From the NCBI RefSeq assembly GCF_003555505.1, contig NZ_CP032152.1, positions 124,001 through 188,000 of the forward strand: a stretch of 64,000 nt of DNA. The letters are read 5' to 3'. Under the pieces are notes generated by a model. That model did no database searches. It had not been told where the DNA came from and saw only the letters and a list, made by a program, of their open reading frames with translations. Source of the DNA: Thermosynechococcus sichuanensis E542. Its GTDB lineage: Bacteria; Cyanobacteriota; Cyanobacteriia; Thermosynechococcales; Thermosynechococcaceae. A program made the position numbers and the translations under genes. Shown here one piece after another: positions 1 through 64,000 of this stretch (positions within the stretch are counted from its first letter, which is position 1; the number at the start of each line of letters is the position of its first letter).

Positions 1-2
1 GG

Positions 3-1724
3 GTTAGGGATCGAGCCGAGGCCTTAGCGTGGTTGCAGTACATTGAATCAGTTCCCAACGAGGTTGTGGCACCACTGCGTCAATGGCGACAGCGGATTCA
101 CCAGACCCTAGGGGAAGATATTGATCTCCTCATTGCCGATAGTCGCTACCGCTGGATTCAGCATCTGATGGCTGAGGTTCTGGAACAGGGCGATCGCCTG
201 ACCACCACCGTTTCGGATCGCATTGACCGCATTGTGCTCAATCGCTGGCTAGGGATTCCCATCTTCTTGACCGTCATGTACTTGGTGTTTCTGATCTCAA
301 TTAACGTAGGGGGTGCCTTTATTGACTTTTTTGATATTGGTGTGGGGACACTGGTCGTGGGCTGGCCAACGCAAGTACTAGAATCGCTCAATGCTCCCGG
401 ATGGCTGATTGGTCTATTGGCAGAGGGGGTAGGGGGCGGTATCCAAACAACGGCAACATTTATTCCTCAAATTGGTTTGCTCTTTATTTTTCTCACGCTG
501 CTTGAGGACTCCGGCTATCTTGCACGGGCAGCCTTTGTCATGGATCGACTTATGCGCTGGATGGGGTTACCGGGCAAATCCTTTGTGCCGATGATGGTTT
601 CCTTTGGCTGCAATATCCCTGGCATTATGGCCACCCGCACCCTCGAAAATCAGCGCGATCGCCTAATGACGATCCTGATGAATCCCTTTATGTCTTGCGG
701 TGCTCGCCTACCCGTCTATGCCCTGTTTGTGGCCGCTTTTTTTCCTCGCAATGGCCAAAATATCGTCTTTTTGCTCTACATGTTGGGAATTGCAGCAGCT
801 ATCTTTACTGGATTTTTAATGAAGCACACCCTTTTTCAGGGGGAGATTGCGCCTTTTGTCATGGAATTGCCCCCTTACCATTTGCCTACATCTAAGGGGC
901 TCCTCCTACGGGCTTGGGAGCGGCTGAAGACCTTTATTACTCGGGCAGGCAAGATGATTATTATCCTTGTGGTTATCCTTGGCCTGCTCAATTCCGTAGG
1001 CACCGATGGCAGCTTTGGCCAAAAGGATAGCACCCACTCAATTTTGAGCGCCTTTAGTCGCCAGATTACGCCAATTTTTTCACCCATGGGGATTCAGCCC
1101 AACAACTGGCCAGCAACCGTAGGACTCTTTACCGGAGTTTTTGCCAAGGAAGTAATGGTGGGAACCATGGATGCCCTCTATACCGAGTTAGCCCGCCAAG
1201 AGGCTCAAGGCGTTGAGACAGCAGATGAGCCAGAAGAACCTTTTTCGGTTTGGAGAGGCTTGAAGGAGGCAGTGCTGAGTATCCCCCAAAATCTCAGTGA
1301 GCTAGGACAGCGGGTGCTTGATCCTTTGGGGTTCGATGTCTTACAAGAAGCAGATAACCCGGAAGTAGCGGCTGAGGTGCAGGAAGTGCACTACACCACA
1401 TTTGGTCAAATGGCCAAGCGGTTCGGTACGCCCACGGCGGCGATCGCTTTCCTGTTATTTGTTTTGCTCTACTTCCCCTGCGTGTCCGCCACGGCTGCCG
1501 TCTATCGAGAAACCAATTTGGGCTGGACGGTCTTTGTTGCCGCTTGGACAACGGGCTTGGCCTACTGGGTGGCCACTGCCTACTACCAACTCATGACATT
1601 TGCAGCACATCCGATGTTCTCCCTGATGTGGTTATTGGCCTTAGGGGCAGTCATGGGGGTGGTCATTATCGCCTTGAAATATCGGGGCGATCGCCAGCGG
1701 CTCTCTTCTCCACGGAGGGCATGA
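3..1724 (+). CDS. feoB: Ferrous iron transport protein B, 5' truncated by window edge
   Basis: Inner-membrane Fe(II) transporter. The frame is open back to the first bases of the window, so the N-terminal G domain lies upstream; what remains is the end of the helical spacer domain and the membrane domain. Two Gate regions typical of FeoB are visible, each with its cysteine: one around SCGARLPVYALF near 700 bp and one around FPCVSATAAVYRE near 1480 bp. Many hydrophobic helices fill the rest. The stop overlaps the start of the next gene (ATGA), so translation is probably coupled to feoC. A TTG at 33 could be read as a start but is internal to the protein. Confidence 0.96.
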   Translation, partial: VRDRAEALAWLQYIESVPNEVVAPLRQWRQRIHQTLGEDIDLLIADSRYRWIQHLMAEVLEQGDRLTTTVSDRIDRIVLNRWLGIPIFLTVMYLVFLISINVGGAFIDFFDIGVGTLVVGWPTQVLESLNAPGWLIGLLAEGVGGGIQTTATFIPQIGLLFIFLTLLEDSGYLARAAFVMDRLMRWMGLPGKSFVPMMVSFGCNIPGIMATRTLENQRDRLMTILMNPFMSCGARLPVYALFVAAFFPRNGQNIVFLLYMLGIAAAIFTGFLMKHTLFQGEIAPFVMELPPYHLPTSKGLLLRAWERLKTFITRAGKMIIILVVILGLLNSVGTDGSFGQKDSTHSILSAFSRQITPIFSPMGIQPNNWPATVGLFTGVFAKEVMVGTMDALYTELARQEAQGVETADEPEEPFSVWRGLKEAVLSIPQNLSELGQRVLDPLGFDVLQEADNPEVAAEVQEVHYTTFGQMAKRFGTPTAAIAFLLFVLLYFPCVSATAAVYRETNLGWTVFVAAWTTGLAYWVATAYYQLMTFAAHPMFSLMWLLALGAVMGVVIIALKYRGDRQRLSSPRRA

Positions 1725-1975
1725 TTATGCTTTTGCAACTACAGGACTATATTCAAAAGCGCCAAGTGGTTTCCTTGGCAGAATTGGCAACCCATTTTCA
1801 CACATCGCCAGCGGTGATTGAACCGATTCTGCGCCAACTCATTCACAAAGGCCGCCTGCAAAAAGTCACCTCTAGCCACTGTGGCGGCTGTCATTCGTGT
1901 GGCTCCCACACTCTTGAACTCTACGAATGGAGGACAAATCATGCTATCCCAAGCAATGACCAATCGGCTCAATGA
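1721..1975 (+). CDS. feoC: FeoC-like small winged-helix regulator
   Basis: 84 residues. The N-terminal ~50 residues look like a compact winged helix (LQDYIQKRQVVSLAELA, then VIEPILRQLIHKGRLQKV), followed by Cys54, Cys57 and Cys60 in a CxxCxxC cluster. This matches FeoC, the small protein of Feo operons that can carry an Fe-S cluster and modulates FeoB or its transcription. Its start lies inside the feoB stop codon, which fits a shared transcript. Its 3' end overlaps the ferritin start by 35 bp. Whether it senses iron or oxygen here is inference. Confidence 0.85.
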   Translation: MIMLLQLQDYIQKRQVVSLAELATHFHTSPAVIEPILRQLIHKGRLQKVTSSHCGGCHSCGSHTLELYEWRTNHAIPSNDQSAQ

Positions 1976-2471
1976 ACAAATCAACCTTGAAATTTACTCG
2001 GCGCACCTCTATCTGCAAATGAGTTCTTGGTGTGCCCACAAAGCCCTCGAAGGCTGTGCGGCGTTCCTCAGTCAACATGCCGACGAAGAGATGAGCCACA
2101 TGCGACGCCTGTTGAATTACATGCATGAAACCGGTGCCTTGGCCATTCTAGGGGGTATGGAAGCCCCGCCGCATACCTTTCAGTCTCTAAAAGAAATGTT
2201 CAGCAAAGTCTATGAGCACGAACAGTTCGTGACCCGCAAAATTAACGAGCTAGTGCAATTAGCAGATACAGAACCTGACTATGCAACCCTGCAATTTTTG
2301 CAGTGGTACGTTGCCGAACAGCACCAAGAGGAGTTTTTGTTCAAGAGTATCCTCGACAAAATCGAACTGATTGGTACAGAGGGGCAGGGACTCTTCTTCA
2401 TTGACCAAGAAATTGGCAAGCTTGCCCAATCCAAATCAACCACCACAATGCAGCCAATCCCCCCCGCCTAG
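1941..2471 (+). CDS. ftnA: Non-haem ferritin (FtnA type)
   Basis: Iron storage ferritin of 176 residues, the usual length for bacterial FtnA. All ferroxidase-site residues are in place: Glu17, Glu50, His53, Glu94, Gln127 and Glu130 (LEIYS, DEEMSH, EHEQ, EQHQEE). The ATG at 1941 is preceded by an AGGA Shine-Dalgarno; a longer in-frame extension back to 1818 only covers feoC in another frame and is rejected. The gene begins inside feoC, so Fe(II) import and storage are probably co-transcribed. The residue order is that of ferritin, not bacterioferritin, and I see no haem-ligand Met. Confidence 0.94.
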   Translation: MLSQAMTNRLNEQINLEIYSAHLYLQMSSWCAHKALEGCAAFLSQHADEEMSHMRRLLNYMHETGALAILGGMEAPPHTFQSLKEMFSKVYEHEQFVTRKINELVQLADTEPDYATLQFLQWYVAEQHQEEFLFKSILDKIELIGTEGQGLFFIDQEIGKLAQSKSTTTMQPIPPA

Positions 2472-2546
2472 GGAGAACAGGTGCCGCTTGAGAAAGTGTC
2501 ATGTGTCGCTCTCCAGCTTCCCAGAAGCTCAGAGTATTGTTTAGTT

Positions 2547-2613
2547 AGTGAGGAGTGATTCGCAAACAAAAGTCCTGGGGTCGAAACACGGCAAGACTCC
2601 CGGGGCTTTTTAT
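2547..2613 (+). ncRNA. yfr2: Yfr2-family (Cyano-1-like) small RNA
   Basis: About 67 nt between ferritin and rsmD. A 5' hairpin pairs GTGAG (2548-2552) with TTCGC (2559-2563). An unpaired A-rich linker with CAAACA follows, then a GC-rich 3' hairpin ending in T-rich DNA. The sequence at 2548-2556, GTGAGGAGT, is the exact complement of the core of the conserved Yfr1 motif ACUCCUCAC. Yfr2 RNAs carry such an anti-Yfr1 element in their 5' region (family knowledge, recalled). TATTGT at 2535-2540 is correctly spaced to be the -10 box of a transcript starting near 2547. The exact ends are inferred. Confidence 0.62.
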
Positions 2614-2616
2614 TTT
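2571..2616 (+). terminator. Rho-independent terminator of the Yfr2-like RNA
   Basis: AGTCCTGGG (2571-2579) pairs with CCCGGGGCT (2599-2607) with two G-U pairs. The stem extends by GTC/GAC past a one-base bulge and is followed by TTTTTATTTT. It would end the small RNA and any read-through from the feo-ferritin transcript. Confidence 0.8.
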
Positions 2617-2642
2617 GGGCTAAAGCCGTTACCCTAAGAATT

Positions 2643-3191
2643 ATGCCTTTGCGAATTTCCGGCCAGCGATCGCTCAAAACTCTTCCCGGTCACAGTACTC
2701 GACCCACAAGCGCTAAAGTCCGCCAAGCGATTTTCAATATCTGGCAGGGTCGCCTACAAGGGTGTTGCTGGTTGGATTTGTGTGCTGGTACTGGTGCAAT
2801 GGGAGCCGAGGCTCTGCTGCGGGGTGCTCAGTGGGTAGTGGGAATTGAGCAGTCTCCCCAAGCGTGTCAAGTCATCCGTCAAAACTGGTCAGCCCTTGCT
2901 CAGCCCCATCAGCACACGCTGGTTTTGCGGGGGGATGTGCGCCAGAAATTGCCTCAAGTTCCTATTCCCCAGTTTGACTTTATTTACTTTGACCCCCCCT
3001 ACAATAGTGATTTATATCTACCCGTTCTCCAGTTGCTTTGGCAGCAAGAGTGTCTCAGCCCTGAGGGGGAAATTGCCGTTGAGTGTCGCACGAAACATCC
3101 CCCAGACTTAGAGGCGATTCTGGCCATCGGCTGGCAACAAGTGCGGCTTAAAACCTACGGCAGTACGATCGTTATTTTCCTCGGCCGTTAG
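2643..3191 (+). CDS. rsmD: 16S rRNA (guanine966-N2)-methyltransferase RsmD
   Basis: 182 residues, the family's usual size. Uses SAM to methylate G966 of 16S rRNA. Visible: the N-terminal RPTSAKVRQAIFNI block specific to RsmD, the SAM-binding DLCAGTGAMGAEALLRGA loop, and the catalytic DPPY motif typical of amino-N-methyltransferases. Free-standing after the small-RNA terminator. Confidence 0.95.
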   Translation: MPLRISGQRSLKTLPGHSTRPTSAKVRQAIFNIWQGRLQGCCWLDLCAGTGAMGAEALLRGAQWVVGIEQSPQACQVIRQNWSALAQPHQHTLVLRGDVRQKLPQVPIPQFDFIYFDPPYNSDLYLPVLQLLWQQECLSPEGEIAVECRTKHPPDLEAILAIGWQQVRLKTYGSTIVIFLGR

Positions 3192-3380
3192 CACCACAAG
3201 CTATTTTTGGCCTGCCCCATGAGCACCTAAGACGCTATTGCATCAGTTGCAGGAGATTGCGGATCGCGATAGAGTGGCGATGGAGTTCTAAAGGAAAAGA
3301 TTAAGACGGTTGGACGTGAGGGGAAATCCCCCCAGCCGCTTCTCTCCAAGGCTCCTACTGTTCGCTGATTCAATTGCGGT

Positions 3381-4343
3381 ATGCAAACTCGCCCTCTCGG
3401 TCGCACAGAGATCCAAATCACGCCGCTGATTCTTGGCACTTGGCAAGCAGGCAAACGCTGGTGGGTCGGTATTGAAGATGAGGAGTCCATTCGCACGATT
3501 CGTACCGCTGTCGAAGCAGGGATGACCACCATTGATACGGCGGAAGTCTATGGCGATGGTCACTCAGAACGGATTGTGGCCGCTGCTGTGGGAGATTTGC
3601 GCGATCGCTGTGTCTATGCAACGAAAGTCTTTGCCAATCACTTGCGCTACAAAGAGGTGATTGCCGCCTGTGAGCGATCGCTCCGCAACCTCAACACCGA
3701 CTACATTGATCTCTACCAAATTCACTGGCCAGCCGGTTCCTTTGGCTCAGAAATCGTGCCCATTGAGGAAACCATGCAGGCAATGGTGGAGTTGAAAGTC
3801 GCCGGCAAAATCCGTGCCATTGGTGTCTCCAACTTCTCCCGTGCCCAACTCGCTGAAGCAATGGAGTACGGGCGTATTGACAGTATCCAGCCTCCCTATT
3901 CCCTCTTTTGGCGCTGGGCAGAAACGGAATTAATTCCTTTTTGTATCGAGCATGAGATTACCGTTTTAGCCTATTCCTCCCTTGCCCAAGGGCTGCTTAC
4001 GGGTCGCTTTGGTCCTGGCCATCAGTTTGACCCTGAAGATAACCGCGCTAAAAACCAACTCTTTCAGGGGGAAACCTATGAACGCGCCCTTGAAGCCATT
4101 GAACTAATGAAGCCCATTGCGACAAGCTTGGGCACAACGGTAGGGAATTTAGCCTTGGCATGGCTACTCCATCAACCGCAAACCTGTGCTATTGTCGGTG
4201 CCCGCTATCCAGAGCAGGTGCTAGAAAATATCAAAGCGGCTGACCTCCACTTGGATGAGTCGATTTTGGCGATGCTGGATGAAATTAGCCAGCCGGTCAT
4301 CGCCACGCTTGATCCGGAGAATCCAGTAATGTGGAAGTGGTAG
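3381..4343 (+). CDS. Aldo/keto reductase family protein
   Basis: 320 residues. NADPH-dependent carbonyl reductase fold. The catalytic tetrad is intact: Asp52 and Tyr57 (IDTAEVYG), Lys82 (ATKVF) and His115 (QIHWP). The C-terminal half has the cofactor-binding GVSNFS and later IVGAR segments. The substrate cannot be told from sequence. The 190 bp in front of it hold only a small GGGGAAATCCCC hairpin and no recognisable gene. Confidence 0.93.
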   Translation: MQTRPLGRTEIQITPLILGTWQAGKRWWVGIEDEESIRTIRTAVEAGMTTIDTAEVYGDGHSERIVAAAVGDLRDRCVYATKVFANHLRYKEVIAACERSLRNLNTDYIDLYQIHWPAGSFGSEIVPIEETMQAMVELKVAGKIRAIGVSNFSRAQLAEAMEYGRIDSIQPPYSLFWRWAETELIPFCIEHEITVLAYSSLAQGLLTGRFGPGHQFDPEDNRAKNQLFQGETYERALEAIELMKPIATSLGTTVGNLALAWLLHQPQTCAIVGARYPEQVLENIKAADLHLDESILAMLDEISQPVIATLDPENPVMWKW

Positions 4344-4364
4344 TTCAGATTCACCAATGTCTTT

Positions 4365-4541
4365 ATGGAACTCCTTGGTTTTGGTGCAATTGTTCTCTAC
4401 TTTTTTATCGCCCTGCGCTTTTGGCAGGGGTTTCACCGCACCTACTACACCCGATCGCGCTTTGTCCTCAGCGTGCTGTGGCTACCGCTGCTCATGAATA
4501 AGTCCTATCGGGAAAACTTTCGCCGCGCACTACTCGGCTAG
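4365..4541 (+). CDS. Small conserved membrane-associated protein, 58 aa
   Basis: A short frame beginning MELLGFGAIVLYFFIAL (one hydrophobic N-terminal helix), followed by a basic aromatic segment (FHRTYYTRSRF), a second hydrophobic stretch (LWLPLLM) and a basic tail, ending LLG. It fills the gap between the reductase and cobK exactly: its TAG at 4539-4541 abuts the GTG of cobK. From memory, similar short proteins occur next to unrelated genes in other cyanobacteria. Function unknown. Confidence 0.65.
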   Translation: MELLGFGAIVLYFFIALRFWQGFHRTYYTRSRFVLSVLWLPLLMNKSYRENFRRALLG

Positions 4542-5333
4542 GTGAGGGGAGCGATTTGGCTAATTGGCGGCACCCATGAGAGTCGCTGGATTGCCGATTT
4601 AATCCTATGCCAAGGGTTTCCTTGCTGGGTGAGCGTAACCACACCAGCCGCCTCTGGCCTTTATGCAGCCCATCCCTTGCTCACGTGCCATGTTGAGCGC
4701 TTAACCCCTAACCGTGCCCGCGAGTTAATTCAGCAACACGCCATTCAAGCCATTGTGGATGCTTCCCATCCCTTTGCCGTTGACATTTCTGCCCTTGCTA
4801 TTGAGATCAGCCAAGAACTGGCTCTGCCTTACCTGCGCTTTGAACGCCGAGATTTGCCCCAAGCGACGGGTATCTATACAGATTTAACGACGCTGCTGCA
4901 AAGTAATCTCTTGGTAGGGGAGCGGGTGTTGTTGACTTTGGGGGTAAAACACCTAGCAGCCTTTGCCCCCCTCCAGCATCAAGCAACGCTTTTTGCCCGC
5001 ATTTTGCCTACGGTCACTGCCCTAGAAGCTGCCCTAGCGGCGGGGTTCGATCGCCAGCGGTTAATTGCCATTTTCCCACCGGTGTCCCAGGAGCTAGAGC
5101 GCGCCCTCTGGCAACAGTGGCAGATTACAACAGTGGTCACCAAGGCTTCGGGTACCGCGAGTGAGCAGATCAAGCAGACCCTTGCCCGTGAGCTGGGGGT
5201 GAAGCTAATTACACTGCGACGCCCCCCTATGGTTTATCCGCGCCAAACGAGCGATCGCGCTGGTATCGAGGCCTTTTTGCAGGAATTAGCCACCTCTAAA
5301 CAAAGCGATCGGTCACCGCCCCCAGACTACTAG
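4542..5333 (+). CDS. cobK: Precorrin-6A reductase (CobK/CbiJ family)
   Basis: 263 residues, normal length. NAD(P)H-dependent reduction of the precorrin-6A macrocycle in cobalamin synthesis. The N-terminus [13 protein letters not shown] is the family's nucleotide-binding start, and VDASHPFA and TKASGT are family blocks. It begins with GTG directly after the stop of the 58-residue protein, suggesting coupled translation. The 3' end overlaps ilvD on the other strand by 38 bp. It stands alone among non-cobalamin genes, as cob genes often do in cyanobacteria. Confidence 0.92.
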
Positions 5334-6978
5334 AAGACACCAGCTTGGCATATTTCGCCAACACCCCACGGGTGTAGCGAGGTGCTGGGGGTTGCCATTT
5401 AGCGCGACGCGCTGCCAGTTCTTCCTCACTGACATTCAGTTGCAACAGCCGCTGGTGAGCATCAATGGTGATTGAGTCTCCCTCCTCCACAAGGGCGATC
5501 GTCCCACCCACTGCTGCCTCCGGAGCAACGTGACCCACGACCATGCCATAGGTACCCCCCGAAAAGCGACCATCGGTAATGAGGCCAACGCTATCCCCTA
5601 AACCGGCACCAATAATGGCAGAAGTGGGAGCCAGCATTTCCCGCATCCCAGGACCACCAACAGGGCCTTCATAGCGAATGACAATGACATCGCCGGGATT
5701 GATCTTGCCGGCAAGAATGGCATCAAGACAGGCTTCCTCAGAGTCAAAGACGCGGGCAGGACCAGTGATCTGGGGATTTTTCACCCCGGAGATTTTTGCC
5801 ACTGCCCCTTCGGTGGCTAAATTGCCCTTGAGAATGGTTAGGTGACCAGTGGCATACAAGGGCTTGTCAAAGGGACGAATCACCTCTTGGTTCGGGTCGG
5901 GGGTATCAGGTACATCCCGCAGCCGCTCGGCAATGGTTTCCCCCGTAATCGTCAGGCAATCCCCGTGGAGCAGCCCGGCATTGAGGAGCATTTTCATCAC
6001 TTGGGGAATGCCACCGGCTCGGTGTAGATCCGCGGTGACGTATTTACCTGAGGGCTTGAGGTCACAGAGAACCGGCACCCGTTGGCGAATGGTTTCAAAG
6101 TCATCAATAGTGAGGGGAACCTCGGCACTGTGGGCGATCGCCAGAAAGTGCAGCACGGCATTTGTCGAGCCACCGATCGCCATAATCACACTGATGGCAT
6201 TTTCAATGGATTTGCGGGTGATAATATCGCGGGGGCGGATATTCTTGCGAATTGCTTCCACCAGCACCTTGCCCGCTAGCTCTGTGTTGTCGGCTTTTTC
6301 AGCATCCTCCGCCGTCATTGTTGAGGAGTACATCAGGCTCATGCCCATGGCTTCAAAGGCCGAGGACATTGTGTTGGCCGTGAACATCCCCCCACAGGAA
6401 CCGGCTCCCGGACAGGCATGGTGTTCAATGGCATGGAGCGTCGCCTCGTCCATTTTGCCGGCGCTAAACTGACCCACGGCTTCAAAGGCGCTGACAACCG
6501 TAAGGTCTTGCCCCTGCCAGTGACCGGGTTTAATCGTGCCCCCATAGACAAAAATGGCGGGAATGTTCATCCGTGCCATCGCAATCATTGCGCCGGGCAT
6601 GTTTTTGTCGCAGCCGCCGATCGCCAGCACCCCATCCATACTTTGGGCATTGCAGGCAGTCTCAATGGAGTCAGCAATGACATCCCGCGAGACGAGGGAG
6701 TATTTCATTCCCTCCGTGCCCATGGAAATGCCATCGCTCACCGTAATCGTGCCAAACAACTGCGGCATCCCCCCCGCTGCCCGAATACCTGCTTCGGCGC
6801 GACTGGCAAGGGCAGCAATCCCCATGTTGCAGGGGGTAATCGTACTGTAGGCACTGGCCACCCCCACAATCGGTTTATTAAAGTCCTCATCGCCAAAGCC
6901 CACAGCTCGCAGCATGGCTCGGTTGGGGGTGCGTTGAATGCCTTCGGTAATAATGCGACTGCGCCAGTTTTCTGCCAT
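5296..6978 (-). CDS. ilvD: Dihydroxy-acid dehydratase
   Basis: 560 residues. Third step of branched-chain amino acid synthesis: dehydrates 2,3-dihydroxy-isovalerate and its homologue to the 2-oxo acids. Fe-S ligand cysteines are visible in [15 protein letters not shown] and [15 protein letters not shown]. The C-terminal half contains [18 protein letters not shown]. Starts at the ATG at 6978. Convergent with cobK, overlapping by 38 bp. Confidence 0.97.
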
Positions 6979-7018
6979 AGTGTTCTCGCGATCGGCCTAA
7001 CGTCAATAAAGCATCCTT

Positions 7019-7996
7019 TTATTTTCCCTCACCCGTGGGCGATCGCTCCAGAGGCCAAGCAAAATAAAACCCTAAAGCAGCCAACAAGCCTAGACCAGAA
7101 AGATACTTGACACTGTTGGGAATCAGCGGATTGGGGGACCAAAAGCCCTCGATAACACCCGCAATCACCAGTAGGGGTACAATGCCAAACATCAGTTGCG
7201 CGGCCAGAGCACCGTTGCGTTTCAAAGCGCTAAAGCGGCGGTATCGCCCCGGCAAGAGAATCGCCTGCCCCAGTAATAGACCCGCCGCCCCCGCCAGAAA
7301 AATGGCAGGTAACTCCAAGGCACCATGGGGACTGACAAATGCCCAAAAGGGATACTCGAGGTTGTTTTGTGCCACAAGGGCGGCGATCGCCCCGATATGC
7401 AAACCATTGTTCCAAAGGATATAGAGGGTTCCTAGCCCCCCTAGGATGCCCCCCGCCAGCGTTGCAAAGGCGACACTCAGGTTATTGGTCATAATCGCAC
7501 TCGAGGCCAAGGGTTCGACACCCACGATGGATCCCATCCACAGCTTCCCCTCCTCTTCCACAAGGGACAGAATATCTGAGGGCACCACTAGCTCCAAAAA
7601 TTGGCGATCGCGCCACCCATACCACCAGGCGATCGCCGCCGCCACCAGAAACACCCCCAAAGCAAAGGCCGTATAGCCCCATGTTTGCTGGACAACCGCT
7701 GGGAAGCCCCGCTGCAAAAACCACCAAATCTTGCGCCAATCTTGGGAGCGCTGACCCTGATAGACTTGGCTGTAGCCCCGCAAGGTGAGACCCTGCAAAT
7801 AGTTGATGATGCTGCTGCCCAAGCGGCGCGTTTTTGCCCGTGCCAAATCCGCACTAACCAAGCGGTACAACTGACTGAGGCGGCAAATCTCCCTTGCTGA
7901 TAGGCTCTGAATGCCCTCGGTCTCAGCACGGTTGAGGAGTTGTTCTAGCTCTAGCCACTGCGGCTCTTGGCGGATCAGCCAGCGTTCAACATTCAC
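7019..7996 (-). CDS. SpoIIM-family (DUF95) integral membrane protein
   Basis: 325 residues. A soluble N-terminal ~100 residues is followed by several hydrophobic helices, with the family's NNLSVAFATLAGGILGGLGT block and SPHGALELPAIFLAG. Named after sporulation protein SpoIIM, but this family is widespread in non-sporulating bacteria, where its role is unclear. Its start overlaps the 3' end of the upstream 101-residue gene by 11 bp, so the two form an operon. Confidence 0.85.
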   Translation of the reverse strand: MNVERWLIRQEPQWLELEQLLNRAETEGIQSLSAREICRLSQLYRLVSADLARAKTRRLGSSIINYLQGLTLRGYSQVYQGQRSQDWRKIWWFLQRGFPAVVQQTWGYTAFALGVFLVAAAIAWWYGWRDRQFLELVVPSDILSLVEEEGKLWMGSIVGVEPLASSAIMTNNLSVAFATLAGGILGGLGTLYILWNNGLHIGAIAALVAQNNLEYPFWAFVSPHGALELPAIFLAGAAGLLLGQAILLPGRYRRFSALKRNGALAAQLMFGIVPLLVIAGVIEGFWSPNPLIPNSVKYLSGLGLLAALGFYFAWPLERSPTGEGK

Positions 7997-8291
7997 GACT
8001 ATCCGATTCCTCTTGAATTGCTCCCAAAAAGGACTCTAGGCGTTTGCGGGGAATGTAGGGCCAGCCGCCATTGGTTTCAATATCCCGCAGCAGTTTATAG
8101 AGTGCTTGGCGGTTGGTGGGCAAGGCTGCTTGAAACTGATTGTCACAAATTTCGCGATGCAATTGCTCCAAAAGCCGCAGCAATGCCAACAGGTCATGGA
8201 CATTTCCATTAGCTCGCTCAGCCGCCATACGGACACGTTCAGCAAGGGCGTTGAGGTCAGTTGTGGTCAAAGGAGAGGACGAGGAAATCAT
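7986..8291 (-). CDS. Conserved hypothetical protein, 101 aa
   Basis: Predicted all-helical soluble protein with leucine-rich segments (LLALLRLLEQLHREIC) and an acidic C-terminus. No domain recognised. It lies upstream of and overlaps the SpoIIM-family gene by 11 bp, so it is probably co-transcribed and coupled; a shared job is inference. The start ATG at 8291 faces the divergent secreted-protein gene across 87 bp. Confidence 0.7.
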   Translation of the reverse strand: MISSSSPLTTTDLNALAERVRMAAERANGNVHDLLALLRLLEQLHREICDNQFQAALPTNRQALYKLLRDIETNGGWPYIPRKRLESFLGAIQEESDSREC

Positions 8292-8378
8292 TTTTTCTAT
8301 AAAGCTTTTTGAACTGAGAATAACGATGTTTTAGCACAGTTGCTACGATCGTATTACCAAAGAAAGAGGTTTCTGACC

Positions 8379-8726
8379 ATGTTTCGGACACCTGTTGCCC
8401 TTCTAGGGGCAGCAACTTTGAGCCTAGGTCTGGCGATCGCTCCCCCGGTCTTGGCAGAAATGGAAGTGGAAGTGGCTCGCGACAGTAGAGGCCGTGTGTA
8501 CACCGTGGATATGGATTCCCGTCGCTTCTATAGGAACAGGAATGGCATTATCCAAGTGGATTTTAGCCTCTCGACCCTTGGCGATGACTACTGGCACAAG
8601 GCAACGGCCTCCTGTAATCCCTACGATGTCAAAAGTGACTATTACGGTTGGGATTGGACGGGTACCAAAAGCTATCCTCCCGGTACGATAGCGGGGGATA
8701 TTGCCCGTGCGGTCTGTCGTCGTTAA
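8379..8726 (+). CDS. Secreted hypothetical protein, 115 aa
   Basis: The ATG at 8379 follows a GAAAGAGG Shine-Dalgarno; the in-frame TTG at 8340 would only add a charged stretch before the signal peptide. Residues 1-26 are a Sec signal peptide ending PVLA. The mature part is ~89 residues with two cysteines (TASCNPYD and AVCRR), probably one disulfide, and aromatic repeats (DYYGWDW). It resembles small periplasmic cyanobacterial proteins of unknown function. Its 3' end overlaps mtnA by 4 bp. Confidence 0.72.
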
Positions 8727-9790
8727 CCTGCTACTGCCCCAATACCCTGTGCGAGGTCAGCGGGTGCAAAGACCCCCAGCTCCGTAATAATGCCACTAAT
8801 TAAATAGGCAGGGGTGACATCAAAAGCAGGATTGTAAAAATCCACGCCGGCGGGAGTAATGCGGCTAAACCCCACCTGATAAATTTCTTGGGGGTGTCGC
8901 TCCTCAATGGGAATTTCCGCCCCAGTGGCAATTTTCCTGTCAATTGTAGAAAGGGGTGCGGCGACAAAGAAGGGAATATTGTGGGCTTTGGCGGCAAGGG
9001 CAACACTATAGGTGCCAATTTTGTTAGCAGTATCGCCATTGAGGGCAATGCGATCGGCGCCCACCACCACCGCATCAATCATCCCCCGCTGCATACAGTG
9101 CGCCGCCATCGTATCAGCCAGTAGGGTGACGGGAATACCCTCCTGCACACATTCCCAAGCAGTTAATTTCGCTCCCTGAAGGCGGGGACGAGTTTCATCG
9201 GCATAAACCCGCTCCAAACGACCCGCCGCCCAAGCCGCACGAACCACCCCTAACGCTGTTCCATAGCCTGCTGTCGCTAGGGCACCGGCATTGCAGTGGG
9301 TAAGCAGGCGCAACTTCTCGGGCGTTTTCGGCAGGACACTGAGGCCGTTTTCACCAATGGCTTGACAGGTTTGCACATCTTCACGGGCAATGGTTTGGGC
9401 CGTTTCAAGAAGGTGCTGCTGGAGTTCCTCAAGGGTGGCGGTGGGTTGCTGGGCTGCCCCTAGCATGCGATCAATGGCCCAAAATAAATTCACTGCCGTC
9501 GGGCGCGTTTGCCGCAATTCGGAAGCCACATTCTCAAGGTGAGCCAAGAAGCCCTCGCGATCGCTCCCCCTGTATTCCCGTGCCCCTAAGACCATACCAA
9601 AAGCGGCTGCCACACCAATCGCTGGTGCACCCCGTACAATCATCGTCCGAATGGCGGTGGCCATCTCCGCTGCGGTGGTGATGTCCTTGAGTTCATACTG
9701 TTCTGGCAAGCGGGTTTGGTCGATTAACTGCACGCGATCGCCCGCCCACACCACAGGAAAGATGCTTCCGACATTTGCCGTGACAGCCAC
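8723..9790 (-). CDS. mtnA: S-methyl-5-thioribose-1-phosphate isomerase
   Basis: Methionine salvage aldose-ketose isomerase. Family signatures: [11 protein letters not shown] near the start, [14 protein letters not shown], the catalytic cysteine region [12 protein letters not shown] and the catalytic aspartate in [11 protein letters not shown] chose the GTG at 9790 (355 residues, typical for the family) because GGAGG lies five bases upstream. The longer frame to 9874 has no ribosome site and adds 28 residues that look unlike the family. Confidence 0.94.
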
Positions 9791-9866
9791 AACAGCCTCC
9801 GTGCTCACTAAAATTGAATACAAATCATAACCCAAGGGAGAGCCTATCAGTCTGGAATTTAGCTCC

Positions 9867-10826
9867 CTAGGCAAAGGTCAGTTCACCATTCACTTCGAGA
9901 CGGGTAAATTGGTTGGGAATCAGAAACTGCTCCCCCAAGGCTTCCGCCACACTGGGAGTAATCCAGCCCAGTTGCTTCAATAGTTGAATGGCAACGGCAT
10001 ACTTGGCACGCTTAGCACCATCACTAACCTTAATTGCCAATCCCATTCCTTCGCCCACACGACCCACACACTGGATCCCCTCAGCCCCCGACTTACTGAG
10101 GATTTCCCCCTCCGTGAGGCGCATCAGCTCGCTATCAAAGGCACCGGGTCCAGCAACAAAATCAGGGTGGTGAGTCATGGCACGAACGACGCGCTCCATT
10201 GCCCAGTCATTGCCCGAGGCCAGTTGGCCGTAAAGGGTAGCCATCTGCACCAGTTGCATCAAGTACGTGGGCGCCCCACAGTCGTCGTGGGCACAGATAA
10301 ATTCTGCGGCGGGCATCTTCAACAGTTCCGCCACCTTGGAGAGGATCAGGGTCTGAACCGGGTGATTTTTGTGGAGGTAGCTTGCCAAGGGCCAGTTGCG
10401 CTGTTGACAAACCGCCAGCATTCCCGCGTGTTTACCGGAACAGTTGTGCTGGAGTGCCCCTTGGCGGCCAGCGGGAACGGGACATTGCAAGGCGGTGGGA
10501 TCCACATCGGCACGCCAGAGGATGTTAAACACTTGGCGCACTTGCTCGATCCGGCCTTGGTGAGAGCTACAGATAATGGCGAGGTCGCGATCGCTCAAAT
10601 CAAACCGCTCCATTGTGCCGGTGGTGGTCACTGCCAAGGCTTGAAAGGGCTTGAGGGCAGAGCGGATAAAAGCAGCGGTTTCCGCATTTCCCGCAAGGGC
10701 AAGAATTCGACCCCGCGCATCACAGACAACGGCATGGGCATGGTGGCGCGACTCAACAATCCCTTCCCGCAGTAAGCAAACATCGAGGGCAGGGGCTTGG
10801 GTGCGTTTGGACATAGGTTCGGTCAT
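9867..10826 (-). CDS. L-asparaginase II family protein
   Basis: 319 residues, full length for the Asparaginase_II family (Rhizobium etli AnsA-like), which is unrelated to E. coli-type asparaginases. Characteristic blocks: [15 protein letters not shown] at the N-terminus, [27 protein letters not shown] and HDDCGAPTY. Presumed to hydrolyse asparagine to aspartate and ammonia in the cytoplasm. It is followed by mtnA after a ~75 bp gap on the same strand. Confidence 0.88.
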
Positions 10827-10857
10827 GCGGGTAAATGAGCAACAGTATCAGCAGCAG

Positions 10858-11349
10858 CTACAGGAGTGCCCAAGCAAGGGCCAGTCCCAAAGAAAAAATC
10901 ACGAGCGCCAAAAGGGTCACCTGTAACCGTTGCAAAATCGGACGCAACTCGTAGGTATAGATCAGGCGATCTTGAGCCAATTCAGTTTCGGGCTTTTGCC
11001 ACTCTTGACCGTCATACCAGCCCGTTTCTTCATAAACGACGGTGGGACGTTGCAGGCGATCGCCGACGTAGGCCCAACCCAACACAAGGCGCAGGAGAAT
11101 GAGTAGCAGCAGGAAATTGGCTCCTAGGGCACCGGCCAAGAACGTGTGAATGGGTGCCTCTTTCAGAGAAAAGCTGGCGATCGCCACTGGCCCACTGACC
11201 AGCCAAGCCATCCCCCACAGCAATGCCAAACGCCTTTGAAAGCGCGGCCGCGGCCAACTTGACCATTCAAAAAACCAAGAGGCTTTGAGGTCACGATATT
11301 CGTTGATTGGTCGTTGATCTGCCGGGACAGGACAGAGAATCTGAGACAC
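10858..11349 (-). CDS. CGLD27 family protein (DUF1230)
   Basis: 163 residues. Matches the CGLD27 (conserved in green lineage and diatoms 27) family: CPVPADQRPINEY at the N-terminus, a SWFFEW block, two hydrophobic helices around residues 40-90, then YEETGWYDGQEW and a final hydrophobic helix. Plant and algal homologues are plastid proteins linked to iron or photosynthetic homeostasis; the molecular role is not known. The 31 bp to the asparaginase gene allow co-transcription. Confidence 0.88.
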   Translation of the reverse strand: MSQILCPVPADQRPINEYRDLKASWFFEWSSWPRPRFQRRLALLWGMAWLVSGPVAIASFSLKEAPIHTFLAGALGANFLLLLILLRLVLGWAYVGDRLQRPTVVYEETGWYDGQEWQKPETELAQDRLIYTYELRPILQRLQVTLLALVIFSLGLALAWALL

Positions 11350-11528
11350 AGTGGCACAAGTTCAAGGACGCTGTTTCCAGCATACCAGTCTCGCTGAAAT
11401 CGTGGATCGCCACACCATGCATGAAATCGGGCGATCGCCCCGTACACTAGAAGGTGTCACTTTCGCCTAGTGGGGCGGAAACTTTGTTGCTATATTGATT
11501 ATTCCCTAACTCCCTTGCGGCACCTTTG

Positions 11529-12143
11529 ATGGAATGGCACCAATCTGATGTTGCGCAATTACGCCTGATTGACCAGTTGCTGGCCGGGCACAACCTGAGT
11601 CCAGCACAGTACGATATTACGCGCCGTGTGATTTATGCGACGGGGGATTTAGAGTACCTAAATTTGATTGTCTATTCAGAGCAGGCTCTGCAATCCGGTG
11701 TGGCTGCCCTTGCCGCTCATACCCCGATTGTGGTAGATGTCACGATGGTGCAGGTGGGGGTGCTCTCCTACACCCAAAACACCTTTGGCAATCCCATTTA
11801 CTGTGGAGCAGAAACCTTTACCCGTCCGCAGCAGGAAAAGTCCCGCATTGCCTTTGGCATAGAAACCTTGGCACGACGCCATCCCACAGCTATTTTTGTC
11901 CTCAGTAGTGATCACTCCGCCCTAGAACCCCTCCTGACCTTGGTGGAGGCTCAGGAAATTCGTCCTGCGCTAATTATTGACGCTGCCCCCAATTTTCTCC
12001 CCCCTGTTCTGGATCGTCTGCAAAAGTCTTGGGTGCCCCACATCTCCATTAAGGGTTGCAAGGGGGGCGTGAGCGTGGCCACAGCAATTATGAACGGTTT
12101 ACTCAAGTTGGCTTGGACGGCCTATGGTGACCCCCTTCCCTGA
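11529..12143 (+). CDS. cobH: Precorrin-8X methylmutase family protein (CobH/CbiC)
   Basis: 204 residues from the ATG at 11529. The family moves the C11 methyl to C12 to make hydrogenobyrinate or cobyrinate. Overall length and the C-terminal GGVSVATAIMNGLLKLA block fit. Oddity: the catalytic His (His43 of Pseudomonas denitrificans CobH, in a VHACG context) aligns with Tyr36 here (RRVIYATGD). Either this subfamily uses Tyr or the protein has another role. The 3' end overlaps rimM by 20 bp. Confidence 0.82.
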   Translation: MEWHQSDVAQLRLIDQLLAGHNLSPAQYDITRRVIYATGDLEYLNLIVYSEQALQSGVAALAAHTPIVVDVTMVQVGVLSYTQNTFGNPIYCGAETFTRPQQEKSRIAFGIETLARRHPTAIFVLSSDHSALEPLLTLVEAQEIRPALIIDAAPNFLPPVLDRLQKSWVPHISIKGCKGGVSVATAIMNGLLKLAWTAYGDPLP

Positions 12144-12675
12144 GACGAGTGAATGGCTCTGTATCGGCCAAATTGTCGCTGCCCACGGCCTGCGGGGCGA
12201 AGTCAAGGTCAAGCCCTTTAGCGATTTTCCCGAACGCTTTACAGTGGCGGGTTGCCGTTGGTTGCGATCGCCCCGGCAGCCCCAACCCTATGCTGTCACC
12301 CTCCTACGGGGGCGATTTTTACCCCGTGCTGAACAGTTTGTGGTTACCTTTGCAGAAGTCAGCGATCGCACCGCAGCGGAGGCGCTTAAGGGGGCAGAAA
12401 TTTTAGTCCCCGCCAGCGATCGCCCACCCCTTGCGGCCAATGAATACCACCTCATGGACTTGATTGGACTCGCAGTCTATCACCAGGGTGAGCGGGTTGG
12501 GGAAGTGGTGGGCCTAGTCAATGCCGGCAATGACTTGCTGGAAGTGCAGTTACTCAACCCAGCGCAAGAAGCCCCCCCATCAGTGTACATTCCCTTTGTG
12601 CCTGCCATTGTCCCAGTGGTTGATCTAGCAGCCCGACGCATTGAAATTGATCCCCCCTTGGGGCTGTTGCCCTGA
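12124..12675 (+). CDS. rimM: Ribosome maturation factor RimM
   Basis: 183 residues. Helps assemble the 30S head by binding S19. N-terminal RimM domain with CIGQIVAAHGLRGEVKVKPF; C-terminal PRC-barrel with YHLMDLIGLAVY and IPFVPAIVPVVD. The start ATG lies within the end of cobH (20 bp overlap), so translation may be coupled. A weak terminator follows. Confidence 0.95.
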   Translation: MVTPFPETSEWLCIGQIVAAHGLRGEVKVKPFSDFPERFTVAGCRWLRSPRQPQPYAVTLLRGRFLPRAEQFVVTFAEVSDRTAAEALKGAEILVPASDRPPLAANEYHLMDLIGLAVYHQGERVGEVVGLVNAGNDLLEVQLLNPAQEAPPSVYIPFVPAIVPVVDLAARRIEIDPPLGLLP

Positions 12676-12699
12676 TCAATCCCTACCAAAATCGTTAAT

Positions 12700-12722
12700 A
12701 ATAGGGATACCTCTATTTTTTT
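12700..12722 (+). terminator. Probable weak terminator after rimM
   Basis: AATAGGG (12700-12706) pairs with CTCTATT (12711-12717) with one G-U pair across an ATAC loop, and is followed by a T run. AT-rich stem, so moderate strength at best. It would end the cobH-rimM transcript. Confidence 0.5.
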
Positions 12723-12813
12723 AGCCCCGACTCTTGAGATTGTTGTTGAGTGAGTTGCCCCAACCCATCCCTTAAAACCCGTTAATCCCACCTTGACGGT
12801 AGCCTTTACCTGA

Positions 12814-12827
12814 GCGATCGCGATCGC
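12814..12827. repeat. Two overlapping HIP1 octamers
   Basis: GCGATCGCGATCGC contains two HIP1 palindromes sharing two bases. Single HIP1 sites occur throughout the window, mostly inside genes; overlapping pairs like this one also occur near 15849, 26497 and 41690. Here the pair sits in the leader region of infB. Confidence 0.85.
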
Positions 12828-12875
12828 CCTACCGTTTGCCCTTTTGTAGAGATTTCAGAGCCTTTGAGAGACAGC

Positions 12876-15731
12876 ATGAGCATTGGTAAAGTTCGCATTT
12901 ATGACCTATCAAAAGAACTCAACCTAGACAATCGAGATTTATTGGCGATCTGTGAACAGTTGGGAATTGCCTATAAAAGTCACAGCAGCACCATTTCCGA
13001 TGCCGATGCCGATCGCATTCGCGAAGCGGCCAAAACCTATCAACCCCATAGTGCCCCTCCCCGTAAAGTTTCAAAAACACCGCCCCCAGTGAAGAAAGCC
13101 CCAGCTCCCCAAAAAACACAGCAAATTGTGGCTGTGCACAGCCAACCCCGCCCTGAGACGCCAGAAGCGCCCAAGCCTCAATTACAACAGCCTCCCGCTC
13201 GCCCCCAACCCCCGACGCGACCCACGCCCCCCGAAGCCATAGCCCCTAAGGCTGTGGAACCCGTGGCGCCCAAGCCCCCTACACCTCCCGCAAAACCCGA
13301 ACCGACACCACCACGTCCAGCGCCTACTTTAGTCCCGCCACCCGCCCGCCCCACCAAGAAGGTGGAAAAAGTCGCTGCGGCTCCGCCACCCCGCAAAGAG
13401 CTAAAGGAACCCCCTAAAAAAGAGAAAGGGGCGAGCAGTCAAGATCGCATTGAAATTGTCCAGCGGGCAGTTCCCCCGGCACCCGTCAAGCCGGAAATGG
13501 CGCCCAAGCCAGCTTTACCAGAGCTACAACCGCCACCCAAACCCGTTGCGCCAGTCCTGCGGGCACCAAATCCGCCGAAGCCCGTCACCGAAACCGTTGA
13601 GGTACTCGATGACAAGTCTGTTAGCAAAGTCATTAAAGATCGCCATCGTCACAAAGACTTTGATGATGAGGAAAACAAACGAAAATCCTCCCGCGTCGCC
13701 AAGTTGCGCGAAGAAGTCATTGATGAAGAGGAAGAACTCGAACTCACCAGCCGTTTAGTCGGGGTACACCAAGTCACGGTCGATGTCAGTCAATCACTGC
13801 AACGGCCACCCAAGCCCAAGGCGCCGCGTCCTGCCCGTCCCGTTACGCCAGTGGCGAAAACCGAAAAAAGCAGCGAGAAAAAGCAACCCCGTCATCGCGA
13901 TCGCCGTCACGAAGAGCCAGCCGAAGCACCACCTCCCGATCACATTACGATTGAAGGCCCAATGTCAGTGCAGGAGTTAGCCAGTTTAGTGCGCCGCTCC
14001 GAAGCGGAAATCATTAAAATCCTCTTCTTTAAGGGAATCGCCGCCACCATCAACCAAACCCTTGAGGTGGAAACGATTGAACTTGTGGCCAAGGAATTGG
14101 GGATCACAGTGGAAACGGCACAGCACAAAGCCGAGGCCACAAAAGTCACCGAAATGCTGGAGTCGAGCGACCTCGATCACCTGCAACGGCGTCCACCCGT
14201 GGTCACAATTATGGGGCACGTGGATCATGGCAAAACTAGCCTGCTCGATGCCATTCGCAATACCAAAGTTGCCCAAGGGGAAGCAGGCGGGATCACCCAG
14301 CACATTGGCGCCTACCACGTGGATGTGGAATACAACGGCGAGAAACATCAGGTCGTCTTCCTCGATACCCCGGGTCACGAAGCCTTTACCGCCATGCGGG
14401 CACGGGGGGCACGGGTTACCGATATTGCCGTTCTCGTCGTTGCTGCTGATGATGGGGTTCAACCCCAAACCATTGAAGCCATTAGCCACGCCAAGGCAGC
14501 TAAAGTGCCGATCATTGTCGCCATTAACAAAATTGACAAAGAGTCTGCCCAACCAGAGCGGGTCAAGCAGGAACTTACTGAATACGGTCTAGTGCCCGAA
14601 GAGTGGGGCGGCGACACAATTATGGTGCCCGTCAGTGCCCTACAACAGCAAAATCTCGATACCCTCCTAGAAATGATTCTCCTAGTGGCGGAAGTGGAGG
14701 ATCTCTACGCCAATCCCGATCGCCCCGCCAAAGGCACCGTCATTGAAGCCCACTTGGATCGGGCACGGGGTCCTGTGGCCACATTGCTGGTACAAAACGG
14801 CACTCTGCGGGTCGGCGATATTCTTGTAGCCGGTGCCTGTTTTGGTAAAGTCCGCGCCATGATTGACGATCGCGGGCAGCGAGTCGAGGCAGCAACCCCC
14901 TCCTTTGCAGTGGAAGTTTTGGGTCTGGCGGATGTCCCTGCTGCTGGGGATGAATTTGAAGTCCTCAGCGATGAAAAAGCCGCCCGTGCCCTTGCGGAGG
15001 AGCGAGCCGCCGCTCAACGCCAATCCCGCCTTGCTCAAGCCGCTGCCGCCCGTCGGGTCTCCCTTACCTCGTTGTCCAGTCAAGCCCGCGAAGGGGAACT
15101 CAAGGAACTCAATCTCATTCTCAAAGCCGACGTTCAAGGTTCCGTCGAGGCCATTTTGGCGGCTCTCAACCAACTGCCCCAAGATCAAGTACAGTTACGG
15201 GTTTTGCTGGCTGCCCCCGGCGAAATTACCGAAACCGATGTTGACCTTGCCGCTGCCAGTAGTGCCGTCATCATTGGCTTTAATACTACCCTTGCCTCAG
15301 GGGCACGCCAAGCAGCAGAACAGCACAACGTGGATGTCCGCGAATACAACATTATCTATAAGCTCCTCGATGACATTCAAGGGGCAATGGAGGGGATGCT
15401 CGAACCCGAACTGGTGGAGGAAGAACTGGGTCAAGCGGAAGTGCGGGCTATCTTCCCCCTCAGCAAAGGGGCTGTGGCCGGTTGTTATGTCCTCAATGGC
15501 AAGCTCGTGCGCAACTGCAAAGTGCGGGTGCTGCGCCAGCAAAACGTCATTCACACAGGCATCTTGAGTTCGCTCAAACGCATGAAAGACGATGTCCGCG
15601 AAGTGGCGGCGGGCTACGAATGTGGTGTGCGCTTGGATGATTTTCAACAGTGGCAGGAAGGAGATATTATTTACGCCTTCCAAACAGTAACAAAACGTCG
15701 TAGTCTTGGCAGTGGTAGCGATAGAAACTAA
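12876..15731 (+). CDS. infB: Translation initiation factor IF-2
   Basis: 951 residues from the ATG at 12876; the TTG four codons upstream lacks support. GTPase that brings initiator tRNA to the 30S subunit. Domains in order: an N-terminal IF2_N-like segment (residues 1-55), a long Pro/Ala/Lys-rich disordered region (~60-330), a second IF2_N segment, the G domain with [16 protein letters not shown] and NKID, then the C-terminal beta-barrel and initiator-tRNA binding domains. The proline-rich linker is typical of cyanobacterial IF-2 and makes long spurious frames on the opposite strand. Confidence 0.97.
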
Positions 15732-15739
15732 ACTGAGGC

Positions 15740-15762
15740 AGAGTTGATCAATTGATAACTCT
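15740..15762. promoter_or_regulatory. Inverted repeat between infB and the solute-binding protein gene
   Basis: AGAGTT (15740-15745) and AACTCT (15757-15762) flank the palindrome ATCAATTGAT. There is no T tract behind it, so it is a poor intrinsic terminator; it could be an operator or a processing hairpin for the next gene. Function inferred only from symmetry. Confidence 0.35.
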
Positions 15763-15796
15763 AAATCCATGATCAACCTGATGCGAGGAGAGCGCT

Positions 15797-16714
15797 ATGG
15801 GACTGCACCGCCGTACGTTTTTGCGCCGCGTGGCACAGGGGATGGGGGCGATCGCGATCGCCACAGGGAGTAAAACCCTACTCACAGCCTGTGCTGGCAA
15901 TGTGGATTCGACCTCTGGAACCTCAACTACAAGTACCGTCTCCAGCAATGGCCTGCTCAATCCCGGCACATTGGCTTGGGGGGCGGAGGCTATTAGTGGT
16001 GCGCCCTACGTTTTTTACGATCCAGTTGATCCCAGTAAGTTAATTGGCTTTGAGGTGGAAATTGCCGACGCGATCGCCCAACTGATGGGGGTCAAAGCCG
16101 TATTCGTTGCCACTGCCTACGATCAACTGTCCGCTGCCCTTGCCGCCAATCGCTTTGACATGATTCTCAATGGTTGGGAAATCACCACCGATCGCGAGCG
16201 CACTCAACTCTTTTCCCAGCCCTACTATCGCTATGGCCAGCAGATTGTGGTGCGAGCCAATGACCCCCGTTTTGAGCAATACACTGCCACTAGTGAAGTC
16301 ACCCTTGCCAATTTGGCTGGCATGACGGTCGGTACGGGCATTGGCTACAAAGCCCAAGAAATTCTTGAACAGGACAAAAACATTAAAACCCGTGCCTACG
16401 ATGGCAACCTACCCTTTGATGATCTCGCCCAAGGACGCATTGATGCCGTGATGCTAGACTATCCAATTGTCGCCTACTACGTTCTTGGCGCCGGTCCGGG
16501 AGGCACGGTGAACAATAGCCTGCGCCCAATTGGTGTCCCGACCTTTTTGAATAACTATGTGATTGCCTTTAATAAGAACAGCCCCAAAGGAGAAACCCTC
16601 AAAACAGAAGTTGATCAAGCCCTCGACATCCTCAAGAAGGACGGCACATTACGCCGCATTTACGAAAACTGGAAAATGTGGAATGATCAGCAGACGCAAA
16701 TTGGTATTGTGTGA
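15797..16714 (+). CDS. Family 3 extracellular solute-binding lipoprotein (amino-acid type)
   Basis: 305 residues. The N-terminus has a twin-arginine motif (RRTFLRR) and a lipobox (LLTAC), suggesting Tat export and lipid anchoring. A Ser/Thr-rich linker follows, then the periplasmic binding fold with GFEVEIADAIAQLMG, RFDMILNGWEITTDRE and a C-terminal LRRIYENWKMW. Family 3 proteins deliver polar amino acids or similar solutes to an ABC permease. No permease or ATPase gene is next to it, so the partner is elsewhere. Confidence 0.9.
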   Translation: MGLHRRTFLRRVAQGMGAIAIATGSKTLLTACAGNVDSTSGTSTTSTVSSNGLLNPGTLAWGAEAISGAPYVFYDPVDPSKLIGFEVEIADAIAQLMGVKAVFVATAYDQLSAALAANRFDMILNGWEITTDRERTQLFSQPYYRYGQQIVVRANDPRFEQYTATSEVTLANLAGMTVGTGIGYKAQEILEQDKNIKTRAYDGNLPFDDLAQGRIDAVMLDYPIVAYYVLGAGPGGTVNNSLRPIGVPTFLNNYVIAFNKNSPKGETLKTEVDQALDILKKDGTLRRIYENWKMWNDQQTQIGIV

Positions 16715-16843
16715 CGTCGGTCTGCCCATAGAATCTCAGAAAGGCAATGCTGATGGCTAAAATCGTGAGGATGGTATTAGGGAGCAGGGCAAGCAGGTTA
16801 ACCCAACGGCTCACCCTCGGCTCCTACTCCCTCGTATCTAGCA

Positions 16844-17206
16844 TTAGCCCAGTTGATTGAGGGGAGGCTGGCCACGCATTTGCCGCAAGGCATTTAGACA
16901 CAGAGGACAATCACAGCCAAACAGCGCGATCGCCGTGTTACTTTCCTCCTCAGTAAATTCCAGTACAGGAGGAGGCAGCGAACCATTATCACGGCTGGCT
17001 TGCAGTGTTGTTTCCTGAGCACCTAGGCGAGTGCAGACGAGTTGAAACTTCTGGTGCGGATTGGTGACACACTCACCAGTTTCCGGGGGCGGTACGGGAA
17101 TGGGGATACTGAGTTGGGCACGGGCAGGTGCAATCAATGCAATTAAGCTCAGGACAGATCCCAAAAAGGTAGGGCTGACTAAAAGAGCGAGACGCAAAGC
17201 TGACAT
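16844..17206 (-). CDS. Secreted hypothetical protein, 120 aa, with CxCPxC motif
   Basis: Signal peptide of ~30 residues ending APARA, then a proline-rich start (IPIPVPPPE). Five of the cysteines cluster as a spaced pair in the middle plus FGCDCPLC near the C-terminus, which could bind metal or form disulfides. No domain recognised. The 181 bp downstream towards the M16-like gene and the 129 bp towards the solute-binding gene hold no gene I can support. Confidence 0.62.
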   Translation of the reverse strand: MSALRLALLVSPTFLGSVLSLIALIAPARAQLSIPIPVPPPETGECVTNPHQKFQLVCTRLGAQETTLQASRDNGSLPPPVLEFTEEESNTAIALFGCDCPLCLNALRQMRGQPPLNQLG

Positions 17207-17387
17207 GGGTTTTCCTCACAAATTGTTACTTGATGATGAGCAATGTAAGTTACGACCCTTTTTGCAACGGTAGAGCGTTCTCAGCAGTACCGAATGTTTT
17301 AGAAAAGGTCTGTATCGCTAGTCTAACGATGATTGCTTAATTTGGTGCACCCGTGCAATCTTCCGAATGCGAAAGCTCATCGTGCCC

Positions 17388-18842
17388 TTAGGATTGGTAT
17401 TGTCGTTGCTGGCAATTTGTCGTAGGGCAGGGGAAGCGATCGCCCACAATCAGGGTACGCCACTGTTCTGGCTTTAAGCGGGTTTGTGCCACCCGTTGCA
17501 GATCCGCTGCCGTTGCTGCCTTGACGGCGCGCTGATAGCGAAAGATAAAATCCTTGGGCAAATCGTAGTACTCATAGCGCAGGAGACGATTGAGAATTTG
17601 CAGGCGATCGCGAAAATTAAAGACAAAGGAATTGAGAATACTGTCCTTGGCATAGTTGAGTTCTGCCGCGCTAACCGGTTCCCGTTGCAGTCGCTCAATT
17701 TCTTGTCGTAGGGCGTTGAGAAACTTGGCGGTGGTTGCTGTTTGCGTTTGGCCGACGCCATAAAACACGCCCGGATAGTCAAATTCGGGACTCCAAGCGG
17801 CATAGACACTGTAGGCCAAGCCTTGGCGCGATCGCAGTTCATTGAAAAGGCGGCCACCAAAGCCATTGAGAACCCCATTGAGGACATAGAGGTTAAACAC
17901 GTCCGGATCCTTGAGCGTGCCTCCCAGTTGGCCGGTATAGATGTAGCTCTGGGAGAGGTGGGGGCGTTCAATAATCACGGTGGTTGGCGAGGTGTCAACC
18001 CTTACAGTCGGTACAGGGGGCAGAGGCGGTAAGTTCGGCGGATCCTGCCATGCGCCAAAAATGGCTTCAAGGCGATCGCCCATTTGCGAGGCATCAAAAT
18101 CGCCCACCAAACCCAAAATACAGCGGGAGGGAGCGAGGTACTGGCGGTAAAACTGTTGCACATCCGCTGGTGTGATCCTAGCAAGGGTATCTAATTCTTG
18201 GGTACGGGCATAGGGACTTTCGGCACCGTAGATCAGCTTGTAAAATTCCCGTTCTGCTTGGGCATTGGGTTGATCATCGCGGCGTTGAATGAGCCCCTGT
18301 CGGCGCCGAATCGCCAGTTCAAATCGCTCTGGTTCTACTGCTGGCGCTTGCAGCATCTCCGCCAGTTGGTTGAGTACTGCCTCACTGTGTTCCTTGAGAC
18401 TGGTGAAATTAATCCGCCCTAGACTCTTGCCGACACCCGCTTCGATGGCTGCTGCTCGATCCTCAAGCCATTGGTCAATCTCAGCGGCACGATGACCTTG
18501 GGTGCCACCCGTGCGAATCAGGTCGCCACTCACTTCTGCTAACCCCACCTGATCAGGGGGATCCCAACGACTACCTGCCCGAAAGATTAAAGTGCCTCGC
18601 ACCAACGGCCATTCGTGATCCTCTAGGAGATAGACCACCATACCATTGGCCAACTGACGACGTTCATAGGCCGGTACTTGAATTTCTGCTAAGGGGGGAA
18701 ATGTTAGCTCAGTGTAGTGCTTGGGGGTCATGGTGGCCGCCGAAGGGGGTGGGATCAACCATAGCAGGAGAGCAGCTACGAGTCCAAGACAGAGCGATCG
18801 CCACAATGGATAGTGCTTTGGGGTATAGACAACCATGATCAA
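17388..18842 (-). CDS. M16-fold peptidase-like protein lacking the zinc motif
   Basis: 484 residues. Signal or anchor segment at residues ~14-35 (LGLVAALLLWLIPPPSAA), then two M16 repeats. The position of the catalytic HxxEH reads GLAEVSGDLIRTGG, so there are no zinc ligands. The second-repeat signature FNELRSRQGLAYSVYA is kept. This fits the non-catalytic partner of a two-subunit periplasmic M16 complex. In cyanobacteria the active partner is often adjacent, but here no second M16 gene is next to it. Divergent from the GGDEF/EAL gene across 254 bp that contain no recognisable gene. Confidence 0.88.
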   Translation of the reverse strand: MIMVVYTPKHYPLWRSLCLGLVAALLLWLIPPPSAATMTPKHYTELTFPPLAEIQVPAYERRQLANGMVVYLLEDHEWPLVRGTLIFRAGSRWDPPDQVGLAEVSGDLIRTGGTQGHRAAEIDQWLEDRAAAIEAGVGKSLGRINFTSLKEHSEAVLNQLAEMLQAPAVEPERFELAIRRRQGLIQRRDDQPNAQAEREFYKLIYGAESPYARTQELDTLARITPADVQQFYRQYLAPSRCILGLVGDFDASQMGDRLEAIFGAWQDPPNLPPLPPVPTVRVDTSPTTVIIERPHLSQSYIYTGQLGGTLKDPDVFNLYVLNGVLNGFGGRLFNELRSRQGLAYSVYAAWSPEFDYPGVFYGVGQTQTATTAKFLNALRQEIERLQREPVSAAELNYAKDSILNSFVFNFRDRLQILNRLLRYEYYDLPKDFIFRYQRAVKAATAADLQRVAQTRLKPEQWRTLIVGDRFPCPTTNCQQRQYQS

Positions 18843-19096
18843 AACAGTAAAGAATAATAAGTAGTACGATAGGATAAAGCCAATACAGCGAATTAGGATT
18901 ACTTTCTTTAGAAGTTCCGCAGTTTCGCTTAAGGATTGTCAATAAAATACTGCACTGTAACCCAGTGAATTTTCCGTAAACAGGATAAAATTCCACATCC
19001 TAGAATAGCAGAATGAGTCTCTTCATCAATACCAGTTTGCTTGGAGAGTTTCTAGTGAAAACCGTTCCCGCATGACAATTTGCCGAGGCGATTAAT

Positions 19097-21625
19097 GTGA
19101 AGTCTGATCCGCCGAAGAAGTGGCGCCATCTCCTCGTTATTGAGGATCAGGAGGGTCGGCGTACTATTCACTTGGAAGCCAGCACCTATACGATTGGGCG
19201 ACATCCCAGTAATACGATTGTTCTCAAGTCACCCATGATTTCCCGCCAGCATGCTGTCTTGCTAAGAGTCTTGGATCCCAACAGTGGCAACTTTTTCTTT
19301 CGCCTCATTGATGGTGACTTACAGGGAAAGCGCAGTGTCAATGGTCTGACGGTCAATGGCAAGCCCTGTCAATCCCACATTCTGCAACATAAGGATTTGA
19401 TTGTCTTTGGCGGTGATGTGCGTGCCCGCTACCACGCGATCGCCAATATTTCCGATTCAGGGTTCAACCGCTACACCCGTGCCCTCCAAGCCTCAAGTAT
19501 TTCGGATCAGGATGTGGCTTCCTTTGGGGGCGCCTTCATCGGCAGTGAGATGTCCGAGGTGACGGACCTGCAACTGCTGCGATTATCTTCCTTTCCGGAA
19601 CTCAGCCCCTATCCGATTATTGAACTGGCTCCCAATGGTCAACTCACCTACCTCAATCCAGCGGCGATTCAGGAATTTCCCGATCTAGGGGAACCAGATG
19701 TGCAGCATCCGCTGCTATCGCGCCTCAAAAGCTGGTCGTTGCAGGAGAGGCGATTTTCTGTTGAAGAAATCAACGTTGGCGATCGCACCTACGAAGTGAC
19801 GATCCATCTGCTGCGGGAGAGCCAATTAATTCGCTGCTACATTACCGACATTACTGAGCGCAAACGTTCCGAACTCGCCTTGCGTATGAGTGAAGAACGC
19901 TATGCCCTTGCGGCGGAGGGCGCCAATGATGGCCTTTGGGATTGGCAGATTAGCGATCGCTCAATGTATTATTCCCCCCGCTGGGAACTGCTGATTGGCG
20001 AAACCCCCGGTACACTACAACCAACCATCGAAGAATGGTGGCGGCGAGTCCACCCCGATGACCTAGAGCGGTTGCGTCTGAGCATAAAGGAGCACCTCGT
20101 CGGTACCCGTCCCCACTTTGAGTGTGAATTTCGGATGAAGCATGCCGATGGCAGTTACCGCTGGATGCGATCGCGGGGCAAAGCCCTGCGCAATGAAGAG
20201 GGGCAGCCCTATCGCATGGCCGGTTCAATGACCGATGTCACCGAATACCACCTGATTCAGGAGCAAATTCTCCACGATGCACTCCACGATGCGATGACGG
20301 GGCTACCCAACCGCGTACTCTTTATGGATCGCCTGAGTCAAGCCATTACCCGTCGAATGCGGCGTCCCAACTCCCTCTTTGCGGTGCTCTTTTTGGATGT
20401 GGATCGCTTTAAGGTGATCAACGATAGCTTGGGGCACTTAGCTGGGGATCAACTCCTGATTGGCATTGGCCAGCGACTGACTGCCTGTATCCGTGCCGAG
20501 GACACGATCGCCCGCCTCGGTGGGGACGAATTTGCCATTCTCTTGGAAGATCTAACGAATCCAGCCCAAGCCATTGAAGTCGCAGAACGGGTTTTGGCCG
20601 CTTTGAGCCGTCCCTTCCGGCTAGAGGGGCATGAAGTCTTTACCAGTACCAGTATTGGCATTGCCTTTCCCAGTGAAGAAAGTAAAACGGCTGAAGACTT
20701 ACTGCGGGATGCGGATACAGCCATGTACCGCGCCAAATCCCTTGGCAAGGCTCGCTATGAAGTCTTTAGTATGACGATGCGTGCTCAGAGTATTGCCCTG
20801 ATGCAAATTGAAACGGATCTGCGCCGGGCAGCAGAGCGCAATGAATTTCTGGTGTACTATCAACCGATTGTCGATCTATCAACGCTGAAGATTGTTGGCT
20901 TTGAAACACTGCTGCGCTGGCAACATCCCGAACGGGGGATTGTCTCCCCCAGTGAATTCATGACTGTGGCTGAGGAAACGGGTCTGATCCTACCCATTAG
21001 TTGGTGGGTGATGGCAGAAGCCTGTCGGCAGATGCAACGCTGGTCAAAGGTGTTTCCCCGTAGTCGCAGTTTAAGCATTAGTGTCAACCTCAGCGGTCGT
21101 CATTTCCAGCAAGCGGATCTGCTACTCAACTTAAGATCAATTTTGTCAGAAACGGAATTTCCTGCTGAGCGACTACGCCTTGAGGTGACGGAGGGCATCT
21201 TGATTGACAACAAAGAGATCGCGATCGCCACCCTTGAGGAAATTCGCGCCATGGGCATTGGCCTGTATATGGATGATTTTGGTACGGGCTACTCTTCCCT
21301 CAGTTATTTGCACCGCTTTCCCATTGACACGATTAAAATCGATCGCACGTTTATTTCTGCCCTCAATAGTGAGGAATCCTCAGCAACAATTGTGCACACG
21401 ATTCTCATGCTGGCGCATTCTTTGCGACTAAAGGTGGTGGCGGAGGGCATCGAAACTCGTCAACAATATCGTGTGCTCCAAGCCCTCGGCTGTAACTATG
21501 GCCAAGGTTATTTCTTTGCTCACCCCCTCTCGGCTCCACAGGTGGAACAGTTATTTGCCAGTCAGTCTTTGCCCCACCTAATACGCCCCAGTCCCAAAAA
21601 GCACAATGCGCACGGTCTCCACTAG
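19097..21625 (+). CDS. FHA-PAS-GGDEF-EAL cyclic di-GMP signalling protein
   Basis: 842 residues from a GTG with GAGG upstream. Domains in order: FHA (~25-110, TIGRHPSNTIVLKSPMISRQH) which binds phosphothreonine; two PAS-type sensors (~150-250 and ~265-385, the second a PAS/PAC with WDWQISDRSMYYS); GGDEF with intact GGDEF at 475-479 and an RxxD inhibitory site at 466-469; EAL with ETLLRW at 603, LEVTEG, DDFGTGYSS and EGIET. Both cyclase and phosphodiesterase residues look functional. It converges on and overlaps by 48 bp a polysaccharide sugar transferase gene. Confidence 0.95.
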   Translation: MKSDPPKKWRHLLVIEDQEGRRTIHLEASTYTIGRHPSNTIVLKSPMISRQHAVLLRVLDPNSGNFFFRLIDGDLQGKRSVNGLTVNGKPCQSHILQHKDLIVFGGDVRARYHAIANISDSGFNRYTRALQASSISDQDVASFGGAFIGSEMSEVTDLQLLRLSSFPELSPYPIIELAPNGQLTYLNPAAIQEFPDLGEPDVQHPLLSRLKSWSLQERRFSVEEINVGDRTYEVTIHLLRESQLIRCYITDITERKRSELALRMSEERYALAAEGANDGLWDWQISDRSMYYSPRWELLIGETPGTLQPTIEEWWRRVHPDDLERLRLSIKEHLVGTRPHFECEFRMKHADGSYRWMRSRGKALRNEEGQPYRMAGSMTDVTEYHLIQEQILHDALHDAMTGLPNRVLFMDRLSQAITRRMRRPNSLFAVLFLDVDRFKVINDSLGHLAGDQLLIGIGQRLTACIRAEDTIARLGGDEFAILLEDLTNPAQAIEVAERVLAALSRPFRLEGHEVFTSTSIGIAFPSEESKTAEDLLRDADTAMYRAKSLGKARYEVFSMTMRAQSIALMQIETDLRRAAERNEFLVYYQPIVDLSTLKIVGFETLLRWQHPERGIVSPSEFMTVAEETGLILPISWWVMAEACRQMQRWSKVFPRSRSLSISVNLSGRHFQQADLLLNLRSILSETEFPAERLRLEVTEGILIDNKEIAIATLEEIRAMGIGLYMDDFGTGYSSLSYLHRFPIDTIKIDRTFISALNSEESSATIVHTILMLAHSLRLKVVAEGIETRQQYRVLQALGCNYGQGYFFAHPLSAPQVEQLFASQSLPHLIRPSPKKHNAHGLH

Positions 21626-22999
21626 AATTTCCAAATCGAGATTGAGCGACCAATTGTCAATGTAGTAAAGGTCAAGGCGGGCGGCTTCATCAAAATTGCC
21701 AATCTGAGAGCGGCCAGAAATTTGCCACAGCCCTGTAATACCCGGCAGCACCTGATGGCGAATGTGGTGCCAAGAATGAAAACGGGCAACATCCCGCAGG
21801 GGGAGTGGCCGCGGGCCTACTAAACTCATGTCTCCCCAAAGAACATTAAATAATTGCGGCAGTTCATCAATACTGGTTTTGCGCAGGAAGCTACCGAGGC
21901 GCGTGCGGCGGGGGTCGTTTTTTACCTTGAAGAGAATGCCATCGGCGGATTCATTTTGTGCTTCCAACTGCGCTTGGAGTTGCGGGGCATCGGCTCGCAT
22001 GGTGCGAAATTTCCACATCTGAAAGACTTGGCCGTGGAGTCCCACCCGCTCTTGGCGGAAAAAGACCGGCCCCGGCGAGGTGAGTTTGATGGCGATCGCC
22101 ACCCCAATAAAGAGGGGTGCCAGCACCACGATACCAAAGAGTGCCAAGATCACATCCAAATAGCGCTTTAGCCGATATTCCCAACCATTCAGGTACGTCA
22201 TATCTACCCGCAGAGTGGGCAAAGCCGCCACAATCTCGGGGGTGCCCCGTCGGTAGAGCATTTCTAGGCTGGAGGGAACCAACCGTAGGGCAATGCCATG
22301 TTGGCGCAGTTGCCAATAGAGTGCTGAGGCTAAGTGAGCCGGTGGCAGGCCTTCTACAATTACTTCTTGGGCTTGACAGTTGAGAATCTCGGTCAGCGTT
22401 TCCGGTTCATTGGCCATGGTGGCGATCGCCCTGCCGACAATCTTATAGTTGGAGCGTTGCTCTAGTAGGTTGCTGAGATGTTCCTGCCGCTCCGGGGGCG
22501 CCACTAAAAAGGCGCGAATCGGTTGCCGTAGGGTCCAAAGTTTGAACCCTAAACTCACTGCCAAGCGCAACACGACAGCAAAGACGACACTTAAGCCCCA
22601 AGCACTAAAAAACAGCGAGCGGGGCAAATCCACCTTGGGATCATAGAAGTAGGCGATCGCCAGTGCTAGTAAATAGCCCAAGCTCAGCACCTGAGCAAGA
22701 CGCAGATAATTTTTCCAATGGCCGCGCGGGTGATACAGCCCACTCACAGCAATCAAAAACAACAGACCCGCTGCAAAGAGCCAAAAGACACTGGGCAATC
22801 CCAGCCAGTACCATGCTGCCAAATCAGGGGGCAACGGTGCATAGAAGCGATTGAGTTGTAAGCCCAATTTCCAAGCCAATACCAAGCCCACAAGGTCACT
22901 GGTCAATAGCAACAGAGCAAAGGCCGTTTCTGAGCGCAACCCTATCCGCCGGCAGCGGGGTGCCCGAATATCACGGGGAGAAGCTGGAGACCGCATCAT
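21578..22999 (-). CDS. Polyprenyl-phosphate sugar-1-phosphate transferase (exopolysaccharide type)
   Basis: 473 residues. Initiates exopolysaccharide or O-unit synthesis by moving a sugar-1-phosphate onto a lipid carrier in the inner membrane. Four N-terminal helices (~25-150), a cytoplasmic CoA-binding-like middle domain, a fifth helix (DVILALFGIVVLAPLFIGV) and the catalytic C-terminus with SPGPVFFRQERVG, WKFRTM, SFLRKTSIDELPQ and GPRPLP. WcaJ/CpsE type; the sugar is unknown. No other polysaccharide genes are adjacent. Confidence 0.93.
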   Translation of the reverse strand: MMRSPASPRDIRAPRCRRIGLRSETAFALLLLTSDLVGLVLAWKLGLQLNRFYAPLPPDLAAWYWLGLPSVFWLFAAGLLFLIAVSGLYHPRGHWKNYLRLAQVLSLGYLLALAIAYFYDPKVDLPRSLFFSAWGLSVVFAVVLRLAVSLGFKLWTLRQPIRAFLVAPPERQEHLSNLLEQRSNYKIVGRAIATMANEPETLTEILNCQAQEVIVEGLPPAHLASALYWQLRQHGIALRLVPSSLEMLYRRGTPEIVAALPTLRVDMTYLNGWEYRLKRYLDVILALFGIVVLAPLFIGVAIAIKLTSPGPVFFRQERVGLHGQVFQMWKFRTMRADAPQLQAQLEAQNESADGILFKVKNDPRRTRLGSFLRKTSIDELPQLFNVLWGDMSLVGPRPLPLRDVARFHSWHHIRHQVLPGITGLWQISGRSQIGNFDEAARLDLYYIDNWSLNLDLEILVETVRIVLFGTGAY

Positions 23000-23138
23000 G
23001 GAGCAGCAAAATCACTATCCCTAGGGCTTAGTATTCCGCAGAACCTTAAAGGGCGATCGCTGTGCAATATCTCTTTGCAGACCCCAATAAATCCTCGACA
23101 ATGAGGGTAGCAAGCCCATCCCTTCAGACCCCCTCACC

Positions 23139-23651
23139 ATGTCCAGCGATTTAATTTATCCTTCAACCCTCCTCCTGACGAGCCTCTTAGCCGTCGGCTT
23201 TGTCTTTTTCATTCGTGCCTCCACTAAAGAACGCCTTGAAACCAAAGAATGGCTCATTGCCCAGCCCATTGCTGAACTTGCTCCCCGCCTCAAGCAGTAT
23301 TTCCAGCAGCGGGGCTACCGCCTGCATACCGTCAGTGCCGATGGTAGTGAAGTGACGTTTCAGGGACATGTTGCCGCTAGTCCCTTTTTGGCGGCATTGC
23401 TTTTTGGCCTTGCGGTTTCCGGTGCCACAGCGATCGCCCTTGTGTTGACCGTCCTCTTTCCCGATCGCGGTATTCTGGCCTTTGGCCTCATTGGTTTGAC
23501 CCCCATTGCCCCTTGGTTCTACTGGCGAGGTGCCCAGCGGCTCGAAACCGTCAAGCTCTCTTTACAGCCCCATGCAGTCGGTACCCAAGTCACCCTAGAG
23601 GGACATCGCGACGAACTGATCGTATTCGAGGACACAGTATTGCGATCCTAG
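23139..23651 (+). CDS. ccbB: Cofactor assembly of complex C subunit B (CCB2/CCB4-like)
   Basis: 170 residues. N-terminal membrane helix (LLLTSLLAVGFVFFI) followed by RASTKERLE, a soluble stretch, two more helices (~85-130) and an RDELIVFED end. This is the pattern of the cyanobacterial relatives of CCB2/CCB4, which attach haem c-n to cytochrome b6 of the b6f complex. Assignment is from recall of the family. Divergent from the sugar transferase gene across 139 bp. Confidence 0.78.
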   Translation: MSSDLIYPSTLLLTSLLAVGFVFFIRASTKERLETKEWLIAQPIAELAPRLKQYFQQRGYRLHTVSADGSEVTFQGHVAASPFLAALLFGLAVSGATAIALVLTVLFPDRGILAFGLIGLTPIAPWFYWRGAQRLETVKLSLQPHAVGTQVTLEGHRDELIVFEDTVLRS

Positions 23652-23693
23652 GATGATGGGTATTCTCAGGTCAGATGCATAACCAAAAAAACG

Positions 23694-23722
23694 TCACAGG
23701 ATAATCTTTTGACGACCTGTGA
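23694..23722. promoter_or_regulatory. Inverted repeat overlapping a ribosome binding site
   Basis: TCACAGG (23694-23700) and CCTGTGA (23716-23722) form a perfect 7-bp stem with a 15-nt loop. The 3' arm runs into the GAGGG Shine-Dalgarno of the gene starting at 23734, so folding could limit translation. Could also be a protein binding site. Confidence 0.35.
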
Positions 23723-23733
23723 GGGACTGCGCG

Positions 23734-24312
23734 ATGACCTACTCCCAAACCACCACCACCACTGATCAGCGTACCTTTGGTCAACTCCTCCTTGAGCTTG
23801 ATATTCACCTCAGCCCAGAGGAAGTGGATCGTCTCGAGAAAAACTTTCGGGTGTATCTGGCCTGTCAAGGCTATCCCCTCACTAAAGTGCCCCACTGTGC
23901 TGTCGAGCGTGAGGTAGGTAGTGATGGTCGCTTGATAGCGGAAACAGTCAAGCCCAGTTCCCTAGAAACCAACGCCGCCTTTGAGCGGGCTTGTCAATGT
24001 GCTCAAATGTCCCTGAGTCACCTCAGTGCGATGACCGAACGCTTCCTAGGGGATCTCCAAGACTTGGCCACAAGCCACGGTTACCCCAAACGGTTGGGAA
24101 CGGATCTAGCGCGGGGAATTTTGGCCAACTATTGGCAACAGTGGGGTCAGGAACGGTTTTATCAATGGGTCATTTGGTTAGTGGAAAATTACACCCATGA
24201 ATCCACAGAAGAAATTCGTGAATTGAGTGAACTCTATGAAACTGCGTTGGAAATTTATGATCAACTGTTTCGTGATTATTGCGGCTTTTCACCACGTTTA
24301 GGGGCAAAATAA
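23734..24312 (+). CDS. Hypothetical soluble protein, 192 aa
   Basis: The ATG at 23734 with GAGGG upstream is preferred over the GTG at 23719. The protein is acidic, largely helical and without membrane segments. An N-terminal Thr-rich tail (TTTTT) precedes TFGQLLLELDIHLS, and the C-terminal half has aromatic helices (NYWQQWGQERFYQWVIWLVENY). No family recognised. It sits between the complex C assembly gene and dxs on the same strand; no functional link is evident. Confidence 0.65.
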   Translation: MTYSQTTTTTDQRTFGQLLLELDIHLSPEEVDRLEKNFRVYLACQGYPLTKVPHCAVEREVGSDGRLIAETVKPSSLETNAAFERACQCAQMSLSHLSAMTERFLGDLQDLATSHGYPKRLGTDLARGILANYWQQWGQERFYQWVIWLVENYTHESTEEIRELSELYETALEIYDQLFRDYCGFSPRLGAK

Positions 24313-24409
24313 TGCCCAACTTCAGCGGGGGACTTTGCTAGAATCAGTCAACAGATAGTTTTTCTGCGGTAGGCTATCGCTCCTAGGTATCTTGCGAGGT
24401 CGGGTTTTT

Positions 24410-26323
24410 ATGCACTTAAGTGAACTCACCCATCCCAACCAGTTGCATGGGTTGTCCATTGCCCAATTGAGTCAAATTGCCGCCCAAATCCGCGACAAAC
24501 ATTTGGAAACCGTGGCGGCCACGGGAGGACACCTTGGGCCGGGCTTGGGGGTTGTCGAACTCACCCTCGCACTCTACCAAACCCTTGACTTAGACAAAGA
24601 TCGCGTGGTTTGGGATGTGGGGCACCAAGCCTACCCCCACAAAATGTTGACGGGTCGCTACAACAACTTCCATACCCTGCGGCAAAAAGGAGGCATTGCC
24701 GGCTATCTCAACCGCCGCGAAAGTCCCTTTGATCACTTTGGGGCGGGTCATGCTTCCACCAGTATTTCCGCCGCTTTGGGGATGGCGATCGCCCGCGATC
24801 TCAAGGGAGAAAAATTCAAAGTGGTGGCCATTATTGGCGATGGTGCCCTCACCGGGGGGATGGCGCTAGAAGCGATTAACCATGCCGGCCACTTGCCCCA
24901 CACAAACCTGATGGTGGTGCTCAACGACAACGAAATGTCCATTTCCCCCAATGTGGGTGCGATTCCCCGCTATCTCAATAAAATCCGCCTCTCGCCGCAG
25001 GTGCAATTTATTACCGATAACCTCGAAGAGCAGTTCAAGCATATCCCCTTCTTTGGCGAAAACCTGACCCCAGAGATGCAGCGCATCAAGGAGGGCATGA
25101 AACGCCTTGCGGTTCCCAAGGTGGGTGCCGTCTTTGAGGAATTGGGCTTTACCTACGTTGGCCCTGTGGATGGTCACAATTTGGAAGAACTCATTGCCAC
25201 ATTCCAACACGCCCATACAATTCCCGGTCCTGTCTTGGTTCACGTGGCAACGGTTAAGGGCAAAGGCTACGCGATCGCCGAGAAAGACCAAGTGGGCTAC
25301 CATGCCCAAAACCCCTTTGATCTCGTCACGGGTAAGGCCAAACCCTCCAGCAAACCCAAGCCCCCCAGCTACTCCAAAGTCTTTGGCGAAACCCTGACCA
25401 AACTCGCGGAAAATGATCCGCGCATTGTCGGCATTACAGCGGCGATGGCTACAGGCACCGGGCTAGATATTCTCCAAAAACGGGTGCCCAACCAATACAT
25501 TGATGTTGGGATTGCTGAACAGCACGCCGTAACAATGGCCGCCGGCATGGCTACCCAAGGAATGCGCCCCGTAGCAGCAATTTACTCCACCTTCTTGCAG
25601 CGCGCCTACGACCAAGTTGTTCACGATGTCTGCATCCAAAAACTACCCGTCTTCTTCTGCATGGATCGGGCGGGGATTGTCGGTGCCGATGGCCCGACCC
25701 ACCAAGGGATGTACGACATTGCCTATTTGCGCTGCCTGCCGAATATGGTGCTGATGGCGCCCAAGGATGAGGCCGAACTGCAACGGATGATTGTCACGGG
25801 CATCAACTACACCGATGGACCGATCGCCCTGCGCTATCCCCGTGGCAATGGCTATGGTGTCGCCCTCATGGAGGAAGGCTGGGAACCTCTTGAAATCGGC
25901 AAAGGGGAACTCCTGCGTACCGGCGAAGATATTCTCTTGGTGGCCTACGGCTCAATGGTCTATCCGGCAATGCAGGTGGCGGAAATCCTCAAGGAACACG
26001 GCATGAGTGCCGCAGTAATCAATGCCCGCTTTGCCAAGCCCCTAGATACTGAGTTGATTTTGCCTTTGGCGCAACAAATTGGCCGCGTGGTCACCTTAGA
26101 AGAAGGCTGCCTGATGGGGGGCTTTGGCTCGGCGGTACTCGAGGCACTCCAAGAGGCGGATATTCTGGTGCCTGTCTTGCGTTTGGGGGTACCGGATATC
26201 TTGGTTGAGCACGCTAGTCCCGATGAATCAAAAGCGGACTTGGGACTCACGCCCCCACAAATGGCTAAAACCATCATGCAAAAGTTTGGGATTGCTCAAC
26301 CAACGGTGGTGAGTGCCTCCTAG
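24410..26323 (+). CDS. dxs: 1-deoxy-D-xylulose-5-phosphate synthase
   Basis: 637 residues from the ATG at 24410; the in-frame start at 24392 adds six residues with no homology. First enzyme of the MEP isoprenoid pathway; condenses pyruvate and glyceraldehyde 3-phosphate with thiamine diphosphate. Visible: [39 protein letters not shown] (ThDP motif) and the transketolase-type [17 protein letters not shown]. Overlaps the convergent ketoacyl synthase gene by 4 bp. Confidence 0.97.
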
Positions 26324-27414
26324 GGAGGCGCCAGAACGATCACGGCATTCTGACCACCAAAGCCGTAGCTACAGCAGAGAATGTGCCCTAATGCGGCAGT
26401 GCGGCTGTGTTGAACAATGTCGAGGTCAAAGTCGGGAGTCTCACAGCCAACACAGGGGGGAATCTCCTGTGCCCGCAAAGATAGGCAGGCAAGGGCGATC
26501 GCGATCGCGCCAGCAGCCCCTAGGGTATGCCCAAGGGCACCTTTATGACTGGTGACCGCAACCCCTTGACCAAAAAGGGTCTGAATCCAAGCGGCCTCGG
26601 CAGCATCGTTACGCGGTGTGCCCGTACCGTGGCTATGAATACAGTCAATCTGATGTGGTGTTAGCCCCGCTTGAGCCAAGGCCTTTTGAATTGCTAGGAG
26701 GGCACCGCTTTGGTTAACACTGGGGGCAGCTATATGCTCAGCATCGGCGCTGAGACCCACCCCCGCAATTCGGGCATAGGGTTCAATACCGCGCGATCGC
26801 GCCCGTGCCTCAGACTCCAAGACAACAATAGCCCCGCCGGCAGCTAAGCCAAATCCCTGCCGCTGGCGATCGAAAGGAGCCGCGCGCTCCTGAGCCAACA
26901 CCCCCAACTGCCGAAATCCTGCCAAGGTTAAGGGGGAGACAGCGGATTCAACACCCCCAGCCAACACCAGATCACAATAACCCTGCTCAATCAACAGTGC
27001 CCCTTGGGCGATCGCCCACATTCCCGTGGCACAGGCGGCTGTGGGGTTGAGCACTATCCCCTGAATACCCGCAATTTGCGCCACCTGCTGCGAGACGGCG
27101 GCTGGTAAGGTGTGTAACCATGTTGCTCGTGGTAAGGAGGGCTGCCGTAACCACGTTTCCCACTGAGCTTGGAAACCACGACTGGAGCCAACCACGACTC
27201 CAGCACTGCCTAGGGGAGCCGTTAACTTTGCATCCTTGAGCGCTTGAGTTGTCGTCGTTACAATAATTTTCTCAAGAGGCAAGGTGGTTGCACCCACCAG
27301 TCCTTCAGGGGTGGCAATGAGTGCTGTTTGTCCTTGACAGTAGCGCTGCCATGTGGCGATCGCCGTGTCCCCAAGCGCTGTCCACAGCCCAATCCCAGTA
27401 ATAACAACATTCAC
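26320..27414 (-). CDS. Beta-ketoacyl-ACP synthase family protein
   Basis: 364 residues, shorter than FabF (about 410). The Cys-His-His triad is complete: cysteine in NPTAACATG, histidines in [11 protein letters not shown] and [13 protein letters not shown]. Condensing-enzyme fold, KAS I/II type. The short length and divergent sequence suggest a second synthase beside the housekeeping FabF, perhaps for a special acyl chain; the substrate is unknown. Divergent from cutA across 72 bp. Confidence 0.88.
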
Positions 27415-27486
27415 TGTACAATTGATTCAAGATATGATCGACGTAATCGAGATCGTGACGCGAGGACAGCAGGCTTGGCAACGGCA

Positions 27487-27813
27487 ATGGAGTACTGTGT
27501 GGTGATGGTTACTACTGCCACGGAAGCAGAAGCTCTCTCCTTGGCCGATCAACTCGTGGCTGAGCACCTTGCTGCCTGTGTGCAGATTCTGCCCATTCGA
27601 TCAATATACCGCTGGCAAGGAACCGTACATCGCGATCCAGAATGGCAATTGCTCATTAAAACTCGCATCGCTTTATTTGAGCAGGTACGCGATCGCCTGC
27701 TAGCATTGCACAGTTACGAAGTCCCAGAGATCATTGCCCTGCCCATTATTGCTGGCTCTCCTACCTATTTGAATTGGGTGAAAGAGCAAACCCAAAAGCC
27801 ATCTAGAGGTTAA
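27487..27813 (+). CDS. cutA: CutA1 divalent-ion tolerance protein
   Basis: 108 residues from the ATG at 27487; the longer frame back to 27244 runs through the ketoacyl synthase gene and is not used. Ferredoxin-like trimeric protein. Family marks: VVMVTTATEAEALSLADQLV, LAACVQILPIRSIYRWQG, and YEVPEIIALPI. Its in vivo role is unsettled. Its stop is two bases before the DarT-DarG fusion start, so the two are likely co-transcribed. Confidence 0.94.
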   Translation: MEYCVVMVTTATEAEALSLADQLVAEHLAACVQILPIRSIYRWQGTVHRDPEWQLLIKTRIALFEQVRDRLLALHSYEVPEIIALPIIAGSPTYLNWVKEQTQKPSRG

Positions 27814-27815
27814 GA

Positions 27816-28982
27816 ATGTCTGAACCTAAGATCAAAAGTTTGTATTACATTACCCATATCAACAACCTACCTTCTATCTTCCAACATGGCATTCTTTCCC
27901 ACCAACAAGTTATAGAGCGTCGTCTTTCCCCCACACCGATTTATAATGCAGAAATTGTTGCGCGGCGGCAGCAACGCCTCACGCCGCAGGGGCGGAGCCT
28001 ATGGGAGTATGCCAACCTCTATTTTCAAGCCCGCAATCCGATGCTCTATAAAGTCTTGAGTGAAACCAATAAACATAACGTCGTCATCTTAGGAATTAAA
28101 CCCCGTGTCCTAGACACTGAGGGAGCATTGATTGCTTTAGGGAATGCCGCTCACTCCCTCACTGAGTTAGTCGATGTTAAAACTGGATTGCAAGTCATCA
28201 ATCGCGATTACTGGAGCATTCTGAATAGTGACTGGTGGAAAACTGAAGACGGCACAAAGCGGAAAATCATGGCAGAATGTCTCATTCCAGAAAGAGTTCC
28301 CCCGACTGAGATTCATTCTGTCTATGTTGTCAGTCAAGAGAGTGCTGAACGCATTCGAGGACAGTTGCATTCCGTTGCAGTCGTAGTTGAACCCCCCATG
28401 TTTTTCCAGCCCCGACGACGCGCTGCAATTACCAACCATCTATTTTGGGTAGATGGAGATATGTTCTTCTCCCAAATGCAAACCTTAACCATCAGTGTCA
28501 ATACTGTCGGTGTGATGGGTAAGGGATTGGCGTCACGGGCAAAATACCAATTTCCCGATATGTATGTTGTCTATCAAGATGTTTGCAAGAAAAAGCAACT
28601 CACAATGGGTAAACCCTATTTGTATAAGCGTGAAGCCTCGTTGGACAGTGATCTTGCGGATGAGCCTTTGAGCTTACCCAACTTAAATGCCAACAAATGG
28701 TTTTTACTCTTTCCGACTAAAACTCACTGGAAACAATCTTCTGATATCACAGGGATTGAGAGAGGCTTGCAATGGTTAGTGGAGAACTATCAAGCGGAAG
28801 GAATACAATCTCTTGCTGTGCCTGCCCTTGGCTGTGGTCTTGGGGGGCTAGACTGGCAAGAAATCGGGCCACTGATGTGTCGTTACCTTTGCCAAATGCA
28901 GATTCAGGTTGCCATTTACTTGCCCCAAGAACAAGAGGTACCAGGCGAGTTTTTAACCAAAGATTTCTTATTGGCTTCTTAA
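27816..28982 (+). CDS. DarT-DarG fusion: DNA ADP-ribosyltransferase joined to macrodomain antitoxin
   Basis: 388 residues in one frame. Residues ~8-200 are a DarT domain (DUF4433): YYITHINNLPSIFQHGI, a YFQARNPMLY block at 69-78, and a candidate catalytic Glu154 in KRKIMAECLIPE. DarT ADP-ribosylates single-stranded DNA. Residues ~212-388 are a DarG-type macrodomain: VNTVGVMGKGLASRAK (228-243), FPTKTHW and PALGCGLGGLDW (336-347), the fold that removes DNA ADP-ribose. The DarG C-terminal DarT-binding domain is absent. The gene looks more AT-rich than its neighbours and I found no HIP1 site in it, hinting at acquisition. Ribosome site AGAGG precedes the ATG. Confidence 0.88.
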   Translation: MSEPKIKSLYYITHINNLPSIFQHGILSHQQVIERRLSPTPIYNAEIVARRQQRLTPQGRSLWEYANLYFQARNPMLYKVLSETNKHNVVILGIKPRVLDTEGALIALGNAAHSLTELVDVKTGLQVINRDYWSILNSDWWKTEDGTKRKIMAECLIPERVPPTEIHSVYVVSQESAERIRGQLHSVAVVVEPPMFFQPRRRAAITNHLFWVDGDMFFSQMQTLTISVNTVGVMGKGLASRAKYQFPDMYVVYQDVCKKKQLTMGKPYLYKREASLDSDLADEPLSLPNLNANKWFLLFPTKTHWKQSSDITGIERGLQWLVENYQAEGIQSLAVPALGCGLGGLDWQEIGPLMCRYLCQMQIQVAIYLPQEQEVPGEFLTKDFLLAS

Positions 28983-29058
28983 GGTCATCGCGAATCTTTT
29001 TGCTCCAACTGCTTGAAAATAGCTAGACACCGCTTCCTCCAAAACTTAAGATGGAGGA

Positions 29059-30240
29059 ATGGTCTCCCTTGCTCGCAAAAATCTTTTAGAAGACTTTAGT
29101 CGCTTTCTCGTTGCTCAACTGGGCATCACCTTTGCTGTCAGTCTCGTGACCATTCAAACGGGACTCCTTGAGGGGTTTGGTCGCTCCGCCACTCTCTTGG
29201 TGAATAAAAGCCAAGCGGATTTCTGGATTGCCTCGAGCGAGCTGCGTTATTTTGGCCTGACATTGCCCATTGAGTATCAAGCTGTCCTCGATGCCCAAGC
29301 TGTTGAAGGGGTTGCGGCCGCAGAACCCCTCCTGATGCAGTCAGCCATGTGGCGACGTTCAGAGACAGAAGCGATCGATCCAGTGCAGGTGGTGGGTATT
29401 GAACCGACGGGAACACTACTACCTTTGACGACAGTTGCTGGTGCAGCCCCGACGGAGCTAGAGGAACCCTACAGTGTCATCGTGGATCGCATTGACCTCA
29501 ATGCCCTTTCCCTCACCGCTCTGGGGGAGCAAGGTCGCGTGAATAACTACCCAGCGACGGTCATTGGCTGGACACGCGGTGTCAAATCCATTGTCTCTAG
29601 CCCCTATGTCTTTACTTCGCTGGAAACTGCGAACCTTTATTTGAACTTCCCTCGGTTTGATACCAGTGAGCCAGTCCCCGAATTTCTACCGCTTGTGTCC
29701 CCCAGCACTCGGATTACCTATGTCATGGTCAAAGCAAAGCCGGGGGAAGATTTAGCAAAGGTACAGGAACGCTTGCGAGCAGCCTTTCCCAACTATCAAG
29801 TGCTCAGTCGTGCTGCCCTGACTGAAATGACGCGGCGCTATTGGTTGGCCAGTACCAGTGTGGGATTCATTTTGGGATTAGGAGCAGGGGTGGGCATGGT
29901 TGTAGGGGTCGTGATTGTTAGTCAGATTCTCTATTCCTCGGTGAGCGATCGCCTACAGGAGTATGGCACCCTCAAAGCAATGGGGGCTTCCGACTGGTAC
30001 TTGTATCGCATTATTATTGAGCAAGCCCTGTGGATGGCCGTACTCGGTTATCTGCCCGGTTTAGGTCTCTGCTGGGGATTGGGGATGTGGACGATGCAAG
30101 CGCGTGCCATCCAAATTATCATTACTCCCCAACTTGCCTTAGCTGTTTTTAGTGTTACCGTGGCCATGTGTGTCAGTGCTTCCCTATTGGCGGTTCAAAA
30201 AGTGATGCGCCTTGATCCCGCCCAAGTGTTTCGAGCTTGA
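29059..30240 (+). CDS. DevC/MacB-type ABC transporter permease
   Basis: 393 residues. N-terminal helix (VAQLGITFAVSLVTIQTGLL), a large periplasmic domain (~45-255), then three helices near the C-terminus with DRLQEYGTLKAMGAS, the coupling segment of FtsX-like permeases. DevC proteins work with a DevA ATPase and DevB adaptor; neither is adjacent. GGAGG lies one base before the ATG, too close to be a normal ribosome site, so expression may depend on read-through or a different start. Confidence 0.88.
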   Translation: MVSLARKNLLEDFSRFLVAQLGITFAVSLVTIQTGLLEGFGRSATLLVNKSQADFWIASSELRYFGLTLPIEYQAVLDAQAVEGVAAAEPLLMQSAMWRRSETEAIDPVQVVGIEPTGTLLPLTTVAGAAPTELEEPYSVIVDRIDLNALSLTALGEQGRVNNYPATVIGWTRGVKSIVSSPYVFTSLETANLYLNFPRFDTSEPVPEFLPLVSPSTRITYVMVKAKPGEDLAKVQERLRAAFPNYQVLSRAALTEMTRRYWLASTSVGFILGLGAGVGMVVGVVIVSQILYSSVSDRLQEYGTLKAMGASDWYLYRIIIEQALWMAVLGYLPGLGLCWGLGMWTMQARAIQIIITPQLALAVFSVTVAMCVSASLLAVQKVMRLDPAQVFRA

Positions 30241-30243
30241 GTC

Positions 30244-31713
30244 ATGCCCCGCCCTACTCTCCCTTGGTCCACCTGTCCGCCTCAAGGGGAACCTGTTCTC
30301 AGTGGTTGGGAACAGGAGTTGAGTCAGGTGAACCGTTGCCCCCCTTCGCCCCCTCAAATAATCCCCTCTATCCGCGCGGCCTTTGCCTGTGCTCTCCATA
30401 TGCACCAGCCGACCATTCCAGCAGGGGAGGACGGCAGCCTCATCAGTCACTTGCAGTATATGCTGATGCATCCCCATGAAGGGGACAATCACAACGCACC
30501 CCAATTTCTCTGGTGTTATCGCCGCATGGGGGACTGGATTCCCCAATTAGTGGCTGAGGGCTGTCAACCTCGGATTATGCTCGATTACTCTGGGAATCTC
30601 CTTTGGGGTCTGGAGCAGATGGGACAAGAAGAGGTACTGGACGCCCTGCGGCGGATTACGGTGGATACCTATGCTCCCTACGTCGAATGGCTGGGCACCT
30701 GCTGGGGACATGCGGTGATGCCCTCCACTCCAATCGCCGACATTGAGTTGCATATTCGCGCTTGGCAGCATCAATTTGTGGCACTCTTTGGGGTTGAGGC
30801 GCTGCAACGGGTACAGGGCTTTTCGCTGCCAGAAATGCATTTGCCTAACCATCCGGATACCCTCTTTACCTTGGTGACCTGCCTCAAACGCTATGGTTAT
30901 CGTTGGCTGCTGGTACAGGAGCACAGTGTCGAACAATTGGATGGGTCGCCGCTGCCCTATGCCGCTAAGTATGTACCGAACGTACTCGTGGCGCGCAATT
31001 CCCACGGAGAGGTGGCGGAAATAACGGTGCTCATTAAAACCCAAGGCTCCGATACAAAACTTGTGGCACAAATGCAGCCCTATCATGAAGCCAAATATCT
31101 AGCCACTCACTGGCAAGAATCACTCTCTCCCCCCTGTGTGAGTCAAATTGCCGATGGTGAAAACGGCGGTGTGATGATGAATGAATATCCCCGCGATTTT
31201 ATGCCCGTGTGGCATGAGATTAAGGCAAATCCCCAAGCGGGGGTGGTGGGTCTCAATGGCAGTGAGTATCTTGCCCTCTTGGCGGCTCAAGGAGTAACTA
31301 CGGATCACTTTCCCCGCTGTCAGGCCGTACACCAACATCAACTCTGGCAGGCTTTAGGAGATAGCCCAATAACGCCAGAAACGGTTGCGGCAGCGATCGC
31401 CCACCTTGAGCAAACCAATCCCGATTTCTCGATGGAAGGTGCCTCTTGGACAAATCACCTCAGTTGGGTCAAGGGCTATGAGACAGTTCTGCAACCGATG
31501 GAACGCCTGAGTGCCGAGTTTCACCGCATCTATGATCCTTTGGTAGCAGCTGATCCGCAAGTGACCCAAAGCCCTGCCTACCGCGAAGCGCTCCTCTATC
31601 TGCTGACATCGCAAACCAGTTGCTTTCGCTATTGGGGAAGTGGCCGCTGGACAGACTATGCAACAACGATTTGCGATCGCGGGATGGCACTGTTGCAAGC
31701 AACCAGCGTTTGA
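30244..31713 (+). CDS. Glycoside hydrolase family 57 protein
   Basis: 489 residues. GH57 enzymes act on alpha-glucans (amylase, branching or related activities). Visible motifs: HMHQP near residue 53 (motif 1), GTCWGHAVMP, PEMHLPN near the expected nucleophile region, and DGENGG as motif 4. The N-terminal ~45 residues are proline-rich and unlike the family. Starts three bases after the ABC permease stop. Which reaction it performs cannot be told; glycogen metabolism is plausible. Confidence 0.88.
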   Translation: MPRPTLPWSTCPPQGEPVLSGWEQELSQVNRCPPSPPQIIPSIRAAFACALHMHQPTIPAGEDGSLISHLQYMLMHPHEGDNHNAPQFLWCYRRMGDWIPQLVAEGCQPRIMLDYSGNLLWGLEQMGQEEVLDALRRITVDTYAPYVEWLGTCWGHAVMPSTPIADIELHIRAWQHQFVALFGVEALQRVQGFSLPEMHLPNHPDTLFTLVTCLKRYGYRWLLVQEHSVEQLDGSPLPYAAKYVPNVLVARNSHGEVAEITVLIKTQGSDTKLVAQMQPYHEAKYLATHWQESLSPPCVSQIADGENGGVMMNEYPRDFMPVWHEIKANPQAGVVGLNGSEYLALLAAQGVTTDHFPRCQAVHQHQLWQALGDSPITPETVAAAIAHLEQTNPDFSMEGASWTNHLSWVKGYETVLQPMERLSAEFHRIYDPLVAADPQVTQSPAYREALLYLLTSQTSCFRYWGSGRWTDYATTICDRGMALLQATSV

Positions 31714-31746
31714 GAGGGAGTTTTCTGAAAATTTGTAGAATGAATT

Positions 31747-33303
31747 ATGGCATGGCAAAACTGGTGCATACCTCCTTTAGGAGCGATTGTGGCGGGTTCC
31801 CTCGCTGTCGCCCTTACCCGTGAACCGCTTCCTGTGGTGGTGGTCAGTTCTGCGGGAGCATGGGTGGGCACTTGGGTACAGGAGCGTCAGCGTCATTCCC
31901 TAACCCCCCAGATCGCAGACCTCCTCCAACGTTTAGAAGAAAGACTGGAACACCTTGAAACCCGAACTTCTGGGAATGGCCCGCGGCGTACTGCTATTTT
32001 CTACGACATTGAAAACCTGATCAAAGGCTATAACATCAAAGCTGCTGATGTGGCCAAAATCTCCCTCGGTGCCATCCAAGCCCATATTCGCCAAGCCTAC
32101 CCCATCGAGCGGGTGCTGCTGCAACGTGCCTATGCCAACTGGAGTGATGCTCGCCTTGGGTCGCTGCGCCGGGAAATGCACCAATTGGGGATTGAGCCTG
32201 TACAGGTCTTTGGTTTTTCCTACGAAAATCGCAAAAATGCTGCTGATATTCAATTAGCCATTGATGTGGTGGATTTGATTTTTCAGGACGACCGCTTTGA
32301 TACGTTTGTGATTGTCTCCGGCGATGGTGGCTTTGGCTCCCTTGCCAAGAAGTTGCGGCAGTACGGCAAAACGGTAATTGGCTGCGCCTACGAGGATGCG
32401 GCTGGCAAGAGTTTTCAGGCCATTTGTGATGCCTTTGTCCACATCCCTGATCCCACAGTAAAACCCCGCCCGCCGGTTGTCAGTTCTGCCCCCCTCCTTG
32501 AGACGCCAACCCCCTCAGCAATTCCCTTAGATCCCGATAATCGTCGTTTGTGTGCGGATTTGAGTGTCAGTTTGGCTCGTCATACGGAAGGAGCGATCGC
32601 TAAAACGCGGCAGATTCTCGATTGGTACCGCCGTGATCCAGAGTGCGGTAAACTTCTGCGCGAGGAAGGGCTACCCATTAGTAAAGTCCAGGGAGCGGTG
32701 CAAGCTCTGCTGCCCAACTTTGATATTTTGCTATTGGGGATGGTCAAGTTCTCGGAATACCTGCGCTACGTCTGCAAAAACACGATCTTCTGCGTCTTTC
32801 ATCCTCAGGGCAGTGTCAATCAACTGCGTCTTGGCCTACGGGAGCATCTTCCCCCCAGTGCTGTGGTGATGGCCAATTTTGAAAAGCGTCCCCTCCATAG
32901 TCTGGCAACCTATCGCGCTTTGCTCAGTCACGAACGGGTGGCGATCGCTCAACCTACAGCCTTGGCTCATGTTTTGACGTGGCTCCTTGACCATCGCGAT
33001 TGCGCTGCAACCTTAGAGGAACTGGCCACTATGCTTGAGCAAACTGCACCAGCGGCGATCAGTCGCAGTCAAATTGAGATAGCTTTGAATAACTGCCAAG
33101 CGGCGAATATTCTCGTGCCGGCTCCCCACACGGGCGATCGCTATTTTGTTGCTGCGAAAATCACAACGCTGCCCGCAGCCTATGCAGCACTCATCCAGTG
33201 GTTAGACCAAACCCTTCAGGTGTTTTTTGAACGGCTGGGGGCACATCCGAAACCAGAACTCTTGCGGGCCTTAGTTGAGCCATCTGTTTCATTACCCAAG
33301 TAG
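31747..33303 (+). CDS. NYN-domain ribonuclease-like protein with OST-HTH/LOTUS domain and N-terminal anchor
   Basis: 518 residues. Residues ~9-44 are hydrophobic (GAIVAGSLAVALT, VVVVSSAGAWVGTW), likely a membrane hairpin, followed by a short coiled coil (LLQRLEERLEHLE). The NYN domain (~80-235) has the acidic residues of the PIN-like fold: Asp87/Glu89 (FYDIEN), Asp167 (NAADIQL) and Asp193 (SGDGGF). A LOTUS-like helical domain follows (~270-345, GLPISKVQGAVQALLP and FSEYLRYV). The last ~170 residues look like further winged-helix repeats. Probably an RNase or RNA-binding protein held at a membrane; the target is unknown. Confidence 0.85.
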   Translation: MAWQNWCIPPLGAIVAGSLAVALTREPLPVVVVSSAGAWVGTWVQERQRHSLTPQIADLLQRLEERLEHLETRTSGNGPRRTAIFYDIENLIKGYNIKAADVAKISLGAIQAHIRQAYPIERVLLQRAYANWSDARLGSLRREMHQLGIEPVQVFGFSYENRKNAADIQLAIDVVDLIFQDDRFDTFVIVSGDGGFGSLAKKLRQYGKTVIGCAYEDAAGKSFQAICDAFVHIPDPTVKPRPPVVSSAPLLETPTPSAIPLDPDNRRLCADLSVSLARHTEGAIAKTRQILDWYRRDPECGKLLREEGLPISKVQGAVQALLPNFDILLLGMVKFSEYLRYVCKNTIFCVFHPQGSVNQLRLGLREHLPPSAVVMANFEKRPLHSLATYRALLSHERVAIAQPTALAHVLTWLLDHRDCAATLEELATMLEQTAPAAISRSQIEIALNNCQAANILVPAPHTGDRYFVAAKITTLPAAYAALIQWLDQTLQVFFERLGAHPKPELLRALVEPSVSLPK

Positions 33304-33311
33304 GCATCACC

Positions 33312-34016
33312 ATGGCCTTTCCTTGGTTGGTGTGGCTAGAGACCTGTGAGAGCACGAATACTTGGGCATTGCACCATGCCGATCAACTCTATGGAGGGCA
33401 AGTCATCTATACGCAGGCACAAACACGGGGGCGAGGTCAGTATAACCGTACTTGGCAGTCTCCGAAGGGAGTGTTGACCGCCTCCTTTATCCTGCCGCAG
33501 TCACCAGGGATCGTTGCGCCCAGTGTCCAAGCAGGGATAGCAGTCATGCGTGCCCTAAGGGCGCTGCGCCCAGCAGTGGATCGCCATCTGCAACTAAAGT
33601 GGCCGAATGATGTCATGGCTCAGGGCAAGAAACTGGCAGGAATTCTCTGTGAAAGTCGTTCCCCTTGGTTGGTGGTGGGAGTGGGGCTGAACCGTTGTGT
33701 TGATGTTGAGGTGATGGGGCTTCCCCAAGCTATGAGTCTGCATACCCTTCTTGATCCCTGTGAAGCGGTACCCACCGACTTGGAACTCTTGGCGGCGATT
33801 CGGGCTGAACTCCTCTGGTGCTGGCAACAATCACAGGGGGCGGAGGTAGTTGCGGAGCGGGATTTTCTGCGGGGGCGATCGCTCACGCTTGTCCAAGGAA
33901 AACAGAGGTGGCAGGGCATCGGGGTGGGAATTAGCGATCGCGGCACATTGCAGGTGCGCCTCACCAATGGCGAAGTGCGGGAATTTAGCAGTGGCCATGT
34001 AATCTACGCCCCCTAG
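33312..34016 (+). CDS. birA: Biotin-[acetyl-CoA-carboxylase] ligase
   Basis: 234 residues, without the N-terminal DNA-binding domain of E. coli BirA, so a ligase only. Attaches biotin to the carboxylase carrier protein. Visible: the STNTWALHHA start, the biotinyl-AMP loop TRGRGQYNRTW, LKWPNDVMAQGKKLAGIL, and VVGVGLNR. Begins nine bases after the NYN gene stop. Confidence 0.94.
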   Translation: MAFPWLVWLETCESTNTWALHHADQLYGGQVIYTQAQTRGRGQYNRTWQSPKGVLTASFILPQSPGIVAPSVQAGIAVMRALRALRPAVDRHLQLKWPNDVMAQGKKLAGILCESRSPWLVVGVGLNRCVDVEVMGLPQAMSLHTLLDPCEAVPTDLELLAAIRAELLWCWQQSQGAEVVAERDFLRGRSLTLVQGKQRWQGIGVGISDRGTLQVRLTNGEVREFSSGHVIYAP

Positions 34017-34085
34017 AATGGATTGCGGAAGTGGACAGCCCGTCTGCAAAAATGGTTCTTGGTACTACAACCGTCTGAGGTGTGC

Positions 34086-35384
34086 ATGAAGGGTTGGCAG
34101 GTCTATTGGCAACGGGCGATCGCTTTCGTTCTCAGCATCGTTCTCCTGTGGTCAGTGGGGGACACCGCAGCGGCAAAATCTAGCGGCTCGCTGGCAGAGG
34201 TGGCGGCTCCTGTGGCCATTGAGGATATGAAGGATTGGTTCGATCGCTATGAACCTCGACTGCAAATTCTCGCCCCGGAGGCCAACCAAACCCTCCAAAG
34301 CCGCAATGTCACCGTCAAGCTCAGCGTCCAAGGGCTGCGCCTGTTTCAGGATCAGCGCACAGGGTTAGGCCCCCATGTGGAGGTGGTGCTCGATGATCTA
34401 CCCAGCCGCAGTGTCTATGACCTGAGCACCCCGATTGAATTTACGAACCTTGAGCCGGGAACGCACCTGCTGCGCGCCTTTGTCGTGTATCCATGGGGTG
34501 AAAGCCTGAAGAATCCCCTTGCCTATGCCCAAACCACCTTTCATCTCTACACCGCCGATGAGGACACTCGATCTGCCAGTCTTCCCCTGATCACCTACAA
34601 TCAGCCCAGCGGTACCTATGGCGCTGAGCCAGTGCTTCTCGACTTCTATCTCAGCAACCTGCCGTTGGATCAGCACTTCAACAACGAGAAGGTATGGCAG
34701 GTGCGCTGCACGATCAATGGTCAATCCTTCACGGTCGATCGCTGGCAGGCCTACTATCTAACCGGGCTTCAGGCGGGGGATAACTGGGTGCGCCTCGAAC
34801 TTCTTGATGGCAACGGCCAGCGGATTCCCTCTCCCTACAATCCCATTACCCGCCTCGTCACCTATCAACCCAATGGCAAGGATGTCCTCTCGCGCCTGCT
34901 GCGGGGAGAACTGGCGGCGAAAAATCTCCAAAGCAGCCTCAGTCCAGATCTACCCAGCAACCTGCCTCCCGAACCCACACCAGAACCAACGCCTGTGGTT
35001 GAGGAACCCGCTAGTGCTCCCGAAGTTCCTGTTGCTCAAGAATCTGCACCAGCACCAACCGCAGAGGAAGTAGAGGAGGTGCCACCCACCCCTGAACCCC
35101 CAGAGGAAACCCCTGTTGCCCCAGAGCCAGCCCCAGAACCGACGGCTACACTTAAAGCTGAAAAAGAAACACTACCGCCGGCACCTCCGCCGCAAAAACC
35201 TTTCTGGCAGCGTCTGAATCCCTTCAAGAAAGCAGAAAGCCCCACTCGTTCTGTCCTTGTCAGCCCGCGAGTCAAACCCTCTCCTTCTGTGGATGAACCC
35301 ACCCCAGCGGTCACTGAACCAGACACTGCCCCCACTCCAGAGGATTTGCCACAATTAGAAGAGCCAACGACCCCTCAGGAGTAA
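34086..35384 (+). CDS. Exported proline/glutamate-rich hypothetical protein
   Basis: 432 residues from the ATG at 34086, which has GAGGTG upstream; the frame to 34023 is less likely. Residues ~8-30 form a signal peptide or anchor (IAFVLSIVLLW ... TAAA). The middle ~55-290 has two beta-rich Ig-like stretches (LQILAPEANQTLQSRNV, YNQPSGTYGAEPVLLDF). From ~300 a low-complexity tail of PEPTPE- and PAPEP-like repeats may span the periplasm or peptidoglycan. A basic WQRLNPFKKAE segment interrupts the tail. Function unknown. Confidence 0.72.
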   Translation: MKGWQVYWQRAIAFVLSIVLLWSVGDTAAAKSSGSLAEVAAPVAIEDMKDWFDRYEPRLQILAPEANQTLQSRNVTVKLSVQGLRLFQDQRTGLGPHVEVVLDDLPSRSVYDLSTPIEFTNLEPGTHLLRAFVVYPWGESLKNPLAYAQTTFHLYTADEDTRSASLPLITYNQPSGTYGAEPVLLDFYLSNLPLDQHFNNEKVWQVRCTINGQSFTVDRWQAYYLTGLQAGDNWVRLELLDGNGQRIPSPYNPITRLVTYQPNGKDVLSRLLRGELAAKNLQSSLSPDLPSNLPPEPTPEPTPVVEEPASAPEVPVAQESAPAPTAEEVEEVPPTPEPPEETPVAPEPAPEPTATLKAEKETLPPAPPPQKPFWQRLNPFKKAESPTRSVLVSPRVKPSPSVDEPTPAVTEPDTAPTPEDLPQLEEPTTPQE

Positions 35385-35388
35385 AACC

Positions 35389-35793
35389 ATGCAAGGAACC
35401 GCCTTGGCCACTGTTCGCCTTCAACCCTCATTTGCCGTCCCTCTAGGCGTGCTACTGTTGAGTGTGCCCCTATGGTGGCTGTACTGGTGGCTGGGCTTAC
35501 CCATCTCCCTCTTTGCCCTATTTTTGGCTGTACAGGCGGCAACGCTGCGCTTGGAATTTACAGCAACGGCTCTCGATGTCTATCGCGGCAGCCAACAGAT
35601 TCGCCACTTTCCCTATCAGCAATGGCAGCACTGGGAGGTCTTTTGGCCAGCCTTTCCCATCCTTTTTTATTTTCGGGAAGTGAAGAATATCCACTTTCTG
35701 CCGATTCTGTTTGACGCCAAAACTCTAGTACAATGCCTCCAAGAACGCTGCCCACGCACAGCCTTTATTTCCACGGTTCGCAATGACGGATGA
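35389..35793 (+). CDS. DUF3119 family membrane protein
   Basis: 134 residues. Two N-terminal hydrophobic helices (~15-50) are followed by LRLEFTATALDVYRG and FYFREVKNIHFLPILFDAKTL, typical of this cyanobacterial family. Unknown function. Its last 11 bp overlap the DUF3086 gene; the pair commonly occurs together. Confidence 0.85.
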   Translation: MQGTALATVRLQPSFAVPLGVLLLSVPLWWLYWWLGLPISLFALFLAVQAATLRLEFTATALDVYRGSQQIRHFPYQQWQHWEVFWPAFPILFYFREVKNIHFLPILFDAKTLVQCLQERCPRTAFISTVRNDG

Positions 35794-36751
35794 CCCTACG
35801 CTGACGGATGCCTCTGAACCCACGCCAGAGGAAGTAACTGCTCTCAAAGCCCAGCGCGATGCCCTCAAAGCAGAGATTCAAGCCCTCGATGCGGAGTTTC
35901 ATCGTCTTGTCCACGATCGCCTCAAGTCCCTTGAAGAGCGGCAACAAAGTCTGCAACTCACCATTGAGCAACTAGAACGGCGCAAGGAACGCATTGAGCA
36001 GGAACTACGCCGCAACTTTCTGGGTGCCTCCCAAGAACTCGCGATTCGGGTGCAGGGGTTCAAGGAGTTTCTCGTCAAGAGCATGCAGGAGTTGGCTGCC
36101 ACCGTCGAGGAAATGGAATTGCTGCCCCCGCCGCCCGCTGTAGCGGAAACTGCCCCTGCCCCAGCAGAAACAGTGACAACACCGCCTAAGTTGGTGCTTG
36201 ATGAGGGATTTCAGGAGGAAGCGGATCGGATTCGCCGTTTGCTAGAGCAATATCGCAGTAGCCCCAACTACTATGGCCCCCCTTGGCAGTTGCGACGCAC
36301 CTTTGAGCAGATCCATGCTGAGCGGGTAGAAAGCTGGTTTTTTGATCTGGGGGGACGGGGTGCCCTGCGATCGCTCCCCAGTCGGCTGCAAAATATCCTT
36401 GTTGCCTCGGCAATCATCTCGATCCTGCGGGACTTCTATGGCGATATGTTGCGGGTTTTGGTTTTGGCTGATTCCCCTGAGCGGCTGGGGGACTGGCGAC
36501 GCGGTTTACAGGACTGCTTAGGGATTAACCGCCAAGATTTTGGCCCCGATCAGGGGGTGGCACTCTTTGAATCTGCGGATGCCTTGGCCTTTCGGGCCGA
36601 TCGCCTTGAGCAGGAGGACTACATTCCCCTGATTCTCATTGATGATTCCCAACCTCAGGTTAGTCTTTCGCTGCTGCAATATCCCTTGCTCTTGGGCTTT
36701 GCCCCTGAACCCCAGTTGCGTCCTAGTCGTAGTGCTGATTTCTTTGAGTAA
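35783..36751 (+). CDS. DUF3086 family protein
   Basis: 322 residues. The N-terminal ~110 residues are a strongly charged coiled coil (LEERQQSLQLTIEQLERRKE), then a proline-rich linker with PPPPAVAETAPAPAET, and a compact C-terminal domain starting near DEGFQEEADRIRRLLEQY. Unknown function. Overlaps DUF3119 by 11 bp and precedes plsY by 23 bp, suggesting one operon. Confidence 0.82.
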   Translation: MTDDPTLTDASEPTPEEVTALKAQRDALKAEIQALDAEFHRLVHDRLKSLEERQQSLQLTIEQLERRKERIEQELRRNFLGASQELAIRVQGFKEFLVKSMQELAATVEEMELLPPPPAVAETAPAPAETVTTPPKLVLDEGFQEEADRIRRLLEQYRSSPNYYGPPWQLRRTFEQIHAERVESWFFDLGGRGALRSLPSRLQNILVASAIISILRDFYGDMLRVLVLADSPERLGDWRRGLQDCLGINRQDFGPDQGVALFESADALAFRADRLEQEDYIPLILIDDSQPQVSLSLLQYPLLLGFAPEPQLRPSRSADFFE

Positions 36752-36774
36752 TTCCAGTCCCCTCGGAGGCTGCC

Positions 36775-37416
36775 GTGACCACTGTATTGATCCTTGGACT
36801 ACTGGCGCTCATTAGCTACCTGCTCGGCTCAATTCCCACGGGCTACCTCTTGGCGAAAGCACTGCGGGGGATTGATATTCGGGAGCATGGCTCTGGCTCA
36901 ACGGGAGCAACCAATGTGCTGCGGGTGGTGGGCAAAGGCCCTGGACTGGTGACGTTTTTAGTCGATGTGGGCAAGGGACTAGGGGCAGTGCTCTTGGCGC
37001 GGTGGGTCTTGGGGCAATCTTGGAGTACAGTACCCGCCAGTTGGTTGGAATTTGTGCTGCTGGCGATCGCCTTCATTGCCGTTCTAGCCCACAGTAAGCC
37101 GGTTTGGTTAGGCTGGCGCGGCGGCAAATCCGTTGCCACTGGTTTAGGGGTACTTCTTGCCCTCAATGCCCCCACTGCTTTGGCCACCTTTGCGGTATTT
37201 CTAGTGGTCTTGGCGGTCAGCCGCATCGTCTCCCTGAGTTCAATTACGGCTGCTATCTCCTTACCCTTCTGGTTTTGGTTCTTTACCCAGTCGTGGCCGT
37301 TTATTGGCTTTAGTGTGATTGCAGGTGCCTTTGTGATTTGGCGACACCAGACGAATATCCAACGTCTGCTGGCAGGGACAGAGCCACGCTTGGGAACCCC
37401 TATCTCGGAAGGATAG
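36775..37416 (+). CDS. plsY: Acyl-phosphate glycerol-3-phosphate acyltransferase PlsY
   Basis: 213 residues from a GTG. Integral membrane enzyme that starts phospholipid synthesis by acylating glycerol-3-phosphate from acyl-phosphate. The three family motifs are clear: GSIPTGYLLAK with GSGSTGATNVLR, HSKPVWLGWRGGKSVATGLG, and the C-terminal WRHQTNIQRLLAGTE. Last gene of the DUF3119-DUF3086-plsY group. Confidence 0.95.
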   Translation: MTTVLILGLLALISYLLGSIPTGYLLAKALRGIDIREHGSGSTGATNVLRVVGKGPGLVTFLVDVGKGLGAVLLARWVLGQSWSTVPASWLEFVLLAIAFIAVLAHSKPVWLGWRGGKSVATGLGVLLALNAPTALATFAVFLVVLAVSRIVSLSSITAAISLPFWFWFFTQSWPFIGFSVIAGAFVIWRHQTNIQRLLAGTEPRLGTPISEG

Positions 37417-37516
37417 CTTTGTTAAAAAAACACTTTTGGACAGGTTCGGAGTTTGCCCCCCATATTTGAGAAAACGGTTGTATTTGTACATTTGGAAAGC
37501 CTCTGAGCTTGCTACC

Positions 37517-37552
37517 ATGAGTGGATACCAGTTTTGGTGGGGAGATTTGTGA
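37517..37552 (+). CDS. Possible 11-residue leader peptide before argF
   Basis: A short frame reading MSGYQFWWGDL whose TGA shares its A with the argF start (TGATG). Such an arrangement could couple translation. It has no arginine codons, so arginine attenuation is not indicated, and the sequence also contains the argF ribosome site, so it may be accidental. Confidence 0.2.
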   Translation: MSGYQFWWGDL

Positions 37553-38466
37553 TGGAAACCCTGCGGGGGCGTGATTTGCTGAGCATCGCTGACCTTTCAC
37601 GGGCAGAGGCAGAGTATCTGCTAGATTTGGCAGCACAGATGAAAATCGGTAAGGTGGCTCCCCAGTGTCCCAAGGTCTTGGGGCTGCTGTTTCAGAAGGC
37701 TTCGACCCGTACCCGTGTCAGCTTTACGGTGGCAATGTACCAACTGGGCGGCCAAGTCATTGACCTGAATCCCCAATCCACGCAGGTGGGACGCGGTGAG
37801 CCGTTGCCGGATACCGCACGGGTATTGGATCGCTATTTGGATGCGGTGGCGATTCGCACCTATGGTCAGGCGGAACTGCAACTGTTTGCTGACTATGCGC
37901 GGATACCCGTGATTAATGCCCTCACCGATCGCGAGCATCCCTGTCAGATTTTGGCGGATCTGCTGACGCTACGGGAATCCTTTGGCACATTGGCGGGACT
38001 GACCCTCTGCTACATTGGCGATGGCAATAATGTGGCGCATTCTTTACTCCTAGGCTGTGCCCTCTTGGGGGTGAATATTCGTGTGGCTTCCCCACCGCAG
38101 TTTGCGCCTTTGCCGGAGATTGTGGCGCAAGCCAAGGCACTGAGTGGCGGTAAGAGTGAAGTGACTGTTCTCACGGATCCACAGACGGCAGCGAAGGGTG
38201 CCCACGCCCTTTACACCGATGTTTGGGCCAGTATGGGACAGGAAGCAGAAGCGGGCGATCGCCAGCCCATTTTTCAGCCCTACCAAATCAATGATCAACT
38301 CCTCGCCCTTGCGGATCCACGGGCGATCGTTCTCCACTGTCTGCCGGCGCACCGCGAGGAAGAAATTACCGCCAGTGTCCTTGAAGGGCCGCAGTCTCGG
38401 GTTTGGGAGCAGGCGGAAAATCGTCTCCATGCCCAGAAGGCGCTGCTGGCCAGTCTCTTGGGATAG
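37552..38466 (+). CDS. argF: Ornithine carbamoyltransferase
   Basis: 304 residues from the ATG at 37552 with GGGGAG upstream; an in-frame upstream start adds six residues. Converts ornithine and carbamoyl phosphate to citrulline in arginine synthesis. Visible: carbamoyl-phosphate loop FQKASTRTRVSF, the HPCQILADLLTL block, DVWASMGQE, and HCLPAHREEEI. Confidence 0.97.
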   Translation: METLRGRDLLSIADLSRAEAEYLLDLAAQMKIGKVAPQCPKVLGLLFQKASTRTRVSFTVAMYQLGGQVIDLNPQSTQVGRGEPLPDTARVLDRYLDAVAIRTYGQAELQLFADYARIPVINALTDREHPCQILADLLTLRESFGTLAGLTLCYIGDGNNVAHSLLLGCALLGVNIRVASPPQFAPLPEIVAQAKALSGGKSEVTVLTDPQTAAKGAHALYTDVWASMGQEAEAGDRQPIFQPYQINDQLLALADPRAIVLHCLPAHREEEITASVLEGPQSRVWEQAENRLHAQKALLASLLG

Positions 38467-38470
38467 GGTG

Positions 38471-39322
38471 ATGCTCTACCACCGTTGGCAGAAATTTAGC
38501 CTCTCAGATCGGTTATTGCTGGTGGGGGCGGTCATTTGTGGGGCTTTTCTGCTGCTGGCGGTTCTTGCGCCCTTGGGTCAAGCCCTCGGCTGGATTGCCA
38601 ATCCCCAAGAATTTCTTGACTTTCCGATTCACGCGCCGCCTTCACCGCAGCACTGGTTTGGTACGAATCGCCTAGGCTATGATGTCTTTTCTCGCACAAT
38701 CTTTGGTGCCCAAGCGGCTTTGCAAGTGGTCTTGGTGGCAACGCTTTTGAGCTTGGTGGTGGGGGTGCCCTTGGGATTGTTGAGTGGCTACCAAGGAGGC
38801 TGGCTGGATCGCGGGTTGCTCTTTTTTATGGATACGATTTACACATTGCCAGGGCTATTACTGGCGGTCACAGTGGCCTTTGTTGTGGGTAAGGGGGTGC
38901 TTAATGCCGCGATCGCCCTTAGTGTTGCCTATATTCCTCAATACTATCGGGTTGTCCGCAACCACACGGTAAGCCTGAAAAATGAGGTCTTTATTGAAGC
39001 TGCCCGTGCCCTTGGTGCCTCTACGCCTCGCATCCTGCAACGGTATCTTTTGGTGAATGTGCTTCCCAGTATTCCGGTGCTCTTTACGCTCAATGCTGCC
39101 GATGCCATTCTAACCTTGGCGGGTTTGGGGTTCTTGGGTCTAGGGTTACCGCCGCAGGTTCCAGAATGGGGGCAGGATCTGCGACAGGCTTTGGATGGGT
39201 TGCCAGTGGGCATCTGGTGGCCAACGCTCTTTCCGGGGCTGGCGATGACCCTCCTTGTTGTGGGCTTGTCGCTGCTTGGCGAGGGCTTAGGGGAACGTCT
39301 TGATCCACGGCAGTTGAATTAG
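38471..39322 (+). CDS. DppC/OppC-type ABC transporter permease
   Basis: 283 residues from the ATG at 38471, four bases after argF; an in-frame extension runs back through argF and is rejected. One N-terminal helix (LLVGAVICGAFLLLAVLAP), then HWFGTNRLGYDVFSR typical of DppC proteins, and a five-helix core with the coupling motif EAARALGASTPRILQRYLL. Peptide or nickel importer type. Its DppB, ATPase and binding-protein partners are not in this neighbourhood. Confidence 0.92.
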   Translation: MLYHRWQKFSLSDRLLLVGAVICGAFLLLAVLAPLGQALGWIANPQEFLDFPIHAPPSPQHWFGTNRLGYDVFSRTIFGAQAALQVVLVATLLSLVVGVPLGLLSGYQGGWLDRGLLFFMDTIYTLPGLLLAVTVAFVVGKGVLNAAIALSVAYIPQYYRVVRNHTVSLKNEVFIEAARALGASTPRILQRYLLVNVLPSIPVLFTLNAADAILTLAGLGFLGLGLPPQVPEWGQDLRQALDGLPVGIWWPTLFPGLAMTLLVVGLSLLGEGLGERLDPRQLN

Positions 39323-39328
39323 CTGATC

Positions 39329-39889
39329 ATGCCTCATCATGTCTTGGTGACCGGTCCGAGTCGCAGCGGTAAAAGCGAATGGGCAGAATGCCTCGCCGCC
39401 CAAGGCCAACAACCTGTGATTTATATTGCGACGGCGATCGCCCCCCCAGAGGATAGGGAATGGTTGCAGCGGATTGAACAGCACCGTGCTCGCCGCCCCG
39501 CTGAATGGCAATTGCGGGAGTGTCCCCTTGAGCTAGCTGCCCTGCTGCGTGACCTGCCGCCTGATCATTGCGCCTTGGTGGACTCTTTAGGAACATGGGT
39601 GGCCAATTGCCTAGACCAATCCCAAGACCAATGGCAAGAAACCGTTACTGAATTGCTAGCGAGTGTGCAAGCCTGTGCCGCTCAACTCATTTTTGTCGCT
39701 GAAGAGGTGGGCTGGGGAGTCGTTCCGGCCTATGCCAGTGGTCGCTGTTTTCGCGATCGCCTAGGGGAACTGTGTCAGCAACTGAGTCCGTTGATGGCGG
39801 AAGTGTATCTTGTAACAACTGGTTTTGCGCTGCCGCTTCACCAATGGGGTATCTGTCTCAAACGTCTGAGGGAGAACCAGAACCCTTAA
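39329..39889 (+). CDS. cobU: Adenosylcobinamide kinase / adenosylcobinamide-phosphate guanylyltransferase
   Basis: 186 residues. Phosphorylates adenosylcobinamide and transfers GMP in nucleotide-loop assembly of cobalamin. Visible: P-loop GPSRSGKSEWAE, YIATA, HRARRPAEW, and DSLGTWVANCL. Six bases after the DppC-like gene. The 3' end overlaps radA on the other strand by 32 bp. Confidence 0.95.
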   Translation: MPHHVLVTGPSRSGKSEWAECLAAQGQQPVIYIATAIAPPEDREWLQRIEQHRARRPAEWQLRECPLELAALLRDLPPDHCALVDSLGTWVANCLDQSQDQWQETVTELLASVQACAAQLIFVAEEVGWGVVPAYASGRCFRDRLGELCQQLSPLMAEVYLVTTGFALPLHQWGICLKRLRENQNP

Positions 39890-41285
39890 GTATTGATGGC
39901 AATTCCTCAGGGGTGATCGGGGCAAGGGCAGCCACAATGGCATCAGTGACACGACGTACAGGATAAATCTCTAGGCCCGCGATCGCACAGGCTTGGCTTT
40001 CGGGAATAATGGCACGGCGAAATCCCAACTTCAGCGCCTCCCGCAGCCGTAGCTCCAACTGAGACACCGCCCGCACCTGTCCCCCTAAGCCCACTTCGCC
40101 AATGATCACGGTTTGGGGGTGCACCCAGCGATCGCGAAAACTCGCCACAACAGCCACCGCCACCCCCAGATCAGCAGCCGGTTCGGTGACATTGAGACCC
40201 CCTGAGGAGGCCACATAGGCATCCAGTTTTGAGAGGGGCACCCCTAGGCGCTTTTCCAGTACAGCAAGAATTTGCAAGAAGCGATTGTACTCAATGCCCG
40301 TGGCCGTGCGGCGCGGAGAGGGATAACTGGTGGGGCTAACTAAACTTTGCAACTCAACCACAAGAGGACGGGTACCTTCACAGGCAACAATGGTGGCGGT
40401 ACCGGGGGTTGGCTCGCGATCGCCCAAAAACAGCGCGGAAGGATTTGTCACCTCTGCCAAGCCCTGCGCCCCCATTTCAAAAACGCCAATTTCTTGACTG
40501 GCGCCAAAGCGATTTTTTACTGCCCGCACGAGACGGTGACTGGCAAAGCGATCGCCCTCAAAGTAGAGCACGGTATCCACCAAATGTTCCAGCACCTTCG
40601 GACCCGCGATCGCCCCCTCCTTGGTGACATGACCCACGATAAAGAGACTCATCTGCTCCCGCTTGGCTAAGCGCATTAAGGCTGCGGTTCCTTCGCGCAC
40701 CTGAGACACCGATCCGGGGGCAGCGGTCAGTTGCGGCAGATATACCGCTTGGATGCTATCAATAATCGCCAAATGAGGTTGCAGATGGGTGAGTTCCCGC
40801 AAGATAATCTCTAGGTCTGTTTCTGCCAAGAAATAAAGGGAAGGGGGTGCCGCAATGCCCAGTCGTTGCGATCGCAATTTCACCTGTTGCGCTGATTCCT
40901 CTGCACAGACATAGAGCACCCGCTGCTGGTGCCCCAAGGTGGCTGCCATTTGCAACAAAAGCGTGGACTTGCCAATTCCCGGTTCGCCGGCCACCAACAC
41001 AAGGGAGCCAACCACAATCCCTCCTCCCAAAACCCGATCCAACTCGGCAAATCCAGAGGCAGAACGGCTCTGTACCTGTTCGCTAATTTCTCCTAAAGCC
41101 TTGGCGTTAAGAGGTTGGGGAGTCGTGGTTTTTCTGGGTGTTGTACGTCGCGCAGTGGCTTCTACAGGGGTGACCACCTGCTCATCTAGCGTATTCCACT
41201 GACCACAGTTGGGACAGCGACCAAAGTATTGCAGCGACTCGGCACCACACTCGCGGCAGATGTACAGTACCTTGGCTTTGGGCAT
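39858..41285 (-). CDS. radA: DNA repair protein RadA
   Basis: 475 residues. RecA-like DnaB-type helicase for branch migration in recombination. Order: N-terminal zinc finger (CRECGAESLQYFGRCPNCGQ), RecA-like ATPase with Walker A GEPGIGKST near residue 102 and the RadA-specific KNRFGAS motif, then a Lon-protease-like C-terminal domain (DLGVAVAVVASF). Followed on the same strand by other minus genes only upstream (FKBP). Confidence 0.97.
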   Translation of the reverse strand: MPKAKVLYICRECGAESLQYFGRCPNCGQWNTLDEQVVTPVEATARRTTPRKTTTPQPLNAKALGEISEQVQSRSASGFAELDRVLGGGIVVGSLVLVAGEPGIGKSTLLLQMAATLGHQQRVLYVCAEESAQQVKLRSQRLGIAAPPSLYFLAETDLEIILRELTHLQPHLAIIDSIQAVYLPQLTAAPGSVSQVREGTAALMRLAKREQMSLFIVGHVTKEGAIAGPKVLEHLVDTVLYFEGDRFASHRLVRAVKNRFGASQEIGVFEMGAQGLAEVTNPSALFLGDREPTPGTATIVACEGTRPLVVELQSLVSPTSYPSPRRTATGIEYNRFLQILAVLEKRLGVPLSKLDAYVASSGGLNVTEPAADLGVAVAVVASFRDRWVHPQTVIIGEVGLGGQVRAVSQLELRLREALKLGFRRAIIPESQACAIAGLEIYPVRRVTDAIVAALAPITPEELPSILKGSGSPSDV

Positions 41286-41293
41286 TGCCTGCC

Positions 41294-41782
41294 CTATTGC
41301 ACACCCAAAAGTTCAACGTCAAAAATCAGCGTGGCATTGGGGGGAATAACCCCACCCGCACCGCGTGCACCATAGCCTAAATCTGGGGGAATAATCAGCC
41401 GCCGCTGTCCCCCCACGTGCATCGAGCCAACCCCTTCATCCCAGCCCTTAATCACCTGACCGACACCAATTTGAAATTGAAAGGGCTGGCCGCGATCGCG
41501 GGAGCTATCAAAAATACGGCCATCGGTCAGCATCCCTGTGTAGTGCACCGTCACCCGATCGCCCACTTGAGGTTGTGCCCCTGAGCCGACGACAATATCT
41601 TCGTATTGCAAACCTGAAGGGGTGGTCACCACCTTTGGATTCCCCATGAGTCCCGCAGCCTCCGTTGACGCTTCTAGCGGCACACTGGCGATCGCGATCG
41701 GCGCGGCCACCAACCATACCACTACTAGGACAATACCACAGAGGAGCCAGCCATAGGCTCGATGCACGAGTTGTCTTACCAT
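41294..41782 (-). CDS. FKBP-type peptidyl-prolyl cis-trans isomerase, exported
   Basis: 162 residues. Signal or anchor helix at ~11-32 (LLCGIVLVVVWLVAAPIAIAS), then one FKBP domain with VTVHYTGMLTDGRIFDSS, FQIGVGQVIKGWDEGV and IPPDLGYGARGAGGVIPPNATLIF. Catalyses proline isomerisation in the periplasm or lumen. Its start overlaps the 106-residue gene by 7 bp, and eight bases separate it from radA. Confidence 0.93.
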   Translation of the reverse strand: MVRQLVHRAYGWLLCGIVLVVVWLVAAPIAIASVPLEASTEAAGLMGNPKVVTTPSGLQYEDIVVGSGAQPQVGDRVTVHYTGMLTDGRIFDSSRDRGQPFQFQIGVGQVIKGWDEGVGSMHVGGQRRLIIPPDLGYGARGAGGVIPPNATLIFDVELLGVQ

Positions 41783-42096
41783 GAGCGATTTTTTAACTCC
41801 CTAACATCCCGTTCGAGGCGATCGATGCGTCCCCGCAGTTCATCAATTTCGGACTGTTGTGGCACCCCCAAGCTCTCTAAAAACTGGCGGGTTTGTCGTT
41901 GCACCGCTTCATCGAGGGCAGCGGCATCTTCTTTGAGGTGGGCAAGGACGTCATCTACCATTGCCTTGGCCTGATCGGCATTGAGGCGTCCCTCTTTCAC
42001 CCATTGGTCGCTCACTTGACGTAACTTCTCAGCCACAAGGGAGGTGGTGCCAACACCAATTAAAAGCAATTGCTGAAGCAGATTTTGCTGGTTCAT
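41776..42096 (-). CDS. Phasin-like coiled-coil protein
   Basis: 106 residues. A hydrophobic N-terminal stretch (LLQQLLLIGVGTTSLVAEKL), then amphipathic helix to the end with LRGRIDRLERDVRELK. This resembles the small phasin or PhaI-like proteins common in cyanobacteria. No PHA synthase is nearby, so binding of storage granules is only a possibility. Overlaps the FKBP gene by 7 bp; divergent from secG. Confidence 0.68.
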   Translation of the reverse strand: MNQQNLLQQLLLIGVGTTSLVAEKLRQVSDQWVKEGRLNADQAKAMVDDVLAHLKEDAAALDEAVQRQTRQFLESLGVPQQSEIDELRGRIDRLERDVRELKNRSW

Positions 42097-42205
42097 GGGG
42101 CACGTTCAAAACGCCTATCTTGTATTGTGCCATTGGCGCCTAGCCTTGCGGTAAGATGAGAAAGAGGTCAAGTTGTATCAATTCGCATCGCCAGCGAGGT
42201 TGAGA

Positions 42206-42439
42206 ATGATTGAAAAAATTGCCATGGGTCTGTGGGCATTTTCAGCCGTTGGCCTAATTATCTTGGTCTTGCTCCACAGTCCCAAGGGGGATGGCCTCGG
42301 TGGTATCGGCGGTCAAGCCCAGCTTTTTACCAGCACTAGAAGCGCCGAAACTACCTTAAACCGGGCGACGTGGACATTGACGGTGCTATTTATGGCTCTC
42401 ACCGTTGCTCTGAGTGCGGGTTGGCTGCGTTCAATTTAG
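42206..42439 (+). CDS. secG: Preprotein translocase subunit SecG
   Basis: 77 residues from the ATG at 42206, which has GAGG upstream. Two helices (~5-25, WAFSAVGLIILVLLHS; ~52-72, LTVLFMALTVALSAG) separated by GDGLGGIGGQAQLF, the conserved SecG loop. The upstream in-frame start at 42173 gives an unlikely N-terminus. Accessory subunit of the SecYEG channel. Confidence 0.93.
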   Translation: MIEKIAMGLWAFSAVGLIILVLLHSPKGDGLGGIGGQAQLFTSTRSAETTLNRATWTLTVLFMALTVALSAGWLRSI

Positions 42440-42459
42440 CTCAATTTAGTTGAGTTGGC

Positions 42460-42957
42460 GTGTCTTTCTCCTTTGCGATTCGTCCAGCCACCCCGGCGGA
42501 TGTCCCAGTTATCTTCCAACTGATCCAAGCGCTTGCAGCCTATGAAAAGCTCAGCCACGCCGTAACGGGGACAGAGGAAGCACTGCGGCAGCATCTGTTT
42601 GGCGATCGCCCCTATGCCGAGGTACTCCTTGCCCATACCGCCACAGAAGTCATTGGCTACGCCCTGTTTTTCGCTACCTACTCTACCTTCCTCACGCGCC
42701 CCGGTCTTTGGCTAGAGGATTTGTTTGTGCTTCCTACCTATCGGCGCCAAGGGGTGGGCACCGCTTTACTGAAGGCATTAGCACGGCTGGCTTGCGATCG
42801 CGACTATGGCCGCATCGAGTGGAGCGTTCTGGACTGGAATAGGCGTGCCATCCAATTCTATGAGCGCCTAGGTGCGACTGTCTTGCCCGATTGGCGTATC
42901 TACCGCCTTAGTGGTGAGGCCTTGACGACCCTTGGGAGCGCTCAGGAAATCGGTTAA
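42460..42957 (+). CDS. GNAT family N-acetyltransferase
   Basis: 165 residues from a GTG. Acetyl-CoA-binding loop RRQGVGTALL, LEDLFVLPTYR, and VLDWNRRAIQFYERLGA. Overall resembles diamine/spermidine acetyltransferases, but the substrate is not certain. The last 50 bp overlap the kinase-derived pseudogene on the opposite strand. Confidence 0.9.
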   Translation: MSFSFAIRPATPADVPVIFQLIQALAAYEKLSHAVTGTEEALRQHLFGDRPYAEVLLAHTATEVIGYALFFATYSTFLTRPGLWLEDLFVLPTYRRQGVGTALLKALARLACDRDYGRIEWSVLDWNRRAIQFYERLGATVLPDWRIYRLSGEALTTLGSAQEIG

Positions 42958-43453
42958 GCTTTTTTCCTAAATACTGCCCTAGGAAATAGGCCAGTTCTTC
43001 GAGATCCGTTGATGGAGAGAGGCTTCGCTGCGTAAGCACGAGTTGCTGATTGCCCCCCGCAAGGATAAGTCGAGCAGGAACTATATCATCATCATTATCA
43101 TCAGTCGCAGATCGAGGAGTATCAATTCGATAGCCGGGGTAAAACTCGATAGTTTGAAGAGACCTGCGCGGTAGTACTTTTCTAGACAATCGGATTCCAA
43201 AAAGATAGGTTTCCAATTGGAGGGCTTCCCTAAGATTTATCTCCTCCTTCGACATTCCCCTGCCCAAAAGGAAGAGGTTGAGCACCACCTGTTCATAGCG
43301 TCGCCGATCCAAGGCTAAGTAGATCTGCTGCCCAGCATTGGAGGCCAACTCCCGCAGCAGTTCATAGCGATCGCCCAAAATTTGACAGACCAAAGAATGC
43401 TGAGGATGAATTTCCCGATGTTTGCTCAATGCCACGTGGTTGTTATGAACCAT
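42908..43453 (-). pseudogene. Internally deleted paralogue of the neighbouring Ser/Thr kinase
   Basis: 181 residues from the ATG at 43453. Residues ~24-75 match the kinase start (QILGDRYELLREL, LALDRRRYEQVVL); residues ~82 onwards match the kinase's last 100 residues (RKVLP, TIEFYPG, LEELAYFLGQYLG). The catalytic loop, DFG, activation segment and both membrane helices are missing in between, without a frameshift. The lysine of the ATP site is Asn59 (VVLN versus VVLK). It also has a novel N-terminus and an acidic DDNDDD insert. Not a kinase. It may be a relic or a small regulator; the frame being intact argues it is not long dead. Confidence 0.75.
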
Positions 43454-43472
43454 GGGGTATCTTCCGAAAACC

Positions 43473-43716
43473 CATTCCTGAAGGAATGACCCGGTGCGCG
43501 GCAAACCTCGGCGTTAAGGGCGGGGAAGAGCCGTGCTATAATCAAATTGCCAATTATGGCCTACGGCAGGACATGCCGGAAGTTACGCCTGAGGAGACAC
43601 GAGCAGCGGTTGCGCGCTCGGCCCAGGAACCCACCGAAGCGAATCAGAAGCAGCTCAATGCTGTGTCTGAACGCCGTAGGAATCCCTGTCCTTTAGGGCA
43701 GGGAGGATGTCAACAA
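43473..43716 (+). mobile_element. Remnant 3' end of an IS200/IS605-type element
   Basis: Between the two kinase paralogues lies the tail of an IS605-like unit: a frame resembling a TnpB C-terminal tail (RSAQEPTEANQKQL), then a hairpin CCCTGTCC-TTTA-GGGCAGGG at 43684-43703 and GAGGATGTCAA, the usual look of a cyanobacterial IS605 right end. Another perfect hairpin, CATTCC-TGAA-GGAATG, lies at 43473-43488. No transposase core is left. The remaining bases to 43852 hold nothing I can name. Confidence 0.62.
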
Positions 43717-43852
43717 TGAGATGCGCCATAACGTTCCCCCCACTGGCCAGTTCTATCCTAGCAACTGCAACTCTTTTTACGAGGAGAGCACAGCCTCAGG
43801 TGAAAGACAGTGTCGAATGGCTTGATCATATTTCAGAAAAGTCTGGATCGAT

Positions 43853-45247
43853 TTAAGTTTTACTTTCAACCACCCGTCGCCCCAGATAGCGGCCAAGGGT
43901 GTAGGCCAACCATTCCAAATCCTTGGAGGTCACGCTAGGGGCATTTTCAGTGAGTTCGATCGCTTGGCTACCGGCACGAATGACCAGTTTGCTCGATAGC
44001 TCTTGATCGCCCTCGCGATCGCGGTAAGTGCCTTGGGGCTGAAATTCAATCTGTTCAATCACTTCAAGGGGCAGGACTTTGGGACGACGCCAGCGGAAAC
44101 CAAGGATATGTTCGTAGAAGCGCAGATCTTTACTCGTTACCAGCAGCACCTGCCATCCCAATAGGGTGTAAAGAATGCTGCCGATGAGGCCTAAGCCCAC
44201 TGCAAGGTGACCTGTGGCAAAAACAGCCATCAGCCAAAAGCCAGAACTAATCGCCACGCTGTACCAGACCACCAAAAAACCATTCCAAACCACTGCAAAG
44301 AGAATCAGGGAGAATAGACTGGCATTAAATCCAACAGGGGGAATTTGCACCAGTAGCCCTTGGGGTGTTTCTCTCACCTGTAGGCGGGAACCGTAGGGTG
44401 GTGTTTTTGCCCTGAGGAACACATTTCGGGGTGACGTGTCCAGTTGCTTCAGGGCTTGGCGAGCCGCAGTCGCAGAGTCAAATCGCTCCTCAAGGGCAGG
44501 GGCAACCATTTTTTCTAGCCAGCGGATAAAGGGAGGACTCAAGGAGACCAAGGGTTGAAACTGAACCCGCAGCTCCTTTTGTGGCAGTTCATCAGGGGGG
44601 GTGCCCGTTGCCAAGCAGATGAGGGTCATTCCCAAAGTGTAGAGATCACTAGCGGGCAAGGTTTTACCGCCGAATTGTTCCGGAGGCATATAGCCATAGG
44701 TACCAACCACGGTTCGGGTGCTGTCTGCGATCGCTGTTTGTACTGCCCCAAAATCCACAAGATAGACCTTGCCAAGATCATGACCGGAGCGATCGCCTAG
44801 GAGAATATTTGTCGGCTTAATATCGCGGTGAATCACCGGCGGTTGGCGACTATGGAGATAGATCAAAATATCCAGCAGGCGATCGGCCAGTAACCGCAAA
44901 TCCTCTTCGCTAAACACTCGTCCTTCTGCTTGCCATGTGGCGAGGGATTTTGCCTCAATGTAGGTTTGAACGAGGGCAAAGCCCTTGAGATCAGGGGTAT
45001 TGATTTCAAAGTAGTCGAGATAGCGGGGAATGGCCGCATGATCCAAGGTTTGCAGCACAGCCGCTTCCCTTTCAAAGAGCTTAAAGTCGTCCCATGTCAT
45101 GCCGCCACCAAAGAGCAGCAGCTTCAGCACCACCTGTTCATAGCGACGCCGATCTAACGCCAGATAGGTGCGCCGCCCCGGATGAGACCCCAGTTCGCGC
45201 AGCAGTTCATAGCGATCGCCCAAAATTTGACCAATCATCTCCGCCAC
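43853..45247 (-). CDS. Membrane-bound serine/threonine protein kinase
   Basis: 464 residues. Kinase domain ~8-275 with Lys42, HRDIKPTN (140-147), DFG (165-167) and GTYGYMPPEQ; the glycine loop is degenerate (GSHPGRR). Two hydrophobic helices at ~310-365, then a C-terminal domain of ~95 residues (RWRRPKVLPLEVIEQIEF, SKLVIRAG) shared with the deleted paralogue. Cyanobacterial STKN type; targets unknown. Start is GTG at 45247 or ATG at 45238; neither has a clear ribosome site. Confidence 0.92.
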   Translation of the reverse strand: MAEMIGQILGDRYELLRELGSHPGRRTYLALDRRRYEQVVLKLLLFGGGMTWDDFKLFEREAAVLQTLDHAAIPRYLDYFEINTPDLKGFALVQTYIEAKSLATWQAEGRVFSEEDLRLLADRLLDILIYLHSRQPPVIHRDIKPTNILLGDRSGHDLGKVYLVDFGAVQTAIADSTRTVVGTYGYMPPEQFGGKTLPASDLYTLGMTLICLATGTPPDELPQKELRVQFQPLVSLSPPFIRWLEKMVAPALEERFDSATAARQALKQLDTSPRNVFLRAKTPPYGSRLQVRETPQGLLVQIPPVGFNASLFSLILFAVVWNGFLVVWYSVAISSGFWLMAVFATGHLAVGLGLIGSILYTLLGWQVLLVTSKDLRFYEHILGFRWRRPKVLPLEVIEQIEFQPQGTYRDREGDQELSSKLVIRAGSQAIELTENAPSVTSKDLEWLAYTLGRYLGRRVVESKT

Positions 45248-45273
45248 ATTTTTTGCCGCTGGCCACCTCTATC

Positions 45274-45936
45274 CTAGCCACTGAGTTGCTGAACAATCTC
45301 TGGGGCAATTTCTTCAAGCACCTTGAGGGCTTTGAGACTGCCTTGAATCAAGTGTGCTGCCCCGCGGGGGTTGCGCAGCATGGCGATCGCCAGTGGCCAC
45401 GGACGCAAATTGCCTTGAGAATCAAAGGCTTGACTCAAATCGGGTAGGTCGCGATCGCCGCCATCACTGATCACCCGCACCATCACAACCGGAATTCCCG
45501 CTAAAGCCTTGAGGAGTGGCACTCCTTCCATATCCACCACCTCCACTCCCCAGCGAGTCGCAAGGGCCTGTTTTTCCTGAACCTGAGAAAGGGTTTTCGC
45601 CGTTGTGATCCCTTTCACCCGTCGCCACGCAGGTGCCAATTTTGCCGATAGGGTCTGGTCTAAAGAATACACTTGCCCTGCTTCATCCTGACAGGTAGTA
45701 TAGACCACCACTTCACCGACACGATCATCAGGACGTAAGCCGCCACAGACCCCCAAGATGAGAACCATGGCAGGCGATTCCTCAAGGGCACTCATCAATG
45801 CCGGTGTGGTCACTGCCGCTGCCCCCGCTCGGATCGGAATAACCACCCCATTGGCGTGCTGTAGCCCTCGCCGTACCGTTTGATATTCTGCCCCTTGGGG
45901 CGCAAGGACGAGGCATGTGGTCATTAATGCCGTCAT
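45274..45936 (-). CDS. Phosphorylase/nucleosidase family protein, probably hopanoid-type HpnG
   Basis: 220 residues, PNP/MTA nucleosidase fold: VLILGVCGGLRP near the N-terminal glycine loop, VVDMEGVPLLKA as the ribose-binding Met-Glu motif, and RVISDGGDRD. HpnG-type members cleave adenine from adenosylhopane in bacteriohopanepolyol synthesis. The divergent squalene synthase gene supports this role. It could instead be an MTA/SAH nucleosidase. Start chosen at the ATG at 45936; a second ATG at 45924 is possible. Confidence 0.75.
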   Translation of the reverse strand: MTALMTTCLVLAPQGAEYQTVRRGLQHANGVVIPIRAGAAAVTTPALMSALEESPAMVLILGVCGGLRPDDRVGEVVVYTTCQDEAGQVYSLDQTLSAKLAPAWRRVKGITTAKTLSQVQEKQALATRWGVEVVDMEGVPLLKALAGIPVVMVRVISDGGDRDLPDLSQAFDSQGNLRPWPLAIAMLRNPRGAAHLIQGSLKALKVLEEIAPEIVQQLSG

Positions 45937-46371
45937 CAATAGAGTTGCAACATTTCAAGGTTGCCTCATGTCTTGACTGGTGGATAGGCCGATCGCGGGC
46001 AATTGAGAAACTGACCAATGGAAAGAGTGTCACACTCAAGCGTCCGCTATCGTGGACGAGAGGCATTTTCCGCCAAATCTGATACCGTTGTTAATTGTTG
46101 AAGCTATGTTATTGTTCTGGCAAATTGTGAGCTATCCGCCATTCTACCTCAGGCAATCTGGGCAACTGTCACAGACCACCTAGACAAACAAAAATGAGTA
46201 TGATAACTATAGACTTTGCTCAATCCTTGTTTGTGGAATTCGTCCCCTGCTGGGTTGCGATCGCGAGGCCTCTTCGGAGAATCGTGAATTGACTGCCCTA
46301 GAGCGTTGGCCTGAGGAACGGTCGAGGATTGACTCAACTATCGATCAATGCGTGTAGGAGTGAACCCCCAT
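45937..46371. other. Long intergenic region between divergent hopanoid-type genes
   Basis: About 435 bp without a gene I can support. It has several AT-rich patches (around 46085-46125 and 46175-46220, with TATGAT at 46199-46204) that could hold promoters for the two divergent genes. One HIP1-like core sits near 46258. A 32-codon frame from 46195 has no ribosome site and matches nothing I know. Confidence 0.5.
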
Positions 46372-47427
46372 ATGATTCAAATGGTGCTGGAGAACCCAGT
46401 TTCCGTCAAGGATGCTGAGCGCTTTTGCCAAGAGATACTCCCCCAAGTCTCGCGCACCTTTGCCCTCAGTATTCGCTTTCTCCCCGGAAATTTGGGTCGG
46501 GCGGTTCTGGTGGCCTATCTCATCTGTCGCATTGCCGATACCGTTGAGGATGATCCGGTTGCCAGTATCCCCGCGAAAACAGCCCTATTGGATCACCTGC
46601 TGGAGTGTTTTGACAGTGCCGATCTAGCCAATAGCTATGGTGAAACCGCACGGGGGGTTCAGGGGGAGCCAGCCCATGTGCAACTGGTGAAAAATACGGG
46701 ACTCGTCTTTGCCCTCTACCGTTCTTTGCCCCTCACGTCCCAACAGCACGTCCAACGCTGGGTCAGCGAAATGGTGCACGGGATGAAAAAATTTATTAAC
46801 CTTTATCCCAATGGCATTCGCATTCAAACCCTCGATGAATATAAAGAGTACTGTTACTACGTGGCGGGTACCGTTGGCTATCTCCTGACGGATTTGTGGT
46901 ATGAGCATTCCCCCAGTATTGGCGCCGATGAATACCAAGTGCTGCTCAAGCGCTGCGCTGCCTTTGGTGAAGCACTGCAAACGGTGAACATTCTCAAGGA
47001 TATTGCTTGGGATGCAGAGCACGAAAATTCAATCTATATCCCCAATGAATCTCTGCTGCTCCAAGGCAGTAGTCATCAGTCCATCCTCAGTGCGGAGCAC
47101 CTTGAGCAAAATCATGCCGCCATTAAGGAATTGATTGCCCTTGCTTGGCATGATCTCGATGAAGCCCAAGCCTACCTGCTATCGGTGCCCAAGGCGGCGA
47201 TTCCGATTCGTCTCTTCTGCGTGCTGCCGCTGCTGTTTGCCTATGCCACCCTGCGCGAACTCACTCACTCGACAGCGATGCTGCAACCAGGGGGTGTGGT
47301 TAAAATTAGTCGTGCAGAGGTGAAATCCCTGATGGTCATGGGACCTTTATCGATTCTCAGTAACCACAGTCTCCGCTGGCTGATTGGCCAAGTGCGGCAG
47401 AAGCCTTTCATCCTTGGCGGACTTTAG
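46372..47427 (+). CDS. Squalene synthase (farnesyl-diphosphate farnesyltransferase)
   Basis: 351 residues from the ATG at 46372, which has TAGGAG about 11 bases upstream; an ATG at 46348 is in frame but less supported. Joins two farnesyl diphosphates head to head and reduces presqualene diphosphate to squalene. Both aspartate-rich sites are present in eukaryote-like form (CRIADTVEDD and NILKDIAWDAEHENSIYIP), with RTFALSIRFLP at the start and YCYYVAGTVGYLLTDLW. No obvious C-terminal membrane anchor. Feeds hopanoid synthesis. Confidence 0.92.
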   Translation: MIQMVLENPVSVKDAERFCQEILPQVSRTFALSIRFLPGNLGRAVLVAYLICRIADTVEDDPVASIPAKTALLDHLLECFDSADLANSYGETARGVQGEPAHVQLVKNTGLVFALYRSLPLTSQQHVQRWVSEMVHGMKKFINLYPNGIRIQTLDEYKEYCYYVAGTVGYLLTDLWYEHSPSIGADEYQVLLKRCAAFGEALQTVNILKDIAWDAEHENSIYIPNESLLLQGSSHQSILSAEHLEQNHAAIKELIALAWHDLDEAQAYLLSVPKAAIPIRLFCVLPLLFAYATLRELTHSTAMLQPGGVVKISRAEVKSLMVMGPLSILSNHSLRWLIGQVRQKPFILGGL

Positions 47428-47520
47428 GCAAATATGCCAAAAAAGCCAATGGTTGGGGGAACCAGAATCCGTTAGGATAGGGGGAGATTGCTGAATTGTT
47501 GCAAATCTTCATAACCCGAC

Positions 47521-48393
47521 ATGAATTGTATTATTCACCGCCGCGCTGAGTTTGCCGCCAGTCATCGCTACTGGTTACCAGAATGGTCTGAAGGGGAAAA
47601 TTTGGCTCGGTTTGGTGCCAGTAGTCGCTTTCCCGGCCACGGTCATAACTATGAGTTGTTTGTTTCGATGAAGGGCGTTGTTGATGACTTTGGCATGGTG
47701 TTGAACCTATCGGATGTCAAGCACATCATTCGCCGTGAAGTCATTGAACCCCTGAATTTTTCCTATCTCAATGAGGTGTGGCCTGAGTTTCAAGCCACGC
47801 TACCGACCACTGAACATATTGCGCGGGTGATTTGGGATCGACTCTCTCCCCATTTACCCCTTGTGCGCATTCGACTGTTGGAACATCCCCGCCTTTGGGC
47901 GGACTACACGGGAGACCCTATGGAAGCCTATCTTTCGGTTGGTACTCACTTTAGTGCAGCGCATCGCCTAGCCCTTGACGATTTGAGCTACGAAGAAAAC
48001 TGCCGCATCTATGGCAAGTGTGCCCGCCCCCACGGCCATGGCCACAACTACCACGTGGAGATTACGGTTAAGGGCGCCATCCATCCGCGTACAGGCATGG
48101 TTGTTGATTTGGTCAAGCTCGAGGAAGTCCTCAAGGAACAGGTGATTGAACCTTTGGATCACACCTTCTTGAATAAAGACATTCCCTATTTTGCGACGGT
48201 GGTGCCGACGGCAGAGAATATCGCGATTTACATTGCCCAGTTGTTGCAAGAGCCAATTCGCCAGTTGGGGGCGACGCTGCATAAGGTGAAGTTGATTGAG
48301 AGTCCCAATAACTCTTGCGAAATCCTCTGCGAAGAATTACCCCCTCGGGATGGGGTGCTCAGTGGTGCGCTGCCGGTGTTGGAGCGAGTCTAG
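47521..48393 (+). CDS. Tandem 6-pyruvoyl-tetrahydropterin synthase/QueD protein with a degenerate first domain
   Basis: 290 residues with two PTPS domains (~1-130 and ~135-275). The second has all key residues: zinc ligands His148, His173, His175 and catalytic Cys167 (GKCARPHGHGHNY), plus Asp213-His214. The first keeps the zinc histidines His15, His40, His42, but the catalytic Cys is Ser34 and the Asp-His pair is Asn79-Phe80, so it is probably inactive and structural. The product could be 6-carboxytetrahydropterin (queuosine) or a reduced pterin; sequence alone does not decide. Confidence 0.9.
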   Translation: MNCIIHRRAEFAASHRYWLPEWSEGENLARFGASSRFPGHGHNYELFVSMKGVVDDFGMVLNLSDVKHIIRREVIEPLNFSYLNEVWPEFQATLPTTEHIARVIWDRLSPHLPLVRIRLLEHPRLWADYTGDPMEAYLSVGTHFSAAHRLALDDLSYEENCRIYGKCARPHGHGHNYHVEITVKGAIHPRTGMVVDLVKLEEVLKEQVIEPLDHTFLNKDIPYFATVVPTAENIAIYIAQLLQEPIRQLGATLHKVKLIESPNNSCEILCEELPPRDGVLSGALPVLERV

Positions 48394-48396
48394 GCA

Positions 48397-48807
48397 ATGT
48401 TGAGCAATGTCCCTTGGCTACTGGCCGCCAGTTTACTGACCGCAACGCTGCTGATCTATTTCCCCTACATTTTTGTTGTCGTGGGGCGCTTGCAGGCAGG
48501 GTTTGATATGGCAGCTCCCCGTGCTCTCTTTGCGAAACTGCCGCCCTTTGCCCAGCGGGCGGTGTGGGCACACGAAAATAGCTTTGAAACCTTTATGCCC
48601 TTTGCAGCGGCCGTGTTGCTGACCCTTTTTGTGGGGGTGAATAATTCAACGGTGGCGATCGCTAGCCTGAGTTTTGTCGCGGCGCGCTTTTTGTATAGTA
48701 TCTGCTACATTGCTAACTTTCCCCTTGGTCGCTCTCTCATGTTTGGTGTGGGAACAGCCGCTACTTTGACGCTTTTTTGGCAAAGTCTCACCGCCCTTGC
48801 CCGTTAA
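48397..48807 (+). CDS. MAPEG family membrane protein
   Basis: 136 residues with four hydrophobic helices. RAVWAHENSFETFMPFAAAVLL is interrupted by the family's E-N-x-x-E core, and RFLYSICYIANFPLGRSLMF matches the C-terminal MAPEG signature. Related to microsomal glutathione transferases; the substrate is unknown. Starts three bases after the PTPS gene. Confidence 0.9.
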   Translation: MLSNVPWLLAASLLTATLLIYFPYIFVVVGRLQAGFDMAAPRALFAKLPPFAQRAVWAHENSFETFMPFAAAVLLTLFVGVNNSTVAIASLSFVAARFLYSICYIANFPLGRSLMFGVGTAATLTLFWQSLTALAR

Positions 48808-48857
48808 TATAGTTTATAAAACCCTTGAGGAAATGCACTGAGCATAGAGTATTCTAA

Positions 48858-49343
48858 ATGTCTCTTGATAATCTCCGCACCCTTTACCAGCAAGTCATTC
48901 TGGAGCACTACAAGAAACCCCGCCACCGTGGCCGCACACAGCCCGTGGATCGTCAGCAGCGGGGACATAACCCCTCCTGTGGAGACACGATTGATTTAAC
49001 CATTGCCCTAGGAACCAATGAGCAGGGGGAGACGATCATTCAGGATATTCAGTTTGAGGGGGAAGGCTGCGCGATCGCCATGGCCTCAGCGGATTTGATG
49101 GCCGATGCCCTGCGCGGGCAACCCGTGAGTCGTGCCCTAGAGATGGTGGAGCAATTCCAAGCGATGATGAAGGGGCAGTTTGAGTTTCCTCGAGAGTTCC
49201 GCAAGCTGAATGTGATGCAGGGGGTGGCACAGTTCCCAGTGCGGATTAAGTGTGCGACATTGACATGGCATACCCTACGGGCAGCGTTGCAGCAGGATCA
49301 AGCCCCTGTGAATGGTTTTGTCAGTAATGAGGAGGAAGAATAG
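48858..49343 (+). CDS. sufU: SufU/IscU-type iron-sulfur scaffold protein
   Basis: 161 residues. Three conserved cluster or zinc cysteines: PSCGDT with the following Asp, GEGCAIAMAS, and IKCATLTWH. N-terminal LYQQVILEHYKKPRH is typical. An inserted segment of ~18 residues after the second cysteine region is the SufU mark that separates it from IscU, so it may act as sulfur relay with SufS rather than scaffold. No suf genes adjacent. Ends in a GTG-sharing overlap with ycf51. Confidence 0.9.
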   Translation: MSLDNLRTLYQQVILEHYKKPRHRGRTQPVDRQQRGHNPSCGDTIDLTIALGTNEQGETIIQDIQFEGEGCAIAMASADLMADALRGQPVSRALEMVEQFQAMMKGQFEFPREFRKLNVMQGVAQFPVRIKCATLTWHTLRAALQQDQAPVNGFVSNEEEE

Positions 49344-49831
49344 TGCTGACCCCCGCCGATTTTGCCACCTATAGCCGCTGGGCTGGCGTTGCTACCCTTG
49401 TCATGGCTGGTTTGACTGTACTGACCTTTGTTTTCCGCTGGGGTGTGCGCTTTCGCTTTGTCGGTATTACGGGGTTTCTCGGTGTGGTGACAGTGGGACT
49501 CTTTGCCCTAAGTATTGTGCCGATTGTGCACTCCCCAGTGCCTGGTGCCGGTAAATACACCCTCGTCTATGACAATGGGGCAACGCAAGTCGTGATTACA
49601 GTGCCCCCTGACATTGAGAGTAGTACCCTTGAGGCAACGCTGGTACAGGCGGCGAATGATTTATTTTCCTTGGGACGGTTAGGCCGAGGGGGCGATCGCC
49701 TGACGGTGATTGCACGCACCGTTACACACCCTGAACCGGGGGTGACGGAGCCAGTCATTCTAGGAGTGGCCACCCGCTCCTTGAGCGATCGTACCGATAC
49801 AAATGTGACGGTTAAACTACTCAAAACCTAG
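49343..49831 (+). CDS. ycf51: Ycf51 family protein (DUF2518)
   Basis: 162 residues from a GTG whose first G is the last base of the sufU TAG. Two N-terminal helices (VATLVMAGLTVLTFVFRW; GFLGVVTVGLFALSIVPI), then a soluble beta-rich domain with GKYTLVYDNGATQVV and LGRLGRGGDRLTVIARTV. Family found in cyanobacteria and some algal plastid genomes; role unknown. Confidence 0.88.
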   Translation: MLTPADFATYSRWAGVATLVMAGLTVLTFVFRWGVRFRFVGITGFLGVVTVGLFALSIVPIVHSPVPGAGKYTLVYDNGATQVVITVPPDIESSTLEATLVQAANDLFSLGRLGRGGDRLTVIARTVTHPEPGVTEPVILGVATRSLSDRTDTNVTVKLLKT

Positions 49832-49860
49832 CCACATGTATGGTATATTAGTAATTCCGA

Positions 49861-49934
49861 GGACGCATAGCTCAGTTGGTTAGAGCACCACGTTGACATC
49901 GTGGGGGTCACTGGTTCGAGTCCAGTTGTGTCCA
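49861..49934 (+). tRNA. tRNA-Val (anticodon GAC)
   Basis: 74 nt. Acceptor GGACGCA (49861-49867) pairs with TGTGTCC (49927-49933), discriminator A. D arm GCTCAGTTGGTTAGAGC, anticodon stem CCACG/CGTGG around TTGACAT, T loop GGTTCGAGTCC. The CCA end is not encoded. A short T run follows. Confidence 0.95.
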
Positions 49935-50047
49935 TCTTTTTAAGACCTTCCATTCAAGGAATCCTAAACGCGCTCTAAGGGAGGCTGGGTGTCAATCCCT
50001 TCTTGGCTGTCAACTGTAAACTTTGCAATTCAATTGGTGATCTCAGA

Positions 50048-50129
50048 TGCGGACGGAGGGACTTGAACCCACACACCTTGCGGTACTAGAACCTAAATCT
50101 AGCGCGTCTGCCAATTCCGCCACGTCCGC
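50048..50129 (-). tRNA. tRNA-Leu (anticodon UAG)
   Basis: 82 nt on the minus strand with a long variable arm, as expected for leucine tRNA. Acceptor GCGGACG pairs with CGTCCGC, discriminator A. The anticodon stem CTAGA/TCTAG encloses TTTAGGT (UAG). Variable arm CCGCAAGGTGTGTGG region and T loop GGGTTCAAGTCCC are intact. CCA is not encoded. Confidence 0.95.
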
Positions 50130-50187
50130 AGCAAACCTAGTCTAGCGCACTTTGGCTAGGGGGCGATCGCCCTCCTACCCCATTTTA

Positions 50188-51903
50188 TTAGTAGTGATTC
50201 CCCACCTTGCGATGGTGAACGGCGGTCATGCCATCGGGCTTCGAGACGCGGCCACTGTCAACGGTGCTATAGACAATCCAGTGATCGTGGGCATCCAGAC
50301 GGCTGACCACTGTACATTCCATATAGGCAAGGGCATCGGCCAAAATCGGACTGCCGTTACTCGCAGGATAGGTTTTCACATGGGCAAAGCGATCGGCGCC
50401 CGGTGGGAAGCGCTTCAGGAAGTGGCGCATTAGGGGCTGATAATTCCCCTCTTCGAGAACGTTGAGGACAAAGGTATCCCCCACGTGCAGGAAAGACTCA
50501 ATAGCACGATCCTTGGCCACCGCAATGGAAATCCCAAGGGGTTCAGTACTGGCCTGTGCTACCCAAGAGGCCAACATGGCACTGTTAATCGCACCCTTTT
50601 GGGCGGTAATGATGTAGAGACCGCCACTGAGACGACCGAGTGCTTTATCCAAGTCAATGTCGAGTGACTTCATCTGCTTGACGGTGCGATCGCGCAACAG
50701 CCATTGCCCCATGTCGGTACCCGCCTCTTCGGCCTCTTGAAAGAGAGCATCGGTGGGAGCCGCGGTGACCCGAATCACTGGGAAGGAGGGGGTAAGACCT
50801 GCATCCCGAAATTGGTTGAGCAATGGATAGGCAGGCTCCGCATCAGCCACGCCGCTTTCGAAGACACCAATAGCCTGTTTGGCATGGGCAGCCGCAAGAA
50901 TCGTACTCAGGGCAGTTTTAGCAACGGCAGTGGCGGGGGGTGTGCCAATGATCATCCCCGCAGCAATCTCGGTGAGTTCGCGAATATCTTGCGGTTCAGC
51001 GGTGAGCAAATCCATTTTTTCAACCACCACACCGGTTTTGGCTGCCCCCCGTTCGATCGCCTCTGTCAGAGCGTTGGCATAACCGTAGTTAGCGGCATAG
51101 AAAATGGCCACCGTCGTTGCCGCTTTGGCCTGTTCTTGACTCCAGTTGCGATAGGAATCTAGCCATTGAGGGAGATGATGGCGCAGCAGCGGACCATGCC
51201 CTGTGGCAACCAATTGTACTGGGGGAAGAGGTTCCAAGCGCTTGAAGGCGGAGAGCACCGAGCGGGCATTGGGGCCCATCAGACAGTCATAGTAAAACTT
51301 GAAGTCTGGCTCTAATAGTTCTGGCTCGGTATCAAAGGGATCATCGTTGCAGAAGTGGGCACCAAAAACATCGCAGGTAAAGAGGGTCTGGGTGCCGTGA
51401 TCAAATGTCAGGATCGTGTCGGGCCAGTGGAGATTGGGCGCCATGACAAATTCAAGAACGTGCCCCTTGCCCAAGTCAAGGCGATCGCCATTTTTCACCT
51501 GCCGTTGACTAAAGGGCTGATGGATGAGATCCCCAAGAAATTGTAACGCCACCTTTGAGGCCACGACGGTCACGTGGGGGGCTTTTGCCAATACGTCCTT
51601 AACGAGGCCACTGTGATCGGGTTCGGTGTGGCTGACAATGAGATAGTTCAAGTCACTGGGGTTCACCAGTTGCCAGAGTTGATCGAGGTAGCGATCGCCA
51701 AACTTGGCATGGGACGTATCTACGAGGGCAATCTGTTCCCCCTTGATCAGAAAGGAGTTGTAGGTGGTGCCATTTTCAAGGGCAAACTCGATATCAAAGC
51801 GATCGCGATCCCAATCTAGGCAGCGAATTGCCGTCGTCTCAGGGGCAATGTCCAACACCTGAAGCGTTAAGCGCGCTGGACGTTTGGGCGTACTGACGGC
51901 CAT
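50188..51903 (-). CDS. flv3: Flavodiiron protein, Flv3 type
   Basis: 571 residues, the three-domain cyanobacterial form: metallo-beta-lactamase-like diiron domain (~30-260), flavodoxin domain (~265-405, AIFYAANYGYANALTEAI), and flavin reductase domain (~425-571). The diiron ligands are canonical: His92, Glu94, Asp96, His97 (HTEPDHSG), with the later Asp in FTCDVFGAHF and His in ATGHGP. Flv1-type partners lack these, so Flv3 fits. Reduces O2 to water at photosystem I without making superoxide. The Flv1 partner is not in the window. Confidence 0.93.
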   Translation of the reverse strand: MAVSTPKRPARLTLQVLDIAPETTAIRCLDWDRDRFDIEFALENGTTYNSFLIKGEQIALVDTSHAKFGDRYLDQLWQLVNPSDLNYLIVSHTEPDHSGLVKDVLAKAPHVTVVASKVALQFLGDLIHQPFSQRQVKNGDRLDLGKGHVLEFVMAPNLHWPDTILTFDHGTQTLFTCDVFGAHFCNDDPFDTEPELLEPDFKFYYDCLMGPNARSVLSAFKRLEPLPPVQLVATGHGPLLRHHLPQWLDSYRNWSQEQAKAATTVAIFYAANYGYANALTEAIERGAAKTGVVVEKMDLLTAEPQDIRELTEIAAGMIIGTPPATAVAKTALSTILAAAHAKQAIGVFESGVADAEPAYPLLNQFRDAGLTPSFPVIRVTAAPTDALFQEAEEAGTDMGQWLLRDRTVKQMKSLDIDLDKALGRLSGGLYIITAQKGAINSAMLASWVAQASTEPLGISIAVAKDRAIESFLHVGDTFVLNVLEEGNYQPLMRHFLKRFPPGADRFAHVKTYPASNGSPILADALAYMECTVVSRLDAHDHWIVYSTVDSGRVSKPDGMTAVHHRKVGNHY

Positions 51904-52012
51904 AGGCAGTTCCTCAATCTTTGAAACTACCTTTTATCCTGACATATGAAGAAAGGTAACAGGATTCAAAGTTTTTAATAGCCGTGATAACAGGCTTTAG
52001 GAATGGCAATCC

Positions 52013-52297
52013 TTATTCGGGTTCAAGGGGCGCCATTGTTAAGCCCGCCCGTAGGAGTTGCTCATGGTAGAGTTCGGCCTGTTCTTGGGGACCCACCCAA
52101 ACAATGGCTTGGCCTTCGTAATGGACTTGATTGGTCAATTCCCACGCGCGATCGCTGGTCATATTGGGAATGTATTTCATCAAACAGGCAGCCACGTGCT
52201 GAAAGGTGTTGAAGTCATCGTTGAGGACAATGACTTTGTAGTTGGGGTAGTGCTTGCGAATAACCTGCTGTCGCTCTTGGGGAACAACGCTAGGCAT
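52013..52297 (-). CDS. clpS: ATP-dependent Clp protease adapter ClpS
   Basis: 94 residues. Binds the ClpA/ClpC N-domain and delivers N-degron substrates. NYKVIVLNDDFNTFQHVAACL is the ligand-pocket signature; later HYEGQAIVWVGPQEQAELYHEQL. Longer between the two than many, but complete. No clp gene adjacent. Confidence 0.94.
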   Translation of the reverse strand: MPSVVPQERQQVIRKHYPNYKVIVLNDDFNTFQHVAACLMKYIPNMTSDRAWELTNQVHYEGQAIVWVGPQEQAELYHEQLLRAGLTMAPLEPE

Positions 52298-52433
52298 AGG
52301 TCAGATATTGCTGTAGCTACACTGCTCCCTAGTTTAGCTCATTCGTGAAGGATTGGTTGATTTGCTATGGGAACATTGGAAAAACTCCTATGCTATAGCT
52401 AGACTTAGGTTGATGACTTAGGGGCATTGGTTT

Positions 52434-52811
52434 ATGACGGCAATGAATGTGTTGGGAACGCCCTTAGAGTGCTGCTGTCAAAATCCACTCACAGGATTCT
52501 ATCGCGATGGTTTTTGTCGGACGGGGGCGGGGGATGTCGGTGCCCATGTGGTCTGTGCGGAAATGACCGCAGAATTCCTCTCCTTTACCCGTTCGCGGGG
52601 CAATGATCTTTCCACACCGGTACCCGCCTATCAATTTCCGGGGTTGAAACCCGGCGATCGCTGGTGTCTGTGTGCCTCCCGTTGGCGGGAAGCCCTCGAA
52701 GCAGGGGTGGCGCCCCCCGTCATTCTGGAAGCAACCCATGTCAGTGCCCTTGAGTATGTCTCCCTAGAGGATTTGAAAGCCCATGCCCTTGGGGGTAGCC
52801 AGCAACCCTGA
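52434..52811 (+). CDS. DUF2237 family protein
   Basis: 125 residues. Family pattern: NVLGTPLECC near the start, TGFYRDGFCRTG, the segment HVVCAEMTAEFLSFTRSRGNDL (shown here only in part as VVCAEMTAEFLSF and SRGNDL), then PGLKPGDRWCLCASRW. Several cysteines are conserved, suggesting metal binding. Unknown function. Ends 18 bases before the TPR/M48-like gene. Confidence 0.85.
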   Translation: MTAMNVLGTPLECCCQNPLTGFYRDGFCRTGAGDVGAHVVCAEMTAEFLSFTRSRGNDLSTPVPAYQFPGLKPGDRWCLCASRWREALEAGVAPPVILEATHVSALEYVSLEDLKAHALGGSQQP

Positions 52812-52829
52812 TCTGGGGAATACTCCAGT

Positions 52830-54893
52830 ATGCCCGATCCAGAATCCGACTTTCGCTTAGATCCTCGCTACATTGCGGGTTTAGCTGCCTTTAATCGCGG
52901 AGATTATCAACTGGCGATCGCCGCCTTCAAAGCCGTTATTGCCAGCCACGGTCAACGTCGCGAAGGTCTCAAGGCTCACCTGCACCTGATTAAGGCCTAT
53001 GCCCACACCCGTCAGTGGCAAGAGGCCATTGATCTGTGTCAACTCTTAGCGCGATCGCCCCTCCTTGCAATCCAAGCTTGGGCACAAAAACATCTGCCCG
53101 AGTTAGAACGCTATCTCGATGAGGAACCAACCTCGCCCCATCTTTCATTTGTTGCCGCAACGGGTACCAATGCACCCATCCAACTGCGGGGGGTGCCTCG
53201 CCTCTATCTCTGGCTGAGTCAGGGGGCAACGCTGCTGCTGATTGCTTGGCTGCTGCAAGGGCTACTCCAAGGGGTGATTGCGGGTGTCCTTAGCTATGGC
53301 AATGATCAACTGGCACTCCTGCGGGGTTGGGAAGGGGTGATGGCATGGTTTTTGCTGGGCTGCTTGGGGCTGGGGCTGCTCAGTGGTGGCAGTTGGTTGT
53401 GGTCGTGGCGATTGCGTGCCCGTTATGGTTTGCGTCCCGTTAGTCTCGGAGAACTTGAGGAGTATAGTCCCGCAACCGTGATGCTCTTGGGGCGTTTGCC
53501 GTGGTCATGGTGGCAACCTCGTCCCCAAATCGGCTGTTTAATGACGGCAGCCCCAATCATTTTTAGCTATGGACGCTGGCAGCGCCGCATTATTGTTAGC
53601 GAAGGTCTATTGCGATCGCTCTCTGGCGAGGAACTGCTGGCTTTAATGGCCAGTGAAATTGCCCAACTGCGGCTGGGGCTGAATACCCTAGTGACCCCCC
53701 TTGTACTGCTGTTGCAACTGCCCTATGACCTTTACTGTTGCTGTAGTCGTTGGGGCGATCGCCTTGCGCCTCCCTATGGCAACAACTGGAGACGGTGGAT
53801 CAGCAGGGGTACCCTCTATCTCCTCTGTGCCATGGTGGGTCAAGGAAGTTACCTCCTCTTTCGCGGGCTGGAGATGCTCTGCTTTTGGAGCAATCAATTG
53901 CGGCAGTACTATGGCGATCGCCAAGGGGCAGCCTTGATTGGTAATCCCAATGCCCTTGTGATGGCGTGGTTTCGCCTCATGGAAGCAACAGCGACAACGG
54001 TGCGTGCCCAAGGGGAAATCGGTGTCCCCCTCGAATCCTTGCGCCTGCTCCTACCCCTAAATCCAACCCAAGCTGCCCTCTGGGGCAATCAACCCCTTGA
54101 TTGGCCAACACTGATCCGCTGGGATACCGCCCATCCCCTGCGCTATTGGTTTCGCTTGACCTCCTCCCATCGTCCCTTGGGACTGCGCCTGCAAGCCCTC
54201 ATGACCTATGCACGGCAATGGCGATTGGAACCCCTCCTGTCGCTGCCCTCTACCTCCTCCCCTCGCTGTCAACAGGCTTGGCAGCAACTAGCGCCCTTCT
54301 GGGGGGCGATCGCGGGCATCATCATGACGATCATCCTCACGGGCATTGGTCAATTTGCGCTGCGGGCAGGGACGATCGCCTTTCCGCTGTGGTGGCTGGC
54401 GGATTGGTCAACCTTGGCACGGGGCTTCATTCCCATCGGTCTTGGGTTAGGTCTTTTTTTACGCTGGAACGCCTACTATCCTGACCGGCAACCGCAAACC
54501 TATACCTTGGGACAGCTTCTGCGTCGTCTTTTGCCCCTCGATAGTCCCGTTGTCGAGCTAAAGGGGCATTTACGGACAGTGACGGGATTACGCAATGGCC
54601 TAGGACAGCACCTGTGGTTGGAGACGGATCATGGTCTATTTCCCTTGCGCTGCCATCGAGCTTGGGGGCCGATTTGGCCAATCCTTCAGCCAGCCTGTTT
54701 GAAAACCTTGGCGGGGCGATCGCTGGTGGTACGCGGTTGGTTTCGGCGCGGTACAGTTCCCTTTGTTGAAGTGAGCGAGTGGCACGCCCCGGATCTGCGA
54801 GAAAAACAATCTTGGGCTGCCCCCTATTGGGCAATTGGGGTTGCCACCCTATGGGTTCTCTACGGCATCATGACACTATTGGGTTGGATTTAG
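52830..54893 (+). CDS. TPR-containing membrane protein with degenerate M48 peptidase domain
   Basis: 687 residues. N-terminal TPR-like helices (~15-95), two membrane helices (~130-195), an M48/HtpX-like domain (~200-470), two more helices (~490-545), a beta-rich domain (~565-650) and a final helix. In the M48 domain the HExxH site reads Ser275-Glu-Ile-Ala-Gln279 (LMASEIAQL), so zinc binding and proteolysis are lost. The surrounding fold features (IIVSEGLLRSLSGEELLALMA) are kept. Likely a pseudo-peptidase acting as a scaffold; function unknown. Confidence 0.82.
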   Translation: MPDPESDFRLDPRYIAGLAAFNRGDYQLAIAAFKAVIASHGQRREGLKAHLHLIKAYAHTRQWQEAIDLCQLLARSPLLAIQAWAQKHLPELERYLDEEPTSPHLSFVAATGTNAPIQLRGVPRLYLWLSQGATLLLIAWLLQGLLQGVIAGVLSYGNDQLALLRGWEGVMAWFLLGCLGLGLLSGGSWLWSWRLRARYGLRPVSLGELEEYSPATVMLLGRLPWSWWQPRPQIGCLMTAAPIIFSYGRWQRRIIVSEGLLRSLSGEELLALMASEIAQLRLGLNTLVTPLVLLLQLPYDLYCCCSRWGDRLAPPYGNNWRRWISRGTLYLLCAMVGQGSYLLFRGLEMLCFWSNQLRQYYGDRQGAALIGNPNALVMAWFRLMEATATTVRAQGEIGVPLESLRLLLPLNPTQAALWGNQPLDWPTLIRWDTAHPLRYWFRLTSSHRPLGLRLQALMTYARQWRLEPLLSLPSTSSPRCQQAWQQLAPFWGAIAGIIMTIILTGIGQFALRAGTIAFPLWWLADWSTLARGFIPIGLGLGLFLRWNAYYPDRQPQTYTLGQLLRRLLPLDSPVVELKGHLRTVTGLRNGLGQHLWLETDHGLFPLRCHRAWGPIWPILQPACLKTLAGRSLVVRGWFRRGTVPFVEVSEWHAPDLREKQSWAAPYWAIGVATLWVLYGIMTLLGWI

Positions 54894-54896
54894 ACC

Positions 54897-55667
54897 ATGC
54901 AACTTTCCCAAGCCCATCTGCGCACGCTGCAAACCTGTCCACGGCAATACCAGTACCGCTATCTCGACAGCTTAATCCTGCCAGAGGCCACACAGTTGAC
55001 GGAAGCGACTTCCCAAAAGCAGGGTCGCAACTTCCACCGTCTAATGCAACAACACCTTCAGGGACTTGATGTCCGCCCCATCCTTGAGGCGCAGCCCGAA
55101 TTGAAGCCTTGGTTTGCAGCCTTTCAAACAACCCCACCGCTAATGATTCAAGGCCGAGGGGAGGCAGAGCATGTCCGCAGTCTGGGCTGGCAGGAATTTA
55201 CCCTTGTAGGTGTGTATGACTACGTGATTTTTGGCCAAGAGCAAGCGCAGATTCTCGACTGGAAAACCTATGCCCACCCGCCCGCCCAAGAAACCTTAGC
55301 TCGTCATTGGCAGACTCGCCTTTACTGTTATCTATTGGCGGCCACCAGTTCCTACCCCCCCAGCCAGATTTCCATGACCTACTGGTTTGCTCGAGGAGAA
55401 AAGGGAGCGAATTTTTACACCTTTCCCTACAGTAAGGGGATCCACCAGCAAATCCACCACACCCTAGAGCAGTGCTTTAACCAACTACGCCAATGGCTGC
55501 AAGCCTATGAGCAGGGGCAGGATCTCCCCCAAGTTCCCCCAGCCCAGATTCGGCAATACTGCGATGAATGTGCCTTTGCGGCGCGCTGCCAACGTTCTCA
55601 GCCAACTTCTGTCTCAACCATTGACCCATTTCTAGCCGTGCTCAAAGACTTGGGTGTACCCCGCTAA
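54897..55667 (+). CDS. PD-(D/E)XK nuclease with Cas4/AddB-like Fe-S cluster
   Basis: 256 residues. His47 (RNFHRLM), Asp108 (GVYDYV), Asp121 and Lys123 (ILDWKT) and Gln138 (HWQTRLYCY) give the RecB-family nuclease core. Cys14 near the N-terminus and Cys221, Cys224, Cys230 near the C-terminus would bind a 4Fe-4S cluster as in Cas4 and AddB. No cas gene or array is in the window, so this is a stand-alone repair-type nuclease. Starts three bases after the previous gene; its end overlaps the RNase D-like gene by 36 bp. Confidence 0.87.
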   Translation: MQLSQAHLRTLQTCPRQYQYRYLDSLILPEATQLTEATSQKQGRNFHRLMQQHLQGLDVRPILEAQPELKPWFAAFQTTPPLMIQGRGEAEHVRSLGWQEFTLVGVYDYVIFGQEQAQILDWKTYAHPPAQETLARHWQTRLYCYLLAATSSYPPSQISMTYWFARGEKGANFYTFPYSKGIHQQIHHTLEQCFNQLRQWLQAYEQGQDLPQVPPAQIRQYCDECAFAARCQRSQPTSVSTIDPFLAVLKDLGVPR

Positions 55668-56267
55668 ATCGAGATCCACAATCGCGGGTAGGCAACTCAG
55701 TGCCGTTTGTACTAGCTCAAAGCGTTCTTCCCGTTTCAGCATTGCTGTCAATTGCTGCCGCAGGGGAATCAAATAGCGTACATCGTTGGCGGCATACCGC
55801 AGTTGATCTTCCCGCAGTGCCATGGCATTGCCCCAGTCGGAGCTTTGGGCGGATTTATCAATTTCCACCCCTAGCAAATCCAAAACCAAGTCCTTAAGCC
55901 CGTGACGGGGGGAATAGGTACGGGCAATCTTGCTGGCAATTTTCGTGCAGAAAACGGGATGAACACGAATCCCCAAGTGGTAACGCAATGTAGCTAGATC
56001 AAAGCGGGCATAGTGGAAGATTTTGGTAATGCGGGGGTGCTCTAGAAGTTGCTGCAGGTGGGGGGCTTCAGTTTGACCGCGACCAATCTTGACCACAGCC
56101 ACTTGTCCCTCGGGGTCACACACCTGCACCAGACACAGGCGATCGCGGGGGATATTCAGGCCCATGGTTTCTGTATCTACGGCCAACTGATCGGCATTGA
56201 GAAAGTGGGCTAAGGCCGTGGCACTCAAATCGTGGTCAAAACACTCAAGGGGAAAATCCAGATCCAT
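55632..56267 (-). CDS. RNase D-like 3'-5' exonuclease (DEDDy)
   Basis: 211 residues, only the exonuclease domain; the HRDC domains of E. coli RNase D are missing, as in many cyanobacterial homologues. Exo I VDTETMGL, Exo II FHYARFDLATL, Exo III YAANDVRYLIPL (DEDDy tyrosine present). Trims RNA 3' ends; possible tRNA or structured-RNA processing. The gene upstream on this strand starts 15 bases away. Confidence 0.92.
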   Translation of the reverse strand: MDLDFPLECFDHDLSATALAHFLNADQLAVDTETMGLNIPRDRLCLVQVCDPEGQVAVVKIGRGQTEAPHLQQLLEHPRITKIFHYARFDLATLRYHLGIRVHPVFCTKIASKIARTYSPRHGLKDLVLDLLGVEIDKSAQSSDWGNAMALREDQLRYAANDVRYLIPLRQQLTAMLKREERFELVQTALSCLPAIVDLDLAGYTQVFEHG

Positions 56268-56281
56268 GACTCGCTCGCAAA

Positions 56282-56611
56282 CTACGTCGGGGGCAATTCT
56301 GAGGATTGCTCTTTGGTGACATCAATGCGTTCCAACTGCCAGAGAATTTGGTTGCTCTCACGGCGCACACGGGAGATCTGCCAATTGCGCCATGTCCATT
56401 CTTCACCGCGACTGGTGACGGCACTGGCGTGCACATCCATCAATTCTGCCAATTCGCCACTGGTAATCAAGTATTTACCCGCCGCCAATTCATCGGCAAT
56501 CCGCAGGGTCACAATTAGCTCTTCAAGGCGGGCGCGGCGCTCAGACCACTGGGGTGATTTTCCCCCCAACCATTCGCCGTCACCATCAAGTCCCAAGGAT
56601 GGTTGCACCAT
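56282..56611 (-). CDS. Hypothetical protein, 109 aa, possible HTH
   Basis: Central YLITSGELAELMDVHASAV looks like a helix-turn-helix, followed by a Trp/Arg-rich segment (EEWTWRNWQISRVRRE). The N-terminal half is helical (ERRARLEELIVTLRIADELAA). It may bind nucleic acid but no family is recognised. Probably co-transcribed with the RNase D-like gene 14 bp downstream; divergent from tldE across 140 bp. Confidence 0.68.
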   Translation of the reverse strand: MVQPSLGLDGDGEWLGGKSPQWSERRARLEELIVTLRIADELAAGKYLITSGELAELMDVHASAVTSRGEEWTWRNWQISRVRRESNQILWQLERIDVTKEQSSELPPT

Positions 56612-56751
56612 GAATCTTTTCCCATAACTGACAGTGCTCCAAAAATCTTAGCGAGAAATGATGAGGTTTAGGCTACCGGCGCGATCGCCCGCAGCGCCGA
56701 GGATAGGGCTAGAATAGTTTTAAGATTTGTTAATCCACCGATCCGAGCACC

Positions 56752-58092
56752 ATGACGGTAACCTTGACCCCTGCCTCCACCCTCCACGAGCGGGTCGCAA
56801 CAATCGCCCGCCGCCTTGGTATTGAGAAATTTGACCTTGGAGGCTCCCATGTCGATGAGGTGAGTGTGCAAGTGCAGCAGGGGGAACCTAAACAGGTGAA
56901 GGCCTCCCAGAGATCCGGTATTACGGTACGGGTGTGGAACGCCACAGGTCGCCTAGGGGTAGCCAGCACCACCCAATTGGACGATCATGGTCTGGAAACC
57001 GCCCTAGAAATGGCCAAAGAGGCCAGCGCTTTTGGTGTTACAGAGGAGATTCCCGACTTTAGCCCCTTGGCCACGGCGCCCCTTGGTGAAAGCAGCGTAA
57101 CAACCACTGATGTGCCCCTTGCCCCGGCCAAAACCCTTTTGGATCAACTCATTGCAGCGGAGCGAGACCTCTTGGGACGCCACCCAGCGATCGCCAGTGT
57201 GCCCTACAATGGCCTGAGTCAGCGGCGACTAGAACGGTTTTATCTCAACAGTGAGGGCGCCAATCGCCAACAAACCACCACCACCACCACCCTCTATCTC
57301 TACAGCAAAACCGATGAGGCGGGTCGCAAACCCCGCAGTGCCGGTGCCATTCGCATGAGTCCCGACCTTGAGCACCTAGATATTGCGGGCTGCATTGATG
57401 AGGTGGCCGACAAAACCATCCGCCACTTGGCCTATGAACCCATTGCTTCGGGTCAGTACCCAGTGCTGTTTTCGCCCGCCGCCTTCCTCAGCTTGCTGAA
57501 TGCTTTTAGTAACCTCTTTAATGCTCAAAACATTTTGGATCGCCAGAGCCTTTCAACCCCAGAGTCCCTCGGTCAGGCGATCGCCAGCCCCCTTCTCAGC
57601 ATCTATGATGATGCTCGCCACCCTGAACATGTCGGTCAACCCCTCTTTGATGGCGAAGGCACCCCCACCCGCCGCATTCCTTTGATTGAGCAGGGGATTC
57701 TTACGGGTCTCTACCACAGTGCGGGTACTGCTCGCCGCTTTCAAACCCAGCCCACGGGTCATGCCAACTTGGGGGCAAAGGTGACAGTGAGTGGTCACTT
57801 CTACGATGTGCCAGCGGGTGAAGAGGGCGATCGCGCCGATGGTCTGGTCTGGATTGATGAACTTCATGCCCTACACGCCGGCGTCAAGGCCCTCCAAGGC
57901 TCGTTTTCCTTACCCTTTGACGGTTGGTTACTGCGCAACGGCGAAGCCATCAGCATTGAAGCAGCCACCGTGGCCGGCGACATTCGCCGCCTGCTGAAAA
58001 GTATCCTCCATCTCGGCACTGAGGTTGAAGTGACCCCCTACGGTTGTTGTCCGTCTGTGTGGGTGAGTCCCCTCGCGATTACAGGGGAATAG
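56752..58092 (+). CDS. tldE: TldE/PmbA family protein
   Basis: 446 residues. Non-catalytic partner of the TldD/TldE metallopeptidase, which trims small peptides and unfolded proteins. No HExxxH zinc motif is seen, in keeping with TldE rather than TldD. Family features: GITVRVWNATGRLGVAS, FLNSEG-type YLNSEGANR, and LPLTLIEQGIL-like IPLIEQGILTGLYHSAGTA. The TldD partner is not in this window. Ends exactly where deoC ends on the other strand. Confidence 0.9.
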   Translation: MTVTLTPASTLHERVATIARRLGIEKFDLGGSHVDEVSVQVQQGEPKQVKASQRSGITVRVWNATGRLGVASTTQLDDHGLETALEMAKEASAFGVTEEIPDFSPLATAPLGESSVTTTDVPLAPAKTLLDQLIAAERDLLGRHPAIASVPYNGLSQRRLERFYLNSEGANRQQTTTTTTLYLYSKTDEAGRKPRSAGAIRMSPDLEHLDIAGCIDEVADKTIRHLAYEPIASGQYPVLFSPAAFLSLLNAFSNLFNAQNILDRQSLSTPESLGQAIASPLLSIYDDARHPEHVGQPLFDGEGTPTRRIPLIEQGILTGLYHSAGTARRFQTQPTGHANLGAKVTVSGHFYDVPAGEEGDRADGLVWIDELHALHAGVKALQGSFSLPFDGWLLRNGEAISIEAATVAGDIRRLLKSILHLGTEVEVTPYGCCPSVWVSPLAITGE

Positions 58093-58746
58093 CTAGACCT
58101 GCATCAAGTCGAGACTACGGGAAGTGCCCAAGCGGGTAGCACCGGCATCAATGAGTTCAAGGGCTTGCTCTCGGGTACGAATGCCGCCAGAGGCCTTAAT
58201 GCCCACGCGATCGCGGCTCAAGCGCTTCAAAAGACGCACATCCGCAACTGTGGCACCACCCCGCCAGCCGGTACTGGTTTTCAGGAAAGCCACCCCCGCA
58301 TCCAAGCAAATATCCACCGCTAGTTGTTTTTCCGCCTCCGTCAGCACGCTGGTTTCCAAAATTGCCTTGACGGTCACTCCCGTTTCTGCGCAGATTTGGG
58401 CAATATCGCGATAGACGGCCTCGGTGTTTCCCTCCTTGAGCCAACCCAAGTTAATGACCACATCCAGCTCGGTGGCGCCACTGTCAACCGCTTCCTGCGC
58501 CTCATAGAGTTTCGTGGCACTGGTGTGGGCACCACTGGGAAAGCCAATGACAGTACACACTTTCACAGGTGTGCGATGGAGCAACTGCACTGCCGTCTTC
58601 ACCCATACGGGCATAACACAGACGGCAGCAAATTTCCACTGTTCGGCTTCGGCACAGCAGCGTTCAATATCTGCAGTGGTTGCCAAGGGGTCAAGCTGGG
58701 TATGATCAATGTAGGGTGCAAGGTCAAACAAATCACGTTCCGGCAT
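58093..58746 (-). CDS. deoC: Deoxyribose-phosphate aldolase
   Basis: 217 residues. Class I aldolase that splits 2-deoxyribose-5-phosphate to acetaldehyde and glyceraldehyde 3-phosphate. [24 protein letters not shown], the Schiff-base lysine in FLKTSTGW, and [24 protein letters not shown] in part (KASGGIRT). Complete and typical. The 183 bp upstream contain a perfect TCACAC/GTGTGA inverted repeat. Confidence 0.95.
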
Positions 58747-58886
58747 ACGGATTTACCCAAAACAACCCTATTTTTAGTAGCTAAATAATAATAAAAACTG
58801 GGACGGAAAATGAGACCTTGGGAGATCGGTTCTCCCACCCCCTATCTGCAATTCACCCTTGCTAGATTAAATTTAGGTTATCACAG

Positions 58887-58900
58887 TCACACCTGTGTGA
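58887..58900. promoter_or_regulatory. Short palindrome in the divergent deoC / DUF760 intergenic region
   Basis: TCACAC-CT-GTGTGA is a perfect inverted repeat 30 bp upstream of the DUF760 start. Its half-sites are inverted relative to the CRP consensus TGTGA...TCACA, so it is not a standard CRP site. Possibly an operator or a 5' UTR hairpin. Confidence 0.3.
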
Positions 58901-58929
58901 GCCAAACAAATTTTCTGGGAGGAGACTCT

Positions 58930-59256
58930 ATGGAGCCAACCATGAACCCTCAAAACCTTCAGGAAAGGGCTGACTCCCTCTGGAACTATCTGCAAAGTTT
59001 AGATGCAGAAGTGGTGGCTCGCCTCTCCCGTCCCGCTTCACCAGAAATGGCCATTGTGATGGAACGCCACATTGGTAACCTGCTGGGCTACTTGCCACCG
59101 GAGGGGTTTGAGGTTTCCATTACCACCAATCGGGAGCACCTTGGGCGTCTCCTGGCTTCGGCAATGATGAGCGGTTACTTCCTGCGCGGTGCCGAGCAAC
59201 GCCTTGAATTTGAGCGATCGCTCCAGGCGGCTGCCCAAGCGGAAGACAGCAAATAA
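58930..59256 (+). CDS. DUF760 family protein
   Basis: 108 residues from the ATG at 58930, which follows the strong ribosome site GGGAGGAG; the frame extends to 58810 but with no support. Helical, with LWNYLQSLDAEVVARLSRP, MERHIGNLLGYLP and LASAMMSGYFLRGAEQRLEFE. The family occurs in cyanobacteria and plant plastids; function unknown. Ends three bases before mutY. Confidence 0.85.
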   Translation: MEPTMNPQNLQERADSLWNYLQSLDAEVVARLSRPASPEMAIVMERHIGNLLGYLPPEGFEVSITTNREHLGRLLASAMMSGYFLRGAEQRLEFERSLQAAAQAEDSK

Positions 59257-59259
59257 CCC

Positions 59260-60366
59260 ATGCCAACGGTACAGGACAGTGGGGGCGGGTATGCACTACC
59301 TGCCCTTCGTTTTGCCCTTTTACAGTGGTATCAGCAGCAGGGGCGGGACTTACCTTGGCGGCACACTCGCGATCCCTACGCCATCTGGGTCTCAGAAATC
59401 ATGCTCCAGCAAACCCAAGTGGCCACGGTGATTCCCTACTACCAGCGTTGGCTAGCCACCTTTCCCGCGATCGCCGATTTAGCCGCTGCCGATTTAGAAA
59501 CCGTCCTCAAATTGTGGCAGGGATTGGGCTACTACGCACGGGCGCGCCATTTGCACCGAGCGGCTCAACAGATCATGGCCAATCATGGGGGGCAATTTCC
59601 CCGCACCTATGAGGCCGTAGTGGCATTACCGGGAATTGGTCGCAGTACCGCAGGTGCGATCCTCAGTGCCGCCTTTAATCAACCACAGCCGATTCTCGAT
59701 GGCAATGTCAAGCGCGTCCTTGCCCGTCTCTATGGACTGACTATCCCCCCCAAACAAGCGGAAACCCAACTGTGGCAGTGGTCAGCCCAACTGCTGTGTC
59801 GCCAATCGCCCCGCGATTTTAATCAAGCCCTCATGGATCTGGGGGCAACGATCTGTACACCCCGCCAGCCCCTGTGTCATGCTTGTCCTTGGCAATGCCA
59901 TTGCTTGGCGCATCGCCACCAGTTAACCCATGAGATTCCTCGCAAAATGAGCCGTTCCCCCTTGCCCCACAAAAAGATTGGTGTCGCGGTGATTTGGAAT
60001 GCCGCTGGTCAGATTCTCATTGATCGGCGGCCACCCACGGGTCTATTGGGGGGATTATGGGAATTTCCGGGGGGCAAAATTGAACCCAATGAGACAGTTC
60101 AGGAGTGTATTCGGCGGGAAATTCGTGAAGAATTGGGCATTGAGATTCGTGTGGGTGAGCATTTGATTGACATTGATCATGCCTACACCCATTTTCGAGT
60201 GACGCTCCATGTCTATTACTGTCAGCATGTTTCAGGAACCCCCCAGCCCTTGGGCTGTGATGCCATCCGCTGGGTCACCCCTGAGGAATTGGAGCAGTTT
60301 CCCTTTCCGAAAGCCAATACTGTCATTATTCAGGCCATTCACGAACGGGGCAGACCCACAGCCTAG
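59260..60366 (+). CDS. mutY: A/G-specific adenine glycosylase
   Basis: 368 residues. Removes adenine mispaired with 8-oxoguanine. HhH-GPD domain with the catalytic Glu in SEIMLQQTQV, helix-hairpin-helix LPGIGRSTAGAILS, and catalytic Asp in ILDGNVKRVL. A 4Fe-4S cluster follows (CTPRQPLCHACPWQCHC). C-terminal NUDIX-like domain with GGKIEPNETVQECIRRE and REELG recognises 8-oxoG. The last 4 bp overlap pgl. Confidence 0.95.
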   Translation: MPTVQDSGGGYALPALRFALLQWYQQQGRDLPWRHTRDPYAIWVSEIMLQQTQVATVIPYYQRWLATFPAIADLAAADLETVLKLWQGLGYYARARHLHRAAQQIMANHGGQFPRTYEAVVALPGIGRSTAGAILSAAFNQPQPILDGNVKRVLARLYGLTIPPKQAETQLWQWSAQLLCRQSPRDFNQALMDLGATICTPRQPLCHACPWQCHCLAHRHQLTHEIPRKMSRSPLPHKKIGVAVIWNAAGQILIDRRPPTGLLGGLWEFPGGKIEPNETVQECIRREIREELGIEIRVGEHLIDIDHAYTHFRVTLHVYYCQHVSGTPQPLGCDAIRWVTPEELEQFPFPKANTVIIQAIHERGRPTA

Positions 60367-61088
60367 GCGTTTTGAACGACACCCTCAGCGGCTGCCTGAT
60401 CCAAAAACCAAAGGGCATTGCCCGTGATCAGTCGCGCCGGATAGAGATGGGGATCACCCGTGCCGCCAAAGATATGGCGCAGGGCAGTTTGTTTATTGGC
60501 GCCGGTCACGAGAAAGAGAATTTGGCGGGCATGGTTAATCAGGGGCACTGTGAAGGTGAGGCGAGCTTGGCCATCTTTGTTGCCCACAGTTATCAGGCGA
60601 TCGCCCACCGTTAGGGCTGCTGTGTGGGGAAAAAGGGACGCCGTATGGCCATCGGGTCCCATGCCGAGCAAAATCAGATCAAAGCGGGGAAATTCCCCCT
60701 CGCGGATGCCAAAGGTTTGGCGCAGGGTTTGCTCATAGCGATCGGCAGCAGTCTGCGGATCCGCATCCGCCGTTGGCATTGGGTGAATCTGGTTTTTGGG
60801 AATCGGCACATGATTGAGCCACGCCTGAAAGGCCATACCGGCATTGCTATCGGGATGATCGAGGGGAACGTAGCGCTCATCGCCCCAGAAAATGTGCCAC
60901 TGTGACCAGGGGGTATCCGCAGAGACAAGGCTTTCATACAAGGGTTTAGGGGTGTTACCCCCAGCCAACGCAAGCGTAAATTGCCCCCCTTGGGCGATCG
61001 CCCCAGTGGCCTGCTCAAGAACAAACTGCTTTGCCGCCGCCGTCAGGGCAGCCAAATCGGGAAAAACACGTATATTGGGTGTTGCCAT
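60363..61088 (-). CDS. pgl: 6-phosphogluconolactonase
   Basis: 241 residues. Second step of the oxidative pentose phosphate pathway. FTLALAGGNTPKPLYE, WGDERYVPLDHPDSN, and LGMGPDGHTASLFP are the family blocks of the DevB/Pgl type. Followed by a 12 bp gap to the DUF3769 gene on the same strand. Confidence 0.95.
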   Translation of the reverse strand: MATPNIRVFPDLAALTAAAKQFVLEQATGAIAQGGQFTLALAGGNTPKPLYESLVSADTPWSQWHIFWGDERYVPLDHPDSNAGMAFQAWLNHVPIPKNQIHPMPTADADPQTAADRYEQTLRQTFGIREGEFPRFDLILLGMGPDGHTASLFPHTAALTVGDRLITVGNKDGQARLTFTVPLINHARQILFLVTGANKQTALRHIFGGTGDPHLYPARLITGNALWFLDQAAAEGVVQNA

Positions 61089-61100
61089 AGAAGCGTCATC

Positions 61101-63053
61101 CTAATTGGAGCGAATCACACCATCGGTTGCTGTGCCCAGTCCGGGGCTGGAAAAGGGATCCGCATTGCCACGCCAGTTAAAACCACTAATGCGCAAAAGA
61201 ATCGCCGCCAACTGGCGATCGAGGTTATAGCGAAACACAACCCCATAGGTGCGACGGCTATATTCCACAATAATGTTGGTATCGAAAACCGTGCCAGTAT
61301 CCACATTAATCTGCATTTGGGCACCCGCTCGCAGGGGACCATAAATCTGCTGCAACAATCCCACATTGAGCACACTAAAGTCAGTCACACGATCAAAGAG
61401 AAAGGGGGAGGATGGCTCACTCAATGTCTGTGTAAATCCCACATCAAAACTGGTGTAGTCCAACCAGTTACGCGAAAAATGCCCCACTTGACCACGAAAA
61501 CCTGCCCCTGCAACTAACGCCGGTTGGCTACTGCCATTGGTATAGTAATTTACCACTCCCCCCAACTGACTGTAGAAATCTAAGAAGGGTTGGACGGGAC
61601 GGGGGCTATAGCGCAGACCTTGGGTTCGCGTAGGGGGTAGGGGCGTCCCCCGCCAAATGGGCATGACCCAGTTCAAGGTAACCCCTGCCTGAAGACGCCC
61701 GAGGCTTGGCTTAGGGGGTAGGGAGGGATCATCACTGGCAGCCGTGACGTATTGACCTCCCAGAAGATAATTGAGTGCTAGGCCTTGAGTTAAGGGAATG
61801 CCTGTACCGCTAAACGTACCTCCAAAGCTACTAGTAATTTCCTGCTCCCCAAGGGAGCGATTAAAAACACGCTGGCGATAAATCGCAGAAACCGTCAGAA
61901 GATTGCGGGCATCAATGTTGTGGAACAGATCTACCCCTGCCCGTGACGTGCTCGGCCAGTCATTGGGGTTCAGCGTATTCAAAAAGCCATAACCGCGTAC
62001 TCGTGTTTGGCGGGTGAACCGATGTCCTAGCTCAATTGCTGCCCCATAGCTCTTGGCATCGAAAATATCAAAGTCATTACTAACGATGCGTTCTAAGTAG
62101 ATTGATGGCAGGAAGGTGATCTGAGTATTGGGAGTATTGATCGCTCTGTACCGATAGGCCAGAAATACTCCACCGCGATCTTGTTCATCATAGCCAAACT
62201 CAAAGGGCAGCACTTCGTAGGGGCGACCTACCACAAATCGGCGCAAGACAATGGGCAGAGCCACCCGTTGATCAAAAACGACCCTACCCCGTCGCACGGT
62301 TAGAAGGGTTTCATCGGCACTGAGGGGTTCGGCGGTAGCTTCCTGTGCCCGTGCTTCTAGTTCTGGGGGACTAAAGGGGTCATTGGTAATCCGTAGATTC
62401 GTTGCAAACCAGCGGCGGCCATCAAATTCTAAGCGATCGGCCTCAAAGCGCAGCCGATCAAACGTTGCCGTCACTTCTGCCTGGGGATCTCTAGTCTGTT
62501 CGTCAAGGCCGGGGAGGGTGCTAAGGGGTGGGGGGCTAGGGGCACTGGTCAGGCTCAGGTCTTGATCCACCCTAGCGGTATTGACAACACCGCGCGCATT
62601 CGTGAGGGAACCTTGATCGAGTCTGAGGTTATATTCCAAGCGATCGCCCTGTAGGACTTGATCGCCGCGCGTAATCGTCACATTACCTTCGGCCACCAGA
62701 ATTTGGGCGTCAATATCGGTTTGAATGCGATCAGCGGTGAGTTCAGCTTCCTTGAATCGGAGGAAAACATTGCCAATGGCATTAAACAATCGCCGCAGCA
62801 GATCAAACTCTTGGCGATCGGCGGTCACCTCTAGGGGGTGATCACGGACAACGGGCGTTTCAGCATTGGCCTGCCCAAGGCGGAGGGGGGCTGTAAAATC
62901 AGGAGTTGGCTCAGGGCTGATCGGCGTTCTACTGCCTAGATCAGGGGTTATCGTTGTTCCGAGTAGCTCCGCTTGTGATGTGCTAATGACTTGGGCTAGT
63001 TCTGCAGGTTGTGCAGGGGGGGGCAGACTCGCAAAAGAGGGTAAGAACAACAA
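61101..63053 (-). CDS. DUF3769 outer-membrane-associated protein (LptD/OstA-like)
   Basis: 650 residues. A short hydrophobic start (LFLPSFASLPPPAQPAE), then an OstA-like beta segment (DRIQTDIDAQILVAEGNVTITRGDQVLQGDRLEY), given here in part as LVAEGNVTITRGDQVLQG, and a long beta-rich C-terminal half ending in alternating strands, as in a membrane barrel. The family is cyanobacterial and thought to act in the outer envelope, possibly lipopolysaccharide export. The start is a TTG at 63053 with GAGGA ~10 bases upstream and is uncertain. Confidence 0.78.
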   Translation of the reverse strand: MLFLPSFASLPPPAQPAELAQVISTSQAELLGTTITPDLGSRTPISPEPTPDFTAPLRLGQANAETPVVRDHPLEVTADRQEFDLLRRLFNAIGNVFLRFKEAELTADRIQTDIDAQILVAEGNVTITRGDQVLQGDRLEYNLRLDQGSLTNARGVVNTARVDQDLSLTSAPSPPPLSTLPGLDEQTRDPQAEVTATFDRLRFEADRLEFDGRRWFATNLRITNDPFSPPELEARAQEATAEPLSADETLLTVRRGRVVFDQRVALPIVLRRFVVGRPYEVLPFEFGYDEQDRGGVFLAYRYRAINTPNTQITFLPSIYLERIVSNDFDIFDAKSYGAAIELGHRFTRQTRVRGYGFLNTLNPNDWPSTSRAGVDLFHNIDARNLLTVSAIYRQRVFNRSLGEQEITSSFGGTFSGTGIPLTQGLALNYLLGGQYVTAASDDPSLPPKPSLGRLQAGVTLNWVMPIWRGTPLPPTRTQGLRYSPRPVQPFLDFYSQLGGVVNYYTNGSSQPALVAGAGFRGQVGHFSRNWLDYTSFDVGFTQTLSEPSSPFLFDRVTDFSVLNVGLLQQIYGPLRAGAQMQINVDTGTVFDTNIIVEYSRRTYGVVFRYNLDRQLAAILLRISGFNWRGNADPFSSPGLGTATDGVIRSN

Positions 63054-63118
63054 CGGCCAAATTTCCTCACGACCACTGCCTAGTTACGTTACCCGATGCC
63101 CGCCCCCTTTGGCGAGGA

Positions 63119-63235
63119 CTATTCGAGATCCTTGCGCTTGGGGTTACGCGCTGGGTCACCCGAAAGGAACCCGAAAACAAACAGCAGCACAAAGAAGGTC
63201 ACAACGATATAAACGGTGATTTTCAGTGTTTCCAT
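63119..63235 (-). CDS. psbI: Photosystem II reaction center protein I
   Basis: 38 residues, too short for standard gene size cut-offs. It begins [15 protein letters not shown], has one membrane helix ([16 protein letters not shown]), and ends NPKRKDLE, the complete and typical PsbI sequence. Small one-helix subunit of photosystem II beside D1 and CP43, needed for early assembly. It lies between the Tic20-family gene and the DUF3769 gene on the same strand, 65 bp before the latter. No strong ribosome site is visible. Confidence 0.97.
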
Positions 63236-63299
63236 AATGTTGTTGTTTTTCGTAGCGTCACCTTCTGATCATACGGGATGAGGGACTCCCTCGCATCTC

Positions 63300-63773
63300 C
63301 TAAAACACTTGGCTTTTTGTCGCATCCGACAGCGTGGGAATTTCGGCATAGATTCCCCGTACAGACTGCACCACTGCATAGCCAACGCCAATCACCGTGG
63401 CGATAAAGACAAAGTTGAAGAGTACTTTAATCAGGAGATCAAAACTAGCAACGCGGATCAGCAGTTGTACTAACAGTTGGACAATAAACAGGACAATCCC
63501 CATCAACAGTGCCTGCATCGTGTTGTAGCGAATAAAGAGACTCACACGGTTGTTGCGCACCACCAGCAGGTACAGCAGCATAAAAACAAGTAGCCCTGCA
63601 AAGGGAATTGAATAGATTAAAGCGACGGGCAGTACCACCAACACCAGTGCTTGTAGCGGTGGAAACAGATCAAATAAAAATCCACCAAAGGGCATGACAT
63701 AAAACAGCGGTAGTAAATACGCCAAGCTAGCAAAAATCCGATCTGGGACGGTGGTGGTGGCACGCCAAGTCAT
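63300..63773 (-). CDS. Tic20 family protein
   Basis: 157 residues with four membrane helices. RIFASLAYLLPLFYVMPFG at the start, RFNTMQALLM-type IRYNTMQALLMGIVLF, and IPTLSDATKSQVF at the end match cyanobacterial Tic20 relatives. In chloroplasts Tic20 is part of the inner-envelope protein import channel; the cyanobacterial role is unknown. AAGGAG precedes the ATG. The upstream 5'-truncated gene stops 10 bases before it. Confidence 0.9.
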   Translation of the reverse strand: MTWRATTTVPDRIFASLAYLLPLFYVMPFGGFLFDLFPPLQALVLVVLPVALIYSIPFAGLLVFMLLYLLVVRNNRVSLFIRYNTMQALLMGIVLFIVQLLVQLLIRVASFDLLIKVLFNFVFIATVIGVGYAVVQSVRGIYAEIPTLSDATKSQVF

Positions 63774-63783
63774 GGGGTTCTCC

Positions 63784-64000
63784 TTAAAGTGCTGATGGTT
63801 GTTGGCTCATCACCTTTAGTAATAGTTCAGGAGGAATCATATTGCACTCAATGGCTTTACCAATCAACGGTGGTCCAACCCGCGAGGCAATGATGGATTG
63901 CAGATCGGGGCTGTTTTTAATCGAGAGCATGACCGCACCAATGATCGAGTTGGGATCGGGTGATGGATTGCTGCCATTGGTGGGGAGCATTTTGATTAAC
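63784..64000 (-). CDS. Hypothetical protein, possibly truncated at its N-terminus by the window edge
   Basis: At least 68 residues from an ATG at 63990, but the frame stays open to the window edge (no stop in the last codons), so the true start may lie outside. Contains IIGAVMLSIKNSPDLQSII and GPPLIGKAIECNMIPPELL. No family recognised. Ten bases before the Tic20 gene, so likely in the same operon. Confidence 0.6.
   Translation of the reverse strand, partial: LIKMLPTNGSNPSPDPNSIIGAVMLSIKNSPDLQSIIASRVGPPLIGKAIECNMIPPELLLKVMSQQPSAL

What the first reader, a model, noticed from the sequence alone, without database searches (positions are those of the whole stretch)
42908..45247. Kinase gene and an internally deleted in-frame paralogue flanking a transposon scar
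The short gene keeps the first ~50 residues of the kinase domain (with Lys to Asn at the ATP site) joined to its last ~100 residues. Everything that would make it a kinase or membrane protein is lost, yet the frame is intact. This looks like duplication, then deletion, then IS insertion between the copies. The product could be a decoy or regulator of the intact kinase through the shared C-terminal domain.
Basis: partly seen in the sequence, partly recalled or inferred. Interest (0 to 1): 0.55.

Follow-up and report, generated by a model that had tools for sequence, protein, structure and literature searches.

The report
Imported, broken pseudokinase gene beside kinase
The short gene is the wreck of a kinase-like gene that was already dead as an enzyme and was imported from a related hot-spring cyanobacterium, then lost its start to a jumping element and its middle to a deletion; it is most likely an ordinary decaying gene rather than a regulator of its intact neighbour.

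Summary
In detail: an intact Ser/Thr kinase (A, 43853-45247) and a short in-frame relative (B, 42908-43453) with transposon DNA between. The history differs from the one proposed. B is not a local duplicate of A. In two other Thermosynechococcus draft genomes (G009, G005) B-type genes occupy A's locus and, without the window's deletion, had already lost the catalytic residues (Lys, HRD Asp, DFG Asp). The window's B and the last ~130 bp of the adjacent acetyltransferase gene are much closer to G009 (pS 0.15-0.19) than flanking genes are to G009/G005 (0.37-0.49), so B was imported, with a crossover inside the acetyltransferase gene. The transposon unit (43387-43713) is not a scar between genes: it splits B within codon 6 and cuts off its native start. 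B also lost about 314 codons. All three B copies look damaged; B evolves under relaxed constraint and its remnant lacks three strands of the C-terminal domain. Decaying pseudogene is the best reading; a decoy is not excluded but unsupported. Side finding: the inserted unit carries 104 bp of a DNA-methyltransferase gene bounded by the element's TGAC word, as if an IS200/IS605 element used an upstream TGAC as its left end.

The parts
43853..45247 (-). Intact Ser/Thr kinase gene A (464 aa): kinase domain, two predicted membrane helices inserted in a PH-like C-terminal domain
   Evidence: catalytic residues K42, HRD, DFG present
42908..43386 (-). Remnant of the imported B-type pseudokinase gene (from within codon 6 to its stop; its 3' end overlaps the acetyltransferase gene tail-to-tail)
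   Evidence: 88-90% DNA identity to G009
43231..43232 (-). Junction of the internal deletion (919 bp present in G009, L129 4494-5412, are absent here)
   Evidence: between codons
43382..43386 (+). TTGAC target word at which the transposon unit inserted; the two sides are contiguous in G009 (L129 5567/5568) and G005 (L130 4547/4548)
43387..43490 (+). 104-bp fragment of a DNA methyltransferase gene carried by the transposed unit; begins just 3' of TGAC in the G006 gene and ends in TGAC; 98% identical to G006
43491..43713 (+). Non-autonomous IS200/IS605-type element (223 bp) with left and right ends like those of other copies in the genome
   Evidence: TnpA and TnpB in fuller copies; right-end region gives sub-threshold Rfam hits
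43714..43729 (-). Original start of B (five codons, MAHLI, and the first base of the sixth) stranded upstream of the insertion
43730..43767 (-). Remnant of B's original upstream region (homologous to the nucleosidase-kinase boundary of G009/G005)
43768..43852 (.). Junction DNA without a match in the other 10 genomes of the genus that are held; right-hand end of the imported segment
42829..42957 (+). 3' end of the acetyltransferase gene, donor-type (G009/G005-like); left crossover lies just before it
42460..42957 (+). GNAT-family acetyltransferase gene, left neighbour; also beside the kinase locus in the 8 other genomes L129, L130, L132-L137
45274..45939 (-). Phosphorylase-superfamily (PNP_UDP_1) nucleosidase-like gene, right neighbour

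Best explanation
B is a decaying xenologous pseudogene. Shown by sequence comparison: the kinase at this locus in the G005/G009 lineage is a pseudokinase with the catalytic residues gone; the window carries a B gene of that type in tandem with the resident kinase A; the segment from the 3' part of the acetyltransferase gene (switch between 42798 and 42829) through B to the nucleosidase boundary (43767) is donor-like, and its right junction shows no visible homology; B lacks ~314 codons in frame; and an IS200/IS605-type unit sits at TTGAC within codon 6 of B, separating it from its start codon and upstream region. Order of deletion and insertion is unknown. Inferred: the segment was imported from a relative of the G005/G009 lineage, by natural transformation (homology-facilitated illegitimate recombination); the inserting unit was a 223-bp non-autonomous element that used an upstream TGAC as left end and so carried 104 bp of a methyltransferase gene; and B's open frame is a chance survivor without protein function.
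For: B-type genes occupy A's locus in G009 (L129) and G005 (L130), and a search with A found no A in either (drafts, 90 and 92% complete). Catalytic residues: HRDIKPTN is HGNINPTT and DFG is GWG (G009) or GWR (G005), while K42, R141, D142, K144, N147 and D165 are invariant in the 37 chosen A-types. Import: pS window-G009 is 0.487 in FKBP, 0.395 in the acetyltransferase 5' part, 0.194 in its 3' part and 0.15 in B (129 codons; 0.21 in the N part alone); window-G005 is 0.368 in the nucleosidase. Diagnostic sites: 18 donor-type and 84 local-type (3 neither) before 42829, 23 and 0 from 42829 on (Fisher p 2.7e-14, or 3.2e-4 with only the 5 sites outside the kinase overlap); those 5 are private to window, G009 and G005 among the 9 sequences aligned. 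Decay: dN/dS 0.54 for B against 0.08-0.09 for the N-terminal half of A versus three relatives; G009 B has two frameshifts, G005 B a frameshift, its own deletion and a stop. The insertion splits B's start from its body; the two sides are contiguous in G009 and G005. Simulation: the remnant frame stays open in 34% of runs with 25 random substitutions.
Against: The window's B is open over 181 codons. dN/dS 0.54 is below 1, though not significantly by counts (25 of 39 changes nonsynonymous, p 0.09), and 0.31 in the N part alone against G009; part of the interval covers time when B may still have worked. G009 and G005 are draft assemblies, so some frameshifts could be assembly errors. B's exact place in the kinase tree is weakly supported. 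No expression data. The breakpoint used in the Fisher test was chosen after seeing the data, and 18 of the 23 donor-type sites lie where the acetyltransferase gene overlaps the kinase end.
Confidence: 0.85

Rival explanations
1. B is an expressed mini-protein that regulates kinase A as a decoy: three N-lobe strands plus part of the PH-like domain bind A's partners or A itself.
For: Open frame of 181 codons from ATG; in-frame deletion between codons; N part still 63% identical to A, with pS 0.57 and pN 0.16 against A.
Against: Native start and upstream region cut off by the insertion; no sigma-70-like promoter match in 43380-43860 (0.3 expected by chance, so a weak test); the retained C part starts at about A residue 375, so predicted strands 290-294, 297-302 and 364-370 and both membrane helices are missing, and of the N-lobe three strands remain; relaxed constraint; A itself is broken in G002 and G001, so the kinase is dispensable there.
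Confidence: 0.05
2. One reading: A was duplicated in this lineage, one copy was deleted internally, then an IS landed between the copies.
For: Tandem arrangement and homology.
Against: In the N part B is 90% identical to G009/G005 B but 81% to A over the 112 bp that align; B-type sits at A's locus in those genomes; the IS unit lies inside B.
Confidence: 0.02
3. Ancient tandem duplication A+B in the genus ancestor with differential loss: most lineages lost B, G005/G009 lost A, this lineage keeps both.
For: Explains co-occurrence without transfer; long B stem in the trees.
Against: Synonymous distance window-G009 in B (0.15) is under half of that in the flanking genes (0.37-0.49); the switch to donor-type sites in the acetyltransferase gene is abrupt, and 5 such sites outside the kinase overlap are private to window, G009 and G005.
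Confidence: 0.06

Closest known systems
Cyanobacterial Hanks-type Ser/Thr kinases related to gene A (79 loci besides the genus record L049, 43-51% identity in the best segment; the best 80 of 419 were kept)
   Same: A matches them over nearly its full length with all catalytic residues in the 37 aligned
   Different: B lacks catalytic residues, the C-lobe, the membrane helices and part of the C-terminal domain
Gene import by homology-facilitated illegitimate recombination (PMC3240628, start of abstract seen in the listing)
   Same: One junction inside homologous sequence, the other without visible homology; several Thermosynechococcus strains transform naturally (PMC7005997, passage)
   Different: The import here is old and eroded; the delivery route is inferred
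IS200/IS605-family elements such as IS608 (PMC5934647, passages)
   Same: Insertion 3' of a short target word kept at the left flank, right end flush, TnpA and TnpB in fuller copies
   Different: Target word is TGAC (TTGAC in most copies); at this site the transposed unit extends 104 bp to the left, to another TGAC in the source gene

Membership tests
Hanks-type Ser/Thr kinase (gene B) | Catalytic Lys, HRD Asp and DFG Asp | tested here: not met
   Window B: Lys42 is Asn and the rest of the site is deleted; the longer G009 and G005 copies lack all three
Hanks-type Ser/Thr kinase (gene A) | Catalytic Lys, HRD Asp and DFG Asp, Pkinase domain | tested here: met
Pseudogene (gene B) | Loss of start or frame and of essential domains | tested here: met
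   Start separated by a 327-bp insertion, ~314 codons deleted; the frame of the remnant itself is open
Pseudogene (gene B) | No purifying selection after the lesions | tested here: inconclusive
   dN/dS 0.54 over the whole divergence from G009, not separable from time before the lesions
Pseudogene (gene B) | No functional product | not testable with these tools
   needs transcript and protein data
IS200/IS605-family element (43491-43713) | Insertion 3' of a fixed target word, conserved ends, nothing lost or duplicated | tested here: met
   12 of the 14 other copies fetched had both ends: TGAC before the left end in 12 of 12, GATGTCAA at the right end in 12 of 12; one alignment in a relative spans the joined flanks for 8 of 12 (some of these 8 with small length differences, up to 13 bp, not located)
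IS200/IS605-family element (43491-43713) | Y1 transposase TnpA, often with TnpB, in related full copies | tested here: met
   L154 holds Y1_Tnp (E 1.8e-46) and OrfB_IS605; L153 and L155 hold OrfB_IS605; the element itself is non-autonomous
Homology-facilitated illegitimate recombination | One homologous and one non-homologous junction | tested here: met
   Left switch within the acetyltransferase gene; right junction followed by 85 bp without a match in the genus

The most novel reading that the evidence does not exclude
The 327-bp insertion records a flank-capture transposition by an IS200/IS605-type element: the transposase accepted a TGAC word 104 bp upstream of the true left end, inside a DNA methyltransferase gene, so a piece of host gene moved with the element and was fused to another coding sequence. 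That would be a simple route of gene-fragment shuffling for this very abundant single-strand transposon family.
Probability: 0.6. Interest if true: 0.45.

Novelty: new member of a known kind. Interest (0 to 1): 0.25.

Why it matters
It removes a false lead (a decoy kinase) and replaces it with a chain of ordinary events: pseudokinase formation in one lineage, import by another, insertion and deletion. It also shows that a tandem 'paralogue' can be an imported allele. The methyltransferase fragment carried by the element is the one part that may reach further: IS200/IS605 elements are very common in bacteria (general knowledge), and capture of flanking gene pieces through a surrogate left end would be a general source of gene fusions.

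Tried and rejected
Local duplication and ancient tandem duplication were considered and rejected on synonymous distances and site patterns. A decoy protein was considered; nothing found supports it beyond the open frame. A functional RNA: Rfam gave two hits in 42400-46400, both below gathering score (HgcC 25.4 against 50 bits, sot0042 18.2 against 88) and both over the element's right end, so no RNA gene is claimed. A separate event for the methyltransferase piece was thought less likely because empty site, target word and right end fit one 327-bp unit; microhomology joining could explain the shared TGAC on the left but not the exact right end. The mixed alignment A3 misplaced B's C part and was not used. 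Foldseek gave one match with E at or below 0.001 for the C-terminal model, 8kei_D; the PH-like reading rests on many PH/PTB chains at Z of about 7-10, where the tool warns that Z under 8 may mean only a common arrangement.

Control for flank capture: for 8 of 12 copies one alignment in a relative spans both flanks, so no ~100-bp capture there. Four gave no such alignment: L148 (only right flank plus TGAC matches relatives), L157 (no match in relatives), L158 (both flanks match in G003, G004 and G006 but lie about 114-118 bp apart), and L154 (left and right flank match two distant places in G003). Any of these could hide a second capture, a rearrangement or mere divergence; not followed up. Two further copies fetched, L151 and L159 (both ends not seen), were left out of the 12.

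Literature: (search listings only) listed no paper whose title or abstract start describes flank capture by IS200/IS605; the family name, printed with a slash, matched none of the papers listed, so that search was weak. PMC5934647, PMC8266576 and PMC7005997 were seen as passages only. One search returned one unrelated paper for Thermosynechococcus with pseudokinase. This is not proof of absence from print.

Full report
What is there. The window lies in a 2.65-Mb single-contig genome of the genus Thermosynechococcus (inferred: contig C63 of genus-mate G004 has 62450 bases, the length of a record titled Thermosynechococcus sp. M98_K2018_005). Gene A (43853-45247, minus strand) is an intact kinase of 464 aa. 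The short ORF B (42908-43453 from ATG, or to 43504 from TTG) matches A in two blocks, 63% over 64 aa and 37% over 93 aa. The junction falls between codons at 43231/43232; A residues of about 58-371 are missing.

The insertion is inside B. Compared with G009 (L129) and G005 (L130), window bases 43387-43713 are extra: the bases that match 43386 and 43714 are adjacent in both (L129 5567/5568, L130 4547/4548). On the minus strand, B's original ATG GCG CAT CTC ATT G stands at 43714-43729 and the rest of the gene resumes after the insertion. The first ~22 residues of the ORF read from ATG therefore come from inserted DNA. No sigma-70-like promoter match was found in 43380-43860; 0.3 would be expected by chance, so this says little.

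B was a pseudokinase without the window's deletion. G009's B still has the whole kinase region (residues 1-319 of A at 54%); its HRD motif reads HGN, DFG reads GWG, and Lys42 is Tyr. G005's B, with a different deletion, has HGN, GWR and Asn at position 42. In the 37 A-type sequences that I chose for alignment (window, 4 of the genus, 32 of the other loci), positions 42, 140-142, 144, 147, 165 and 167 are invariant.

B was imported. The 11 genomes of the genus that are held, the window's included, were searched with B. Eight show an A-type gene, intact or broken, and no B; G005 and G009 show B at A's locus, and A was not found in them (drafts of 92 and 90% completeness); the window genome has both. 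Backbone identity puts the window with G003/G004 (FKBP 93-95%, against 84% to G005/G009). Synonymous divergence to G009 is 0.487 in FKBP and 0.395 in the 5' part of the acetyltransferase gene, but 0.194 in its 3' part and 0.15 in B (0.21 in B's N part alone); to G005 it is 0.368 in the nucleosidase on the other side. At sites where G005 and G009 share one base and G003 and G004 another, the window is donor-type at 18, local-type at 84 and neither at 3 before 42829, the last local-type site being 42798, and donor-type at 23 of 23 from 42829 on (test). Eighteen of the 23 lie where the acetyltransferase gene overlaps the kinase end; the 5 outside it (42829-42891) are private to window, G009 and G005 among the 9 sequences aligned. 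In a protein tree G009's B falls with the genus's A sequences rather than with G008/G001 and the outgroups (support 90); in a DNA tree the three B sequences group at 100 on a long stem, placed beside G006 with support of only 50. The 85 bp at the right junction, 43768-43852, match nothing in the other 10 genomes. One homologous and one non-homologous junction is the pattern of homology-facilitated illegitimate recombination (PMC3240628, abstract start in the listing); Thermosynechococcus strains take up DNA naturally (PMC7005997, passage).

B is decaying. G009's B has two frameshifts; G005's B has a frameshift, its own deletion and a stop; both are drafts. Over 129 codons outside the overlap with the acetyltransferase gene, window-G009 dN/dS is 0.54 (0.31 in the N part, 0.99 in the 33 codons soon after the junction), against 0.08-0.09 for the N-terminal half of A versus three relatives. 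The share of nonsynonymous changes does not differ significantly from the neutral expectation (25 of 39, p 0.09). With 25 random substitutions 34% of simulated frames remain open, so the open frame needs no selection. AlphaFold2 models of A (mean pLDDT 79.3) and of its C-terminal part (84.3) show two strands, two long helices, then further strands and a C-terminal helix, closest to PH/PTB-like chains and, at Z 10.0 over 150 residues (rmsd 5.1), to 8kei_D, a chain of the NADPH oxidase 2/p22phox/EROS complex. B keeps only what lies after about residue 375, so it has neither the membrane helices nor the first three strands. The kinase is dispensable in the genus: A is in several ORFs in G002 (L136) and in two in G001 (L139).

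The transposed unit. The 223-bp element 43491-43713 belongs to an IS200/IS605-type family with many copies here; fuller copies carry OrfB_IS605 (TnpB; L153, L154, L155) and, in L154, Y1_Tnp (TnpA). Fourteen other copies were fetched in 13 loci; for the 12 with both ends, TGAC precedes the left end in 12 of 12 and GATGTCAA closes the right end in 12 of 12. With joined flanks, one alignment in a relative spans the junction for 8 of 12; 4 are uninformative (details under Tried and rejected). At B the target is TTGAC (43382-43386) and the right end is flush, but 104 bp (43387-43490) precede the element. They are 98% identical to part of a methyltransferase gene of G006 (L131, Pfam N6_N4_Mtase); there the segment starts right after TGAC, and its last four bases are TGAC. 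G006's gene is an uninterrupted 317-aa ORF at that point, and no other copy of the segment was found in the window genome (in one search, 40 of 62 first-look candidates of G000 were scored). In IS608 the target word stays at the left flank, is needed for excision, and is read by a guide in the element (PMC5934647, passages). The simplest reading is that the transposase took the upstream TGAC for the left end and moved 327 bp. This is inference from one case.

Verdict. The finding is real but ordinary: an imported pseudokinase allele decaying beside the resident kinase. The decoy hypothesis has no support here beyond an open frame. The flank-capture reading is the part worth a survey.

Noticed in passing
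window 43387-43713: Inserted unit joins 104 bp of a DNA methyltransferase gene, bounded by TGAC words, to an IS200/IS605-type element; possible flank capture through a surrogate left end.
   Followed up: partly
window 43856-44401: C-terminal part of kinase A is predicted as a PH-like domain with a two-helix membrane hairpin between its strands; best structural match is a chain of the NADPH oxidase 2/p22phox/EROS complex (8kei_D, Z 10.0, rmsd 5.1 over 150 residues).
   Followed up: partly
L136 3104-4490 and L139 3667-5060: The relative of kinase A is broken into several ORFs in G002 and into two in G001, so the kinase can be lost in the genus.
   Followed up: partly
window 43853-43875: The last residues of A (VESKT) differ from those of relatives (e.g. 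VTQARQDVRSA in L133), apparently because the import junction cuts A's 3' end.
   Followed up: no
L154 161-2000: Full element copy whose left and right flanks match two distant places in G003; rearrangement or another captured flank.
   Followed up: no
L158 168-488: Element copy whose two flanks lie about 114-118 bp apart in G003, G004 and G006, so host DNA or an older remnant was replaced here or there.
   Followed up: no
L060: A contig titled Candidatus Gracilibacteria carries an A-type kinase like those of cyanobacteria (46% identity to A over 5-464); probably a mis-binned contig.
   Followed up: no
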